Below are positions 1-50,876 of a DNA stretch of 50,876 bases, in pieces. The notes beneath the pieces were generated by a model. It was not told where the DNA came from, did not search any database, and worked only from the letters and a program-made list of their open reading frames with translations. Within the stretch, counting starts at the first letter, position 1; every line of letters starts with the position of its first letter. The position numbers and the translations under genes are program-made. This DNA comes from a virus. Location: positions 1 to 50,876 of the IMG/VR virus record IMGVR_UViG_3300023184_006895, one strand, 5' to 3'.

Positions 1-1
1 C

Positions 2-403
2 TTTCCTATGACGGAAGATGGTCAAGTAGTGCTCGTAAAGCAGTTTAGACCAGGCATAGAACGAGTAGAGTTCGAACTACCAGGAGGTATGATAGACCCC
101 GGAGAAAAGCCTTTTAGAGCCGCTGAGAGAGAACTATTAGAAGAGACTGGATATGAAGGCAATATAGAGTTCTTATCAAGCCGTAGCTATTCCCCATATT
201 CATCTGGTCTGCGACACGTGTATATATCTACTGGATGCAAGAAGGTAGCTAAAGATTTAGACTTGGATGATAATGAGTTTTTAGAAGTTGCCGTTGTAGA
301 TATGGAAGACTTAGAAAATCTTTTATTTGATGGAAAAATAAGAAACCCAGATGGAGCCTATATGGCATTACATCATCTGGGTCTTCTTAAGATACGTTTT
401 TGA
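2..403 (+). CDS. NUDIX hydrolase, ADP-ribose pyrophosphatase-like (5' partial)
   Basis: Hydrolyses a nucleoside diphosphate linked to another moiety; ADP-ribose or a similar nucleotide is the likeliest substrate class. The Nudix box is complete (G-x5-E-x7-REL-x-EE-x-G, about residues 27-49 counting from the ATG at base 8), and the preceding VVLVKQFRPG segment is typical of ADPR-type NUDIX enzymes. Family members have about 30-50 residues before this point. The frame is open to the window edge, so the ATG at base 8 is probably internal and the true start lies outside the window. It converges on the minus-strand gene ending at 449. Substrate specificity cannot be told from the sequence. Confidence 0.9.
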   Translation, partial: FPMTEDGQVVLVKQFRPGIERVEFELPGGMIDPGEKPFRAAERELLEETGYEGNIEFLSSRSYSPYSSGLRHVYISTGCKKVAKDLDLDDNEFLEVAVVDMEDLENLLFDGKIRNPDGAYMALHHLGLLKIRF

Positions 404-448
404 TTGTTAAGATTTGGTCTATGATGCACAGGTATAGTTTTGTCTGAT

Positions 449-649
449 CTAAGTAAAGCGTTGAAGTTTTTGCGGAACTTGTGATCTTGTTTTCCCAGTA
501 AGGGATCTTACATCTGGTGTATTATGATGTGGGGCTTTACTGGGGATATCACTTTGTGCTTCTTGTGCTTTGGTTATTTCTTTTTCTATTCTTTTAATGA
601 GCCATCTTTTAAAGGAGATTGGAAAGTTATAATACGTATCCCAATCCAT
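449..649 (-). CDS. small protein following the gp26-like gene (possible baseplate-hub assembly partner)
   Basis: A 66-residue, mostly charged protein. The N-terminal half (YYNFPISFKRWLIKRIEKEI) is amphipathic and resembles short proteins found next to T4 gp26-like genes, in the position of gp51-type hub assembly factors. It lies 49 bases downstream of the gp26-like gene on the same strand, so co-transcription is likely. Only the position and the helix pattern support the role; the C-terminal half is polar and probably disordered. Confidence 0.5.
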   Translation of the reverse strand: MDWDTYYNFPISFKRWLIKRIEKEITKAQEAQSDIPSKAPHHNTPDVRSLTGKTRSQVPQKLQRFT

Positions 650-698
650 ACCGAAATAATAACCTAATAAAAAGAATGGCTCTAGAAGAACGGTTTCT

Positions 699-1589
699 TT
701 ATCGCTTGAAGTTAGGCCAAAAAAAGTTAGCGCCGAAGGGCAACGTTACCTCCTCGAAATGATCACAATTGTTGCATTTGAAATCGATTTTCATATCAAC
801 GCCGGGTTCATGTGCATCGATATGTTCACGAAGAAGTAATGAATCACGAGCTGGCATATATTGAACGAAACGTGAAATAAGACTCTTATTGTCATTTCCG
901 TCAATAGAGGTTATACAGCGAAGAAGTCTAGCGGTAACAAGATTTGAGTTTAACAAGCCTTTCTTCTTACGGGTTTCCATTTCAGAAACTATTTCTTCTT
1001 CCTCACGACCATTCAAAAATTTAAATGTCACTTCTTTCTTAGATACCGGTAGTTTGAATGCAAATGAATTTGCATTTGGAGATACAGGTTCAAGGGTAAG
1101 TGGCTTAATTGGCAAATTATTTAAGTCGATTTGCAATTCATTCTTGAATTCACATGATGGACAAGTATATAGTGGCTCATATAGAGCACCATATCCGGAT
1201 GCACGGATTGCAATCATGAGAGCATTTCTATCTCCGGATAATAGCGTTTGAACATCGATATTCTTATTAATCAAACATGATTTGATTAGTTCTGTTATAA
1301 CGGTTCCACGCTTAATAAGAGCCTGAGACATTAGAATGTCTTCTTCTTTGGCTGTCATGCTACGATATTCAACTACATCTGCATTACATAGTGGATGTCC
1401 TAGCGGATATACTGTTCCCTTAGATGGCAATGGCACCGCATCTACTGGTATCTCAACACCTAACTCTTGTTTGGCGTATTGTTGAGCATTAATTGGCTGA
1501 CCCTCTCCATTGGTTCCACCAGGATTTTGAGATGCCATCTGCGCTGCTAGCATTGCGTTACGCAAATCTCTGTTATCTGTTTCTGACAT
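699..1589 (-). CDS. T4 gp26-like baseplate hub protein with zinc-ribbon cysteines
   Basis: Similar in pattern to the T4 baseplate gp26 family: a PLPSKGTVYP-type segment near residues 50-60, a helical core, and two CxxC pairs (CPSC and CNNC) about 115 residues apart that could form a zinc site. The start is placed at the ATG at 1589, preceded at good spacing by GGAGG; the longer reading frame would need a TTG inside that ribosome-binding site. It sits with tail-tube and sheath genes. Role in hub assembly is inferred from family and context. Confidence 0.6.
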   Translation of the reverse strand: MSETDNRDLRNAMLAAQMASQNPGGTNGEGQPINAQQYAKQELGVEIPVDAVPLPSKGTVYPLGHPLCNADVVEYRSMTAKEEDILMSQALIKRGTVITELIKSCLINKNIDVQTLLSGDRNALMIAIRASGYGALYEPLYTCPSCEFKNELQIDLNNLPIKPLTLEPVSPNANSFAFKLPVSKKEVTFKFLNGREEEEIVSEMETRKKKGLLNSNLVTARLLRCITSIDGNDNKSLISRFVQYMPARDSLLLREHIDAHEPGVDMKIDFKCNNCDHFEEVTLPFGANFFWPNFKR

Positions 1590-1667
1590 TATTTCTTCCT
1601 CCAATTGATATAACTCTTCAATTGTATAATGACAGCTTAGAATGTATAAATGAGAATATCTAACGAA

Positions 1668-3194
1668 TTATACGCTTGGAGGATTTCCAACAATAATCTT
1701 TGTTTGGTCTTGTCCAGCAATGTTTCTTGTATACCAACCATTGCCATATGCAATCCCATCTGGATGCTTTCCATGCCATATGAGGTCTTTAATTTTAGGT
1801 AATAACTTTCTTACCGTTTCTTCATCCTCAATAGTTGGCATTCCCATCTTACTTACAAGAATGTTTGCAGGCGCTCCAGAAACTTCTATCCATGAACCAT
1901 TTTGATTAAAAAATGTATCCATCATATCTCTTAGTTTAGTCTTTGATTCTGGACCACCATCTGTTACAAGAGCAGAAGCCTTTTTAGAACCTTTCCAATC
2001 AGTATAAAGAATACCAGCGTCAGGTTCAGGGTCTTCATCAACATCAGACAAATAGAAATCTGTAAATCGGTTTAGGACGCCCTCTGGTGTATCTGCACCT
2101 GGGAAACCACCCATACCTCCATAAGTTTTATTAACTAAATCAGAAACGTCTGGAGCTACAGTTATAGCCGTATCATTATTTGTTGCAACGTTAACAACAT
2201 CTCCCTTTTTTGCTGGAGCCAATTTAGTAGCAATATCTTCTATTATTAAACTGATATATTCTTTTATTAAAGCGACTTCTTTAATAGGAGGATTGCCAAC
2301 AATTATCTTGGTAGATTTTTTACCATTTGGCAATGTTCTCGTATACCATCCATCGCCATAAGATATTCCATATGGGTGTTTGCCATGCCATTCAATATCA
2401 TTAATACCAGATAGCAAAGTTCTTACTGTCTTCTCATCATTAACTGTTGGAAGATTATATTTGGATATTAATACGTTAGCAGGTGCTCCTGATGCTTCTG
2501 CCCATGCTCCAGGCTCATTCAACAATTTTTTCATTAATTGTTTTACAGCTTCCTTGCCAGGACCAGTTCCATCATGACCTACTCTGGATAACTTCTTTGA
2601 GCCGCCCCAATTAGTATATAATATAGCGGCATCAGGTTCCGGATCATCATCTACGTCCGTTATACCCATATTTGTAAAACGTTTCAATACGTCTTCGCCA
2701 GTATTATTTGATTCGGCTCCCATAGCACCATATATGTCATTAACCATTAGAGCTACATCACCAGCTACTCTTTTTGCAATATCGTCACTAGTTGAGATAT
2801 CTGCTAATTCACCCTTTTTGATAGGATGAAGCTTACTTTCTTGCTCCAGAATAGTTTTAATATATTCTTTCAACAAAGACATTTCATTAATATCTTTTTG
2901 TCCGACTTTTAAAACGTCCAAATAATATTGTTTTACTTTTGCACGTTCTTCATCACGAGTTAACTTGGCGTCAAAGAAGATATTAATAACCATATCAGGA
3001 ACCGGGCTATAACCCTTTTTACGGCTTTCTATTTGCTTCAACCTCTGTAGGTAGCGCCAAGTTTTAATGGGCTCAAAATCCTTTTTAGAGGCTTTTATAA
3101 TAAGCTTTGCAATCTTATGAGCGTCTGAGAATAACCTAGGATATCCTTTACGAATACGCTCATATTGTTTCATTGATTGTTCTATCATATCCAT
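1668..3194 (-). CDS. two-repeat protein, each repeat led by a LLKEYI-type helix
   Basis: 508 residues. After a basic helical N-terminus (1-104) there are two homologous modules of about 200 residues. Each opens with the same amphipathic helix found at the N-termini of other proteins here: LLKEYIKTILE at 107-117 and LIKEYISLIIE near 303. A conserved domain follows with DEDPEPDAGILYT/DDDPEPDAAILYT, SGAPANILVSK and WHGKHPDGI...GWYTR. I do not recognise the domain. The helices end in I-x-E, the cleavage pattern of T4-type prohead proteases, so a capsid-packaged polyprotein is possible. Methionine 105 directly precedes the first helix and could be an alternative start, though no strong ribosome-binding site is visible. 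A terminator and a TATTTAT element lie immediately upstream. Confidence 0.7.
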   Translation of the reverse strand: MDMIEQSMKQYERIRKGYPRLFSDAHKIAKLIIKASKKDFEPIKTWRYLQRLKQIESRKKGYSPVPDMVINIFFDAKLTRDEERAKVKQYYLDVLKVGQKDINEMSLLKEYIKTILEQESKLHPIKKGELADISTSDDIAKRVAGDVALMVNDIYGAMGAESNNTGEDVLKRFTNMGITDVDDDPEPDAAILYTNWGGSKKLSRVGHDGTGPGKEAVKQLMKKLLNEPGAWAEASGAPANVLISKYNLPTVNDEKTVRTLLSGINDIEWHGKHPYGISYGDGWYTRTLPNGKKSTKIIVGNPPIKEVALIKEYISLIIEDIATKLAPAKKGDVVNVATNNDTAITVAPDVSDLVNKTYGGMGGFPGADTPEGVLNRFTDFYLSDVDEDPEPDAGILYTDWKGSKKASALVTDGGPESKTKLRDMMDTFFNQNGSWIEVSGAPANILVSKMGMPTIEDEETVRKLLPKIKDLIWHGKHPDGIAYGNGWYTRNIAGQDQTKIIVGNPPSV

Positions 3195-3199
3195 ATGCT

Positions 3200-3206
3200 A
3201 TAAATA
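3200..3206 (-). promoter_or_regulatory. TATTTAT element 5 bases upstream of ATG (late-promoter candidate)
   Basis: Minus strand reads CTATTTATAG, then the ATG of the two-repeat protein 5 bases after the element. A rho-independent-type hairpin ends just before it, so new transcription would have to begin here. No Shine-Dalgarno sequence fits between element and start. One of eight such sites in this window. Confidence 0.4.
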
Positions 3207-3211
3207 GAAAA

Positions 3212-3233
3212 ACCCAGGAGAACTCTCCCAGGT
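3212..3233 (-). terminator. terminator after the tail tube gene
   Basis: Minus-strand hairpin: ACC/GGT, a 2x2 internal loop and GGAGA/TCTCC, followed directly by TTTTTC. It lies 30 bases after the tail-tube stop codon and just before the TATTTAT element of the next gene. Confidence 0.65.
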
Positions 3234-3262
3234 TTTCTACGAAAGGATAACTGTATTTGTAA

Positions 3263-3751
3263 TCAGAATTGAAGAACGCAGTTATCGAAGCGAATAGAAA
3301 GCTGAATATCTGCTAGATCGTTGCCATCATAAGCCATATCGCCAAAGTTGGCAGACTTACACCAAGCACCTTTGATATCCCAAAGTTGAACTACAGTTCC
3401 GACTGGATCTAACATCTTGATTTGGATATCACGCTTATAGAAATCAGAATAACCTGCACGACCAGAAACGCTTTCAAAGCAAAGACGTACCCATTCCATT
3501 ACTTGTTGAGCACCGGATGGAGCAATTGGATCGTAAATTGTAACGTTCATTTCGCCCCAGGTGCCTTTGCCAGCAATGTAGCGTGTGCTGTTGATCCATG
3601 GAATAGCACTTTCTTCAAATGTCATTTGTGGACGTGCAGCAGACTTAATAAGGAACGAGTCGATACCTTCGATAGCGAAGACGAACCGATGCTTTTTAAG
3701 TGGTTCAAACTTTGTAGGTAACATATCTGTTACTGATAGTGTTTCGGCCAT
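3263..3751 (-). CDS. tail tube protein (T4 gp19-like)
   Basis: 162 residues, the usual length for the T4 gp19 family, which forms the inner tube of contractile tails as stacked hexamers. Typical features are HRFVFAIEGIDSFLIKSAARP near the N-terminus, the middle WINSTRYIAGKGTWGEMNVTIYDP segment, and the C-terminal DIQLSIRFDNCVL strand. An AAGGG-type ribosome-binding site precedes the ATG. It follows the sheath genes, as expected for a tail module. Confidence 0.92.
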   Translation of the reverse strand: MAETLSVTDMLPTKFEPLKKHRFVFAIEGIDSFLIKSAARPQMTFEESAIPWINSTRYIAGKGTWGEMNVTIYDPIAPSGAQQVMEWVRLCFESVSGRAGYSDFYKRDIQIKMLDPVGTVVQLWDIKGAWCKSANFGDMAYDGNDLADIQLSIRFDNCVLQF

Positions 3752-3774
3752 AATCTTTTACCCTTTTTCTTCTT

Positions 3775-3781
3775 ATAAATA
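3775..3781 (-). promoter_or_regulatory. TATTTAT element upstream of the tail tube gene
   Basis: Minus strand ATATTTATAAG lies 23 bases before the tail-tube ATG, leaving room for the visible ribosome-binding site. It is the conventional-spacing version of the element repeated in this window. Confidence 0.4.
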
Positions 3782-3807
3782 TATTTCAATTCTGATTTTC
3801 TAAGAAA

Positions 3808-4362
3808 TCAACTGCGTTTTCTGTCTTTGCCAACTTGTTTATCTTTTAAACCACGTCTTATAAGCATGAGATCACTTGCTTCAATTTCGCCGTCATCATC
3901 CAAATCAAGCTTATCTTGATCTCCATGCAATTCTTCTTCCATCCAGGCTTCTAATATACGTTCTACATGACGATTGTAATTTTCTTTCTTCATATCCATT
4001 GAAGGTGGAACTACAACATCTGGTTTGCTTTTTGGTTCAGATGAATTTGGAACGTTGGCACCTGATGGACTTGGAGCTCCTCCAGGTCCATTTGGCATTG
4101 ACAATGCAACTTGTGTTCCAGTTACTGAGCCACCATCTGCTGGAGATGAAGTATCGCCCTCTTCCAAGCCGCCACCACGAATTAATATTACTTTAGAGGA
4201 TGGAGCTTCCATTTCGTCGCCTATGTAACCATTAGACATACGTAGTGGTGCGCCTTCTTCAACATCCCAAGAACCACATTCGTCAACTCCATATCCGCAT
4301 TCTTTTAATTCACGAACATGGTCCTCAGTTAAGATGCCATAATTTGTATATATAAATTTCAT
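3808..4362 (-). CDS. tail-region protein with a C-terminal EF-hand/dockerin-like motif
   Basis: 184 residues in three parts: an N-terminal 50-residue acidic segment with two cysteines, a Pro/Gly/Ser-rich linker (about 55-125), and a C-terminal helical part ending in LDLDDDGEIEASDLMLIRRGL. That segment has the calcium-loop pattern (D-x-D-D-D-G-x-I-x-x-x-D) followed by a helix, as in one dockerin repeat. It lies between sheath and tail tube, so a calcium-stabilised virion or tail-assembly part is plausible. I recognise no whole-protein family. Confidence 0.6.
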   Translation of the reverse strand: MKFIYTNYGILTEDHVRELKECGYGVDECGSWDVEEGAPLRMSNGYIGDEMEAPSSKVILIRGGGLEEGDTSSPADGGSVTGTQVALSMPNGPGGAPSPSGANVPNSSEPKSKPDVVVPPSMDMKKENYNRHVERILEAWMEEELHGDQDKLDLDDDGEIEASDLMLIRRGLKDKQVGKDRKRS

Positions 4363-4368
4363 TGTCTA

Positions 4369-7300
4369 TCAGCCTTGACCAAAGTTGGTTGGATTGTTGA
4401 TTACGAAGTCTACGGACAAGAACTCGAGGGTACGAGTTGGTTGTAAGAAAATCTTACCACGGATTGTCTTATTCTCGAAATCAGCTTGAGTTGTGGTGCT
4501 AGTATCGATACGTACAAGGAAACGATCAACGCCCTTTTGTTCTTGTACACGCTTAAGTATTGGATTGACAAGCTGTGAGAAACGTGTAAGGGTTTCTGGT
4601 AGAGTTTGTTCGAAGAGAATTCTGTTCGAAACTTGACGAACTTGTCTACGAATAGATAGAAGAAGACGACGAACGTTTACACGATCAAGAGCTGATTGTT
4701 GTGCATACATCGTCTTTTGACCCCAGATTACCAAACCTTCAGATCCTGCAAAGGATACGATTGGATTGATATCAACTTCATAGAGGTCATCCATGTTAGT
4801 TCTGGAAAGTTCAATCGTTGAACGCTCTGTGGTTGCTAGACCACCTCTTGCGAAACCGGCTGGGGCAAACCATGGGAAAGCTACAGCATCGTTATAAGAG
4901 AAAGCACCAAGGACCGCAACAGATGGTGGTACTTGACGTAACGTGTTTGCTACGGTATCTCTCATAATGACATCTGGGAAATATGTAGCTCCAAAAGATG
5001 TATTGATATTACGATCACGGAAGTTGTTAATCGTATAACGTACAGATGGTACTTGATCTTCGCTGGCTACCAAAATGCCATCCGTGTCATATGTTTCTAT
5101 GTCCATGATATAAAGAGCATCAAAACGATTTTCGGCTGTCTCTATAGCTTTATCTGTAATAGATGGATTACGTATACCAGGGATTGCAAATAGTTGTACA
5201 TCAACTTCTGTAGCATCTGCTATTAGATTGAGTGCGGTATTATATGCTACTACAGCAGAACCATTCTGTTCACCACGATTTGCAAAATCAAGTTCTTCAT
5301 TTATTGCTTTGTTCGTTAGATAACGCTCATCATAGTTGAAGATGTTGACGCCATCAAATCCGCCTTGAAGATATAGATTGAACTTACCAAGTTGACGGGT
5401 AGCTGGATCTGCTAGATCGGCTACTGAAAGTCTTCTTACAAGAGAACCTGTATTTGTAGTCACTTGTCCGTTTCTGACATAATTCCAGCTTACTGCTTGA
5501 GTAGTATCTGGGATTGTATTGTTTGGGAAAGTGGCCGTACTACCTGGAATTACACGATATTTGATTTGAATATTTTCAAGTGAGAAACCATTGTTATTAA
5601 AACGATCCGCATCAACAATCCCATTTTCAACAGTATCGATAGCTCCTTCATTATCCATTACCACAAAGTTTTGGTAATCAGTTTGGAAATTTGGGAAATA
5701 GCTAGCAAAGCTGCGAATGCTTGTTTCTGGTATTGTTGTTTTATTTGGTTCTATGGCAGATATTTTGCGCTCAAATTGAACGCCCCAATATAGACCCTTA
5801 TCCGAAGTAGTATTTGGAGCAATACCACGAACAAGATTGTCACGGAATGGTATTGGCATCTGAACTGTTTTTCGGAATGGATTTGTTACGGCATACGTCG
5901 TTGCATCATTAAACCCAGCGAGTGGTACAGAACCTGAAGTTACTAAGTGAGCTGGTCCACGGAAACCAACCGGTAGAGCCGTTGGATCTACGTCCTGTGC
6001 ATCAACCCCATAGGCAACCTCAACACGAATATATTTGGAGTTATTTGTGTAATCTCCTAGAGTGACAAGCTTTGAAGCTCCATCTTCTGTGTCGAAGTTA
6101 TAAAAAGTATTATAATCTCCGATTACACGTGCAATATAATTTGGATTTGTTGGGTCTAATGATAATCCTCTATATTGTTCTAAAACAATTTTGCTCTTAT
6201 CGCTATCTGAGAAATCTCTTACTAGAAGATCGAACGTTCCATAGAGATAAACGTCAGAAAGGCTTGGAGTAATATTTTCAATTGAGATTTTAACTTTATC
6301 GTTTGCGTATACGCCGTCATCCACAGAGTGAATACGGAAAAGATTAACTGGTTTGCCGCCGAACTTTTGTGAAGTTAACCATGGGCTCTTTGGAGTACGA
6401 TAACGGTCTTCAAAGTTTTCATAGTTAGGAGCATATAGAGAACCACTATTTCTTGTTTTTGAACCAGTTACAAGGAATGCAACGTTTTCTAAACCAAATG
6501 TTGTACGTAGATTTTTAACACCATTATCAGTATTTAGGATAATGCCAGAACCTGTTACAACTGCTTGTGATGGATGAATAACCCAATCTGTTTGCAAGTA
6601 GTATCCGGCTTGTTCAAGCTTTAATGGATCTCTATTCATTAAAGAGCCAAAGTAGTTTGGAGCTTCAACATCAAAAGATGCAGTAATTACACTTGGATAC
6701 ATTGGATCGGTATTTGTAAGACCATTTACAAGCATAACGAATTCTTGTAATCCATTAAGAAGTTTGACAGAGCCGGTAACTGCACCTCCTGGTGTTGTTG
6801 TGCCTGTAGAAACGACATTTGAACTGCTAATAGAAGAAGATAACGTTAGAAGAGTACCACTAGCTGCGAAAAGAATGCCACGAACAATCGGAGCTCCATT
6901 TGCTGATAAACCAGCGTCTGTTAACATTGAAGAGCTTACTATGGTATTAGAGGCAGTTGTTTCATATTGGCTCATGAAAGCACCAAGGAAGTATGTTCTT
7001 CCAAGAGAGTTACCAAAAGTAGCATATTGAGAAGCGGTTAATTCGCCTGCAAATCCATTCCAATATTCTGGCAACTCACCGCCGACGACATAACCTGCTC
7101 CCTCAACCTTTCCACGATTTCCACCAGCAGCATCCGTATCAACAGTTCTAGCATTGCCTGCTCCGGCTCCAAGAACACGAATAAATGTAGCAGCTTGAGC
7201 GTTTCTTAACCATTCGGAAACCGCTAATGGACCAACATATATGTCATTAGTTGTTTCTCCAAAGGTTGCTTGAAAATCATTGTAGGTAGCTACGGTTGTT

Positions 7301-7434
7301 GGTACATATGCTGGTCCAGCTATAGAGGTACCAATCACACCAGCAGGAATACCAGAAGGCTGTATTGCCGTTGGTCCTGTTAGATTTATTGTTCTAGCCG
7401 AAACGCCTGCTGATTTGAACGATATTTGTGTCAT
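4369..7434 (-). CDS. tail sheath protein, copy 2
   Basis: 1021 residues, larger than T4 gp18 (659). The N-terminus (SAGVSARTINLTGPTAIQPSGIPAGVIGTSIAGPAYVP) and C-terminus (GLVIWGQKTMY...VNVRRLLLSIRRQVRQ...FLQPTRTLEFLSVDFVI) are characteristic of contractile sheath subunits. The domain insertions between them would decorate the outside of the tail. It is clearly paralogous to the next gene upstream, 50 bases away. Gene order sheath-sheath-tube supports the assignment. Confidence 0.93.
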   Translation of the reverse strand: MTQISFKSAGVSARTINLTGPTAIQPSGIPAGVIGTSIAGPAYVPTTVATYNDFQATFGETTNDIYVGPLAVSEWLRNAQAATFIRVLGAGAGNARTVDTDAAGGNRGKVEGAGYVVGGELPEYWNGFAGELTASQYATFGNSLGRTYFLGAFMSQYETTASNTIVSSSMLTDAGLSANGAPIVRGILFAASGTLLTLSSSISSSNVVSTGTTTPGGAVTGSVKLLNGLQEFVMLVNGLTNTDPMYPSVITASFDVEAPNYFGSLMNRDPLKLEQAGYYLQTDWVIHPSQAVVTGSGIILNTDNGVKNLRTTFGLENVAFLVTGSKTRNSGSLYAPNYENFEDRYRTPKSPWLTSQKFGGKPVNLFRIHSVDDGVYANDKVKISIENITPSLSDVYLYGTFDLLVRDFSDSDKSKIVLEQYRGLSLDPTNPNYIARVIGDYNTFYNFDTEDGASKLVTLGDYTNNSKYIRVEVAYGVDAQDVDPTALPVGFRGPAHLVTSGSVPLAGFNDATTYAVTNPFRKTVQMPIPFRDNLVRGIAPNTTSDKGLYWGVQFERKISAIEPNKTTIPETSIRSFASYFPNFQTDYQNFVVMDNEGAIDTVENGIVDADRFNNNGFSLENIQIKYRVIPGSTATFPNNTIPDTTQAVSWNYVRNGQVTTNTGSLVRRLSVADLADPATRQLGKFNLYLQGGFDGVNIFNYDERYLTNKAINEELDFANRGEQNGSAVVAYNTALNLIADATEVDVQLFAIPGIRNPSITDKAIETAENRFDALYIMDIETYDTDGILVASEDQVPSVRYTINNFRDRNINTSFGATYFPDVIMRDTVANTLRQVPPSVAVLGAFSYNDAVAFPWFAPAGFARGGLATTERSTIELSRTNMDDLYEVDINPIVSFAGSEGLVIWGQKTMYAQQSALDRVNVRRLLLSIRRQVRQVSNRILFEQTLPETLTRFSQLVNPILKRVQEQKGVDRFLVRIDTSTTTQADFENKTIRGKIFLQPTRTLEFLSVDFVINNPTNFGQG

Positions 7435-7484
7435 TGTTGTTATGCCTTTTCTATTTTTTCAGTTACTAATATTAACTATTCATA

Positions 7485-10400
7485 TCAACCGAATTGAACG
7501 CCTTCTCTTGTGACAATGAAGTCGAGGGCGATGAATTCTACTGCCTTGACTGGAAGTAAGTAAATCTTAGCATTCATTTTGTTATTCTCACGGTCGAGCA
7601 TTGTATTATTTGTGTTATCGCAAACAACTTTGAATTGTCTCAAACCACCACGATTTTGTACTAGAGACAATATTGGAGTAACTCTAGAAATGAATTCATT
7701 ATATAGAGCTGGAGTTAGTTGTTGCCAAATAAGCTTATTGCCGATATCGATTACTTGACGTTGTACGTCCATAATCATACGTTGAACGTTAATGCTGTCT
7801 AGTGAAGTGCCCGCTCCATCAAGTGTCTTTTGTGCGAAGATTACATAACCTTCATTTGGGAACTTAACGATTGGATTAACTCTTACTTGATAAAGCTTTT
7901 CACGTTCTCCTTGATTTACTCTTGTTCTCGTAAGGGTTACGAAGTTAAGGGCTGCACGATTAAATCCTGCTGGAGCAAACCATGGATAAGCTACCTTGTC
8001 GTTATAGCCGATTGCAGCGAGAGCAGCGACCGTTGCTGGTACTGTAATTCTCTTGTTTGTTTGCGGATCAGCAATAATGACATCTGGAAAATATGCAGAA
8101 ACAAATGTGTTGTCGATAGAACGAGTATCGAAGTTATTGGCAGTTTGTTGAACGTCGATAAAAGACGATGTACCAAGAATTTCTCCATCAAATATTCTAT
8201 CTCCAGAAGAGTTGTAGTTTGGAATGTCCATTAGGTATAGAGCTAAACCAAAGCCAGATGCTCTATCTGATGCATAATCCGTAACAAACGGTTCACGTTG
8301 ACCTGGAAGTGATAGCAAGTTGATATTAGAAGCAATCGGATTTGTAATAATGTCTGTTGCTATACGATAGCTATTGATTTGATTATTTTCAATTCCAATG
8401 CCGTTTTGATTTGCACTAAATCCAGGGGATACAAATGCAGAATAAGCACCACCATCAACTTCAATTGAAGTAGATTTATCATCAAATCTAACAGCGTGTT
8501 TATCTAGAATGTTAACGCCATCAAAACCACCATATAGGAAGGTTGTAAACTTGGCATAGTTGTTGTATTTGTTGAACGTTATTGGTTGCGTACCTTCATG
8601 TACAAGGGATGCAAACGTAACAAATCCATTGACGTTATACGTTGTTGGATCAACAACTCCATTACGGATATATTGAGCTTTTCTCATTTGAGTACTGGCG
8701 GTACCAGTAAGACCTGAAATGTCATTAACGCCACTAACCGCAACTCTAGCTAAAGTAAACTTATTATTATTAAAATTATCTTTTGAAGAACCGGTTACTA
8801 CCACGTCTAGCTTGCTAATACCAGCAAACTTTGTTGCCGCAGCAATAAAGCGATTTTGTTCGTTATTGATATTAACGTTTTCAACGTTGTTATTGTTTCT
8901 TTCGAACTTCACGCCCCAGAAGAGACGAGCATCTGTAATTTCTAGAGAACCGCTATTTCTAGTTACCTTATAACGATATGGAACTGGTGGGACAATTGCG
9001 CCTTCACAGCCAAATGTGTCTTGAGAACCAATGCCAACTAAACGGCGTTGTGAAGCGATTGAGGAGCTCACGTCGGTGAATTTTGGATTTGTATTCAATA
9101 CGTCAACGCCACGGAAACCAAATGGAAGTACGCTTGATGGTACCATCTTTTGTTCTACAGCATCGCTGATTACTACACGAATATAGTTGGACTTATTTGC
9201 ATACTTTCCAGAACGAACTATGCGGCGATCATCTGGATCTTCTACGTCGAAATTGAAGTATGCTTTTGCATCGCCAATAATCTTGCCAATGTAATTATCG
9301 CTATCTGGGTCAAGCGTTAGATCAGTAAATTGTTCGATAACTGCTTGATTAATATCAGTATCTCCAAATTGACGAACCGTTATAGCAAATGTTCCATATG
9401 GATATATTGGATTTGTTGAAGCTTGTAAGCTTTGAACTGATATTTTAATTTTATCGCTGATATATTGGCCATCATCCAATGCTTCAATATGGAATAAATC
9501 ATGTTCCGTTGAACCATATGGTTGAGAAATGAAAGCTGGAGTTCTTGGGGTTGTATATCGTGTATCGAAACGACCATATGCCGCTAGGAATTTTTCATTT
9601 GGCAATCCGGACGTGGTAGAAGTATTCAAGGTTCCAGAAGCAATCAATACGCCATTGATGTTACTTTGAACGACTGTTGCAACTTCATCGTCTACTGCAA
9701 AATCAGCATATAAATAATGTTGTTCTTCTTCAAACTTTGAAGGATCTGTATTGAGAAGCTTTCCGAAGTAAAGATCGGATGTTGGATTAAAGGATGCAGA
9801 ATATATTTTTACTCCGACAAATCCATCGTCAGTCGCATATGATGTACCAAGTGAGGTAGAAATTACAATCTTAAAATATGGTTCTTCGCTATTGGCAGGA
9901 GTTGAATATATTGCGGTATCATTTAATCCTGGGGTGAATGCTTCATTGCTGGCAGACATAATCATTACACGAGAACCAGAAGCAGCAAATATAACGCCAC
10001 GAACAAGATTAACTCCCAAACTAGCATCTACATAGCTATTGTTATCTGTAAACATTGGGAAACCGGATGGTGCGGATTCGCCTGGTTGCAAGTCGTGACG
10101 AGCAACCAAGAACTGAACGGCTCCAACTGCTCGAGTACTATTTGCAACGGTACCCCATCCATTAGAAGCAGAAAGTTTAAACCCAGCATTTTTAACGATG
10201 CCGGCGGTTTGAGTGGCTGCAATATCAATAGAAGTTGTATTTGAACCGGCTCCCAATACCCTTATGAATGTAAGTGCATTACGGTTTTGTAAAAATTTTT
10301 CTACAGCATATGGGGCTGTCAAGTTTGGATTAAAACCGCCAAACTTGGTTTGGAAATCTGAAAATGATCCAAGAGTATATGGAATGAATGCTGGTCCCTT

Positions 10401-10511
10401 AACCGATGAACCAACTATACCAGCAGGTACGCCGTTAGGAGCAACTACTCTTGCGGTTAGATCGATTTCACGATCATAATAGCCTGGGAATTTAAAAACT
10501 TGATCTGGCAT
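7485..10511 (-). CDS. tail sheath protein, copy 1
   Basis: 1008 residues with the same ends as its paralogue: IDLTARVVAPNGVPAGIVGSSVKGPAFIP at the start and GYVIFAQKTLDG...INVQRMIMDVQRQVID...YLLPVKAVEFIALDFIV at the end. AAGAAGGATAAACCAAATG gives a good ribosome-binding site. The two copies have diverged widely in their middle regions. They may form a mixed sheath, or one may serve at a tail end; the sequence does not say which. Confidence 0.93.
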   Translation of the reverse strand: MPDQVFKFPGYYDREIDLTARVVAPNGVPAGIVGSSVKGPAFIPYTLGSFSDFQTKFGGFNPNLTAPYAVEKFLQNRNALTFIRVLGAGSNTTSIDIAATQTAGIVKNAGFKLSASNGWGTVANSTRAVGAVQFLVARHDLQPGESAPSGFPMFTDNNSYVDASLGVNLVRGVIFAASGSRVMIMSASNEAFTPGLNDTAIYSTPANSEEPYFKIVISTSLGTSYATDDGFVGVKIYSASFNPTSDLYFGKLLNTDPSKFEEEQHYLYADFAVDDEVATVVQSNINGVLIASGTLNTSTTSGLPNEKFLAAYGRFDTRYTTPRTPAFISQPYGSTEHDLFHIEALDDGQYISDKIKISVQSLQASTNPIYPYGTFAITVRQFGDTDINQAVIEQFTDLTLDPDSDNYIGKIIGDAKAYFNFDVEDPDDRRIVRSGKYANKSNYIRVVISDAVEQKMVPSSVLPFGFRGVDVLNTNPKFTDVSSSIASQRRLVGIGSQDTFGCEGAIVPPVPYRYKVTRNSGSLEITDARLFWGVKFERNNNNVENVNINNEQNRFIAAATKFAGISKLDVVVTGSSKDNFNNNKFTLARVAVSGVNDISGLTGTASTQMRKAQYIRNGVVDPTTYNVNGFVTFASLVHEGTQPITFNKYNNYAKFTTFLYGGFDGVNILDKHAVRFDDKSTSIEVDGGAYSAFVSPGFSANQNGIGIENNQINSYRIATDIITNPIASNINLLSLPGQREPFVTDYASDRASGFGLALYLMDIPNYNSSGDRIFDGEILGTSSFIDVQQTANNFDTRSIDNTFVSAYFPDVIIADPQTNKRITVPATVAALAAIGYNDKVAYPWFAPAGFNRAALNFVTLTRTRVNQGEREKLYQVRVNPIVKFPNEGYVIFAQKTLDGAGTSLDSINVQRMIMDVQRQVIDIGNKLIWQQLTPALYNEFISRVTPILSLVQNRGGLRQFKVVCDNTNNTMLDRENNKMNAKIYLLPVKAVEFIALDFIVTREGVQFG

Positions 10512-10588
10512 TTGGTTTATCCTTCTTCTTCAAATCAGCGTTGAAGCCTTTTCTTTTTCTAATTAGGGGTTACTACACCACTATTTCT

Positions 10589-11821
10589 TCATTTGGATGA
10601 TATTAAATATTCTTCTAAAGTTTCAATATCTGAAGCTGCAAACACTGTTTCTCCCTTTTTTTGATTGACATCTAAGATAGATACGTATTTCTTATGCTTC
10701 TTTCCAGTTATTGGGTCAATTAAAGTCTTATTAAGAGCAAATTTTTGTAATGTAGTTTCAGTTTGTTTTGTTGCGGGGTCCATATCGATATCTGTTAATG
10801 TAAAACCGTCATTAGGAGTATCTTTGATTGGAGGTCTTTCCAAAACGTCTTTTGGTTGTATATCTCCAGCTATTGCAATATCAAATACTAAGTTTGGACA
10901 ACTAATCGATCTTCTTACAGGAACAGCATTTGTAGGCGCTTGAGCAGCCAATAAATAACCTTTAACGTTAATATTAAAGGTATATTTTATAAGACGCTCC
11001 TCACCTTCAAACTGATCGATGTTTTCTCCATTGGAGAAACTGTCTTCTGTGTATGCAAGAAACCAATAACCTTTATCGGTTTCTAATTTATGCCCTCTAA
11101 ACTGTGGAAGAAAAGAGGTCATATATGTTTGAATAAGATATGTCATGTGTTGGGTATAATTCGTCCAAAACACAACTTCATACTTCGCAGTAAAAAACTG
11201 TGGCTGCGGAATTGTTATTATCTCATATATGTTATTTGCAGATAGTCTATTTTGTAACAATCCACCTTGAACAACTTCCAATTCATTTTTATCATCGCCG
11301 GTAGGTCTATTAGAAGTTGGTAATCCAGAAAGAACGCTTTGTAAGTTCTTTAATCCTTGTTTGTTAACAAGGTTTTGATAATCTCTATCTTCTGGAGCTA
11401 ATTTTCTTTTTATTGTTATAACCCCAGTATATTGGTTCATGCCTCTACCGGTAATATCATCAGGAGCTTGTTCTATAGCGGTCCTACGAATGGATATAGC
11501 TGGAAGAATAAGGACTTTATTTTTATCTCTTGGTGGTTTAAGACGTTTTGCAAGAGCAAATCTTTCACCGGTAGCAAAGATAACATATGGTTTCTTTACA
11601 TTTTGCGGACCTTTTGCGGCGCTCACCATGAAAGTATTAAAACCAATAGTCTTATCAAATAAACGATGAATGGCAAAATCGATATCTTCTATACCAACTG
11701 GAGGGATAGTGAAATCTAAGCTTGGCTGATTTTCATAACCACTATCAAGATGATCTTTAGGATTTCTTGGGTCTTGTGGTATGTTCTGTCTTGTGACATT
11801 CTCTTTTGGGTCAACAGCCAT
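10589..11821 (-). CDS. tail sheath stabiliser / completion protein (T4 gp15-like)
   Basis: 410 residues. The central part follows T4 gp15: IPQPQFFTAKYEVVFWTNYT, then YLIQTYMTSFLPQF, then ERLIKYTFNINVKGYLLAAQ, matching the ordered strands and helix of that family (T4 gp15 is 272 residues). It lies between the gp14-like gene and the sheath genes, as in T4 neck/tail blocks. It should cap the sheath and tube at the head-proximal end. The extra N- and C-terminal parts are phage-specific. Confidence 0.7.
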   Translation of the reverse strand: MAVDPKENVTRQNIPQDPRNPKDHLDSGYENQPSLDFTIPPVGIEDIDFAIHRLFDKTIGFNTFMVSAAKGPQNVKKPYVIFATGERFALAKRLKPPRDKNKVLILPAISIRRTAIEQAPDDITGRGMNQYTGVITIKRKLAPEDRDYQNLVNKQGLKNLQSVLSGLPTSNRPTGDDKNELEVVQGGLLQNRLSANNIYEIITIPQPQFFTAKYEVVFWTNYTQHMTYLIQTYMTSFLPQFRGHKLETDKGYWFLAYTEDSFSNGENIDQFEGEERLIKYTFNINVKGYLLAAQAPTNAVPVRRSISCPNLVFDIAIAGDIQPKDVLERPPIKDTPNDGFTLTDIDMDPATKQTETTLQKFALNKTLIDPITGKKHKKYVSILDVNQKKGETVFAASDIETLEEYLISSK

Positions 11822-11832
11822 ATATCTAAGTA

Positions 11833-12573
11833 TCAGTCTTCGTTATAGATATCTGTTGGTTCTACGTAAGTTGGACTATTATTATCAAAAGAACTTGCTT
11901 CCTCTGGTTTATGTGTAGGATCTGGATCCGCATCTATATTAATAATACGAGCGCCTTCGTCTAATGCTATTGGAGCCATATCTTCTGCCAATCTATTACG
12001 CATCTGACGTTTGTCCAACGTTTGTCCTTCAATATTCTCCGTAAGACCACGTTGTTGTTGCCAAACCTTAGTAACATTACTATCAATATACTTAACGCCT
12101 TGATCTTTAAGCATTTGTTTAAAGACGTTAACATCAAATTGACCTTTTCGTGCTACTTTGCCTTCTAACTTATAACCGGTTGTATATTCTACTTGACCGT
12201 ATATGTTGTCTATAGGCACGAAAGTAACTAACTCATATAGTTGGTCACCATAAAGGAAGAAGTCGCCTTCATTAAGGTTATAGCCCTTGTCTAAGAGGTC
12301 ACGGGCTTGAACAAACAACTCAAACTTATTGACTTGCTCATTACCAAATTGGTTCCATTTAGTTTCCCAGTTGGGTTGTCCAGCCATAACATCTAAACGA
12401 ATTGGATTTTCAAATATCTTCTCAATTGCTTCTTCATATATTGGATGAATTTGGGTCTTCATCGTAGAAATAGGATAATAAATTATCTGTTGCCCAATTA
12501 CGTCTTTTACCAATTCCTTGGTAATGTCATTGATAAACTGGATCTCTCGGCTTGTTATGAATAACCTTGACAT
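11833..12573 (-). CDS. neck protein (T4 gp14-like)
   Basis: 246 residues against 256 in T4 gp14. The middle reads NKFELFVQARDLLDKGYNLNEGDFFLYGDQLYELVTF, followed by GQVEYTTGYKLEGKVARKGQF, the same architecture as the gp14 neck/head-tail connector family. It is followed after 11 bases by the gp15-like gene, in T4 order. A TATTTAT element lies 4 bases before the ATG with no Shine-Dalgarno sequence. Confidence 0.7.
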   Translation of the reverse strand: MSRLFITSREIQFINDITKELVKDVIGQQIIYYPISTMKTQIHPIYEEAIEKIFENPIRLDVMAGQPNWETKWNQFGNEQVNKFELFVQARDLLDKGYNLNEGDFFLYGDQLYELVTFVPIDNIYGQVEYTTGYKLEGKVARKGQFDVNVFKQMLKDQGVKYIDSNVTKVWQQQRGLTENIEGQTLDKRQMRNRLAEDMAPIALDEGARIINIDADPDPTHKPEEASSFDNNSPTYVEPTDIYNED

Positions 12574-12577
12574 ATAG

Positions 12578-12584
12578 ATAAATA
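12578..12584 (-). promoter_or_regulatory. TATTTAT element 4 bases upstream of ATG
   Basis: Minus strand CTATTTATCTAT runs directly into the ATG of the gp14-like gene. The context matches the site at 3200-3206: very short distance and no Shine-Dalgarno. Confidence 0.4.
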
Positions 12585-12610
12585 GGGCAACCTGACATTA
12601 TAATGTAATT

Positions 12611-13690
12611 TCAAACAGTTCTTGCAGCCGGATTTGATTGAGCTTTCTTATATCTATCAACAAATACGTTATATAACTCAAATAATCTTTTCATTGTATT
12701 TTCAACTTCGGCAGTATCATAACGATGTTTAAAGTCATCTGGATCTATATTTGTTAATCCAAGAGATTTTGAATATTCAGTTCTTATCTTTTTTGCCATC
12801 TTTGCTGGATTGGATATAATCTTTCCTTTGGTTACATATTTCGAAATTTCAGCAATCATAGTAACGCCCAGCTCTTCTTCATCTTCAAATGATTGATTGT
12901 ATTTTATAGGCGGCAATGGAGCACGAAAAGGAACATCTGCTTGACTGTAATCAACGAAATTAAAAGGTTTTTTAAATTTTTCATAACCAACATAATATCT
13001 TTTACTAAGTCTGCCTGGTGAAAAATCGTCACCTAAAACCGCCCAATACGTATCCTTACCTAAATTCTTAATATCAAAATCAAATTTACTACTAACATTT
13101 TTTTCTTTTTTGTCAGCAAATATATCCATAAACCATTTTATATAATCGGATTGGTCCATATTAAAAGGTTTTGTAAAAACTTCTTGCGGCGGATTAAATT
13201 TAAATGCTCTTAAAAAAGCATCATTATAAAGCTTTATAGCATCTTTATCAAGCCGTGTTCTATTAAATTCTGTAGGAGTTGTAGAATATTGACCACTTTT
13301 CTCTATAGACTGTTTTCTTTTGCCAAATTTTTTAGCTAAATGTCCGGTAAAAGCATGAATAAGATCATGAGTTTCGTCATTGCCAATCATTTCAGGTTTT
13401 TTTAAATTCGGATTAAGATAAAGTTTGAAACTATTACGATCAGATTGAAAACTTACCCCAGCTTTTCTTTCTGTATCTGTTGCCATTGGAGCAGATTGTA
13501 GTTTTTGACCAGCATCTATTATGTCTATTGGAATAGCTCCAGGTAGCGCACCGCCCTCATATATCAATCTATTCATCGCTTGGGCTAAAGAATAAACCCC
13601 GATCATTGCAGGAGATAATTTTTGGATATCAATATCTTCTTCCAATTGCTCTTTGATTATAAGACGGATATATTCTTTTAATAGGTTCAT
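12611..13690 (-). CDS. probable capsid cargo protein, paralogue A (LLKEYI leader plus ETHD-H domain)
   Basis: 359 residues from the ATG at 13690, preceded by an AGAAGAAGA ribosome-binding site; the longer frame starts at a GTG inside a conserved leader element. The N-terminus MNLLKEYIRLIIKE is an amphipathic helix ending in I-x-E. The rest is homologous to the neighbouring gene: IGVYSLAQAMNRLIYEG, GALPGAIPIDIIDAG, a D-E-T-H-D-L-I-H-x5-H cluster that could bind metal, and a C-terminal EVENTMKRLFELYN helix. I do not recognise the fold. The leader suggests it is loaded into the prohead and trimmed. Confidence 0.75.
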   Translation of the reverse strand: MNLLKEYIRLIIKEQLEEDIDIQKLSPAMIGVYSLAQAMNRLIYEGGALPGAIPIDIIDAGQKLQSAPMATDTERKAGVSFQSDRNSFKLYLNPNLKKPEMIGNDETHDLIHAFTGHLAKKFGKRKQSIEKSGQYSTTPTEFNRTRLDKDAIKLYNDAFLRAFKFNPPQEVFTKPFNMDQSDYIKWFMDIFADKKEKNVSSKFDFDIKNLGKDTYWAVLGDDFSPGRLSKRYYVGYEKFKKPFNFVDYSQADVPFRAPLPPIKYNQSFEDEEELGVTMIAEISKYVTKGKIISNPAKMAKKIRTEYSKSLGLTNIDPDDFKHRYDTAEVENTMKRLFELYNVFVDRYKKAQSNPAARTV

Positions 13691-13700
13691 ATCTTCTTCT

Positions 13701-13720
13701 TCTAATTGGTAGCGTTCCAC
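13701..13720 (-). promoter_or_regulatory. conserved leader element, copy A
   Basis: Minus strand GTGGAACGCTACCAATTAGA ends 10 bases before the ATG at 13690. It is identical to copy B (15125-15144), and 17 of 20 bases match copy C (34970-34989) upstream of an unrelated gene. A short TGG/CCA stem is possible. It may be a translational operator or promoter part. Confidence 0.5.
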
Positions 13721-13738
13721 TTGTTATGAATAACCGGC

Positions 13739-15112
13739 TCATCTTTTAGTTCTTCTTGCTGGTGCTTTTTTAGTCGGACGTGCTGGGGCTTTTTTGGTTG
13801 GACGAGCTGGGGCTTTTTTGGTTGGACGAGCTGGTGCAGGAGCGGGAGCAGCAGGTGCTCTGCGAGGTCTTCTTGCTGGAGCGGGTTCAGGGAATGGAGA
13901 AGGTTCTCTTTTGGCTGCTAAACTCTGTCTGGCAGCGTTTAGTTGGGCTGGTGTTACCTGCTCACGATCATATATGTTCTCTGCCGCTTTCGCAGCTTGT
14001 TTACGAGCTGGTTGAGCGGTAGATAGACCAACCGTATAACGCTGCAACATTTGATTATATAACTCAAATAATCTCGTTAACGCTTTTCTTGCTTCTAGCG
14101 TATTGTATCTTAGTTTATATTCTTGCGGCTTAATATTTCCCACGTTAGTGCTTGGACTTGGTGCTTGTTGATATTTACTAAATATTTTATAAACAACGTT
14201 TTTAACGTCAATAGGTTGACCAGCTTCCACTTCATAACTAATAGCCATGTTAATGACATTTCCAAGCATTTCTTCGTCTTCCATGGATTGTTTCCAAGCA
14301 ACTTTTCCAGGGCTACCTTTGCCTACTGTTGGTGCTCCGAAATTATCCGGATCTGCTGGATCAAGTTTAGCATTGGAGATATCAACATTTCCCCAAGATC
14401 TGTGTCCAAAAATACCTGGAAGAACGCCGCCTGGACCATATACAGATTTCCATATCGTATAGCCGATATATATGAAGTTATCTTTGTTAACAGTATTTCC
14501 GTATATTTTAACGTTCTTATTCTTAATTTTTGGCCAAACTGTTTTAACAAACCAATTGCTATATTCGGTAGGTTTTTTCAATTCAAATGTTTTTTCAAAA
14601 ACTGAATATGGTAACTTATACCCAAATGTTTTTTCAAACTTATCCGTAAAATCCGCAATTTCATCTTTTTTCAAAGTTATTTTATTGAATTTGGAAGGAG
14701 TACCACCATATTGGCCAGAAGCCTCGAGGCTTTCTCTTCTTCTGGCTATTGCTTTGGCAAGGTGTCCAGTAATCGTATGCATAATATCATGAGTTTCATT
14801 ATCGCCACTCATGAAAGTTCCTGCTTTAGAAGGATCAATATATAATTTGAAAGTAGAGCCGGTATGCTGAAGGGATACTCCAGAATTTCTTTCTGTATCT
14901 GTTATCATTGGAGCAGACTTTAATTCTTTTCCGGAACTAATAATGTCTATTGGCAAGGCTCCAGGCAATGCATCTCCCTCATAGATTAGCTTATTAATAG
15001 CTTGAGCAAGAGAATAAATGCCTAACATTCCAGGATTTAGACGTTTTAGGTTAACGTCTTCATCCATAGCTTCTTTAACAAGTAATGTGATATATTCTTT
15101 TAATAGTTTCAT
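13739..15112 (-). CDS. probable capsid cargo protein, paralogue B with a histone-like basic tail
   Basis: 457 residues from the ATG at 15112. It begins MKLLKEYITLLVKEAMDED (amphipathic leader ending V-K-E), then the domain shared with the preceding paralogue: LGIYSLAQAINKLIYEG, GALPGALPIDIIS and D-N-E-T-H-D-I-M-H-x4-GH. Unlike paralogue A it has a long C-terminal tail rich in Ala, Pro, Lys and Arg, ending in PTKKAPAR repeats encoded by 24-base direct repeats. That tail should bind nucleic acid, like histone H1 tails. Biochemical function of the domain is unknown. Confidence 0.75.
   Translation of the reverse strand: MKLLKEYITLLVKEAMDEDVNLKRLNPGMLGIYSLAQAINKLIYEGDALPGALPIDIISSGKELKSAPMITDTERNSGVSLQHTGSTFKLYIDPSKAGTFMSGDNETHDIMHTITGHLAKAIARRRESLEASGQYGGTPSKFNKITLKKDEIADFTDKFEKTFGYKLPYSVFEKTFELKKPTEYSNWFVKTVWPKIKNKNVKIYGNTVNKDNFIYIGYTIWKSVYGPGGVLPGIFGHRSWGNVDISNAKLDPADPDNFGAPTVGKGSPGKVAWKQSMEDEEMLGNVINMAISYEVEAGQPIDVKNVVYKIFSKYQQAPSPSTNVGNIKPQEYKLRYNTLEARKALTRLFELYNQMLQRYTVGLSTAQPARKQAAKAAENIYDREQVTPAQLNAARQSLAAKREPSPFPEPAPARRPRRAPAAPAPAPARPTKKAPARPTKKAPARPTKKAPARRTKR
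13758..13829. repeat. three 24-base direct repeats encoding PTKKAPAR units
   Basis: Units at 13758-13781, 13782-13805 and 13806-13829. The last two are identical and the first differs at three bases. They encode the basic Pro/Ala/Lys/Arg tail of paralogue B and are a likely site of copy-number change. Confidence 0.85.
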
Positions 15113-15124
15113 ATGTTTTTGTCT

Positions 15125-15144
15125 TCTAATTGGTAGCGTTCCAC
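15125..15144 (-). promoter_or_regulatory. conserved leader element, copy B
   Basis: The same 20 bases as copy A, ending 12 bases before the ATG of paralogue B. The A/B identity could reflect gene duplication, but copy C before a different gene argues for function. Confidence 0.5.
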
Positions 15145-15187
15145 TTATCATTATATATAGATAGAACAGAGGGGAGCTTTTGACTAC

Positions 15188-16459
15188 TCATCCAATAAAT
15201 AATGTATATTTTGGGGGGAAAGGCATATGTTGCAATAGTTTCATATTATTTTCTGCTCTATTTGCTTCAAGCTCTGCAAGTTTATCGTAGGTCAAGGCAT
15301 CAAGTTTAGTGATAATGCCAGTATCACCAACCAATAAGTCTTTTTTATCTTCTCTTCCTTGAGCAAGTAGTTCATCACCGTTAAGAGTTAATTCTGCGCC
15401 TGGAATTGGGATTGTCTTCATCTTGGTTCTAACAAGTCCAAGAAGTTCTTTAGCAACCGCCAAAGTATAAAGAATAATCCAATTTCTACTCCATGGGTTG
15501 AGAGAAGAATACGTTATAAAGCCCGCAGGAATGTTTCCTGGGTTACTGACACCGAATAACACGGAGGACGGTGTAGCAGGATCCTGGAGGCTTCCAGACG
15601 CCTCTAATGAGCCGCTAAAGTATGTGCCAACAATGCCTGGAGCAGCCGAGGGTGGAAAGCCAACTCTTAACCACAATTTATCATTAAAGAATGGAATAAG
15701 ATTATTTGGAGTTGGGAATATTCGGATACCAGTTCCAGATATTTTATAAGTATAATGAGAACGTCTTACACGAGAAGCCATATCTAACATTCCAGCTCTC
15801 AATACGTCTTCAAACAAGGGAAGAACGTAGAAACGTGTATCTGGAACGTAGCTTTCTACTGGAAGACCTGAAGCAACGAAATTAGATGCAAGATTGCTAT
15901 TAAATACATATTGAATTGGAGCATAATGATATACTTCAAATATTTTCATTCTACCACGAACATCAAGGGAGCCGGTGCCCATATAAGCAGCAAGACGATT
16001 GCCTGCTTCATCTTTTAATTCTTCATATATATCATAATCTTGACGACCTAATTCCAATTTAATAGAACCAGAATAACTTTGAAGAGATTGACCGTATCCA
16101 ACTTCTGAAGCATATGGCTCTGCTTGTCTTATGATGAATTCAAAGTTTGGTTGAACGTAGTTATTAATTAAATTGAGGTTATATTTGCCAGTAGCAGGGT
16201 CAATACTTCCGGTAGGGGTTCCAAGAAGAGAAGATAAATTTGATTTGGCTTGATATTCAATCATGACTGCGTTAAAGTAAAGGGTAGCCTCTTCAAAACA
16301 AGCCCAAATCATTTTCTTTGTCAATTCAACGCTTAATACGTCTTCTCCAAGCTTTCTTAAAACGAATGTAACGACTTTATCTGCATCATTTTGAAATGCC
16401 GTATCACTATCAAAAAATCCAAATGGAGTTGGGGACATTGTTGTATTAAATGTTGACAT
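15188..16459 (-). CDS. neck protein (T4 gp13-like)
   Basis: 423 residues from the ATG at 16459; the frame extends 11 codons further to a TTG without a ribosome-binding site. Early helices (VVTFVLRKLGEDVLSVELTKKMIWACFEEATLYFNAVM), a central VYHYAPIQYVF segment and a C-terminal helical part around NWIILYTLAVAKELLGLVRTK match the head-completion/neck gp13 pattern. T4 gp13 is shorter (309). It lies upstream of the gp14- and gp15-like genes, in T4 order, but is separated from gp14 by the two cargo paralogues. Confidence 0.6.
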   Translation of the reverse strand: MSTFNTTMSPTPFGFFDSDTAFQNDADKVVTFVLRKLGEDVLSVELTKKMIWACFEEATLYFNAVMIEYQAKSNLSSLLGTPTGSIDPATGKYNLNLINNYVQPNFEFIIRQAEPYASEVGYGQSLQSYSGSIKLELGRQDYDIYEELKDEAGNRLAAYMGTGSLDVRGRMKIFEVYHYAPIQYVFNSNLASNFVASGLPVESYVPDTRFYVLPLFEDVLRAGMLDMASRVRRSHYTYKISGTGIRIFPTPNNLIPFFNDKLWLRVGFPPSAAPGIVGTYFSGSLEASGSLQDPATPSSVLFGVSNPGNIPAGFITYSSLNPWSRNWIILYTLAVAKELLGLVRTKMKTIPIPGAELTLNGDELLAQGREDKKDLLVGDTGIITKLDALTYDKLAELEANRAENNMKLLQHMPFPPKYTLFIG

Positions 16460-16480
16460 ATTACTAATTAGTATGATATT

Positions 16481-17032
16481 ATGAGCAATCAAATTTTAAA
16501 AACTTATATACATGAAATCATCAAAGAAACGTTGCAAGCTGGAAAGAAATTACGTATATTCGATCTTGATGATACTCTTGTAAAAACAAATAGCAAAGTT
16601 CATATTAAAAAAGCTTCGGGTGAGCTGTTAGATTTAAATCCAGCAGAATATGCGGTATATGAAAAAGAACCCGGCGATGAATTTGATTATTCCGACTTTC
16701 AAGGATTAAAAGATCCTAAAGCTATACGTTGGACAACAAAAATATTAAAGCTTGTTATTGCAAAACATGGAACTGACAGCGCAGTTATTCTTACCGCACG
16801 TGGAAGTGAAGAACCAGCTCGGGAATTCTTTCGTTTAAACGATATCCCAGAAATTCCTGTTGTTGCCCTCGGCAATAGCGATCCGGAAATGAAAGCTCAA
16901 TGGATTAAGATGGTAGCTATGAAGTTTGGATATAAAGAGATTGAGTTCTTTGATGATAGTCCAAAGAATATAGCCGCCGTTCAAAGATTAAAAGTTCCTG
17001 GCGTTAAAATCATAGCTAGATTAATAAAATGA
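16481..17032 (+). CDS. HAD-family phosphatase with a LLKEYI-type leader
   Basis: 183 residues on the opposite strand to its neighbours. After MSNQILKTYIHEIIKETLQAG, a leader of the cargo type ending I-K-E, comes a compact HAD phosphohydrolase. DLDDT (28-32) is motif I with the nucleophile Asp, LTARG is the motif II region, and EFFDDSPKN near residue 155 is the acidic motif. Family members such as the phosphatase domain of T4 PseT act on nucleotide or nucleic-acid phosphates; the substrate here is unknown. The start is 21 bases from the divergent gp13-like gene across a near-palindromic ACTAATTAGT. Confidence 0.85.
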   Translation: MSNQILKTYIHEIIKETLQAGKKLRIFDLDDTLVKTNSKVHIKKASGELLDLNPAEYAVYEKEPGDEFDYSDFQGLKDPKAIRWTTKILKLVIAKHGTDSAVILTARGSEEPAREFFRLNDIPEIPVVALGNSDPEMKAQWIKMVAMKFGYKEIEFFDDSPKNIAAVQRLKVPGVKIIARLIK

Positions 17033-17034
17033 AA

Positions 17035-17054
17035 AAGGGAGCTTTCGCTCCCTT
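17035..17054. terminator. bidirectional terminator between convergent HAD genes
   Basis: AAGGGAGC-TTTC-GCTCCCTT is a perfect 8-bp stem with a tetraloop. It is followed on the plus strand by CTTCTTTT and on the minus strand by TTTC after the AAGGGAGC arm. It separates the plus-strand HAD gene (stop at 17032) from the minus-strand HAD gene (stop at 17074). Confidence 0.85.
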
Positions 17055-17073
17055 CTTCTTTTGTATTTTACTT

Positions 17074-18174
17074 TCAAATACCTGCTAGCTTACGCCAACG
17101 ATTAAGATACACCCTCTCGTGTTCTTCGTTTATCATCTTCTTTATAACACGATAACGAGTAGCATCATTTTTTCTATGAGCTTCAGCTAACATTCTATTA
17201 AGCTTCATAAGTCTATATTCTTTGAGGCTTTGTTCTTGACCAGGAGTTTCTGGTGCAGCAGGAAACTCTTGATTTGGACTTTCAGGATTTGCTTGATTTT
17301 TTTCAAATTCTCCAGGTCCATACAAGAAAACTTCAGCAGGTACTTTGCCGCCTAATGCATTTTTAACATCTGATATGTTTTTTGCATCATCATCATAGAA
17401 ATGTACTTCGTCTGGTTGTTGTTCTGGTGGCTTGCCATCAAAATATAACTTTTTAATTGCATCGCCCTTATTTCCGCCGCCTAGACCTTTTATTCCATTT
17501 GTTAAGTTAGCGCCTTGCGATGTCATAAAATCTTTTAAATCAGATTCAACAGACGGAGGATGAGGTTGTCCTGCGAAATCTTTTGGAATTCTTCCGGAAC
17601 TTTCACCAGAACGAGCAGTAATAATTTGACTTGTTGCACCCGCAGGCAAGTTTTTAATTTTAGATAATGTTGAGTCGATTGGTTCTGCTGATTTTGCAGT
17701 AGATGAAGGGCTATAGTCAGCTACAATTGCTTCGCCAGCAAACTTCGGATCTCCAGGCGTTGGTTTGGTTGGAGAGACTAATACGTTATTAATTCCTTCA
17801 CGTGCTTTAGCTAAACCGGCAGAATTAATATAAGCGGCGATACCATCAACGCCATCTGGTTGTTCAATCTGTCCACCTTTTGGACCGGTTAACATATAAT
17901 CCTGTCCAATTCCCTTACTTGCTAACCATTGTTGCATTTCTTGTGGAGTTTTTAATGGAACACCATCACGATATACCATTATACCATTTGCATCCTTTGT
18001 AACACCTAATGTGTCATCAAAGTCAAATACGTGAACTTGCTTCTTTGGTTCTGCATCACCTGGAACTGGATCTCCAGCAGTAACAACACCTTTTTCTTCT
18101 TTACCAGAAGAAGGCGGGGTTTCTTGATCTTGCTCAAACAATTCTGTTAGCAAATGTTTTAATTTTAATTTCAT
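17074..18174 (-). CDS. second HAD-like phosphatase with cargo-type ends
   Basis: 366 residues. N-terminus MKLKLKHLLTELFEQ ends in L-F-E, a possible protease site, followed by a Pro/Gly-rich linker. The HAD domain shows FDFDDT (50-55), a large cap region, IITARSGE and VHFYDDDAKN near 258; a GNKGD lysine fits motif III. The C-terminus YLNRWRKLAGI carries the W-x-x-L-A motif shared with the scaffold and three other proteins. Its start overlaps the stop of the next gene upstream, so it is in one operon with the two DGHHRW proteins. It is a likely packaged phosphatase. Confidence 0.8.
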   Translation of the reverse strand: MKLKLKHLLTELFEQDQETPPSSGKEEKGVVTAGDPVPGDAEPKKQVHVFDFDDTLGVTKDANGIMVYRDGVPLKTPQEMQQWLASKGIGQDYMLTGPKGGQIEQPDGVDGIAAYINSAGLAKAREGINNVLVSPTKPTPGDPKFAGEAIVADYSPSSTAKSAEPIDSTLSKIKNLPAGATSQIITARSGESSGRIPKDFAGQPHPPSVESDLKDFMTSQGANLTNGIKGLGGGNKGDAIKKLYFDGKPPEQQPDEVHFYDDDAKNISDVKNALGGKVPAEVFLYGPGEFEKNQANPESPNQEFPAAPETPGQEQSLKEYRLMKLNRMLAEAHRKNDATRYRVIKKMINEEHERVYLNRWRKLAGI

Positions 18175-18175
18175 T

Positions 18176-19354
18176 TCAGCCTCTTTTATTTATTCCAGCT
18201 AATAGTTTCCAACGATCTAGATCAAAACGGACGCTTTCCTTTTGAATATCGTAACCTGGCTTAAAGTTAATATCGCCGCTTTGTAATGCGGTAGAAAGTC
18301 CTTCTGAACCTGGCCCACCATCTCCAGTTCCTGTTTGTGGCATCTTTGGACGTGGGAATTTTCCTGCTGCTGGCAATGTCTTGCAATTGTGTGCCAAAGA
18401 AGCAGCACAAGTTCCCCATTGAGCGCCAGGATCCCCTGAAGGAACAACCGTTCCCGTATTTGCTTCATTTCCAACGTTTGCAAGACCTTCGAAGCCTTTC
18501 ATGTTAATTTGTTCTTTTAAGGCTTGAGACATTTCTCCATAAGCAGACGCAGGAGCTACTCCACTTGCGCTAGCCTGAGCAATTTTTTGACTAGCTGCTG
18601 CTGGACCGGTTGGCTTGTTAGGCAATGCATTGGCTGCTTCTATTTCATCTGGAGTTGCACTAACAACTAATTTTCCTTGCAATTGCTTTACAACATCTAG
18701 AGTTAATAAAGTTGAGCCGCCGCCTGCAAATTTAGCTATGATGTCATTAAATCCCATGCCATATACGTTCATTCCTTGCTTAACGCCTTGCGTTGGAACG
18801 TCGCCTTTTGTTACTGCAATTGCCGCTTGAGTCATTTTTAATGCCATTTCTGGATCTGCAATGTTGATATTAATGCAAGCTAAAGTAACATCTGGATTAA
18901 AGACCATTGCTTGGGACCAACGGTGATGACCATCGATAACCCATTTTCCTCCTGCGGTTATAATAGGATCGTCGCCGCCTTGCCATGCGCCACCACTATA
19001 GAAAGCTGCTATTCCACCTGGATTTTTAAATGACCATCCAACGGAACCGCCTAGATCGATTTCGCTTTGAGTTGGACTTAAAGCTTTGCCAGCAATAGTA
19101 GTTGCTGAAACTTTAACTCCTTCATCACCCGGTGCTCCATCTTTTTTCCCAGCAGCCAAGAACGCACGAAGCTTTGGGTCTTTTGCCACAACCTTAAGTT
19201 GTTCAACGAATTGTGCATATGGAAGTTTCCATAATGCGGCTATTTTTTCTGCACTTACGCTATCTGGTGCAGCAGCATTTTTATCCGCTTCGGCATCAGC
19301 TTGTTCAAATAACCACTTAAGGGACGGACGACCTGTGTATCTATTATTTTTCAT
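18176..19354 (-). CDS. ParB/Srx-like DGHHRW protein, paralogue 1
   Basis: 392 residues. It starts MKNNRYTGRPSLKWLFEQA (L-F-E within a helix), followed by an Ala-rich linker. The central VIDGHHRWSQA near residues 142-152 is the signature of ParB-like/sulfiredoxin-fold domains, whose members include nucleases and NTP-using enzymes. The C-terminus LDRWKLLAGINKRG carries the shared W-x-x-L-A motif. An AGAGG ribosome-binding site precedes the ATG. It is paralogous to the next gene upstream in both ends and the DGHHRW core. Actual activity is unknown. Confidence 0.75.
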   Translation of the reverse strand: MKNNRYTGRPSLKWLFEQADAEADKNAAAPDSVSAEKIAALWKLPYAQFVEQLKVVAKDPKLRAFLAAGKKDGAPGDEGVKVSATTIAGKALSPTQSEIDLGGSVGWSFKNPGGIAAFYSGGAWQGGDDPIITAGGKWVIDGHHRWSQAMVFNPDVTLACININIADPEMALKMTQAAIAVTKGDVPTQGVKQGMNVYGMGFNDIIAKFAGGGSTLLTLDVVKQLQGKLVVSATPDEIEAANALPNKPTGPAAASQKIAQASASGVAPASAYGEMSQALKEQINMKGFEGLANVGNEANTGTVVPSGDPGAQWGTCAASLAHNCKTLPAAGKFPRPKMPQTGTGDGGPGSEGLSTALQSGDINFKPGYDIQKESVRFDLDRWKLLAGINKRG

Positions 19355-19355
19355 A

Positions 19356-20480
19356 TCAACCTCTTTTTATTCCTGCTAAAACTTGCCAACGATCAATACT
19401 CCATGCAGCCTCACGAATAAGACTACCTACACGTTTAAATGCTTCATCTGTTTTTGTTGGTTTGCCTAAAGCATTGCCTAGACGAGTTAATATTGGAAGT
19501 AATTTTCTAGTTGGAATTGAAGATTTAAATAAATGACCGGTTAAATTCATGTTTGGATCTAATAAATAACCCCCCGCCCAGCGATGATGACCATCTAGTA
19601 TCTCTATGCCATTTCCAGCATCTACTACGTAAGCTCCTAATTCTGTTCCTGGTGTTGGGTAATTGCCAACAGCAAAATTTAAGCTTTTTCCAATCAATAC
19701 GTTTTTCTGCGTTGGCACCATTTTATTAATTGTTAATGGAGCTTGATCTTGATATGCAACAGCCGGTTCGTCATCTCCAGTTTTTCCATCCTTAACGCCA
19801 GCTTTTAGCCATTCTTCGGCGTCTGAAGGACTTGTATTCAAAGTGTTGATAGCAACAGAAGCCGGTCCTTCTTCCTCATTTAACATCTCAGCTAGTTTTT
19901 TTACTCCCATTTCTAATAATTTATGTTGGGCAGCTTCTTGCATACCTTGTTGCTGAGTTGATTCGGATCCTTTTCCTGCTTCTGCCGTTTTTTCTGCGCC
20001 AGATTTCATATCATAAAATGGAGCATTAAAATCAACCTGATATTCCCCGCCTGGAGAAACTGCATCAATCATTTTAGATACTGCTTCTGAATCATTCCAA
20101 TCCTTAATATCTGTTGCTGGCAAGAATGGCATCTCATTTTTTGGCAAACCGGTGCTAGGTAATTTGGCGCCAATCTCTCCAATACGTTTAGCTAATTCAT
20201 CTGGTCCAATTTTAGCTACCAAAGCTTTAATCTCTTCGGCAGGTTTTTCAATAATTTTTATTATATTTGGATTTGCTTCCGGATTTTGCATCGCAGTTAC
20301 AATTGCTTTTGGATCTACATCTGCAATATTTGTGTTTTTATTAATAGAGTTAATATCTGCAATTTTTGCTTTTTGTTGCTCTGGATTTTGAGCGCCAGCA
20401 GCAGGTGCTGGAGCAGCCGCAGGAGCTTGTTCAAATAGCCATTTAAGGGAAGGACTACCAGTATATTTTTTATTTCTCAT
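19356..20480 (-). CDS. ParB/Srx-like DGHHRW protein, paralogue 2
   Basis: 374 residues. Start MRNKKYTGSPSLKWLFEQA, end SIDRWQVLAGIKRG and the core ILDGHHRWAGG match paralogue 1; the sequence between is largely diverged. An Ala/Pro-rich linker follows the leader, as in the other cargo candidates. It is first in the apparent operon with paralogue 1 and the HAD gene, with an AAAGG ribosome-binding site before the ATG. It is probably packaged in the head; enzymatic role unproven. Confidence 0.75.
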   Translation of the reverse strand: MRNKKYTGSPSLKWLFEQAPAAAPAPAAGAQNPEQQKAKIADINSINKNTNIADVDPKAIVTAMQNPEANPNIIKIIEKPAEEIKALVAKIGPDELAKRIGEIGAKLPSTGLPKNEMPFLPATDIKDWNDSEAVSKMIDAVSPGGEYQVDFNAPFYDMKSGAEKTAEAGKGSESTQQQGMQEAAQHKLLEMGVKKLAEMLNEEEGPASVAINTLNTSPSDAEEWLKAGVKDGKTGDDEPAVAYQDQAPLTINKMVPTQKNVLIGKSLNFAVGNYPTPGTELGAYVVDAGNGIEILDGHHRWAGGYLLDPNMNLTGHLFKSSIPTRKLLPILTRLGNALGKPTKTDEAFKRVGSLIREAAWSIDRWQVLAGIKRG

Positions 20481-20528
20481 CGATTAAACCTTTCGGAAAC
20501 AATACTTTTTTAAATAGTACATATAGGA

Positions 20529-20918
20529 TCAAAATTCTAATTTATTGCCCCTAACAACAGAATTACGTTCACACCAACCAGCTCGCAATTCTAAAACATA
20601 TCGACAAGGACGTTTAATCTTACACGTTCTTTCATCATATGCTAATAAATGATGAACTCCTAACACTCTCATATCTTCATCTAAAGGGACAAGATCCAAA
20701 TCAAAAGGAACGTCCCGCATCCAAAAACCTAATTCTTTTGGCTCGGGATAAACGAAAAAAAGCCCAAAGCCATCATCCGGCTCGGGCTCAAACATAAATC
20801 CTTTTTCCTGCTCTTCTGGAGTTGTTAACATACGTAGTCTTAAAGGAATTCCTCCTAACGTAGCTTCACAGTTGGATCGTTGTTTCCATATGGAATATAT
20901 ATCTCGCATTGTTTGCAT
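20529..20918 (-). CDS. DUF192 family protein
   Basis: 129 residues matching DUF192: TTPEEQEKGFMF, GLFFVYP, GFWMRDVPFDLDLVPLDEDMRVLGV and YVLELRAGWCERN occur in family order. DUF192 proteins are small beta-rich proteins of unknown function, usually exported in bacteria; no signal peptide is seen here. A TATTTAT element lies 5 bases before the ATG. Methionine 4 is an alternative start. Confidence 0.8.
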   Translation of the reverse strand: MQTMRDIYSIWKQRSNCEATLGGIPLRLRMLTTPEEQEKGFMFEPEPDDGFGLFFVYPEPKELGFWMRDVPFDLDLVPLDEDMRVLGVHHLLAYDERTCKIKRPCRYVLELRAGWCERNSVVRGNKLEF

Positions 20919-20923
20919 ACGGG

Positions 20924-20930
20924 ATAAATA
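20924..20930 (-). promoter_or_regulatory. TATTTAT element 5 bases upstream of ATG
   Basis: Minus strand AATATTTATCCCGT leads directly to the ATG of the DUF192 gene; no Shine-Dalgarno is visible. Confidence 0.4.
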
Positions 20931-21182
20931 TTAAAGCGGTTCCAAATACATATACGATATATTAATCAGCTTTTCATTAATTAACACGTCGAAAGAATTC
21001 TTATCGAATTCTCCTACTATAATCCCAATGCTATTAATAGGCATCCAATCCCAATGCAAGTGCCTTGTTTCTTGCCCATATCCACCAATGACGTATACAC
21101 GAACATCAGGCATATCATCAAGCACAGCATTAACGTTAATGTGCTTTAAACGAACAAGCTGTCCAACTTTAAATTTAGACAT
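20931..21182 (-). CDS. small hypothetical protein, possible SH3-like barrel
   Basis: 83 residues from MSKFKVGQLVRLKHIN; GAGGA lies just upstream, and two earlier in-frame ATGs are less likely. The pattern (VGQLVRLK at the start, GIIVGEFDKNSFDVLINEKLINISYMYLEPL at the end) suggests a small beta-barrel like those in KOW/SH3-type proteins. Its start overlaps the end of the next gene upstream by 8 bases. Function unknown. Confidence 0.65.
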   Translation of the reverse strand: MSKFKVGQLVRLKHINVNAVLDDMPDVRVYVIGGYGQETRHLHWDWMPINSIGIIVGEFDKNSFDVLINEKLINISYMYLEPL

Positions 21183-21357
21183 CTTCCTCATTAACAAGTT
21201 CCCAATCCGTGTTAAAATGATCTACGTTTTTATCATATGAAGAAGCAATCATATATGTTGCATAATCTACCAACTCCTCATATGACATTCGGTTAACGAT
21301 AAGTTCTGCAAGCGCCGTGCGGTTCTTCTCCGTATATAGCGGTCTAATATTACTCAT
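21175..21357 (-). CDS. small hypothetical protein
   Basis: 60 residues from MSNIRPLYTEKNRTALAELIV, acidic at the C-terminus. Its ATG overlaps the stop of the upstream membrane-protein gene as ATGA, and its own end overlaps the next gene, so translation is probably coupled. The sequence is helical and not recognised. Confidence 0.65.
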   Translation of the reverse strand: MSNIRPLYTEKNRTALAELIVNRMSYEELVDYATYMIASSYDKNVDHFNTDWELVNEEDV

Positions 21358-21515
21358 AGAAATACTACCAAAATAAGCAAAGCCATTAGAACAACAAAGG
21401 TGGCAAGAGGCCAAACAAACTCAAGCATAAACTCCGAAAGAATGTCTCCACCTTGATCCGGACGAAGATCACGCTGAATATCCCCAATACGACGATTGCG
21501 ACGATCACGAACCAT
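21354..21515 (-). CDS. small single-pass membrane protein
   Basis: 53 residues from MVRDRRNRRIGDIQ: a basic N-terminal half and one hydrophobic C-terminal helix (FVWPLATFVVLMALLILVVFL). The charge pattern predicts the N-terminus in the cytoplasm. It sits in a chain of overlapping small genes. Small phage membrane proteins act in lysis control or exclusion, but nothing here shows which. Confidence 0.65.
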   Translation of the reverse strand: MVRDRRNRRIGDIQRDLRPDQGGDILSEFMLEFVWPLATFVVLMALLILVVFL

Positions 21516-21517
21516 GT

Positions 21518-21748
21518 TTAAACCTCCACCGAGGAAAGCGTGGCAGGGACAATTTTCAGTCTTCCATGGAAATCGAAGTTGCCGCAAGTAAGTGCAACGT
21601 AAATATCATCATAGCCCTGCGGAAGACCATTCTCGTCCAGAGGAAACTCACTCACAAAACGCTCGGCATCACGCTCAAGCTCAAAGACCTTAAGGATCTC
21701 GCTCGACACGTCACTCACGATCCCTCGCACAATATAAACGTGCTTCAT
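21518..21748 (-). CDS. small hypothetical protein
   Basis: 76 residues from MKHVYIVRGIVSDVSSEILKVF; an ATG 8 codons upstream is an alternative. An alternating strand/helix pattern and a charged middle (ELERDAERFVSEFP) are visible. It is first in the chain of small genes running to 20931. Not recognised. Confidence 0.6.
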   Translation of the reverse strand: MKHVYIVRGIVSDVSSEILKVFELERDAERFVSEFPLDENGLPQGYDDIYVALTCGNFDFHGRLKIVPATLSSVEV

Positions 21749-21828
21749 CAACCGGCTCTTTTCATTCTTCATATAATCAGCATAACATTGATTATAAGAT
21801 ATTTCAAGGTATTAATTCTTCAATAATA

Positions 21829-23049
21829 TCAAGGAGTTATATCGCAAGGATCACGAATAATGTCCCTTAAGGCTTCTGCCATTGCAATTGGATCACTCGT
21901 TAACTCAAACTCTATTCCACATTCATTATATGTTCTTGCAACTACAGGATCTACAACATATGCAAATACTTCCCCATGAGTTAATGCAGAACACATATCA
22001 GTTTCCGTTATTCTCGGCTCTCTATAACTTTGCCCAGCTTCATCAGTAAACAATATAATAATCCTTACTGCATTCTCTCTCCATCCAATACGTAACTCAT
22101 CATCCATCCCTAACATATATACCGCATCATATGAAGGTTCACTTCCTCCTCCAATACCAAGAAAGCTTGAATTCAATATTGGATTAAATATAGAAAAAGG
22201 AACAAGACGAGTAACTACACTAACTTGTCCGTCTATGGAACCCGGCACCAATACGAGTCCAAATCGGAATGATGTATCTCCACTAAACGTGCTTGTAAAG
22301 GCGTCTGTAGCCCTTTTAACGGCTGCTATTCTTAATGCCATACTACCAGACGTATCTATCGCATAAACAACGTCAAAGCCCTCCGAGGGAAATGGAACGC
22401 AACCCGTAGAACTTAACACACCGTCAACACAACCATCACAATCATTATCTATGTCGTCACAAGCGTATGTCCCACTCTCTATACGAGGAGGAATAGAACC
22501 TATGCATTCATCCCAATAGCCTTCATAACATACTTGAACACCACGCTCACATGGAGGATTTAATACTTCTGTCGCACCTAAATCTCTATCGTAACACCAA
22601 CGAGATACTGGACCACGACTATCTCCATCAATCGTTCCATCACAATCATTATCAAGATTATCACAAACTTCTGGAACACATTCTATACGAGTGCAATGTC
22701 CTATAATGCATCCATATCCAGAACTCGGATATCCGCATTGATCATCAAACTCACATACCGCACCAGTAACATCGGTTGGTCTACAAACTCCAAAACGACA
22801 CTCTTCCGTGTTATAATCACACGCAGGACTATTACCACAATTACATTCGTTTAAATTACAACGATCAGTTATAGTAAATGGACAAACGTGGTCGCACCCG
22901 CCGCAATTGTTAATGTCGTTATCAATTCCACCATCCTCACTACATATCGTGCCAGCATCGGGAACATATGTTCCAGCATCCAATACGTCAGTTGTTCTAT
23001 CGGTACAACCAACAAACAAAACCGCTAAAAATATTAAAACCTGTCTCAT
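21829..23049 (-). CDS. secreted lipoprotein with CDxxDNDCDG motifs and a VWA domain
   Basis: 406 residues. MRQVLIFLAVLFVGC is a lipoprotein signal with a lipobox ending at Cys15. Residues 40-210 are Cys-rich and contain two CDxxDNDCDGxxDG motifs (129-142 and 197-210), a putative metal-binding repeat common in Myxococcota and related secreted proteins. Residues 225-400 form a von Willebrand factor A domain with a DTSGS MIDAS motif (232-236). It should sit on the host cell envelope. This is not a usual virion protein; it may alter the infected cell surface. A 13-bp hairpin covers its start codon. Confidence 0.85.
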   Translation of the reverse strand: MRQVLIFLAVLFVGCTDRTTDVLDAGTYVPDAGTICSEDGGIDNDINNCGGCDHVCPFTITDRCNLNECNCGNSPACDYNTEECRFGVCRPTDVTGAVCEFDDQCGYPSSGYGCIIGHCTRIECVPEVCDNLDNDCDGTIDGDSRGPVSRWCYDRDLGATEVLNPPCERGVQVCYEGYWDECIGSIPPRIESGTYACDDIDNDCDGCVDGVLSSTGCVPFPSEGFDVVYAIDTSGSMALRIAAVKRATDAFTSTFSGDTSFRFGLVLVPGSIDGQVSVVTRLVPFSIFNPILNSSFLGIGGGSEPSYDAVYMLGMDDELRIGWRENAVRIIILFTDEAGQSYREPRITETDMCSALTHGEVFAYVVDPVVARTYNECGIEFELTSDPIAMAEALRDIIRDPCDITP

Positions 23050-23072
23050 ATCGTTTATAATGAGACAGGTTT
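23037..23072 (-). promoter_or_regulatory. 13-bp hairpin containing the lipoprotein start codon
   Basis: Arms 23037-23049 and 23060-23072 pair perfectly around a 10-base loop. The ATG (23047-23049) lies at the inner end of one arm. On the minus strand the stem is followed by TTAATATTTTT after GGTTT, so it could also act as the terminator of the upstream 224-residue gene. Either way it should limit translation from read-through transcripts. Confidence 0.65.
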
Positions 23073-23093
23073 CTTTAAATTTATAAGGTATAT

Positions 23094-23768
23094 TCAGCTA
23101 TTCTTTTCTTCTGCTCGCTTCTGTGCGTTTTCAATATGACGCCGAATGTCGTTTACCGCCCACTTAGCGGTGCTAAGATACCGGCGACGACTGTGGTAAT
23201 AAGGAAATGCACGATCAACGCCGCCCTTCGCCATAAGGCGAATAGCATTTTCAATATCTTCCTTAAGACGGACAAGTTCCGGTCCAATCTCAAGCATCTG
23301 TGACATAATACGGGCAGTCTTTTGTGCCTTACGTTCGGCTGCTTGCTCCTTACGAAGCTTCCATGCCTCTGCCCGTTCTGCCTTAACTACCGCACGCTGT
23401 TCCGGCGGAAGGGAATTAAAATGCTCACGGCGACCTCGGTCAAGTCTCTTGCGGCGTGCAAGCCTCCATTCCTCACGGGCTGCAAGTAGCGCCTTATTAA
23501 AAGAGGAACCATTGTCATAATAATTGCCGATTAGATTATAACTGACGTTATATAGTGACCAGACGCTATCCTCCTCAAACCAAGTCTGTCCATCATCCAC
23601 GGAAAGATGAACCTTGGTACGGATATACCGACCCGCCTGTCCCTCGGAGGGTGCCGTCCACTTTAAACGATAATTGCCATAGACAGTCTCGGTGTCAGGC
23701 TCGGATGCAAAAACACGCCAGCCAGTAATAGTATCAAAACGATGATGGGGAGGATTATACTTGCTCAT
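23094..23768 (-). CDS. hypothetical basic protein with a coiled-coil middle
   Basis: 224 residues. A beta-rich N-terminus (to about 90, with KVHLSVDDGQTWFEED resembling strand-turn patterns of BNR or fibronectin-like folds) leads into a long Arg/Glu/Ala-rich helix (about 95-175). The coding DNA is visibly more GC-rich than nearby genes. No family recognised. It lies upstream of the lipoprotein gene, separated by the start-codon hairpin. Confidence 0.6.
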   Translation of the reverse strand: MSKYNPPHHRFDTITGWRVFASEPDTETVYGNYRLKWTAPSEGQAGRYIRTKVHLSVDDGQTWFEEDSVWSLYNVSYNLIGNYYDNGSSFNKALLAAREEWRLARRKRLDRGRREHFNSLPPEQRAVVKAERAEAWKLRKEQAAERKAQKTARIMSQMLEIGPELVRLKEDIENAIRLMAKGGVDRAFPYYHSRRRYLSTAKWAVNDIRRHIENAQKRAEEKNS

Positions 23769-23824
23769 ATGTTTTTATCATACCATATCGAATAAAAGAA
23801 TTAAACAAATATTTTTGGCTTATT

Positions 23825-24172
23825 TTATAAGGGTTTTAAGAACTCGGCTTTAATAAGCATCAAACGTTCATCAAGCAAGCAAGGAATGTAGTTTCCATCT
23901 GGAACATACTTTCCTTTTATCGTTGCACTAAACCGTTCTAACTCTTTTCCTTTTATACTTTCTTCAAGTTGCAGAACAACCGAATTAGGCTCGATAAAAG
24001 AATATTCTTCTAAATCAGGCTCAATATCTCTTGTGTTAATATCGGATATTTCATCGTAACATATGCTCGCCCATTGTCCTTTTTCCGTTTTCTTGACGAG
24101 AAAACCATATGGAGCAGCGACATCAAATGGATGAAATCTACCGGTGCGTCTTATTTTGAATAATTTGCCCAT
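23825..24172 (-). CDS. hypothetical protein
   Basis: 115 residues, mixed strands and helices, beginning MGKLFKIRRTGRFHPFDVAAPYGFLVKK. No known motif. The minus strand reads TTATTTAAGAAACAATG at its start, a looser version of the TATTTAT element. It is separated from the capsid gene by two hairpins, so it is probably transcribed on its own. Confidence 0.55.
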   Translation of the reverse strand: MGKLFKIRRTGRFHPFDVAAPYGFLVKKTEKGQWASICYDEISDINTRDIEPDLEEYSFIEPNSVVLQLEESIKGKELERFSATIKGKYVPDGNYIPCLLDERLMLIKAEFLKPL

Positions 24173-24214
24173 TGTTTCTTAAATAACAAGATCTATTTTC
24201 ATATGCTAAAAAGC

Positions 24215-24252
24215 AACTAAGGCTATGAACTTATTTGCTCATAGCCTTAGTT
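24215..24252. terminator. strong hairpin downstream of the capsid gene
   Basis: A perfect 14-bp stem (24215-24228 with 24239-24252) and 10-base loop, with short T-runs on both sides (TTTTGATTATTTT on plus, TTGCTTTTT on minus). It lies 55 bases beyond the capsid stop codon and probably ends the capsid transcript. Confidence 0.75.
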
Positions 24253-24277
24253 TTGATTATTTTAGGACACTTTGTCT

Positions 24278-24299
24278 ACCTCACTATATCAAGTGAGGT
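24278..24299 (-). terminator. short hairpin just after the capsid stop
   Basis: ACCTCACT/AGTGAGGT is an 8-bp stem with a 6-base loop, 8 bases after the capsid stop codon, without a T-run. It may protect the 3' end of the capsid mRNA rather than terminate. Confidence 0.45.
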
Positions 24300-24306
24300 C
24301 ACTAAC

Positions 24307-26226
24307 TCATATAAGATTTAGATCGAGAACTGTAACGGTTCCGTAGAAGTCGTTACGAACCATTCTCTTGCCGTATCTCGTCATGACGCCCTTACGTGGG
24401 GTGAAGTCATCTTGTGCGTAGATGACTGGCGTAAGGATTAGTGGAACGTATGGTGCGTATATATAACCGCTCTCAAGGAACGTATTGCCCTTAAGACCAA
24501 CAAGGATCTTGTTAGCTGGGAAATATGGATCCTTATAAACCGTGTAACGGTTATTAAGCGTACCAACGGCTTCTGCGCCTACGGTCATGCTGTCACGTAC
24601 TTGACCATCGGAGTCAAGACGGTAAGCTGGCTTGTAGGATACAAGATGCTCAAGGATTGTGCAAACGTCTGGTGACGTGACAAGGAAGTTTGCAGAACCA
24701 CGAAGCGTCTTCTTGTAGATCGTGTTAGCAACGTCAGATACTGTCTCAATAAGGGTTTGATACCATTCTTGAATATTGACGAATGCCATTGGACCTGGGG
24801 ATAGCGTGGAGCTTTGAAGAGCCTCTGCACCCGTGAGCTTGTTGACGATCTTGCCTGGAGCTCTGGACCAGTAAAGGTTTGCTGCACCAGCTTGTGTAAG
24901 AAGGTCGTTAAGGATTTCACGGTCGATCTCAAGCGTGATCATTTCGGAGAGGATGTTCGTAAGTTCTACTTCGATATCGATTGAGTAGAAAGCCGTAAGA
25001 TCTTGTGCCATTTCTGGTGACCAACGTGCTCTGAGCTTACGGGTCGTTGCAGTTACTGAGGTTGATTCGATGCGGATATCAACTTCTGGGATTACTGGAG
25101 AAGCTGGGTTAACTCCGAAATCAGACTCGAAGGATGGGATCGTAAGAGTTGCACCGGTATTTGCGGACGTGTCAAGTTTGTCAGCAAGAGCTGCGGATCC
25201 GGAAATTACGTCCGCTGCTGCTGGACCGAGCGATGGTACGGCGCTGCCGTTGCCAAGACGTAGTACGAATAGTACGTGGGAGCCGTTTAGTGGGTCTGGG
25301 GTGAATATTTTGTCATTCCAGTTACCACGACGATTAAGCTTACGAAGATTAAGTACGCCGGAACCACCTTGATATTGCTCGCCCCATGCGACCTCACCGC
25401 CCGCTGCACCAAGGTCAGCGAAGCCGGTGAGCGTAATTTGTTCAAGTGAATCAAGATCTGCGCCATTAATTTGAGCCGTAATTACTGACGTGCTCATAAA
25501 TAGGAAGCAGTAATCAAGTACGCCGTCAGTAAGGTCATTTTCAATCTTGCCATCGTAGTTGACATAACGAGCATTGAAACCAACGAACTCTGCTGCTGTT
25601 GCTACGGTATCTGCTGGCGTCCACGTTGTTCCTGCTGCGCCCCATGCACCGATTGCAAAGTTTGAAGAAGATAGAGCGACAGAGCTCTTGTGGACTTTGG
25701 AGTAACCAGCGCCGACGAGATCATACATACCGCCAGTTGCAAGGGATCCGGAACGGACACCTGCGCCACGTGGGTTATTGTATACTGAGGTACCATCAGC
25801 GTAAGTTGATGGGGTTCCACCAGAAAGATTTTGGCCAGCGTTGCCACCGACGTTGTTGCCATAGGTGTAATCGAGGTAGAAGAGTAGACCGGCTGGAAGG
25901 CTCATTGGCTGAACGGATACGATCTCGTTAGCGATAAGACCAGCGAATACTCTACGAACGATTGGGAATGCAACGTTGGTGAAACCAACTACTTGACCGG
26001 ATGAAGCAAGACCTGCGCCGCCCTGTGATAGTGAGTTTGCGGTTTCCTTAAGAAGCTCTGCTGCTTGGTTTTCAAGAAGACGAGCCATATTGTCCTTGTT
26101 AACTCCCTTGAGTCCTTCAAGAAGACCGGTGGCTTGCCACTTTTTTTGAAGTCTTGGAGCATCGGCTCCAAGTGAACGGCGATGAACGCCTTCTGCTAAT
26201 TGTGATAATGTGAACGAAGATTTCAT
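24307..26226 (-). CDS. major capsid protein (T4 gp23-like)
   Basis: 639 residues. The N-terminal scaffold-facing segment (KKWQATGLLEGL at 29-40) resembles the T4 gp23 KWKPLLEG segment, followed by VGFTNVAFPIVRRVFAGLIANEIVSVQPMSLPAGLLFYLDYTYG, a clear gp23-type core. LLKE at 58-61 is a possible prohead-protease site separating propeptide from mature protein. Strong AGGAG ribosome-binding site; gene order protease-core-capsid as in T4. Codon choice is more GC-rich than in neighbours, as in highly expressed genes. Confidence 0.93.
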   Translation of the reverse strand: MKSSFTLSQLAEGVHRRSLGADAPRLQKKWQATGLLEGLKGVNKDNMARLLENQAAELLKETANSLSQGGAGLASSGQVVGFTNVAFPIVRRVFAGLIANEIVSVQPMSLPAGLLFYLDYTYGNNVGGNAGQNLSGGTPSTYADGTSVYNNPRGAGVRSGSLATGGMYDLVGAGYSKVHKSSVALSSSNFAIGAWGAAGTTWTPADTVATAAEFVGFNARYVNYDGKIENDLTDGVLDYCFLFMSTSVITAQINGADLDSLEQITLTGFADLGAAGGEVAWGEQYQGGSGVLNLRKLNRRGNWNDKIFTPDPLNGSHVLFVLRLGNGSAVPSLGPAAADVISGSAALADKLDTSANTGATLTIPSFESDFGVNPASPVIPEVDIRIESTSVTATTRKLRARWSPEMAQDLTAFYSIDIEVELTNILSEMITLEIDREILNDLLTQAGAANLYWSRAPGKIVNKLTGAEALQSSTLSPGPMAFVNIQEWYQTLIETVSDVANTIYKKTLRGSANFLVTSPDVCTILEHLVSYKPAYRLDSDGQVRDSMTVGAEAVGTLNNRYTVYKDPYFPANKILVGLKGNTFLESGYIYAPYVPLILTPVIYAQDDFTPRKGVMTRYGKRMVRNDFYGTVTVLDLNLI

Positions 26227-26264
26227 TTTAATATACTCCTGTATTTTTTGTTATTCGGCTTTTA

Positions 26265-27473
26265 TCAATCATTGTTTCTCTTGATGTTAGCTAGGATCTG
26301 CCATTTCTCAAACGTTCCGATTACTGGTTCAGAACCATTCGAAGATGCAGCTCTGGTTACGCCTTCATTAAGACGTGCGCTGCCAGCAGTCGTTGGCTTT
26401 GATGCCGAACCAACTACAGGAGCAGTGTGCGCTGCTGCTGCTTCATCAAGCTTTCTTACAATCTTTCCGTAGATATCTTTAGCTTCTGCGATTGTTGAAG
26501 CACGATCAAGATGTTCTACGATTTGTTGCTTAACCTTACGGCTAAGGTCTTCTCTCACGAGGAACTTGTTTAGATAAACAAGCTTGGAGAGGAAAAGGTT
26601 TGTTTCTGCCATTTCCTTTTTAAGTGTGGCAGTTTCTGCACGCTTTGCTTCTGCAAGGCGGCGTGACTTAACTTCACGTGTGCGGGACTCGAGAAGAGCT
26701 TTACGAACACGACGAGATTCCATCATTGGCTTCATTGCCATTTCTTTCATCTCTTCTTCGTCTTCTTCATCGGTAAGAAGCATTTCTTCTTCAGAGCCCA
26801 TATCTTCATCACCGGCTGCTGACATATCAAGGTCAACTAGTTCTTCGTCGCCCATTTCTTCTTCTTCTTCGCCGGAGAACATAAGATCGACATCTAGGTC
26901 TTCATCAGCGAGTTGTTCTTCTACTTCAGATGGAAGTTCAACAGAAAGAACAAGATCCTCATCCATGCCACCTGGAGCTGCTGCTCCCATCATTTCAAGA
27001 AGCTTTTTACGTGCAGCTTCTTTGATTGCGGACTTGGAGGTTGTCTTCTTAGCAGCGGCTTCCTTACGGATCTTAGCAACTGCTTCTTTAAGAGCTGCTT
27101 CGCTGATTTCGAAGTAACCGGAATCGGAAACAGCGGCTGGAACTTCGCCAGCTTCTGGTTCTTCGTGGGCATCAAGTTCATCACGGAGAGCTGCTTCTAC
27201 TTCTTCAAGTAGAGCTTGTTCCCATGGACCTTCTTCTCCATCAAGACCTTCAAGTTCGTCAGCATCTACTGATCCTGCTGCTGCGAGCTTTTCTGTGGTC
27301 TTTGAACCGCCGCCAAAAAGATCAGCGTGAACGCCAGACGCTTTCATGGCATGAGCAGTTGCTGCTTTATGTACTGCTACACCGGTTTCACCGGAGCTTT
27401 TGCTGTCTTGTGCAAGACGTTCGTTGTCTGCACCTTCGAAAAGTTTTGCTGCGAATTCTTTAAGAGTTGTCAT
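26265..27473 (-). CDS. scaffold short form from an internal in-frame start
   Basis: Within the long frame, ATG at 27473 (Met273) is preceded by AAGGA at 7-base spacing, a better ribosome-binding site than many real starts here. The encoded N-terminus MTTLKEFAAKLFEG looks like the cargo-type leaders (L-F-E). This would give a 402-residue protein identical to the C-terminal part of the long form, comparable with phage lambda C/Nu3, where the scaffold is made from an internal start. Confidence 0.5.
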   Translation of the reverse strand: MTTLKEFAAKLFEGADNERLAQDSKSSGETGVAVHKAATAHAMKASGVHADLFGGGSKTTEKLAAAGSVDADELEGLDGEEGPWEQALLEEVEAALRDELDAHEEPEAGEVPAAVSDSGYFEISEAALKEAVAKIRKEAAAKKTTSKSAIKEAARKKLLEMMGAAAPGGMDEDLVLSVELPSEVEEQLADEDLDVDLMFSGEEEEEMGDEELVDLDMSAAGDEDMGSEEEMLLTDEEDEEEMKEMAMKPMMESRRVRKALLESRTREVKSRRLAEAKRAETATLKKEMAETNLFLSKLVYLNKFLVREDLSRKVKQQIVEHLDRASTIAEAKDIYGKIVRKLDEAAAAHTAPVVGSASKPTTAGSARLNEGVTRAASSNGSEPVIGTFEKWQILANIKRNND

Positions 27474-28289
27474 AGTTGTATCCTTGTCCTTTTGCTTGTT
27501 ATAACTATTGTTCAAATTTGCTTCTTTCAAGTGTAAGAACAAAAATTCTAATCTATTTTCGTTCAATTGTGCTTGTTTAGGTGAAATAACCTTGTTCGCA
27601 GCAAGACTATCAAGCTGCTCTAATAATGAAAAAAGCTTAGTTTTGTAGGCATCTTCTGTAAGAGCCGTGACTTTTGTTGTATACATACGGTCAATCTTAA
27701 CTGCCATTTCAGCAAGTTGACGTTCGAATTGTTTTATTGTTTTTGCTTCTGCAATTGGTGCTGCTGGGGCAACTTCTTCTTCAGCGGCGGCTCCTGCGGT
27801 TTCTGGGGCTGGCGTTGGACCAGCAGTAGCTGGAGCAGCAGCAGCAGCAACTTCTGGAGCTGGCATTTCTGCTGGTGGTGTTTCTACTGGAACTGGGGCT
27901 GTTGCAACTTCCATGGAAGAAGCTTGAGACATATCTGTTGGATTAACAATGTCGCTACCTTCAGAAGCAAACAAATCATCGAAGCTTAAAGTAATTTTTC
28001 CATCTGTGCCACTTGGCATTGGAACATTAACAACATCAGAACCACCGGCAGGAGTTATAGGCATTTCAGATGGTGCCATAGCATCAGGCATTGCCATTGC
28101 TGCATCAGGTGCAGGAGCTTCTGGTGTCATATCTTCTTGTTCTAATAAGAAAGAGTTTGAAGCTTCCTTAGCAATCATTTGTTTAATATATGGATTAATT
28201 CTTTCAAGAATAGCACTGCGAGCATCTTGCTCTGCTATCTCACGAATTTTTGCTGCATCAGCTAATGCTTCTTTATATAAATCACTCAT
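26265..28289 (-). CDS. prohead core/scaffold-like protein (long form)
   Basis: 674 residues, highly acidic, Ala/Glu/Pro-rich and helical, in the T4 gp22 position between protease and capsid genes. Residues 1-50 are helical and end LLEQE; 50-170 is an Ala/Pro/Met-rich disordered stretch; 175-270 is helical. A second module starts at Met273 (MTTLKEFAAKLFEG). The acidic middle (about 440-530) is typical of scaffold cores. C-terminus TFEKWQILANIKRNND carries the W-x-x-L-A motif found on four other proteins. It should be degraded or expelled during maturation. Identity as scaffold rests on position and composition. Confidence 0.75.
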   Translation of the reverse strand: MSDLYKEALADAAKIREIAEQDARSAILERINPYIKQMIAKEASNSFLLEQEDMTPEAPAPDAAMAMPDAMAPSEMPITPAGGSDVVNVPMPSGTDGKITLSFDDLFASEGSDIVNPTDMSQASSMEVATAPVPVETPPAEMPAPEVAAAAAPATAGPTPAPETAGAAAEEEVAPAAPIAEAKTIKQFERQLAEMAVKIDRMYTTKVTALTEDAYKTKLFSLLEQLDSLAANKVISPKQAQLNENRLEFLFLHLKEANLNNSYNKQKDKDTTMTTLKEFAAKLFEGADNERLAQDSKSSGETGVAVHKAATAHAMKASGVHADLFGGGSKTTEKLAAAGSVDADELEGLDGEEGPWEQALLEEVEAALRDELDAHEEPEAGEVPAAVSDSGYFEISEAALKEAVAKIRKEAAAKKTTSKSAIKEAARKKLLEMMGAAAPGGMDEDLVLSVELPSEVEEQLADEDLDVDLMFSGEEEEEMGDEELVDLDMSAAGDEDMGSEEEMLLTDEEDEEEMKEMAMKPMMESRRVRKALLESRTREVKSRRLAEAKRAETATLKKEMAETNLFLSKLVYLNKFLVREDLSRKVKQQIVEHLDRASTIAEAKDIYGKIVRKLDEAAAAHTAPVVGSASKPTTAGSARLNEGVTRAASSNGSEPVIGTFEKWQILANIKRNND

Positions 28290-28307
28290 TGTTACAATCC
28301 TTTATAA

Positions 28308-28793
28308 TCATGATGTTGGAGTTGATGTGCCTTTAAGTAAGCTGCCAATTCTTTGTTCGGAAATAACTGTTGATGTATTGTTTGGAGATGCAAGACCATC
28401 TCCTGAGAATGCTCCACCAGCGCCACGAGCACGTTGTGTAGCTTCAACACCAGACGCAGGAATATCTGCTGGATTTTGACCGCTTGGAGGAGATGCGATG
28501 TTTGGAGCATATGGTGAACCAGGAAGACCACCGCCTCCAACTTCTACATCAGCGAGATTTGGAGCGCCAGTATAATTCAAATCTACAGTACCAAATGTAT
28601 GACCACCATCATTAACAACAGCATTCGTTACAATGTTCATATATTCTGATGTTGCAATATCATCGGTTAAATCTCCGGAGTATACTGGAGAACCTGGGAA
28701 AGCTCTTTGAAGTACTGCTAAGTCTGACTTTCCAGAGCCGCCGGTCATTCTATCTGCTGGTGGTTGAACCATAATTTGTCTACGTGCTGGCAT
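28308..28793 (-). CDS. hypothetical head-region protein
   Basis: 161 residues, Gly/Pro/Ser/Ala-rich and probably largely disordered (GGGGLPGSPYAPNIASPPSG in the middle). It has an AAAGGA ribosome-binding site and lies between the core gene and a cargo-leader gene. It may be a minor prohead or internal protein. No motif recognised. Confidence 0.6.
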   Translation of the reverse strand: MPARRQIMVQPPADRMTGGSGKSDLAVLQRAFPGSPVYSGDLTDDIATSEYMNIVTNAVVNDGGHTFGTVDLNYTGAPNLADVEVGGGGLPGSPYAPNIASPPSGQNPADIPASGVEATQRARGAGGAFSGDGLASPNNTSTVISEQRIGSLLKGTSTPTS

Positions 28794-28854
28794 ATTTCAA
28801 ATCCTTTACTAACAACTAAATATGTTGCAAATATAACTAGTTGCTGGGAAAGAA

Positions 28855-28861
28855 ATAAATA
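28855..28861 (-). promoter_or_regulatory. TATTTAT element upstream of the 161-residue gene
   Basis: Minus strand AATATTTATTTC, 61 bases before the ATG at 28793. The longest distance of the eight sites, so the weakest case. Confidence 0.25.
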
Positions 28862-28862
28862 T

Positions 28863-29414
28863 TCATTTTCCGAACGCTAATTTAGCCCAATGACCAATAT
28901 CTCCGGATGGTGCAATAGCTTGTAATTGCTCCGGAGCGATCTTTTCTTGAGCACCTTGCATACCAGCAGCAGCCATGGCACCATAACCACCATTTCTGGA
29001 AGGATCTTGTGCCATTTGTTGTGGAAGAGTATGCATAGCGGTATCAGCTAATATTGCAGCATATGCATTAGCCATTTTATTATCGCCTTTACTCATTTGA
29101 TTTGATGCTGCTTCAACCAATTTTTGCATATTTTGGTTCATTGGAGCAGAAGAGATTTGCATATCTGAATTTTCAGAAGAACCAAAACCCATATCATCAT
29201 AGCCTGCAATACGTGCGGCGGCGGCTCTGGTTCTGGCAGCATCAACAGGAGATTTTTGATTAATCATATCACGTGAAGCAACTCTATTTGTAGAAGGAGC
29301 TGTTCTTGTTCCTTCAGACATTACAGCGCCTACTTCGTTGAATGCGCCTTCTTTAATAAGTTCACGAATACAATCTTTAATCATTCCTTTGAAGTCTGAT
29401 TTTGTCATCTTCAT
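28863..29414 (-). CDS. small prohead-region protein with cargo-type N- and C-terminal motifs
   Basis: 183 residues. The N-terminus MKMTKSDFKGMIKDCIRELIKEG is an amphipathic helix ending L-I-K-E-G. The middle is Ala/Met/Ser-rich. The C-terminus HWAKLAFGK matches the W-x-x-L-A motif of the scaffold and cargo candidates. It directly follows the protease gene with overlapping stop and start. A prohead core component or internal protein cleaved by the protease is likely. Confidence 0.65.
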   Translation of the reverse strand: MKMTKSDFKGMIKDCIRELIKEGAFNEVGAVMSEGTRTAPSTNRVASRDMINQKSPVDAARTRAAAARIAGYDDMGFGSSENSDMQISSAPMNQNMQKLVEAASNQMSKGDNKMANAYAAILADTAMHTLPQQMAQDPSRNGGYGAMAAAGMQGAQEKIAPEQLQAIAPSGDIGHWAKLAFGK

Positions 29415-30016
29415 ACACGACCCTTTTTAATTCCAAGAATATCATTTGCAATGCGATCAAGACGATCACTCTTTGAGAATATCTTATTAAGAATGCGTGG
29501 ATCTACTTCTTTTGCCTCACGCATCATGTAAGCCCCTGGAGTAGAAGGTTCAGAAACCAAGTCCCAGCAGATAAGATGAAGGTCATCTTGAACGATATCT
29601 GCATCGCCACGGCTTCTTACAGAGCCAAGGGCACGAGATGAAATACCAACTTTAACATTGCTTTCAATAAGATTACGAGCGATGTTACCCATTGGAGTTG
29701 GAAGGATTTCAATCTTTCCAAAGATAACTTCATCGTCTGCCCAAATATCTGTAATAAGATGGGAAACGTTTTTAAGATTAACAACTGGATCATCGGCATG
29801 GTCTAACTCACCCATTGCACGACGTTCCATAACAACCTTCTTATAATTTTCCATTTCTTTAAAAAGGATATCCTTTGGATAGATACGCCCATTTTGATTA
29901 AGGGTATCTGCACGTTGAATAACGCCTTTTACGAAGAGCTTACCTGGCTTGCCATCAGATGCATCTTCTTTAATAATTTCATAGTTGAATTCTTTAAATT
30001 CTTTTAGGAGTTTCAT
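29411..30016 (-). CDS. prohead maturation protease (T4 gp21-like)
   Basis: 201 residues. A serine protease of the herpesvirus-assemblin/T4 gp21 fold, which cleaves core and capsid proteins after (L/I)-x-E. Visible catalytic elements: MGELDHADDP with His73, and GISSRALGS with Ser126/127. Early KGVIQRADTLNQNGRIYP is typical of the family. Its own N-terminus MKLLKEFKEFNYEIIKE ends in I-K-E and resembles the leaders on the cargo proteins, so self-cleavage there is plausible. Start and stop overlap both neighbours. Confidence 0.92.
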   Translation of the reverse strand: MKLLKEFKEFNYEIIKEDASDGKPGKLFVKGVIQRADTLNQNGRIYPKDILFKEMENYKKVVMERRAMGELDHADDPVVNLKNVSHLITDIWADDEVIFGKIEILPTPMGNIARNLIESNVKVGISSRALGSVRSRGDADIVQDDLHLICWDLVSEPSTPGAYMMREAKEVDPRILNKIFSKSDRLDRIANDILGIKKGRV

Positions 30017-30876
30017 GATTTATTCTCCATCTCTTCCTTTAGCTTTGCAATTGACATATAGAATGTAATTGTTTCATCGGTTATGTTGGTTAAATCGCTA
30101 CCCTCGAGTAAAGAAACAACTTCTCCTAATTTGCTCTTGATACCTTTATCTAAACCTTCAGTCATAACTGGGGACTTAAGAGCCTTTAAAGTGCGAACTT
30201 TTATATTCTCAAGTAATGAAACCAACACTTCTTTATTTTCTTTGCTGTTGTGACTTAGCATATAAAGATTGACGATTTCTTTTTGAGTTTCATTTAATAG
30301 CCCGTTATATTTGGCATTAAATTTCTCTGTCATAAGTTTAACAACAAGACTATTGACTTCTGAAGTAGTTACGTCTGATGCATCAAGTTCTGGTTTAGCT
30401 TTTGGAGACAATATATGTTCAAGTATCATTTCTTCAAGTTGAGCCATTTCAGAGATGGAACCTTTAAATCCAGTTCCTCTCCATGCATTCATTAATACTT
30501 GAACAGAAGCAAATGATTTATATTCTGGAACTGCACGATCAAAGAAACTTTTATCTCCAAGAACAGAACTTACTTCATTAATAAGAGAAGCTTTTTCTTC
30601 ATCAAGTTTAAGTTGAGATTGTTTTCTGCAAACAACTTTTGCTTTTTCTAACATTGAAAAAGCAATGTCTTTAGATTTAAGACTGCTCTCATGCAATGCA
30701 TTGAATATTTGCAATTCTGTGTATGTTGCGGATTTTGGATGAACATGTTTTTCCCAAAGCTGACGAGCCTTAGTAATGTCATCGTGTCGTTCATCAATAA
30801 ATGCTTCTGCAATATAACGTGAAAAGAATTCACTAATCAAACCAATGTTACGTTTTTTGTTATGTTTAAATTCCAT
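30013..30876 (-). CDS. hypothetical protein between portal and protease
   Basis: 287 residues, almost entirely helical. The N-terminal FFSRYIAEA resembles the T4 capsid-targeting sequence (MKTYQEFIAEA). It occupies the place of the small core genes 67/68 in T4 but is longer, and I do not recognise its family. Its stop overlaps the protease start as ATGA, so the two are translated together; a core or assembly role is inferred. Confidence 0.6.
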   Translation of the reverse strand: MEFKHNKKRNIGLISEFFSRYIAEAFIDERHDDITKARQLWEKHVHPKSATYTELQIFNALHESSLKSKDIAFSMLEKAKVVCRKQSQLKLDEEKASLINEVSSVLGDKSFFDRAVPEYKSFASVQVLMNAWRGTGFKGSISEMAQLEEMILEHILSPKAKPELDASDVTTSEVNSLVVKLMTEKFNAKYNGLLNETQKEIVNLYMLSHNSKENKEVLVSLLENIKVRTLKALKSPVMTEGLDKGIKSKLGEVVSLLEGSDLTNITDETITFYMSIAKLKEEMENKS

Positions 30877-30913
30877 CTCAAATTACCCATTCTCTTATAG
30901 GTCAATTCCTGAT

Positions 30914-30920
30914 ATAAATA
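30914..30920 (-). promoter_or_regulatory. TATTTAT element upstream of the protease operon
   Basis: Minus strand CCCTATTTATATC, 37 bases before the ATG at 30876, in the spacer after the portal gene. It could drive the downstream head genes. Confidence 0.4.
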
Positions 30921-30948
30921 GGGAAGAACTATAGTAAAAATTAAATGA

Positions 30949-33066
30949 TTATAGATTGCTTAAATCTAAATCGTCGTTTTCTTCCTCTTTTTTATCTTTG
31001 TTTGCATTTTCAATCAAGATATCGTCGCCTACCATATCCATCTCAAATAAACGATCATCATTCAAATCATCAAGTCTAACTTCATTTTCTGTGAGAATTT
31101 TCTTATTTCTTCTTGCACCGGTATTTGCAAAATGATCATCGAGCTTATTCATTAGATTTTTCATATCACGTGATACAACCGGTGGTGGCTTGTAATCAAG
31201 TTCAAAATCTTCGGTTTTTGTTTCTTCAGAAAGAGAGAATTGGCTTTTAAGATTGAGAGCTCCTTTGTCATTAATATCTGTAAGATACTTGTTATTGCCA
31301 GACAACATATCTTTAAAGTCTGGCATTGATAGATTTCCTTTTCCAGCCATTCCTACACGTCTACGGTCATTGTGTTTGGCTGCCGAAAGGAATGGGGTTG
31401 CTTTAATTGGAAGCCCTACAGACGCTTCTGGAGAAGCCGATGGTTGTCCTGCTACAGAAACACCGCTCGTAGCTACAGCCTGCATATCATTGGTTACATT
31501 AACCGGATGCATATTGGTATTGGCATTACCGGCTATTGGTTCTCCAAGAGGAGCGTTCTTCTTAACATTTGATCCTGGCATCACATAATTGCTTGGGTCA
31601 AATGGATCCGTAGTTGTATTTTTCTCTGGGAGATTTTCTTTAACAGCAATTGCTTCAATCTCAACTTCACGGATTTTATCTCTACGAACGCCGGCTTCAA
31701 TCCTAATAATATCGTCATCAGTAAGATCAAGGATTTTCTTTTGGATCCAGTCTTGATCAACAAGCTTGGTTTCTTTTGCTTTACCAGCAATATCAAACTT
31801 TGTAGACATTGCTTCCAACTTTTGCTGCATTGCAACTGTAGATGGATTGCTCAATCTTAGTTCAAAGGCAATGAGATCCTCGCCATCAAATCCTTTCGTA
31901 TAAAGATGAACCATTGCCATCTTATTCAATTCGCTGAGAATAACTCTCTGCAATACTGATATGGTTCTGGAGAAGCGAACGTCCTGCTGGGCAAGAGATG
32001 CCTTGGCAGAAAGGTTTTCATCAAAGTTCAAATATGGCTTTGGAACTTGAATAGCTGCAAAGAGTTTCTGTTGAAGATATTTTACGTCATCAACTGCTGT
32101 AGCGTTTTGACCACCAGCAAGAGTTTCGATTTTTGTTCCAGTTTGACCACCACGGACAGGAATGAAATAATCTTCATCAATGCTTAATGGATTGAAACGT
32201 TGATCCATTCTACCATCTTGACGATTAACAACATCTTTAGAACGCATGGTTTGCTTAACAGCTTCCATGAAGCTTGGAACGTCATTAGGAGCTACGTTAC
32301 CAACGTCAATATAGAATACACGACGTTCTGGGGAACGAACAACACGATAGACTAACATACTGTCTTCCATCATAACAAGTTGTCGCCAAACCCTTCTGGC
32401 AGGCTCCAAGATAGAAGTTCCATAGGGTAAGAATAGATCGTTACCCAAAATTCTCATATGGGTTATTTGCCAGTTCTCTAAATAACGATTACCTCTCGTT
32501 ATCCATTTATAACGAACCGCATATGGATCACGCTGATCAAATCCTTCTTCTCTTTCAAGTTCATTTACCGGGATTGGCTGGACGTTAACAATGCCAATAT
32601 CTGGAATTACTTCATTATAGAGGAAGAAATCTCCATACTTGACTAAGTTACGGATCCAGGGACGGAGATTAAAGTCTATATTAAGAATATCATAGAAGAG
32701 CTCTTCAAGTGCTTTCTTGACTTCTGGGTTTTTAGAATAGAGATGAAAGGCTTTACCTTTCTCATCACCGGCAGCGGTTTCATCGGCAAATATATTTAAT
32801 GCAGCAGCAATCTCTGGCTGGTATTCCATTTCTGCGAATTCAGCATAACGAGCCATACGGTCAAGAATGCCATATGCACCAAGAACAGAGAATGGAGAGC
32901 TTTCACGACCAAACGGAAATGGACCACGATAACCTAAGTTACCACGGACTAATTGATTGTCATAATAGCTTTTATAGTCATATCCTTTGACACGACGTTG
33001 GATTGCGGGTCCAGACCTGAATAATTTGGTTAGTCTGGTGAAAAATGGATCATTTCGATTGGCCAA
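30949..33066 (-). CDS. portal protein (T4 gp20-like)
   Basis: 705 residues forming the dodecameric DNA-entry ring. Family features: YRGPFPFGRESSPFSVLGAYGILDRMARYAEFAEMEYQPEIAAALNIFADE, RVFYIDVGNVAP, DDVKYLQQKLFAAIQVPKPYLNFDE and LAQQDVRFSRTISVLQRVILSEL. The first codon is TTG, preceded by GAGG at good spacing. The C-terminal 150 residues are acidic and disordered, longer than in T4. It is the first gene of the minus-strand head block. Confidence 0.93.
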   Translation of the reverse strand: MANRNDPFFTRLTKLFRSGPAIQRRVKGYDYKSYYDNQLVRGNLGYRGPFPFGRESSPFSVLGAYGILDRMARYAEFAEMEYQPEIAAALNIFADETAAGDEKGKAFHLYSKNPEVKKALEELFYDILNIDFNLRPWIRNLVKYGDFFLYNEVIPDIGIVNVQPIPVNELEREEGFDQRDPYAVRYKWITRGNRYLENWQITHMRILGNDLFLPYGTSILEPARRVWRQLVMMEDSMLVYRVVRSPERRVFYIDVGNVAPNDVPSFMEAVKQTMRSKDVVNRQDGRMDQRFNPLSIDEDYFIPVRGGQTGTKIETLAGGQNATAVDDVKYLQQKLFAAIQVPKPYLNFDENLSAKASLAQQDVRFSRTISVLQRVILSELNKMAMVHLYTKGFDGEDLIAFELRLSNPSTVAMQQKLEAMSTKFDIAGKAKETKLVDQDWIQKKILDLTDDDIIRIEAGVRRDKIREVEIEAIAVKENLPEKNTTTDPFDPSNYVMPGSNVKKNAPLGEPIAGNANTNMHPVNVTNDMQAVATSGVSVAGQPSASPEASVGLPIKATPFLSAAKHNDRRRVGMAGKGNLSMPDFKDMLSGNNKYLTDINDKGALNLKSQFSLSEETKTEDFELDYKPPPVVSRDMKNLMNKLDDHFANTGARRNKKILTENEVRLDDLNDDRLFEMDMVGDDILIENANKDKKEEENDDLDLSNL

Positions 33067-33123
33067 TGTAATTTACCTCTTCGTGATTGTAATTATTGAG
33101 TGAAAACGTATGGAGTGTCCAAA

Positions 33124-34371
33124 GTGAATAAAAAGTCAAATTTAGAAAAGTTACTTTTTGAAAATATTTTAGAAGTAGATGGAATTCAAGAAGCGGGCGG
33201 CGGAGACAAGGGCAAGGAATATGAACTTAAAATATTTAATTCAATTGCCGGGGCGAAGTTTGGTGGATTAAATTTACAAGGACTATATGACACTCCGGCT
33301 GGAAACGATAGTTCTCGTGCCGATGCCGATCTTGTTTTGCCAGTTAGAAAAAATAAAAATATTGTTGGAATAGTTGGACCAATAAACGTTGAAGCCAAAC
33401 TAAATCGTGCTGCACAATTGGGCGGAACTTCATTCTCAGTAGCTGGCGGCTCAGTTGAACAAATCAAAGTGATTAAAGATGCATCCGGGATGGATAATAA
33501 AATCATTAATGCGATTAAAAAACTTATAAGCAAATGGTTTGTTGAAAGCGGTCCCGGTAAAGCTGACTCAGCATGGGACAATCTTTTCAATTTTATTATT
33601 GAAAAAGAGGAAGCTTTAGGATTTAACGCCCCAGAAAAAAAGTTTCCTTTAAACTGCACAAAGGAAGCTTGGACAGCAGCTCAAGCAGCAAATTTGATTA
33701 GACCATTGAATGCAAAAATTGAAGCTGACGTAACAATCTGGACCAGTTTTTACAACAATAAAAATGTATATTATGTCCAAATTGGACCAGACGTGGATAA
33801 CAACGGAAAAGCATCTGGCGGCGGTTTATATTCTTTAGGGGCTGAAGACCCATATGGTTTGAGCAGCATCGGAGTATCTGTTATTGATAAAAATGCATTG
33901 AGTAAAATAAAAGCAAAATATACAATTGAAATCCGACCAGGTGCAGGTGGGAGTAAAAGTGGAAGAAAAGGAATTGGAATTCGTGCTCAGGGTAGACTTC
34001 GTTTTCAACCGAAAACAAATTTGCCAGAAACTCAGCACAGTATTGATTCCGTGGAAGGAGTCATGAAGCTGGCTTCATCTTACTATAATTTTTACGATGT
34101 TAAAAATTTGCCACTAAAAGAGTATTGGGGCTCACGTGAAGATATGATCGCCGGAATACAAGCAGAGACAGAACAAAAAAACTCTAAAACAAAGATTAAA
34201 GAAAATAACATGATATCAAATCTTACAAACATCTTAACATATCTTCTAGAAGAAACCGAAACCCAAGAAGTGGGTTCTGAAATAGAAAATATTGAATTAG
34301 ATAATATTGAAGTTGTTGAAGGAGAAAGTTCTAGAACAGTAGAAGCTCCGGAGTTTGCTCCAAAAGATTGA
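33124..34371 (+). CDS. PD-(D/E)XK-like nuclease with a helical leader
   Basis: 415 residues from the GTG at 33124, which has GGAG 8 bases upstream; two earlier in-frame GTGs are possible. SNLEKLLFENILEVDG forms a short leader ending I-L-E. The core shows GKEYELKIFNSI, SRADADLVL and INVEAKLN, the E...D...E-x-K arrangement of restriction-type nucleases. The C-terminus is acidic and repeats a ILTYLLEETE helix. It is divergent from the portal gene. It may be a packaged nuclease acting on host DNA or a recombination nuclease; substrate unknown. Confidence 0.6.
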   Translation: MNKKSNLEKLLFENILEVDGIQEAGGGDKGKEYELKIFNSIAGAKFGGLNLQGLYDTPAGNDSSRADADLVLPVRKNKNIVGIVGPINVEAKLNRAAQLGGTSFSVAGGSVEQIKVIKDASGMDNKIINAIKKLISKWFVESGPGKADSAWDNLFNFIIEKEEALGFNAPEKKFPLNCTKEAWTAAQAANLIRPLNAKIEADVTIWTSFYNNKNVYYVQIGPDVDNNGKASGGGLYSLGAEDPYGLSSIGVSVIDKNALSKIKAKYTIEIRPGAGGSKSGRKGIGIRAQGRLRFQPKTNLPETQHSIDSVEGVMKLASSYYNFYDVKNLPLKEYWGSREDMIAGIQAETEQKNSKTKIKENNMISNLTNILTYLLEETETQEVGSEIENIELDNIEVVEGESSRTVEAPEFAPKD

Positions 34372-34397
34372 GACTGCAAATAGCTATATAGCGCATA

Positions 34398-34958
34398 TCA
34401 CGTGAGCATATCAAATATAGCGGGACCATAGAGTTTAACTGGCTCTGGTAATCCCGCTATAAATGCTTTTACATTGCCCTTGGCTAATGCCTTACGCATA
34501 ACTGTTCCAGAGATACCACCCGTCTCGCCTCTATCAATCATTTTAAGTTCAAATTGATCGTTCTCTACAAGACGTGGCCAATATTTCATTTGCTTTTCTT
34601 GGGAATAGTTGCTTGCTGCATCTTCCGGATCTGAATATATGAAATAGCTGTTATAATTGTTGGCATCAGAATTTGCATCAATCAATAGTTCCATAATAGA
34701 ACGAATTGGAGTGCGAGCATATATAACATCAACGTTACCAAGCTTTACAATTGCAGGTTCAAGGTATTGGTTCCAGACCGGTTGCATTTGTGCCCATACA
34801 AGAGGAAGTTCTCCTTCACGCTTTCTGTCTCCAATTGAAACAAAAAGTTTAACTTCATCACATTCACTTGAAGCTTTTTGAACTAAATTGTAGTGACCAG
34901 CGGTGAAAGGTTTAAAGCCACCAGCAATAAGACCAATTGTTTTGCGAACACTTTTCAT
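34398..34958 (-). CDS. HIGH-motif nucleotidyltransferase (NMN/cytidylyl-transferase-like)
   Basis: 186 residues. LIAGGFKPFTAGHYNLV is the nucleotide-binding (T/H)xGH motif, and ISGTVMRKAL near 149 is the ISxTxxR motif of this superfamily, which joins NMN, pantetheine phosphate or sugar-type substrates to a nucleotide. Many jumbo phages carry NMN adenylyltransferase-like enzymes of NAD salvage, but the substrate is not fixed by these motifs. An AGAAGG ribosome-binding site and the conserved leader element (copy C) precede it. Confidence 0.85.
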   Translation of the reverse strand: MKSVRKTIGLIAGGFKPFTAGHYNLVQKASSECDEVKLFVSIGDRKREGELPLVWAQMQPVWNQYLEPAIVKLGNVDVIYARTPIRSIMELLIDANSDANNYNSYFIYSDPEDAASNYSQEKQMKYWPRLVENDQFELKMIDRGETGGISGTVMRKALAKGNVKAFIAGLPEPVKLYGPAIFDMLT

Positions 34959-34969
34959 GTATAACCTTC

Positions 34970-34989
34970 TCTAAGTGGTAGGGTTCCAC
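34970..34989 (-). promoter_or_regulatory. conserved leader element, copy C
   Basis: Minus strand GTGGAACCCTACCACTTAGA ends 11 bases before the nucleotidyltransferase ATG. 17 of 20 bases match copies A/B. Here GTGG and CCAC can form a 4-bp hairpin with a 7-base loop. Distance to the start is similar in all three copies. Confidence 0.5.
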
Positions 34990-35009
34990 AAACTAATTAT
35001 TATAATACC

Positions 35010-35369
35010 ATGAATAATATACACGATATACCGGATAACATTTGGGAAGCTATTAATTATGTTTTGCAATATGCCAATACATCAGAAGATTGGTTGGCAG
35101 TTAAAAAAGAAATATTATGGCTATTAACAAATGAACACCGTCACTATTTCTCTCGTAGACACTACTCAACTAAAAAACATTCCATAAATGATTTTGAAAA
35201 ACTCGTGATCGAATACTGGTACTCGGAGACAGGCAAACGTTTAACAATAACTGATAATCTTATACACAATCCTGAGTGGGTAAGGCATCGACGTGGCTGG
35301 GGTCTTAAGAAATACAACAAAGAGAGACAGAAGAATGCACTCAAAAGAAAAAATAAAGAAAATCCGTGA
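35010..35369 (+). CDS. hypothetical protein
   Basis: 119 residues, helical with a very basic C-terminus (KKYNKERQKNALKRKNKENP) suited to nucleic-acid binding. No ribosome-binding site is obvious. Its end overlaps the next gene by 35 bases in another frame. No family recognised. Confidence 0.6.
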   Translation: MNNIHDIPDNIWEAINYVLQYANTSEDWLAVKKEILWLLTNEHRHYFSRRHYSTKKHSINDFEKLVIEYWYSETGKRLTITDNLIHNPEWVRHRRGWGLKKYNKERQKNALKRKNKENP

Positions 35370-36618
35370 ACGAGCTTTGTTAAGAGAATATTTGCAACTT
35401 AAGCTTAATAAAATTCTTAAAGAAGATGATTACTCTGATTACGACAGTTATTATGATTATGGAGGCGGAGGTGGTGGCGGAGGTGGCTATACTGGAAAAG
35501 GATTTGGCAGCTTCAAGCAATTCTTCGAATCAGATTTTGCAAAATTATTCGGGTTCTCTTCTATAAAGAATAGTGTCGATACCGCCATATATGGAATAAA
35601 GGGTATTGCCACAAAAGTTGGTGGGGAAATAGGAATTACTGCTAAAGCTTTATTTTATACTTTGGTACCATTGATTGAACCTGGAGACTATCCAAGCATA
35701 ATCGATATGGCTGCGGCAGATAGAACCGCTATTGAACAAAAGCTTAGTTCTCTTGATAGCAAATACGCATCTGTATTGAAAGAAAATGCAGAAATATTTA
35801 ATAATCCGGATTTTAACCTCGCTTTTTTTCTTGCAGCGCCCGGTGCAGTAATTGGTAATGTTTTGGTTGATACTTCAATAGGGGCTGCAACGGATCTATA
35901 TGATAGCTTTGTTGGAAAAGATAACAATCGTGAAGGTATTGGACGTGATTTAGACAAGCTTTTCTCAGGCTTAATGCCAGGATTTGGTTATAATCCAAAT
36001 GACAAAAATCAAAAAGCAGCTTTTGAGAAAGAACTTTTTTCCGAAATTAAAGCGGATTATCCAGAATTAAGTGAAAGTGATATTCGTTCGGTATTGGGGC
36101 ATCTCGGCGGGGCGCTTAGAGAACAAAATGTTAATATAAAAAATGATCTTGCCAACAAGATTGATAAGTTTCTAGATACAGAACAAGGTCAAACATTTAT
36201 ACAGTCGGTAAAATATAAAATACAACAACTCTCAGATTATCTTAAAAGTCCTATTGCTCAACAAAATATAGAAAGAAGTCCAATGATATCCAAAGGACAA
36301 CAAATATTAGTTGATCAAATAGTAAATAAAGCTCGAGAAGCTATGAATAAATTCAATATTAACTTTATTAAATCAAATTATTCTTCAGAGATTGATAAAT
36401 TTTTTAAAGAAAAAGGAATTGAAGCTTCTGAAGAAAAAGAAAGATTAATAAATGATCCAAAATTTATTGATGAAATTACGAAGCTATTCAAATCAGTATT
36501 GAAAAAGCCATACTTAAATCAACTTGATGAATTGGAAAAACTTAATCCAACAGAACTAAGAAATACGGTTCAAATAGGAAAAAAAGCTATAGAAGATATG
36601 GCTACTCATAAAGCTTAA
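35335..36618 (+). CDS. probable capsid cargo protein with leader and Gly tract
   Basis: 427 residues from ATG 35335 with an AGAGAGA ribosome-binding site. The N-terminus RALLREYLQLKLNKILKED is a leader helix of the cargo type ending L-K-E, then an Asp/Tyr-rich and poly-Gly linker. A mostly helical body includes a hydrophobic stretch around LAFFLAAPGAVIGNVLVDTS. The body resembles nothing I recognise. The hydrophobic segment could insert in or perturb a membrane, which is only inference. Confidence 0.6.
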   Translation: MHSKEKIKKIRERALLREYLQLKLNKILKEDDYSDYDSYYDYGGGGGGGGGYTGKGFGSFKQFFESDFAKLFGFSSIKNSVDTAIYGIKGIATKVGGEIGITAKALFYTLVPLIEPGDYPSIIDMAAADRTAIEQKLSSLDSKYASVLKENAEIFNNPDFNLAFFLAAPGAVIGNVLVDTSIGAATDLYDSFVGKDNNREGIGRDLDKLFSGLMPGFGYNPNDKNQKAAFEKELFSEIKADYPELSESDIRSVLGHLGGALREQNVNIKNDLANKIDKFLDTEQGQTFIQSVKYKIQQLSDYLKSPIAQQNIERSPMISKGQQILVDQIVNKAREAMNKFNINFIKSNYSSEIDKFFKEKGIEASEEKERLINDPKFIDEITKLFKSVLKKPYLNQLDELEKLNPTELRNTVQIGKKAIEDMATHKA

Positions 36619-36682
36619 ACCTGATTTTTCATCCAAATAAAAAACTTGCTATTATCCTCTTTCAAAAAAGGAGTGATATATA

Positions 36683-36952
36683 ATGGCATTAGATGGAGCA
36701 GAACGTCAACCCGATGAATTAGGTGCGCTTACCGCATTGGTAAGTGAATTCGTGGATAGACTTAAATCAATTGAAGCTGAAATAGATACTCTCAAGCAAG
36801 ATCAAAAAGAACTTGTAGAAGAGTATAGTGACCGCCTTGATGTTAAAACTCTTCAGGCGGCTATGAGAACTGTCAAGATCAAAAAGAAGGTCGGGTATAA
36901 AGATACCTTTGACACCTTCGTTGATATCTTAGAAGAGAAAGAAAATCTATGA
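36683..36952 (+). CDS. GapR-like (DUF2312) DNA-binding protein
   Basis: 89 residues. The helix pair VSEFVDRLKSIEAEIDTLKQDQKELVEEYSDRLDVKTLQAAMRTVKIKKK follows the GapR/UPF0335 pattern: coiled-coil dimer helix, short turn, basic helix. GapR of Caulobacter binds overtwisted DNA ahead of polymerases. Strong GGAG ribosome-binding site. It heads a chain of overlapping genes leading to GroEL. A role in phage DNA topology is inferred from the family. Confidence 0.6.
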   Translation: MALDGAERQPDELGALTALVSEFVDRLKSIEAEIDTLKQDQKELVEEYSDRLDVKTLQAAMRTVKIKKKVGYKDTFDTFVDILEEKENL

Positions 36953-37407
36953 ACACCACGAAAGCAGTAAGTAAGCAACCTCAATTACCAGTTATTCTTT
37001 ATGAAGAACCTTCTGGTAAAAATGACAAAGGCATTTCAATGCCATACATTGAAGTCCAAAAAGAAGGTCAGATGCCTCCAATGTTATTCATCTTTGAATA
37101 TAAACACACCGGAGAGACAGAACCAGATGACCGTGGTAGAGAAGTCGCTATCGTTGATCAAATCCCACACAAGTATGTGGATATGGAATATCTTAAAGAT
37201 AGACTTTCACCAGAACTAAATGATCAAATTCGTGTTGCACTTGGTATGAAACCATTACAAGTTGCAAAAGAAGAAGGTCAAAAAATAATGGATAAAGTAA
37301 TGTTCCAGGTTTCACTTATTAAAGATGATGCTGAAAAAGAGAAACTTGAAAAAAGAGATTTAGTAGAAAAAGAATTAGAAAAGAAAACAAAGGAGATAAT
37401 GCAATGA
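36949..37407 (+). CDS. hypothetical protein in the GroEL operon
   Basis: 152 residues: a beta-rich N-terminal two-thirds (LPVILYEEPSGKNDKGISMPYIEV, PPMLFIFEYKHTGETEPDDRGREVAIVDQ) and a charged C-terminal helix. ATGA overlaps at both ends show translational coupling with its neighbours. Not recognised. Confidence 0.6.
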   Translation: MNTTKAVSKQPQLPVILYEEPSGKNDKGISMPYIEVQKEGQMPPMLFIFEYKHTGETEPDDRGREVAIVDQIPHKYVDMEYLKDRLSPELNDQIRVALGMKPLQVAKEEGQKIMDKVMFQVSLIKDDAEKEKLEKRDLVEKELEKKTKEIMQ

Positions 37408-37592
37408 AACTACACCCACACGTTGTCGAGAAACTAGTTTATCTATATGAAAACTATGGCGGACACCTTAACAACTCAAAGTTAAAAGCTAAATTAGAAC
37501 AGCTTGATCTATCAGCTTATGAACGCAAAACCGGCGAACAAGATGTTGTTCTCGTTCTTACGGAAGATATGATGAAAGCTCTTCGTCGGTGA
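37404..37592 (+). CDS. small hypothetical protein in the GroEL operon
   Basis: 62 residues (MKLHPHVVEKLVYLYENYGGHLNNSKLKAKLEQLDLSAYERK...), two or three helices. Its ATG overlaps the previous stop, and its stop overlaps the following GTG start. Function unknown. Confidence 0.6.
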   Translation: MKLHPHVVEKLVYLYENYGGHLNNSKLKAKLEQLDLSAYERKTGEQDVVLVLTEDMMKALRR

Positions 37593-38161
37593 GTAAATCT
37601 ATGCCAATTGGAGAAAATAATTCTTTATCTATCGGACAAATAATCTACGTTCTTTCCAATAAAACGCAAAAGATTATTCCAGCGATAGTTGTTGAAGAAA
37701 TGACTGTCAAAAAAATTGATGGCAACGAAACCTCTTGGAAAGTTTCGGTAGGTCCACAAGGCAAAGAAAAAATTATAGATTCTAAACGTCTGGATGGAGA
37801 ACTTTACGCAAATCTTGATGAAATACAAAGAGTAATGCAAGAACGCTTAAGTGAATTCATTACTCAAATAGTTTCCGATGCCCGATCTCGTGCTGAGACT
37901 TGGTATGGTCAAAAAACAAAATTAATTCAACAACAAGTTAATAACGATAAAATAGATCCTAATACCTTGTTTGATGAAGATGTTCCGGAGACAAGCACAA
38001 AACCATCTGGTTTAAATAAAGCACAAGCGGCTAAAGAAGCACGTAACAAGCTATTGGCTGCAATGTCAGACGAACAGAAAAATAGTTCTGGCGAAATAGT
38101 AGATTCAGAAGAAATTCAGTTACCTGATGGACAAGTAGTAAAGGTTAATATTAGAACATGA
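37589..38161 (+). CDS. hypothetical protein immediately upstream of GroEL
   Basis: 190 residues. An N-terminal beta-rich segment (SIGQIIYVLSNKTQKIIPAIVVEEMTVKKIDG) suggests a small barrel, then a helix and an acidic tail. Start GTG at 37589 overlaps the previous stop; ATG at 37601 is an alternative. Its stop overlaps the GroEL ATG. Function unknown. Confidence 0.6.
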   Translation: MSKSMPIGENNSLSIGQIIYVLSNKTQKIIPAIVVEEMTVKKIDGNETSWKVSVGPQGKEKIIDSKRLDGELYANLDEIQRVMQERLSEFITQIVSDARSRAETWYGQKTKLIQQQVNNDKIDPNTLFDEDVPETSTKPSGLNKAQAAKEARNKLLAAMSDEQKNSSGEIVDSEEIQLPDGQVVKVNIRT

Positions 38162-39903
38162 GTAATCAAGTAGGTGCCCCCAGTCAACGGGTTGTATTTT
38201 TTCCTAAAGCCCATGAAGAGCTTTTCAAAGGCGCAACGGTTCTTGCAAATGCAGTAGCTTCTACAATGGGACCATCTGGACATTCAGTTATCATAGATAT
38301 GGAAACCGGTCCTCCACTAATAACTAAAGACGGTGTAACGGTAGCTAAATCTATTAATCTTAAAGATAAGCTTCAATCAATGGGTGCCGAGCTCCTTAAG
38401 GAAGTTGCTTCTAAGACAAATGACATTGCTGGAGATGGGACAACGACTGCAACTGTTCTTGGTCATGCTATATTTGCAGAAGGTCTTAAGATGATATCGA
38501 CTGGACGTTCTGCAATTGATATCAAAAAGGGAATGGATAAATCCGCAGATATAGTAGTTGATTATCTTAAAAAAACTGCCATTCCACTTTCATCACGAGA
38601 AGATATTATTAATGTAGGGACAATATCAGCCAATGGAGATCGTTCTATTGGTGAGCTATTAGCCAAAGCTATTGAACGTGTTGGTAATGATGGTATTATA
38701 ACGGTAGAACCAGCTAAAAGCGTTGAGACTACTCTTGACATTGTTGAAGGTATGCAGTTAGACGCCGGATATGTTTCTCCATTTTTTATCACAAATTCCG
38801 AGAGAGCTACGTGTGAACTCGATAACCCATATATCTTAATAACTCCTAACAAGATATCTTCAATACAAGATATTGTTGGTTTGTTAGAGGGTGTTCTTAG
38901 AACTTCTCGTCCACTTCTTATCGTCGCAGATGATGTAGAAGGTGAAGCTCTTCATACTCTTATTGTTAATAAGACTAAGGGTGTTGTTAAGGTATGCGCT
39001 ATAAAGGCTCCAAGTTATGGAGAACACAGAGCAGATATTCTTTCAGATATTCAAGTTCTTACTGGTGGAACTGTTTTTAACGCCACCACCGATCTTACTC
39101 TTAAGAAAGCATCTCTTAGTCATATGGGTTCTGCTAAAAAGGTTATTATCGGGCGGTCCTCTACTACAATCATTAGTGACCTTGATGTAGATCGTAAGAA
39201 CGCTTTAGAAGACCGTATACGGTCGCTTAGAATTTCTCTAACAGAAGATAAGACGCTTGATGCCCTTCACGTAGACAAATACCGTAAAAGGCTTGCAAGG
39301 CTTTCTGGCGGGGTAGCTGTTATTAAGGTTGGTGGCTCTACAGAAGTAGAGATTTTGGAAAAGAAAGATAGAGTAGAGGATGCTGTAAACGCAACCTTAG
39401 CTGCTACACAAGAAGGTATTGTTCCTGGTGGTGGAACGGCTCTTTTCTATGCCGCTAATCATCTTAGAGAACATATTAAGTTAAAACAAGCAAATGCATC
39501 AGGCGATTATACGCAAGATGAATTAGCCGGTATGGAAATTATCGCTAACGTCTGTGAATATCCTTTAAACACAATCGTAAATAATACTGGTGCTTCACCA
39601 GATGTTATCAAAGAAAGACTTAAAGCCGCCACTACCGGACATAAGGTTTTTTATATAGACACAGAAAATGCTGATGTTGAAGACCTTGTATCTGCGGTTA
39701 GACATTTTAAGAATAAATCTGAGACAAAGAAAAATGATAGAAGATATGGATATAATGCTGCCAAGGGCACATATGGCGATTTGGTTTCAGAAGGCATTAT
39801 AGATCCAGTAAAAGTTACAAGATTTGCGCTACAACACGCAGTTAGCGTCATCGGTTTGACGTTATCTTGCAATTCCGTAATAGTAAACGAAGAGGAGAAT
39901 TGA
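38158..39903 (+). CDS. groEL: phage-encoded chaperonin, GroEL-like
   Basis: 581 residues, a full-length group I chaperonin (E. coli 548). Conserved: MGPSGHSVII near 37, AGDGTTTATVL at 91-101 (ATP site with Asp93), RVEDAVNATLAATQEGIVPGGG (containing the Asp equivalent to D398) and FALQHAVSVIGL at the end. The C-terminal Gly/Met tail is missing. No GroES-like gene is adjacent, so it may work without a co-chaperonin or use the host's. Phage GroELs are known from Pseudomonas phages EL and OBP. Likely client is a large virion protein, such as the ~1000-residue sheath subunits. Confidence 0.95.
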   Translation: MSNQVGAPSQRVVFFPKAHEELFKGATVLANAVASTMGPSGHSVIIDMETGPPLITKDGVTVAKSINLKDKLQSMGAELLKEVASKTNDIAGDGTTTATVLGHAIFAEGLKMISTGRSAIDIKKGMDKSADIVVDYLKKTAIPLSSREDIINVGTISANGDRSIGELLAKAIERVGNDGIITVEPAKSVETTLDIVEGMQLDAGYVSPFFITNSERATCELDNPYILITPNKISSIQDIVGLLEGVLRTSRPLLIVADDVEGEALHTLIVNKTKGVVKVCAIKAPSYGEHRADILSDIQVLTGGTVFNATTDLTLKKASLSHMGSAKKVIIGRSSTTIISDLDVDRKNALEDRIRSLRISLTEDKTLDALHVDKYRKRLARLSGGVAVIKVGGSTEVEILEKKDRVEDAVNATLAATQEGIVPGGGTALFYAANHLREHIKLKQANASGDYTQDELAGMEIIANVCEYPLNTIVNNTGASPDVIKERLKAATTGHKVFYIDTENADVEDLVSAVRHFKNKSETKKNDRRYGYNAAKGTYGDLVSEGIIDPVKVTRFALQHAVSVIGLTLSCNSVIVNEEEN

Positions 39904-39904
39904 T

Positions 39905-40264
39905 ATGAAAGGTGATAGAGTTACAATTAGTTCAGCAGTATTACATACGCAGGCAGATGAAGTTCTTCCTGTATATAGTCCATCCAAGCTTGGCAATGGT
40001 CAGCTTAAAGAAAGCTATGATGGTTCGTATGAGTTTGCAAAAATGGGTGGAGTTAAAGCGGGTTCTACTGGAACAATCCAGGGGCCACCACTTAAAATTC
40101 ATCGCACCCAATTGATGCATCTACAAAATACGCCAGCTACAGCAGCCCTTGGAGGAACAAACGATTTCGTCAGTATGTTCCCCATATTCCTCGATCATTA
40201 TCAGCAGATAGGATGGTTTCCATCCGATCATATCCGAATTGTATCGGGCGACGTATTACGTTGA
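39905..40264 (+). CDS. hypothetical protein directly after GroEL
   Basis: 119 residues with a GAGGAG ribosome-binding site, one base after the GroEL stop. A beta-rich pattern (KGDRVTISSAVL at the start, VKAGSTGTIQGPP, GWFPSDHIRIV at the end) suggests an SH3/KOW-like barrel. It lacks the GroES mobile-loop and roof signatures, so it is not an evident co-chaperonin, though position makes a chaperonin-linked role worth testing. Confidence 0.6.
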   Translation: MKGDRVTISSAVLHTQADEVLPVYSPSKLGNGQLKESYDGSYEFAKMGGVKAGSTGTIQGPPLKIHRTQLMHLQNTPATAALGGTNDFVSMFPIFLDHYQQIGWFPSDHIRIVSGDVLR

Positions 40265-40762
40265 TCAGGATCCAGTTACTCTTTGCTTAAGAAGATACAA
40301 AGCACCTTCATGAGTATCTAAGATTGTGCCAAGTAGCTGTTCAACGCCTCGAGTAAGTAATCCCTGGCTCTTAAGTCGATCCATAAGTTTCTCACCGGCT
40401 GTTATAAAAGATTTCTCCGCAAGGAGGGATCTTTTTGCCAATTTAAGGGCTGGTGCATCCATAAGGTCAGCGTCCTCTAATGCTTCAATATAACGACGAA
40501 CGTTCTCAATTGAATGCTTTGACATTACAAGATCAATCGAACCTAATCCTACTGCCTTCTCACCAACGCCATCAATCTGTCCATCAGCTAACTCATACAA
40601 TCTCTGATAAAGAAGGTGGTCCCCGTAATACTGAGAACCTTGGACTTGCCAATGGTGGGTATGATGAAGTAAAGAAAGCGCACGTAATAGATCAAGGAAT
40701 ATTCCAAGTTCAGCATACTTTGCATCGCCATACGTAATAAATAAATCTTCTATTTTAAGCAT
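40265..40762 (-). CDS. Dps/ferritin-like protein
   Basis: 165 residues, a four-helix ferritin-like protein. ALSLLHHTHHWQVQGSQYYGDHLLYQRLYE (28-57) and QIDGVGEKAVGLG (62-74) follow the Dps pattern H-x2-HW...H...D-x3-E, giving inter-subunit ferroxidase ligands. Dps shells oxidise iron and protect DNA. AAAGGA ribosome-binding site. Stop codons of this gene and the plus-strand gene abut at 40264/40265. It lacks a long basic N-terminal tail, so direct DNA binding is uncertain. Confidence 0.75.
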   Translation of the reverse strand: MLKIEDLFITYGDAKYAELGIFLDLLRALSLLHHTHHWQVQGSQYYGDHLLYQRLYELADGQIDGVGEKAVGLGSIDLVMSKHSIENVRRYIEALEDADLMDAPALKLAKRSLLAEKSFITAGEKLMDRLKSQGLLTRGVEQLLGTILDTHEGALYLLKQRVTGS

Positions 40763-40783
40763 TATGAAATCCTTTGGGGTTAA

Positions 40784-41149
40784 TTATTGTGCTATTAGCT
40801 TCTTAAGAACATTTTCTACGGATTTACATATATCATATGCTTCCTGTATATGTTTTCTAATGGCTCGATTTTTAATGTGACCTTTATTACTAATAGTAGC
40901 GGTGTATAGGTCTTGTGTCCAATTTTCATATAACGTAACAATGTTAACAATGTTCATTGGAACCTTTTGGTTCTTACTGAACTGTTGTATTACGTTTGGA
41001 ATTATTTGAATGACATTATCTTCTGGATCGCTTGGATCTTTAGCTTCCGAATTTATAATCTCATTTATATCTTTGAGCATTGCCGCTATATCCTGCACTT
41101 TTTTCAGCAGGATCATAATTTCTTTTTTTGTTAGCGTGTCAAAACTCAT
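40784..41149 (-). CDS. hypothetical helical protein
   Basis: 121 residues from MSFDTLTKKEIMILLKKVQDIAAML; a longer frame to 41176 would read through a terminator-proximal region. All-helical, with no motif recognised. It lies between the Dps-like gene and a terminator hairpin. Confidence 0.6.
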   Translation of the reverse strand: MSFDTLTKKEIMILLKKVQDIAAMLKDINEIINSEAKDPSDPEDNVIQIIPNVIQQFSKNQKVPMNIVNIVTLYENWTQDLYTATISNKGHIKNRAIRKHIQEAYDICKSVENVLKKLIAQ

Positions 41150-41156
41150 ATATAGC

Positions 41157-41393
41157 TTAAGTATGCGAAAATACAAAAGAAAAAGCCACCGCAGAGGTGG
41201 CTCTTAACTGATATATATCTTTTTTTATTTCGTGATCTACATCTTCATATATGCCATCGTAACCGTTATTGTAATTTGATGGAGGAATTGAAGGAATTGG
41301 TAATTGTATTTCAATCTGTAACGGTTGCTGCTCTTCCCGTTCCTTGATTTTATTTTTTACCCACTCCCAGAAATCAGGTGTATTTGTTTCCAT
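41157..41393 (-). CDS. small hypothetical protein with a terminator in its 3' end
   Basis: 78 residues, acidic, Pro-rich in the middle. AGGAGG lies 5 bases before the ATG, so initiation looks real, but that site is inside a hairpin. The last 15 codons are encoded by a rho-independent terminator, giving an unusual hydrophobic tail. The protein may be made only from read-through transcripts, or ribosomes may reach the stop before termination. Confidence 0.5.
   Translation of the reverse strand: METNTPDFWEWVKNKIKEREEQQPLQIEIQLPIPSIPPSNYNNGYDGIYEDVDHEIKKDIYQLRATSAVAFSFVFSHT
41184..41202 (-). terminator. rho-independent terminator inside the 3' end of a small gene
   Basis: AGCCACC/GGTGGCT stem, 5-base loop, then TTTTCTTTTG on the minus strand. 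It precedes the start of the 121-residue gene at 41149. Confidence 0.75.
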
Positions 41394-41396
41394 AAA

Positions 41397-41419
41397 CCCT
41401 CCTACTATAAATAGGAGGG
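41397..41419 (-). promoter_or_regulatory. hairpin with a TATTTAT loop sequestering AGGAGG
   Basis: CCCTCCTA/TAGGAGGG (8 bp) encloses the loop that contains most of CTATTTATAG; the exact TATTTAT is at 41407-41413, 13 bases before the ATG. The 3' arm on the minus strand carries the Shine-Dalgarno sequence of the 78-residue gene. Transcripts starting upstream would hide the ribosome-binding site; those starting just after TATTTAT would not. Confidence 0.5.
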
Positions 41420-41429
41420 GCTTTAAAGC

Positions 41430-41951
41430 TTATACTCTGGAACTCTTCTGATACCAATCATACAAAGCAATGCCAGAAGAAACTGTAACGTTATGATCGT
41501 TATTAAGACCAAGCATTGGAATGGTTACGATGCTATGGGATGCCGCAAGGATTTGATCCGGAACGCCCGTCTTCTCACTACCGAAGAATAGAACCGGATT
41601 TTCTGGATACCTAAAAGAACGAATATCATAACAATCCAAGTTGTCTCGACGTTCAAAACTAACCAAATTGCGTCCCTTCATTCCATGAAGAAAACTATCA
41701 AGAGTAGACCAACGCTTAAGGTGGCGCTTCTCATACTTTAGCGTTGATAGAGCACCCTTCTCATAAAACCACTCAACCTCTACAAGATGAATATCTCGCA
41801 CAAGAAAGTTATGAGCGGTTCTAATCATTCCACCAACATTAAACTCATTCTTTGAACCAAAGATTGCAATGCTTACAGGTTGACGAACTTCATCCAAGGC
41901 ATCACAAATTTCATCACGAGTAAAACCAGAAAGATCCGGTGCGTTTGACAT
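41430..41951 (-). CDS. SpoU/TrmH-family RNA 2'-O-methyltransferase
   Basis: 173 residues from MSNAPDLSGF. SPOUT-family motifs are present in order: EFNVGGMIRTA (motif 1, Asn and Arg), LFFGSEKTGVP (motif 2) and IPMLG...HNVTVSSGIALYDW (motif 3, knot). The enzyme uses S-adenosylmethionine to methylate a ribose in tRNA or rRNA. It follows IF-1 and tRNA-Arg on the same strand, so a phage tRNA may be the substrate. Confidence 0.88.
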   Translation of the reverse strand: MSNAPDLSGFTRDEICDALDEVRQPVSIAIFGSKNEFNVGGMIRTAHNFLVRDIHLVEVEWFYEKGALSTLKYEKRHLKRWSTLDSFLHGMKGRNLVSFERRDNLDCYDIRSFRYPENPVLFFGSEKTGVPDQILAASHSIVTIPMLGLNNDHNVTVSSGIALYDWYQKSSRV

Positions 41952-41956
41952 ATTAA

Positions 41957-42277
41957 TCAATCTTCATCGCTGTTGCGACTACGAACCCGCTGCTTACGAC
42001 GTGGAATGACACCGCCAATTGGAGCACGATCATCACCTTCAAGAGAAGCATAGTATTCACGACTACTACTAATACGGAAAGTAATACGTCCCATACCAGT
42101 ATCATAAGGCGATACTTCAAGCTTAACCCTATCACCAACCTGCAAATCAATCTTATTCTGACGCATCTTGCCAGATAGCTTTGCAGTCACAATCTGATCG
42201 GTCCCCTCAACCTTAACACGGAAAATATCACGAGAATGATCAAGAACAAAACCAATCAATTCCATACGATCTGTCAT
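41957..42277 (-). CDS. infA: translation initiation factor IF-1-like protein
   Basis: 106 residues with an S1/OB fold. FRVKVEGTDQIVTAKLSGKMRQNKIDLQVGDRVKLEVSPYDTGMGRITFR follows bacterial IF-1 closely (SGKMR, GD.V.VE.SPYD..GRI..R). Bacterial IF-1 has about 72 residues; this has a longer N-terminus and a basic C-terminal extension (PRRKQRVRSRN) that could bind RNA. AAAGG ribosome-binding site. It sits between tRNA-Arg and the RNA methyltransferase. It should act at the ribosomal A site during initiation. Confidence 0.88.
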   Translation of the reverse strand: MTDRMELIGFVLDHSRDIFRVKVEGTDQIVTAKLSGKMRQNKIDLQVGDRVKLEVSPYDTGMGRITFRISSSREYYASLEGDDRAPIGGVIPRRKQRVRSRNSDED

Positions 42278-42323
42278 TAGCTATTTACCTTTTCTATCTT
42301 TCTTTTTTGTTTAGGATCCGAAA

Positions 42324-42396
42324 CGTTCCCGGCAGGAGTCGAACCTGCGACCGACGAGGTAGAAGCTCGTAGCTCTATCCTCTGAGCTACAGGAAC
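42324..42396 (-). tRNA. tRNA-Arg (UCU)
   Basis: Full cloverleaf: 7-bp acceptor (one G-U), D-stem GCTC/GAGC, anticodon stem ACGAG/CTCGT with loop CTTCTAC (anticodon UCU, reads AGA/AGG), T-arm GCAGG-TTCGACT-CCTGC. No CCA is encoded. AGA is frequent in this AT-rich genome. Confidence 0.95.
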
Positions 42397-42444
42397 CTGA
42401 TACACTTAATATAGCACGCTCAATGTCAGGTGTAAACTATATAT

Positions 42445-42825
42445 TCACCAATTATAAAAAAAGGAATTATCACTATGTTGAGGGCGCAAGGTATTAGTTC
42501 CAGAACTACGCATCAAAATATACATCCATGCAGGTTCATTTTCATCACGTAGCTGCACAAGCTCACGCTTATAAAAACTACCATTGGCTTCCAATCGGTC
42601 AAGCCTCTCCAAAGTAGAATTGTCCACTTCGTATAGCTCGCCATTAATCGCCGCCGCTTCTCCATTCTCCGAATTCTTAATGACGCCTGGAAACGCACCA
42701 AACGAAATCATCTGATAAATTTCTTCGCTTGTAAGACGTGAACCAATATAGTTCGCTTCCAATAGCAATGAATGATTACCACGACCCTGCTTCAAGCTTC
42801 CATAAACAAAAACACGATGCTTCAT
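42445..42825 (-). CDS. gamma-glutamylcyclotransferase-like (GGCT/AIG2) protein
   Basis: 126 residues from MKHRVFVYGSLKQGRGNHSLL, preceded by GAGG. The YGSL motif, INGELYEVD and LDRLEANGSFYKRELV are typical of the GGCT fold, which opens gamma-glutamyl amide bonds with 5-oxoproline release or edits such bonds. It is two genes downstream of an amidoligase on the same strand; such pairs have been described in bacteria and phages. Substrate unknown. Confidence 0.85.
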   Translation of the reverse strand: MKHRVFVYGSLKQGRGNHSLLLEANYIGSRLTSEEIYQMISFGAFPGVIKNSENGEAAAINGELYEVDNSTLERLDRLEANGSFYKRELVQLRDENEPAWMYILMRSSGTNTLRPQHSDNSFFYNW

Positions 42826-42833
42826 ATTAAACC

Positions 42834-43076
42834 TCAATTTGTTTCGCAACGGTCAATCTTAAGATATCCAACTTTAATCATATCATTCACGAATGTAACG
42901 GAATTCGTAGTACGAATATAATCACCATAAGCCTTATAGGCTCGCTCTGCCACTTCCTCCATATACCGGCGCAACGTGGGTGCCTCAGTCAAACTGCCCA
43001 TCCAGAGACGCTCCACGAAGTCACGATGATTAGCAGCGTTAATGTTCCAATGAAAGAAACGGTAGGTATTAATCAC
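42834..43076 (-). CDS. hypothetical protein between amidoligase and GGCT genes
   Basis: 80 residues starting at a GTG that overlaps the amidoligase stop (GTGA), so coupled. N-terminal FHWNINAANHRDFVERLWMG, then two helices. It may be the acceptor or a partner in the amidoligase module; I recognise no family. Confidence 0.65.
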   Translation of the reverse strand: MINTYRFFHWNINAANHRDFVERLWMGSLTEAPTLRRYMEEVAERAYKAYGDYIRTTNSVTFVNDMIKVGYLKIDRCETN

Positions 43077-44152
43077 GCCGCAAGCTCCATCGCTCGCTCA
43101 TTGAAGTAGCTAACCACACCCGCCGACAAACCACTAAGCGCATGATCGTCAACGCTAACCGTGGGCATCCCAACCGCCGCACGAACCACCGGGGTAGACG
43201 TGCCCGTGGTGACACTCTGCTCAATCGTAAGGAAGGTCGTGTAGCTGATATTCGCCCGATACGTGCCCCAAAGGCGGCTCTTCGTAACCCGCAGCGACCA
43301 CTTGCGCCGGATCTCGCTGATGCACGCCGGGATGCTCGTCACCGAATAACCCGACACCTCTGCGAGACGTGCCTGGCTTGCCGAGCCAGCGGTGTGAAGC
43401 TCACGGACGATCTTGAACAACCCCTTGTCCCGAGCGTTCGTGCGACCAGCAGGGCGTCCACGACGACGAGCCACCGGAGCCGGGCTAACCGACGCCACAA
43501 GCTGACGGCTCACCTCAACGAAGTTAAGGACAAAGAGAACCCAATTCCCGATCTTCTCCGAACTAACCGAGCCGCTGTGCTGGCGGAATTCAATCGTGCC
43601 CTGACGAACAAAGGCAGCGAGATTGATCTTGTAATAACGATCCCAGCCCCGAGCCGACATAGCCGCCACGGTCTGGCATTCCGCAAGGGCGGCACCATAA
43701 TACGCCGACCAATCGCTCATGCTCTTAAGATACTGATTATTGCTCGCCCGCCGGGAAACCGGCATATAGCTATCGATAACCGTCTCGAAAGACGAATAAC
43801 GCTTGACGATCATCTTGATTTCATCGATGGACAGATCCGACGCCCCGACGTGAACGTGAATGCCGCACGTCTTATTAGCCGTCGCACCGGCAGCGTTCAA
43901 TGCATCGGCAACCGTCTTAAGCGCCGTCATGCCCGCCGTTCCCGAAAGGATAGGGGAAACGACCTCGATGCCGGGATTTCCACGGTTATCACGCACCGAG
44001 CTATCGGTCGTAATCTTCCAATGCGACCGAGTGTTATGATTATAACCTTCGATCTCGCAGGGCAGACCCGTCGCACGGATCGCAGAAAGAGCGACCTCCG
44101 CCGTGATCCCGATGCATTCAATCTCCACCCCAAACGTCCTGTTCGTCATCAT
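43073..44152 (-). CDS. amidoligase (COOH-NH2 ligase, glutamine-synthetase-like fold) with a winged-helix tail
   Basis: 359 residues. GVEIECIG (8-15), GIEVVSPILSG, NKTCGIHVHVGA and GTIEFRQHSG are the acidic and histidine motifs of the amidoligase_2 family, which uses ATP to join carboxyl and amino groups. Residues 235-310 look like a winged helix (ARLAEVSGYSVTSIPACISEIRRKW) after a basic hinge, an unusual DNA-binding addition. The coding DNA is far more GC-rich than the window average, with a long open antisense frame as a result, so recent transfer is likely. Confidence 0.82.
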   Translation of the reverse strand: MMTNRTFGVEIECIGITAEVALSAIRATGLPCEIEGYNHNTRSHWKITTDSSVRDNRGNPGIEVVSPILSGTAGMTALKTVADALNAAGATANKTCGIHVHVGASDLSIDEIKMIVKRYSSFETVIDSYMPVSRRASNNQYLKSMSDWSAYYGAALAECQTVAAMSARGWDRYYKINLAAFVRQGTIEFRQHSGSVSSEKIGNWVLFVLNFVEVSRQLVASVSPAPVARRRGRPAGRTNARDKGLFKIVRELHTAGSASQARLAEVSGYSVTSIPACISEIRRKWSLRVTKSRLWGTYRANISYTTFLTIEQSVTTGTSTPVVRAAVGMPTVSVDDHALSGLSAGVVSYFNERAMELAA

Positions 44153-44257
44153 GTATACAGAATAGCAGGTGTATAAGATTTTTTAAAGGTATTAATTTTT
44201 ATTTTTATTTTATTTTTATTCCCTTATTTTATAAGGGAAAATGGAGATTTTTAGGTA

Positions 44258-44458
44258 TCAACCTAATGTTCTACCATAAGTTAAATTTTTTTGAGCACGT
44301 ATTTCGGAGTTACGATAGGTCCAACATTCGCCGGTTTCATCTATAAAGACGACCCAACAAAGTTCATGCTCTATTCCATAGTCTATTACCATATGAGCTA
44401 AACCTTTTCCTTTCGGCGTTATTAACGGCATAGGAGGGTTCAACTGGACTATATGCAT
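44258..44458 (-). CDS. conserved phage hypothetical protein
   Basis: 66 residues. PPMPLITPKGKGLAHMVIDYGIEHELCWVVFIDETGECWTYRNSEIRAQKNLT matches a small protein I recall as common in many unrelated phages, of unknown function. It starts 4 bases after the 3' end of tRNA-Gly, so both are probably on one transcript. The 105-base AT-rich gap between it and the amidoligase start holds a TTCCCTTAT/ATAAGGGAA hairpin. Confidence 0.75.
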   Translation of the reverse strand: MHIVQLNPPMPLITPKGKGLAHMVIDYGIEHELCWVVFIDETGECWTYRNSEIRAQKNLTYGRTLG

Positions 44459-44461
44459 AAG

Positions 44462-44533
44462 AGCGGAAAATCGGATTCGAACCGACGACCGGCGGCTTGG
44501 AAAGCCGCAGCTCTACCACTGAGCTATTTCCGC
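44462..44533 (-). tRNA. tRNA-Gly (UCC)
   Basis: Acceptor GCGGAAA/TTTCCGC, D-stem GCTC/GAGC, anticodon stem GCGGC/GCCGC with loop TTTCCAA (anticodon UCC, reads GGA), T-arm GTCGG-TTCGAAT-CCGAT. No encoded CCA. Confidence 0.95.
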
Positions 44534-44548
44534 AGAACAAACATTAAT

Positions 44549-44620
44549 TTGCGGGTGACGGATTTGCACCGTCGATCTTCTGATTATGAGCCAGACGAGT
44601 TACTACTTCTCCAACCCGCT
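44549..44620 (-). tRNA. initiator-type tRNA-Met (CAU) with an atypical elbow
   Basis: Anticodon loop CTCATAA. It aligns base for base with bacterial initiator tRNA at the acceptor and D-stem: unpaired A1 and A72, A11-U24, TGGAG start and GTCNGGCTCATAA. Differences: two of the three G-C pairs of the initiator anticodon stem are lost, the D-loop has only one G, A13-A22 is unpaired, and T55 is replaced by G (loop TGCAAAT). It may be a diverged functional initiator or a decaying gene; an elongator role is less likely. Confidence 0.8.
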
Positions 44621-44624
44621 ATAT

Positions 44625-44647
44625 AAAGATAGAACAACTCTATCTTT
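44625..44647. terminator. hairpin between the cupin gene and tRNA-Met
   Basis: AAAGATAGA/TCTATCTTT, 9 bp with a 5-base loop, followed by TTG on plus; on minus only a weak T-run follows. It may act as a weak terminator or as a tRNA-processing boundary. Confidence 0.5.
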
Positions 44648-44652
44648 TTGTA

Positions 44653-45018
44653 TCAGCTTCTACCGTAATCATCTTGATAACGGTGGATATCTTTTTCATC
44701 ACAAACACCCATCTGAACTTCAATAATTTCCATATCTTTGACGGCAGTTATTCTGTGTTTGTGTTTTTTTGGAACAAATATATGACCACCTGTTCCAAGA
44801 TGCCTTTCCATATCATCAAGCTCTACTGTACCAAATCCGCTTATAACAACCCAATGCTCATCACGTTGATCATGCGATTGCAATGAAATGCGACAACCTT
44901 TCTTGATGAATAACTTTTTTACTTTGTATTTTTCACCTTCTTGGATTGTTTCAAACCATCCCCAGGGTCTTTCTTCCCGGTTTGTTACTACTTCGGTTTT
45001 TTCTTTAGATTTTGCCAT
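44653..45018 (-). CDS. cupin, mannose-6-phosphate isomerase type II-like
   Basis: 121 residues: ERPWGWFETIQEGEKYKVKKLFIKKGCRISLQSHDQRDEHWVVISGFGTVEL is the cupin core of type II phosphomannose isomerases (metal ligands H, H, E and a later H), the part fused to GDP-mannose pyrophosphorylase in ManC. Here it stands alone. It may act on mannose-6-phosphate or a related sugar; with the cytidylyltransferase at 47 kb it suggests sugar-nucleotide or LPS chemistry. Confidence 0.88.
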   Translation of the reverse strand: MAKSKEKTEVVTNREERPWGWFETIQEGEKYKVKKLFIKKGCRISLQSHDQRDEHWVVISGFGTVELDDMERHLGTGGHIFVPKKHKHRITAVKDMEIIEVQMGVCDEKDIHRYQDDYGRS

Positions 45019-45041
45019 GTGTGTAAATATGCAGTTATATA

Positions 45042-46058
45042 CTACAGACGATCAACAAAACTCATATCGTCTGCGCCTTCTGAAAAAACAGTATCATTCA
45101 TATCCATAGAAAATGTCTGATAATCTATCCAATTACGAAACTGAAATTTATTGTCAAAACGAATTACTTCATTATTATATAGAATTGCCCATTCTGCAAC
45201 TTGATCTAAAATATCTCCCTTGTTAACAATAAGAGTTGTAACGCCATTCATACGAATTCCACGTTCAATAATATTCCAGTTAAGCCAGTTAACTTGACGC
45301 TTTCTTCCCGTAGTCGCTCCAAACTCTTGTCCTGCCTCCTGAATGCGGTTAAAAACCTCTCCAGCGGGTTGAAAGGACTTGGCTCCTACATAAGTGTCAT
45401 AAGCCTTTACAACGCCATATACGTTCCTTATATGCTTGTGATGAAACCCATTGTTCAGAACACCTCCAATGCCACAATGACTGCTGGTGACATATGGATA
45501 ATCACCCCAATCAATATCTAAATTAAAAGATTGAGCGCCTTCGGCAAGAATTCTAACCGGCTGATCCCCATAAAACTCTTCATACATATCGGTAAGATAA
45601 TTTTGCAGAAGAGGATCTGTAGATGCTCTTACACCTTTACGAGAATATTTTGCAGAATATGCTGGACCGTTTCCGGTCTTGGTTGTCCCAATGCGGGTAT
45701 CGCTACTGTCCTCGGTTAAATGCTCTTCGGTTACAAGATGAACGTTGTTTGCAATACCAACATTAATCTTCTTACCAAGATTATCCTCAAGATACTTTAC
45801 TTCTTCGAGAAGTTTTGAAGTACTGGCAACACAACCGGGACCGATTACAGAACGAATACCATGAAATACTCCAGAAGGAATAAGATGGGTTACAAACTTC
45901 TTTCCTTCATGGTAAATGGTATGACCCGCATTACCTCCACCATTAAAACGTAAACAATGGGTATAATCACGTTTAGCCATTAATGCGTGGGAAACTTTTC
46001 CTTTCCCACTATCTCCATGTGCTAAATCAACTACTACATCAATCTTAATATTGCTCAT
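45042..46058 (-). CDS. adenylosuccinate synthetase-like (short PurA / PurZ-type)
   Basis: 338 residues, much shorter than E. coli PurA (about 430) and near the length of archaeal and phage members. P-loop-like GDSGKGK (15-21) keeps the catalytic Asp but has Ser where PurA has Glu; NAGHT has the conserved His46; GTTKTGNGPAYSAKYSRKGVRA and TTGRKRQVNWLN are the IMP/aspartate-binding segments. It joins aspartate to IMP, or in PurZ enzymes to dGMP for 2-aminoadenine synthesis. Which applies cannot be decided from these motifs. Confidence 0.9.
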   Translation of the reverse strand: MSNIKIDVVVDLAHGDSGKGKVSHALMAKRDYTHCLRFNGGGNAGHTIYHEGKKFVTHLIPSGVFHGIRSVIGPGCVASTSKLLEEVKYLEDNLGKKINVGIANNVHLVTEEHLTEDSSDTRIGTTKTGNGPAYSAKYSRKGVRASTDPLLQNYLTDMYEEFYGDQPVRILAEGAQSFNLDIDWGDYPYVTSSHCGIGGVLNNGFHHKHIRNVYGVVKAYDTYVGAKSFQPAGEVFNRIQEAGQEFGATTGRKRQVNWLNWNIIERGIRMNGVTTLIVNKGDILDQVAEWAILYNNEVIRFDNKFQFRNWIDYQTFSMDMNDTVFSEGADDMSFVDRL

Positions 46059-46099
46059 GTGCTAAACATACATGAACATGTTTTTTCTTTAAACACTAA

Positions 46100-46294
46100 T
46101 CAAGGAGACGATTCGGTAGGAAGTGTTCCTACAAGATTATCTGCACCTTGAACTTTGCTCTTTACAGTTTCACCAAACTGCTTCCAGATCGCAAAACAAA
46201 CAACGGCTATCAAACAAAGAATAATAATATATTCAACGGTAGAAAGACCTTTTGTGTCTTTTAATAGTTTACGCATTTTTCTTGTTGTTAACAT
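46100..46294 (-). CDS. Flp-type (type IVb) pilin-like protein
   Basis: 64 residues. Basic N-terminus, then KG-LSTVEYIIILCLIAVVCFAIWKQFGETVKSK: Gly16 at the prepilin-peptidase site, Glu21 at position +5, Tyr next, and a hydrophobic helix, as in Flp/Fap pilins. The wording GLSTVEY with K-x-FG after the helix is familiar from Myxococcota. A phage copy could enter or jam a host Tad pilus, or be a moron gene. A lone small gene with no pilus assembly genes nearby. Confidence 0.72.
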   Translation of the reverse strand: MLTTRKMRKLLKDTKGLSTVEYIIILCLIAVVCFAIWKQFGETVKSKVQGADNLVGTLPTESSP

Positions 46295-46308
46295 ATGTTT
46301 ATAAGTAG

Positions 46309-46382
46309 TCGGAATAACAGGATTCGAACTTGTGACTTCCGCATCCCAAATGCGGCGCTCTACCAGGCTGAGCTATACTCCG
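46309..46382 (-). tRNA. tRNA-Pro (UGG)
   Basis: Acceptor CGGAGTA/TATTCCG (one G-U), D-stem GCTC/GAGC, anticodon stem CCGCA/TGCGG with loop TTTGGGA (anticodon UGG), T-loop TTCGAAT. No encoded CCA. Confidence 0.95.
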
Positions 46383-46424
46383 ATTAACATAGATTATCTA
46401 ACGAACTTAGAAAAGTTTAAAATA

Positions 46425-46958
46425 TTAACTGGTTTTTGTTTGACCGTCTAATGTTTGCAAAGTAGTTAACGTTTTTTTAAGTTCATCTGAGGTTTTCTTA
46501 GTTCCATCAGATGCAGTTCCAAGTCCAGTTGCTTGATCAGCCTGAGCTTTAGTAAATGTAGCTTGAGTTTGTTCTGGTTTCGCCAAATCTTTTGAAGCTT
46601 TAGATGCGTTAGCTAAACCGGTAGAGGTTTTGTCAGTAGATGATATCATGTTATTAGTATATGATGTCATTTTATGTGCAGCAGTATTAATAGCTTTTTG
46701 ATTTTTATTAATTAATTCACTGTTTGCGGCTACAGCATCTTCTATGTTTGATATCGTGCTTTCCGTATCATCATCTGTTGAACGTCCACCAGTTGATTTT
46801 GTTGTTTCTGTAGAGCTGGCTCCGGTTGTTGTGCCGGATGAACTTGTTGAACTAGTTCCAAAAGACGTTACTCCTCCAGAACTTCCTATAGTTCCTGCTT
46901 CTTTCAAAGCTTGTTGAACAATCAAACCGATATACTCTTTTAAAAGCTGTCTATTCAT
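46425..46958 (-). CDS. Ser/Thr-rich probable capsid cargo protein
   Basis: 177 residues from MNRQLLKEYIGLIVQQALKEAG; ATG two codons earlier is possible. The leader is the closest to LLKEYI-L(I/V) in the set and ends L-K-E-A, matching a T4-type cleavage site. The remainder is low-complexity Ser/Thr/Gly followed by a helical part without motifs. Start overlaps the previous stop. Confidence 0.6.
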   Translation of the reverse strand: MNRQLLKEYIGLIVQQALKEAGTIGSSGGVTSFGTSSTSSSGTTTGASSTETTKSTGGRSTDDDTESTISNIEDAVAANSELINKNQKAINTAAHKMTSYTNNMISSTDKTSTGLANASKASKDLAKPEQTQATFTKAQADQATGLGTASDGTKKTSDELKKTLTTLQTLDGQTKTS

Positions 46959-46963
46959 AAACA

Positions 46964-47401
46964 TTAAATATTTGGTCGTTTAGCAGAATATATCTTTTCT
47001 AAAATTTCATTTGTATATACGTCTCGTTCACCACCACCAATTCCCCAGATACAAGCTATTCCTAACTCATTACATAACTGACGTTCTGGAGTGTTCCTCT
47101 GTCCACGTATACCGCCATTACCAAATACATTAGGTCTTAATCTTTTCAACGCCTCGCAGACTGTTCCATCACTATCGTCTACACGCTCTACAGCTTCTAT
47201 ACCCTTTATAGACAATAGGATTTCTTTACGCTCGTGCCAAGGCATCATTACAATACCTCTCTTCTTTAAAACCCATTCATCGCTATTAAGGATTATCATA
47301 ACACGCCCAAAGTTTTGAGCACCGGTTATCATCCGGATATGACCGGGATGAATAATGTCAAATCCGCCAGATAATGCTATTGTTTGATTTTCTATTGCCA
47401 T
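46964..47401 (-). CDS. cytidylyltransferase-like protein (HldE/RfaE C-domain type)
   Basis: 145 residues. ALSGGFDIIHPGHIRMI (9-25) is the nucleotide-binding HxGH motif, with the fold of glycerol-3-phosphate cytidylyltransferase and the ADP-heptose synthase C-terminal domain; the later ISxTxxR motif is replaced by NGGIRGQRNTPE. It probably couples a sugar or polyol phosphate to a nucleotide; substrate unknown. It lies downstream of the CCA-adding enzyme gene. Confidence 0.85.
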   Translation of the reverse strand: MAIENQTIALSGGFDIIHPGHIRMITGAQNFGRVMIILNSDEWVLKKRGIVMMPWHERKEILLSIKGIEAVERVDDSDGTVCEALKRLRPNVFGNGGIRGQRNTPERQLCNELGIACIWGIGGGERDVYTNEILEKIYSAKRPNI

Positions 47402-47436
47402 GTTTATAGTTTATAAATTAACTTAATATTTTCTCA

Positions 47437-49485
47437 TCACATTACGAAAACGCTACCAATAGATGCACCAAGAATAGTTTCTAAATCACCTTCTATTTCC
47501 AAAGCGATACTTTCTAGTTCTTCTGCATTGATTGCTTCACGGGCTTCTTCATCTCTACTATAACGAGTTTGTTTGCGCCCCCAACCTGCAATTCCAGTAA
47601 TAATAGATTGTGGCAATGGATTAAACGTAATCTTACCAGTTAAAAGATATTGAGCTAATAACTCATAAGCAAACTCATACCAATTACGCATTTTATTGTC
47701 ACGAGCACTCTTCATCGTGCCAAGTTGTTGAGCTACATATTTTAATATTTTGTCTCGACCGGCATTACCTTGGAAATCATATGTTTTGCTATAAACATCA
47801 ATTCCATAAACTTCTTTTAGTATATCTGCGATACGTTTACGCAAATCTTTAATAAATTCTTGCCATTTCTCCGCTGGAAATCCTCTTCCCCTTGCGAGAG
47901 CATGACCTAAACGATGTGCCAATATCCATCCAGATGACATATAACGTTCAGCACCCGTGTTACTTGTATATATAATCGTTATTGTGTTGCCGTCAGGATC
48001 TGGAATTTCATCAGCAGTAAGTTTCATCTTGTCTCTTACGAAACTCATATCAACTAAACCGACTTCTCTAAACTGGGATTTGTTAACTCTTGGATCGTTA
48101 ACAAGATACATATCAAAATCAAATGGAGTTTTTTCCCATTGTCGTTTAATCTTTTCTACACCTCGTGGAGACGTTAAGATTTTTCTATCAACATCTCCGA
48201 AAGAAGAACGCCGACCCCAATCTCCAACAGTCTTAAACTGTCTGATCGCCATTTCATCTACTTCTTCTGAGAATAGACTTTCCATCAATTTTTCAAGATT
48301 AGTTTTATTTTCTTTTAGCATTTCTTCGAATTTTTCTTTTTCACGATTTGCGATTGCAATTCCAAGTTCTCTTCCGCTTAGTTCTGGAAATTCATTGCTT
48401 GAAACTGTTGGCTCATATTCCAAAAATGATTGAATTGTTTTATTTGAAATTCCCAAGGCTTCGGCAAAATATTTCAATGATGTATCTTTTAATCCACTGA
48501 TTTTATATATTTTTTTCAATTTTAAAGCTGTTTCTGGAGAAACGTTTTTGAAGTCGAGTAAAAATTGAACCTGTCTGATTTCATCTCCAGTATATTTTGC
48601 TTTATTTAGTTTTATAGCTACAGCTTTTGCATCATTGTTTTGCAATAAAAGTGCTAAAGCTACTGGGATATCACTTATTTCTGAGTATTGTTTGTTAACA
48701 ACCAGTCCTGGGAATATTTGCTCCCATAGATTGTAACGTTCTATCAGTTGATAAAAACTAATAGGACTAATTGCAGATTTTATTCCTTTTAAGAATTCAT
48801 CTCTTATTCTTTCCCCTGATACTCCTTCTAAAGAATTATCATCGGATATTGCTTCATCTGCTTCTTTATCTAATTTAGTCCCAAAACGAGCAGCAAATCT
48901 TAATGCTCTTAATATTCTTAATCTATCTTCATCAAATCTTTCTTTTGCATTGCCTACGGTTTTTACAACTTTATTTTCTATGTCTTGTATGCCGCCTACA
49001 TAGTCAACAATCTCTTTATTTGAGATATCATAAAAAAGAGCATTCATTGTTAAATCCCGACGATTGACATCTTTTTCAATTGTTGCAAATTCAACACTAT
49101 CAGGTCTTCTGCCTTTTCCTATGTCCGTTCTAAAAGTAGCGATTTCATAATCATTTCCTTCTGGAGTGATTATTTTAACAATACCAAATGCCCTACCCAA
49201 TTCTAAAACTCTATACTCCGGATAAGCTTTTAGAATTTCTTCTACTTCATCTGGAGTAGCATTCGTGGTTACATCAAAATCTTTAGGAGTTTTACCAAGT
49301 AATGCATCTCTTACAGAGCCACCTACTAAATAAAAGTCTTTTCCAGAGCTTTTAAAAATATCTGACAATGTTTCTAAATCAGTCGGCAAAGTAATTTCAA
49401 ATTTTTGTCTTACTTGTTCTGATAGTATTGTAGATATGTTTAATTCTTGCAGAAGTTTTACAAGATTAGTTTTATTAATTGCCAT
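47437..49485 (-). CDS. cca: CCA-adding tRNA nucleotidyltransferase with a long C-terminal extension
   Basis: 682 residues. Residues 30-400 are a class II CCA enzyme: LVGGSVRDALLG (53-64), DFDVT (69-73, catalytic carboxylates), RRDLTMNAL and DRLRILRALRFAARF. It adds CCA to tRNA 3' ends; none of the tRNAs here encodes CCA. Residues about 430-682 are an extra domain with GWILAHRLGHALARG (a His-x3-His cluster lacking the Glu of zinc proteases) and WYEFAYELLAQYLLTGKI; it is not part of known CCA enzymes and I do not recognise it. Confidence 0.9.
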   Translation of the reverse strand: MAINKTNLVKLLQELNISTILSEQVRQKFEITLPTDLETLSDIFKSSGKDFYLVGGSVRDALLGKTPKDFDVTTNATPDEVEEILKAYPEYRVLELGRAFGIVKIITPEGNDYEIATFRTDIGKGRRPDSVEFATIEKDVNRRDLTMNALFYDISNKEIVDYVGGIQDIENKVVKTVGNAKERFDEDRLRILRALRFAARFGTKLDKEADEAISDDNSLEGVSGERIRDEFLKGIKSAISPISFYQLIERYNLWEQIFPGLVVNKQYSEISDIPVALALLLQNNDAKAVAIKLNKAKYTGDEIRQVQFLLDFKNVSPETALKLKKIYKISGLKDTSLKYFAEALGISNKTIQSFLEYEPTVSSNEFPELSGRELGIAIANREKEKFEEMLKENKTNLEKLMESLFSEEVDEMAIRQFKTVGDWGRRSSFGDVDRKILTSPRGVEKIKRQWEKTPFDFDMYLVNDPRVNKSQFREVGLVDMSFVRDKMKLTADEIPDPDGNTITIIYTSNTGAERYMSSGWILAHRLGHALARGRGFPAEKWQEFIKDLRKRIADILKEVYGIDVYSKTYDFQGNAGRDKILKYVAQQLGTMKSARDNKMRNWYEFAYELLAQYLLTGKITFNPLPQSIITGIAGWGRKQTRYSRDEEAREAINAEELESIALEIEGDLETILGASIGSVFVM

Positions 49486-49526
49486 AGAGTTAAATATTGC
49501 GTTTATTTCCTATGACCAAAAGAAAA

Positions 49527-49551
49527 ACCCCGATACTTTTAATATCGGGGT
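49527..49551 (-). terminator. terminator of the tRNA island
   Basis: Perfect 9-bp stem ACCCCGATA/TATCGGGGT, 7-base loop, then TTTTTCTTTT on the minus strand. It ends the transcript coming from tRNA-Asn, before the CCA-enzyme gene. Confidence 0.9.
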
Positions 49552-49558
49552 CGAAAAA

Positions 49559-49626
49559 GTGATAGTGTAGTCCTGATTTCATCAGATGGGTTAATCCTCC
49601 ATCGGTGTCTACTTCGCTGCTATCAC
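49559..49626 (-). ncRNA. small structured RNA candidate upstream of the terminator
   Basis: Outer stem GTGATAG/CTATCAC (7 bp) closes a multibranch structure with GTAG/CTAC, a GATGG/CCATC hairpin and a CTGAT/ATCAG hairpin. It ends 7 bases before the terminator stem. The T-arm and anticodon arm of a tRNA are absent. Class unknown; further hairpins lie in 49640-49725. Confidence 0.5.
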
Positions 49627-49728
49627 AACGAGCCTTCCAGGCTTTGGGGCTTTTTTTACGGAAGCTACTCCGCTTCATTCATAAGGAAACCAACCTTATT
49701 AGTCATACAGCTTATATGACACGTTAAA

Positions 49729-50007
49729 CTCCGAAACCTGGACTCGAACCAGGGACCAAGCGGTTACTTACCACTATAGTTTTCACTACCCTTTCGGTTT
49801 GTGGTCTGGACTATCCCATTATCCTCGTCTTTCTCGTTAGGATATTGCCCCTCTAGTCTCTACACCTTCCCTTTCGGGCTTGGCTCGGGATTGTCATCAG
49901 CTTTACCTGTTAAGAGTTCCCCGAATTTGGGCAATTTTCATTTATCAGTTTCCTAATAACGCTGCCAACTGGACAGCCGCTCGCTCTACCAACTGAGCTA
50001 TCTCGGA
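49729..50007 (-). tRNA. tRNA-Asn (GUU) interrupted by a group I intron
   Basis: Exon 1 (50007-49973) has acceptor TCCGAGA, D-arm and anticodon stem AGCGG with CTGT; exon 2 (49766-49729) has TAA, CCGCT, variable TGGTC, T-arm CCTGG-TTCGAGT-CCAGG and TTTCGGA. Joined loop CTGTTAA gives anticodon GUU, spliced between U35 and U36. Mature length is 73 with no CCA. The HNH gene stop codon lies in its D-arm. Confidence 0.92.
49767..49972 (-). other. group I intron (IC3-like) in the anticodon loop
   Basis: 206 bases. P1 is GCTGT (exon) with GCAGC, giving the U-G pair at the 5' splice site; the last base is G. Core: ATTGCCC/GGGCAAT (P3), TTCGGGG and AATCCCGAGCC (P4), GGTGTAGAGACTA (R) with GGGATAGTCC (S) forming P7, ATCCT/AGGAT hairpin (P8) and a 3' P9-type hairpin. 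The wording is close to the plastid/cyanobacterial trnL intron. No ORF inside. Confidence 0.9.
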
Positions 50008-50360
50008 ATATTCGTTTTCAATTCTTCATGTTTTTCTCTATGGCAATTTGCACACAGCATCAAACATTTATCTAACTCTACTCTAACAGCTTCCCAACTT
50101 CTTGTATATCCTTTATGACTTATCCCAAAATCTTTTTTAGAAGGTTCTTTGTGATGAAATTCTAAGGCTGCAATACATTTATTATAACCGCAATATTCAC
50201 ATTTGCCACCTTTGTATTCAATGGCTTTTTCTTTTGTTTTCTCACGATGATATTGAACTCCTTCAGAACGACATTTAGTGCAGCGATAATAACCTCTACC
50301 TTCTAATACAAAGGAAACAACACCATGCTTAAGACACGTTCTATTTTCGTATTTATTCAT
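49998..50360 (-). CDS. HNH endonuclease, free-standing
   Basis: 120 residues. CTKC and CEYC pairs form a zinc site; LEFHHKEP and CLMLCANCHREKH supply the HNH active-site residues and a further CxxC. It resembles small homing endonucleases. It lies immediately upstream of the intron-bearing tRNA-Asn and ends 10 bases inside the tRNA, so it is probably transcribed with it. A TATTTAT element is 4 bases before the ATG. Confidence 0.9.
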   Translation of the reverse strand: MNKYENRTCLKHGVVSFVLEGRGYYRCTKCRSEGVQYHREKTKEKAIEYKGGKCEYCGYNKCIAALEFHHKEPSKKDFGISHKGYTRSWEAVRVELDKCLMLCANCHREKHEELKTNIPR

Positions 50361-50364
50361 ATAT

Positions 50365-50371
50365 ATAAATA
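50365..50371 (-). promoter_or_regulatory. TATTTAT element 4 bases upstream of the HNH ATG
   Basis: Minus strand ATATTTATATATATG, no Shine-Dalgarno. It partly overlaps the hairpin at 50369-50405. Confidence 0.35.
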
Positions 50372-50405
50372 TGTTGGTATAACACTAAATGCTATACCAA
50401 CATAT
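50369..50405. other. 13-bp perfect hairpin upstream of the HNH gene
   Basis: Arms ATATGTTGGTATA and TATACCAACATAT, loop of 11. No T-run follows, so it is not a standard terminator. It may regulate HNH expression or mark an element boundary. Confidence 0.6.
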
Positions 50406-50416
50406 AAATTAACTTA

Positions 50417-50433
50417 AAACTGAGCTACCTGGC
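50417..50433 (-). pseudogene. tRNA 5'-end remnant
   Basis: Minus strand GCCAGGTAGCTCAGTTT looks like an acceptor strand plus the first half of a D-arm, sharing TAGCTCAGTT with tRNA-Asn. No matching 3' half was found nearby. It may be a leftover from insertion of the HNH gene. Confidence 0.3.
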
Positions 50434-50439
50434 AATATA

Positions 50440-50850
50440 AACCCAGCATATCATACATCGCACATACTATATACTGAATTCATAACAATGATAGATACAA
50501 GTTCCATAAACATTATAAAGTAGGCTTGCTTGCTTAACGCTTCTATCTGCGTTCTCTTTCCCGAGAAGGGGCTTTGTCACCATTGCTTTTTAGAAAGGAA
50601 CACCTAAACCCTCATGGTTAGTCAGGTCGCTTCTGACTATCTCTAATCATCATGTTAGAGCTTATAATATATTATTTCCGATTTACAAGATTGCTCTTGA
50701 TTTTCCCCAACCAGCATTATAGACCCAAATATTAAATTAATATACTAAAAGCTACTTACGGCTCCTTTTATCCCATTGCCTTATCGGACCTCAAAGACGA
50801 TGAACGGTCCATCGGATAGGATAGAAAACTTATCATTTTTTAATGAACAA
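50440..50850 (-). ncRNA. non-coding stretch with several hairpins (candidate structured RNA)
   Basis: No plausible gene in about 490 bases between a tRNA end and the HNH gene. Minus strand holds hairpins GGACC/GGTCC (50785-50815 region), CTCTAA/TTAGAG, TAGTCAG/CTGACTA, TTCTC/GAGAA and AACGC/GCGTT. Large structured RNAs (GOLLD, ROOL) are known from phage tRNA islands; I cannot match this to either. Confidence 0.35.
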
Positions 50851-50852
50851 TT

Positions 50853-50876
50853 TGGATCGGGTGAGAATCGAACTCA
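50853..50876 (-). tRNA. tRNA 3' end (partial, runs off the window)
   Basis: T-loop TTCGATT, 3' T-stem strand CTCAC, acceptor strand CCGATCC and discriminator A are visible. The anticodon lies outside the window, so the amino acid is unknown. Confidence 0.8.

Follow-up and report, generated by a model that had tools for sequence, protein, structure and literature searches.

What does a phage amidoligase do, and with which partners does it do it? Genes of this family have been annotated in phages for years, and in the literature that we searched we found no tested function for them. Here we address this question through a viral contig from IMG/VR that was analysed along its whole length of 50,876 bases and is hereafter called the window. 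Among its products are a tail sheath, a major head protein and a portal, and it thus belongs to a contractile-tailed phage. At positions 44152-42445, on the minus strand, it carries a module in which an amidoligase gene is followed by a gene for a small protein, p80, and by a gene for a gamma-glutamyl cyclotransferase (GGCT) (Table 1).

Results

A three-gene module conserved in related phages

An earlier note on this DNA had treated the three genes as a unit. This is confirmed by the Pfam matches of the two enzymes, by the overlapping open reading frames and by the synteny of four other IMG/VR contigs (L002-L005), in which the same three-gene order is found. A tRNA-Arg(tct) gene lies downstream of the module in four of these five contigs, the window included. 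For GGCT, the more likely start is the ATG at 42825, which is preceded by GAGG and located 8 nt past the p80 stop.

The surroundings of the module hold several other genes of interest. Around the tRNA genes, the window encodes a phage-borne GroEL, an IF-1-like protein, a SpoU-type methylase and, judged by eye, a CCA-adding-like protein (38158-39903, 41957-42277, 41430-41960 and 47437-49485). An adenylosuccinate synthetase of 338 aa at 45042-46058 (2.4e-72) is shorter than the 416-position Pfam profile and might be a PurZ-like enzyme. A 64-aa ORF at 46100-46294 is similar to Flp/Fap pilin (Pfam E 2e-4, below the Pfam cutoff). Finally, the proteins at 12611-13720, 13739-15151, 46425-46964, 16481-17032 and 35293-36618 resemble one another at the N-terminus, where they have LLKEYIxLxxKE or a variant of it, reminiscent of the T4 capsid-targeting propeptides.

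Table 1. Features of the amidoligase module and its flanks (positions in the window)
Feature	Position	Strand	Remarks
tRNA-Arg(tct)	42324..42396	-	ARAGORN; directly downstream of the module; same position in L002-L004
GGCT, GGACT/AIG2-type gamma-glutamyl cyclotransferase	42445..42825	-	126 aa from ATG; ORF opens at 42849
p80, partner protein	42834..43076	-	80 aa; GTG start, 4-nt overlap with the ligase stop
Amidoligase, Amidoligase_2-family ATP-dependent carboxylate-amine ligase, predicted GS/YbdK-like core with inserted winged helix	43073..44152	-	359 aa; Pfam, AF2, VIA
Ligase C-terminal core helix, residues 344-358, invariant R353	43079..43123	-	also ends family members without the insert
Predicted winged helix-turn-helix in the ligase, residues 240-300, before the C-terminal helix	43253..43435	-	AF2, Foldseek, DUF3489 at the equivalent site
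AT-hook-like basic linker RRRGRPAGR, residues 229-237	43442..43468	-	RGRP core kept in all five relatives
Ligase catalytic core, residues 1-222	43487..44152	-	34-member alignment and AF2 model
Promoter-like block upstream of the ligase	44153..44195	-	strongly conserved; once in the window (pattern searches)
66-aa ORF	44258-44458		between the module and tRNA-Gly(tcc)
tRNA-Gly(tcc)	44461..44533	-	ARAGORN; closest tRNA gene on the upstream side; same position in L002-L004

The two enzymes belong to known families

The ligase is a member of the Amidoligase_2 family (PF12224; 2.1e-39, 136.3 bits for a cutoff of 22). Its AlphaFold2 (AF2) model, with a mean pLDDT of 89.5, resembles YbdK (VIA Z 12.3, 209-212 residues aligned, rmsd 3.6-3.9) as well as many glutamine synthetases (VIA Z about 12), which predicts a YbdK-like fold of the glutamine synthetase (GS) superfamily. 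The ligase shares this predicted fold with YbdK and the other glutamate-cysteine ligase-like carboxylate-amine ligases; it differs from YbdK by its inserted winged helix and has no match at E 1 or better among PDB sequences. Among 34 diverse members, E10, E12, E63, H99, H101, R134, R135, N177, E188, R190 and H192 are invariant, and we take them to correspond to the residues that bind metal and ATP in glutamine synthetase. Judging from family and fold, the enzyme would most likely use ATP to join a carboxylate to an amine.

The third gene encodes a cyclotransferase of the GGACT family (PF06094; 4.2e-23, 82.6 bits for a cutoff of 22.8) that also matches phrog_2520 (2.2e-19). It shares the profile of GGACT and YtfP, its nearest solved structures being YtfP itself (1xhs, 3.4e-15) and the AIG2-like domain-containing protein 1 (2kl2, 1e-6), and differs from them in being coupled here to an amidoligase and p80. 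The motifs VYGSL and LDRLE are found in the window, whose GGCT was aligned to 2kl2, and VYGSL and LD(R/M)LE in the four relatives. Presumably, YGSL is the substrate motif and the conserved Glu of LDxLE the catalytic residue. The earlier note had raised the loss of catalytic residues as a ground for doubt; the family-conserved residues are retained in GGCT and, across the 34 members, in the ligase. Neither enzyme matches a PADLOC defence model.

A predicted winged helix is inserted in the ligase

The earlier note had also ascribed a winged-helix tail to the ligase. The winged helix is upheld as a prediction by the AF2 model of residues 240-300, in which helices 240-255, 260-267 and 271-285 and strands 289-291 and 297-300 are placed with high confidence, and by Foldseek, where many matches of the ligase are MarR-type regulators that fit this part of the model; Pfam gives only a hint (E about 0.1). 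Its position, in turn, is that of an insertion, as the last helix of the ligase, with R353, is common to amidoligases that have no such tail. The AT-hook-like reading of the basic linker in front of it comes from a short motif and is put forward as such.

In other phages, the insert site is occupied by DUF3489 (L024, 1.5e-15; L101, 4.9e-10; L107, 5e-5, below the Pfam cutoff), whereas the amidoligases of Bacteroidota phages have an HTH-like segment at the N-terminus instead, with a weak Pfam match (HTH_23, 0.002, L135). HTH modules have therefore joined the amidoligase in more than one way. Literature searches for an amidoligase with an HTH, a winged helix or DUF3489 returned nothing relevant. 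These predicted modules support some role of the amidoligase at DNA. The earlier note had proposed that the tail could direct tagging to nucleoid proteins, which we regard as a speculative reading; the winged helix of the ligase could equally serve autoregulation.

p80 is the ligase's most widespread partner

How widely the gene between the two enzymes is shared was overlooked by the earlier note. We found that p80 represents a family that Pfam, PHROGs and NCBIfam do not contain, as it has no match above noise in them, and report this family here as a new finding. A search of PDB sequences gave nothing convincing and PADLOC one weak match to a part of DpdF (E 0.008); in phage records, p80 is annotated as "hypothetical protein". 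Its AF2 model (pLDDT 84) consists of two strands, three helices and one strand. Among the matches listed against PDB folds none is clear (best VIA Z 2.3), and the strong matches in BFVD are viral proteins without listed function (best TM 0.92).

An HMM built solely from the group of the window detected the gene downstream of the amidoligases of L006, L007, L013 and L020, with E-values between 5e-7 and 4e-5 in a set of about 1,255 ORFs. The iterated HMM found p80 in 102 of 163 amidoligase loci on viral and bacterial contigs. Without exception p80 is encoded on the strand of the ligase, in most cases -4 to +90 nt downstream of it. The A2-based E-values of p80 take in sequences that built the model, and the argument is therefore carried by the window-group-only HMM and by a survey of genomes in which p80 was searched in reverse, not starting from the amidoligase. 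Among 200 genomes from a single bacterial family, p80 is present in 14 of the 15 that have an amidoligase and in 3 of the 185 others (Fisher p 8.5e-18), and the sole amidoligase without p80 is located 314 bases away from the end of its contig. Likewise, p80 is found in 3 of 4 amidoligase genomes of Bacteroidales versus 0 of 194 others. The linkage of ligase and p80 extends across phyla: p80 accompanies amidoligases in Bacteroidota, Desulfovibrionales, Verrucomicrobiota and others. Of the partners of the ligase, it is the one most widely shared.

The exceptions, where p80 occurs without an amidoligase, are a broken copy (L184) and proteins of about 150 aa with a p80-like N-terminal part. In the latter (L181:5153-5617, L182:4760-5209 and L183:5035-5493) the p80-like domain is joined to a second domain and no amidoligase is nearby; their three genomes come from the same family as the Hymenobacter genome in which L104 is found.

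Could p80 itself be the substrate? The ligase would then attach an amino acid or an amine to p80, or p80 to other proteins, and GGCT would remove it, in the manner of a Pup/PafA or BCCP/BirA system. Indeed, p80 is small, dedicated and encoded directly downstream of the ligase, and PafA, the enzyme that attaches Pup, likewise belongs to the GS superfamily, so that both systems combine a ligase of this superfamily with a small protein. The p80 sequences themselves argue against this role. In an alignment of 90 of them no lysine reaches 50% conservation, and the C-termini vary (ETN, QEN, MVN, DKS and others) with no conserved Glu or Gln. p80 is thus devoid of the features of a classical acceptor or tag and less likely to be the modified protein. 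It also differs from the disordered Pup in being predicted by AF2 as a folded domain, and p80 domains exist without the ligase. Altogether, we consider it unlikely that p80 is the substrate.

GGCT and amidotransferase genes were added recurrently

To describe the distribution of the gene set, we relied on our own HMMs for GGCT, which replaced over-specific patterns that gave zero matches in a scan of viral contigs. Clustering the amidoligase loci at 60% identity gave 79 clusters, of which 42 contain p80, 30 contain GGCT and 12 contain both. The objection that the amidoligase-GGCT pair would not be found elsewhere, which the earlier note had anticipated, consequently fails. In the 20 loci whose gene maps were compared, the surrounding genes vary in size and direction. 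On a tree of 76 amidoligases, at least 9 changes are needed for p80 and 14 for GGCT; these counts are rough because the tree is a quick one with modest support. In a clade of marine phages without p80, GGCT directly follows the ligase, and in a clade of gut phages without p80 the slot of p80 is taken by a class-II amidotransferase-like gene. The addition of GGCT or of a class-II amidotransferase to the ligase is recurrent. Genes of the latter kind were seen in the p80 slot at L019:3809-4342 (GATase_4, 8e-7) and in L045, L064, L065-L067, L073, L081, L093, L129, L130 and L145.

The pairing of amidoligase and GGCT in phages is already known. In 2009, Iyer et al. reportedly described Amidoligase_2 genes adjoining AIG2/GGCT or class-II amidotransferase genes. 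Arthrobacter phages combine GGCT, amidoligase and amidotransferase, Bacillus phages are a further precedent, and phage C75C1 has an amidotransferase-GGCT fusion. Neighbourhoods of Amidoligase_2 and AIG2/GGCT were described in prophages as PHROG 2443 and 2520 (PMC11318856), and LUZ24-like phages hold amidoligase, class-II amidotransferase, ATP-grasp and AIG2 genes within one early region (PMC3890496). As the same enzymes are combined in known phages, the pair is real and not new. With these neighbourhoods our module shares two adjacent enzyme families in a phage; it adds p80 and the HTH module within the ligase, neither of which we found in the literature searched.

In another kind of role, the operon would make a small gamma-glutamyl metabolite or modify the cell envelope, for example in superinfection exclusion, and p80 would be an enzyme subunit. 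Such a metabolite or envelope role was suggested for the amidoligases of phage phiEco32 (Iyer 2009, as cited in PMC10580990 and PMC11318856). The composition of the LUZ24-like early region also speaks for this. However, a purely metabolic or envelope enzyme would not be expected to carry HTH modules, as the ligase does in several lineages, and we regard such a role as rather unlikely but as a serious alternative.

A-ending codons are kept out of an old resident gene

The earlier note had seen a foreign base composition in the ligase gene and had proposed a transfer. The composition is indeed raised, with a GC of 57.5% versus 39% for the window and a GC3 of 0.66 versus about 0.25 in most window genes. 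However, what we observe is a near loss of NNA codons and not an overall GC shift. At four-fold sites of the ligase, A falls to 0-5% in the five phages, versus a median of 27-32% in surrounding genes, T stays near the level of the neighbours (32-47%) and G is raised to 33-44%. The scarcity of NNA codons is also present in p80 and GGCT but weaker. The NNA-poor ligase genes are those at 43073-44152 in the window and at L002:5001-6083, L003:5001-6083, L004:5001-6113 and L005:5001-6113.

A module newly acquired from a GC-rich genome, still bearing the composition of its donor, would fit the high GC of the ligase and the effect graded over ligase, p80 and GGCT. It would not fit T-ending codons that are nearly as common as in the neighbours. 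Furthermore, the bias is common to five diverged phages, the ligases of the relatives being 66-73% identical to the protein of the window, and the identity at four-fold sites between the window and its relatives (0.45-0.63 in the ligase) is comparable with that of neighbouring genes. Re-equilibration would have restored more A-ending codons than the 0-5% that remain; these codons have not returned. Since its silent sites are about as diverged as those of its neighbours, the ligase is an old resident gene from which A-ending codons are kept out, and we regard recent transfer as a very improbable cause of the composition.

The anticodons of the tRNA genes of these phages include UCU, UCC and UGG, with UGC also in L002 and L003. 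The phage tRNAs mostly have U34 anticodons, which read A-ending codons, those that the ligase gene avoids. An antisense gene over the ligase (43142-44176, plus strand, 344 aa) was considered and rejected: the antisense identity is only 44-51% and, in three genes without TTA, CTA and TCA, synonymous shuffles likewise stay open. This frame is open only because these three codons are nearly missing.

A conserved promoter-like block precedes the ligase

Over the 45 bases upstream of the ligase, the four relatives share 82-93% identity with the window. This exceeds the identity found upstream of every other gene compared, the cupin gene coming close in two relatives (0.82-0.84). The block includes TGCTATTCT, 6 nt before the ATG of the ligase; the relatives have TGCTATTCT or a one-base variant of it, separated from the ATG by six or seven bases. 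No Shine-Dalgarno sequence is visible before this ATG in the window or the four relatives, and the arrangement suggests a leaderless ligase transcript. The palindrome TGTATACA at 44152-44159 is perfect in only three of the five phages; its conservation at the start of the ligase is only suggestive of an operator of the gene's own. A coherent reading of these sequence features is that the ligase would be expressed early, on host tRNAs and from its own promoter, possibly under the control of its own winged helix.

Discussion

We propose that the operon makes and reverses an amide bond by means of an ATP-dependent ligase, a dedicated partner, p80, and a GGCT that opens a gamma-glutamyl amide; we give this reading a probability of roughly 0.45. 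The amidoligase would activate a carboxylate with ATP, the gamma-carboxyl of glutamate being the likeliest candidate, and then join it to an amine. The part of p80 would most likely be that of an adaptor or a subunit, either in presenting the substrate or in positioning the enzyme. The cyclotransferase, of GGACT type, would then open the gamma-glutamyl amide and release 5-oxoproline, by which the mark would be removed or edited. Finally, the winged helix of the ligase may sit on DNA, most simply on its own promoter, in a BirA-like manner. Donor, acceptor, a direct contact between ligase and p80, and DNA binding are the parts of this scheme that we infer.

The module has in common with BirA, the bifunctional biotin ligase and repressor, an amide-forming ligase, a winged helix, which is predicted here, and a small partner protein. 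It differs in the fold of the ligase, in a p80 without conserved acceptor lysine and in a DNA binding that is deduced. The p80-like domains without amidoligase in L181-L183 count against p80 as a partner. In addition, p80 is missing in the large clade of marine phages and in the gut clade, which indicates that the enzyme can work without it.

A more specific scheme, which we hold as possible but tentative, is that p80 and the amidoligase form an undescribed phage protein-modification pair. The ligase, recruited to DNA by exchangeable HTH modules, would modify p80 or a target bound by p80, and GGCT or the class-II amidotransferase would reverse the reaction.

The phage is AT-rich and has several tRNAs with U34 anticodons, and yet one of its genes persistently avoids NNA codons; this could show how a phage gene is kept tuned to the tRNA pool of the host. 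The presence of HTH modules on the ligase in several lineages hints at an action of the enzyme at DNA or at self-regulation, neither of which would be expected from a purely metabolic role. A dedicated p80 partner across phyla offers, through one small protein, a direct handle on the function of phage amidoligases.
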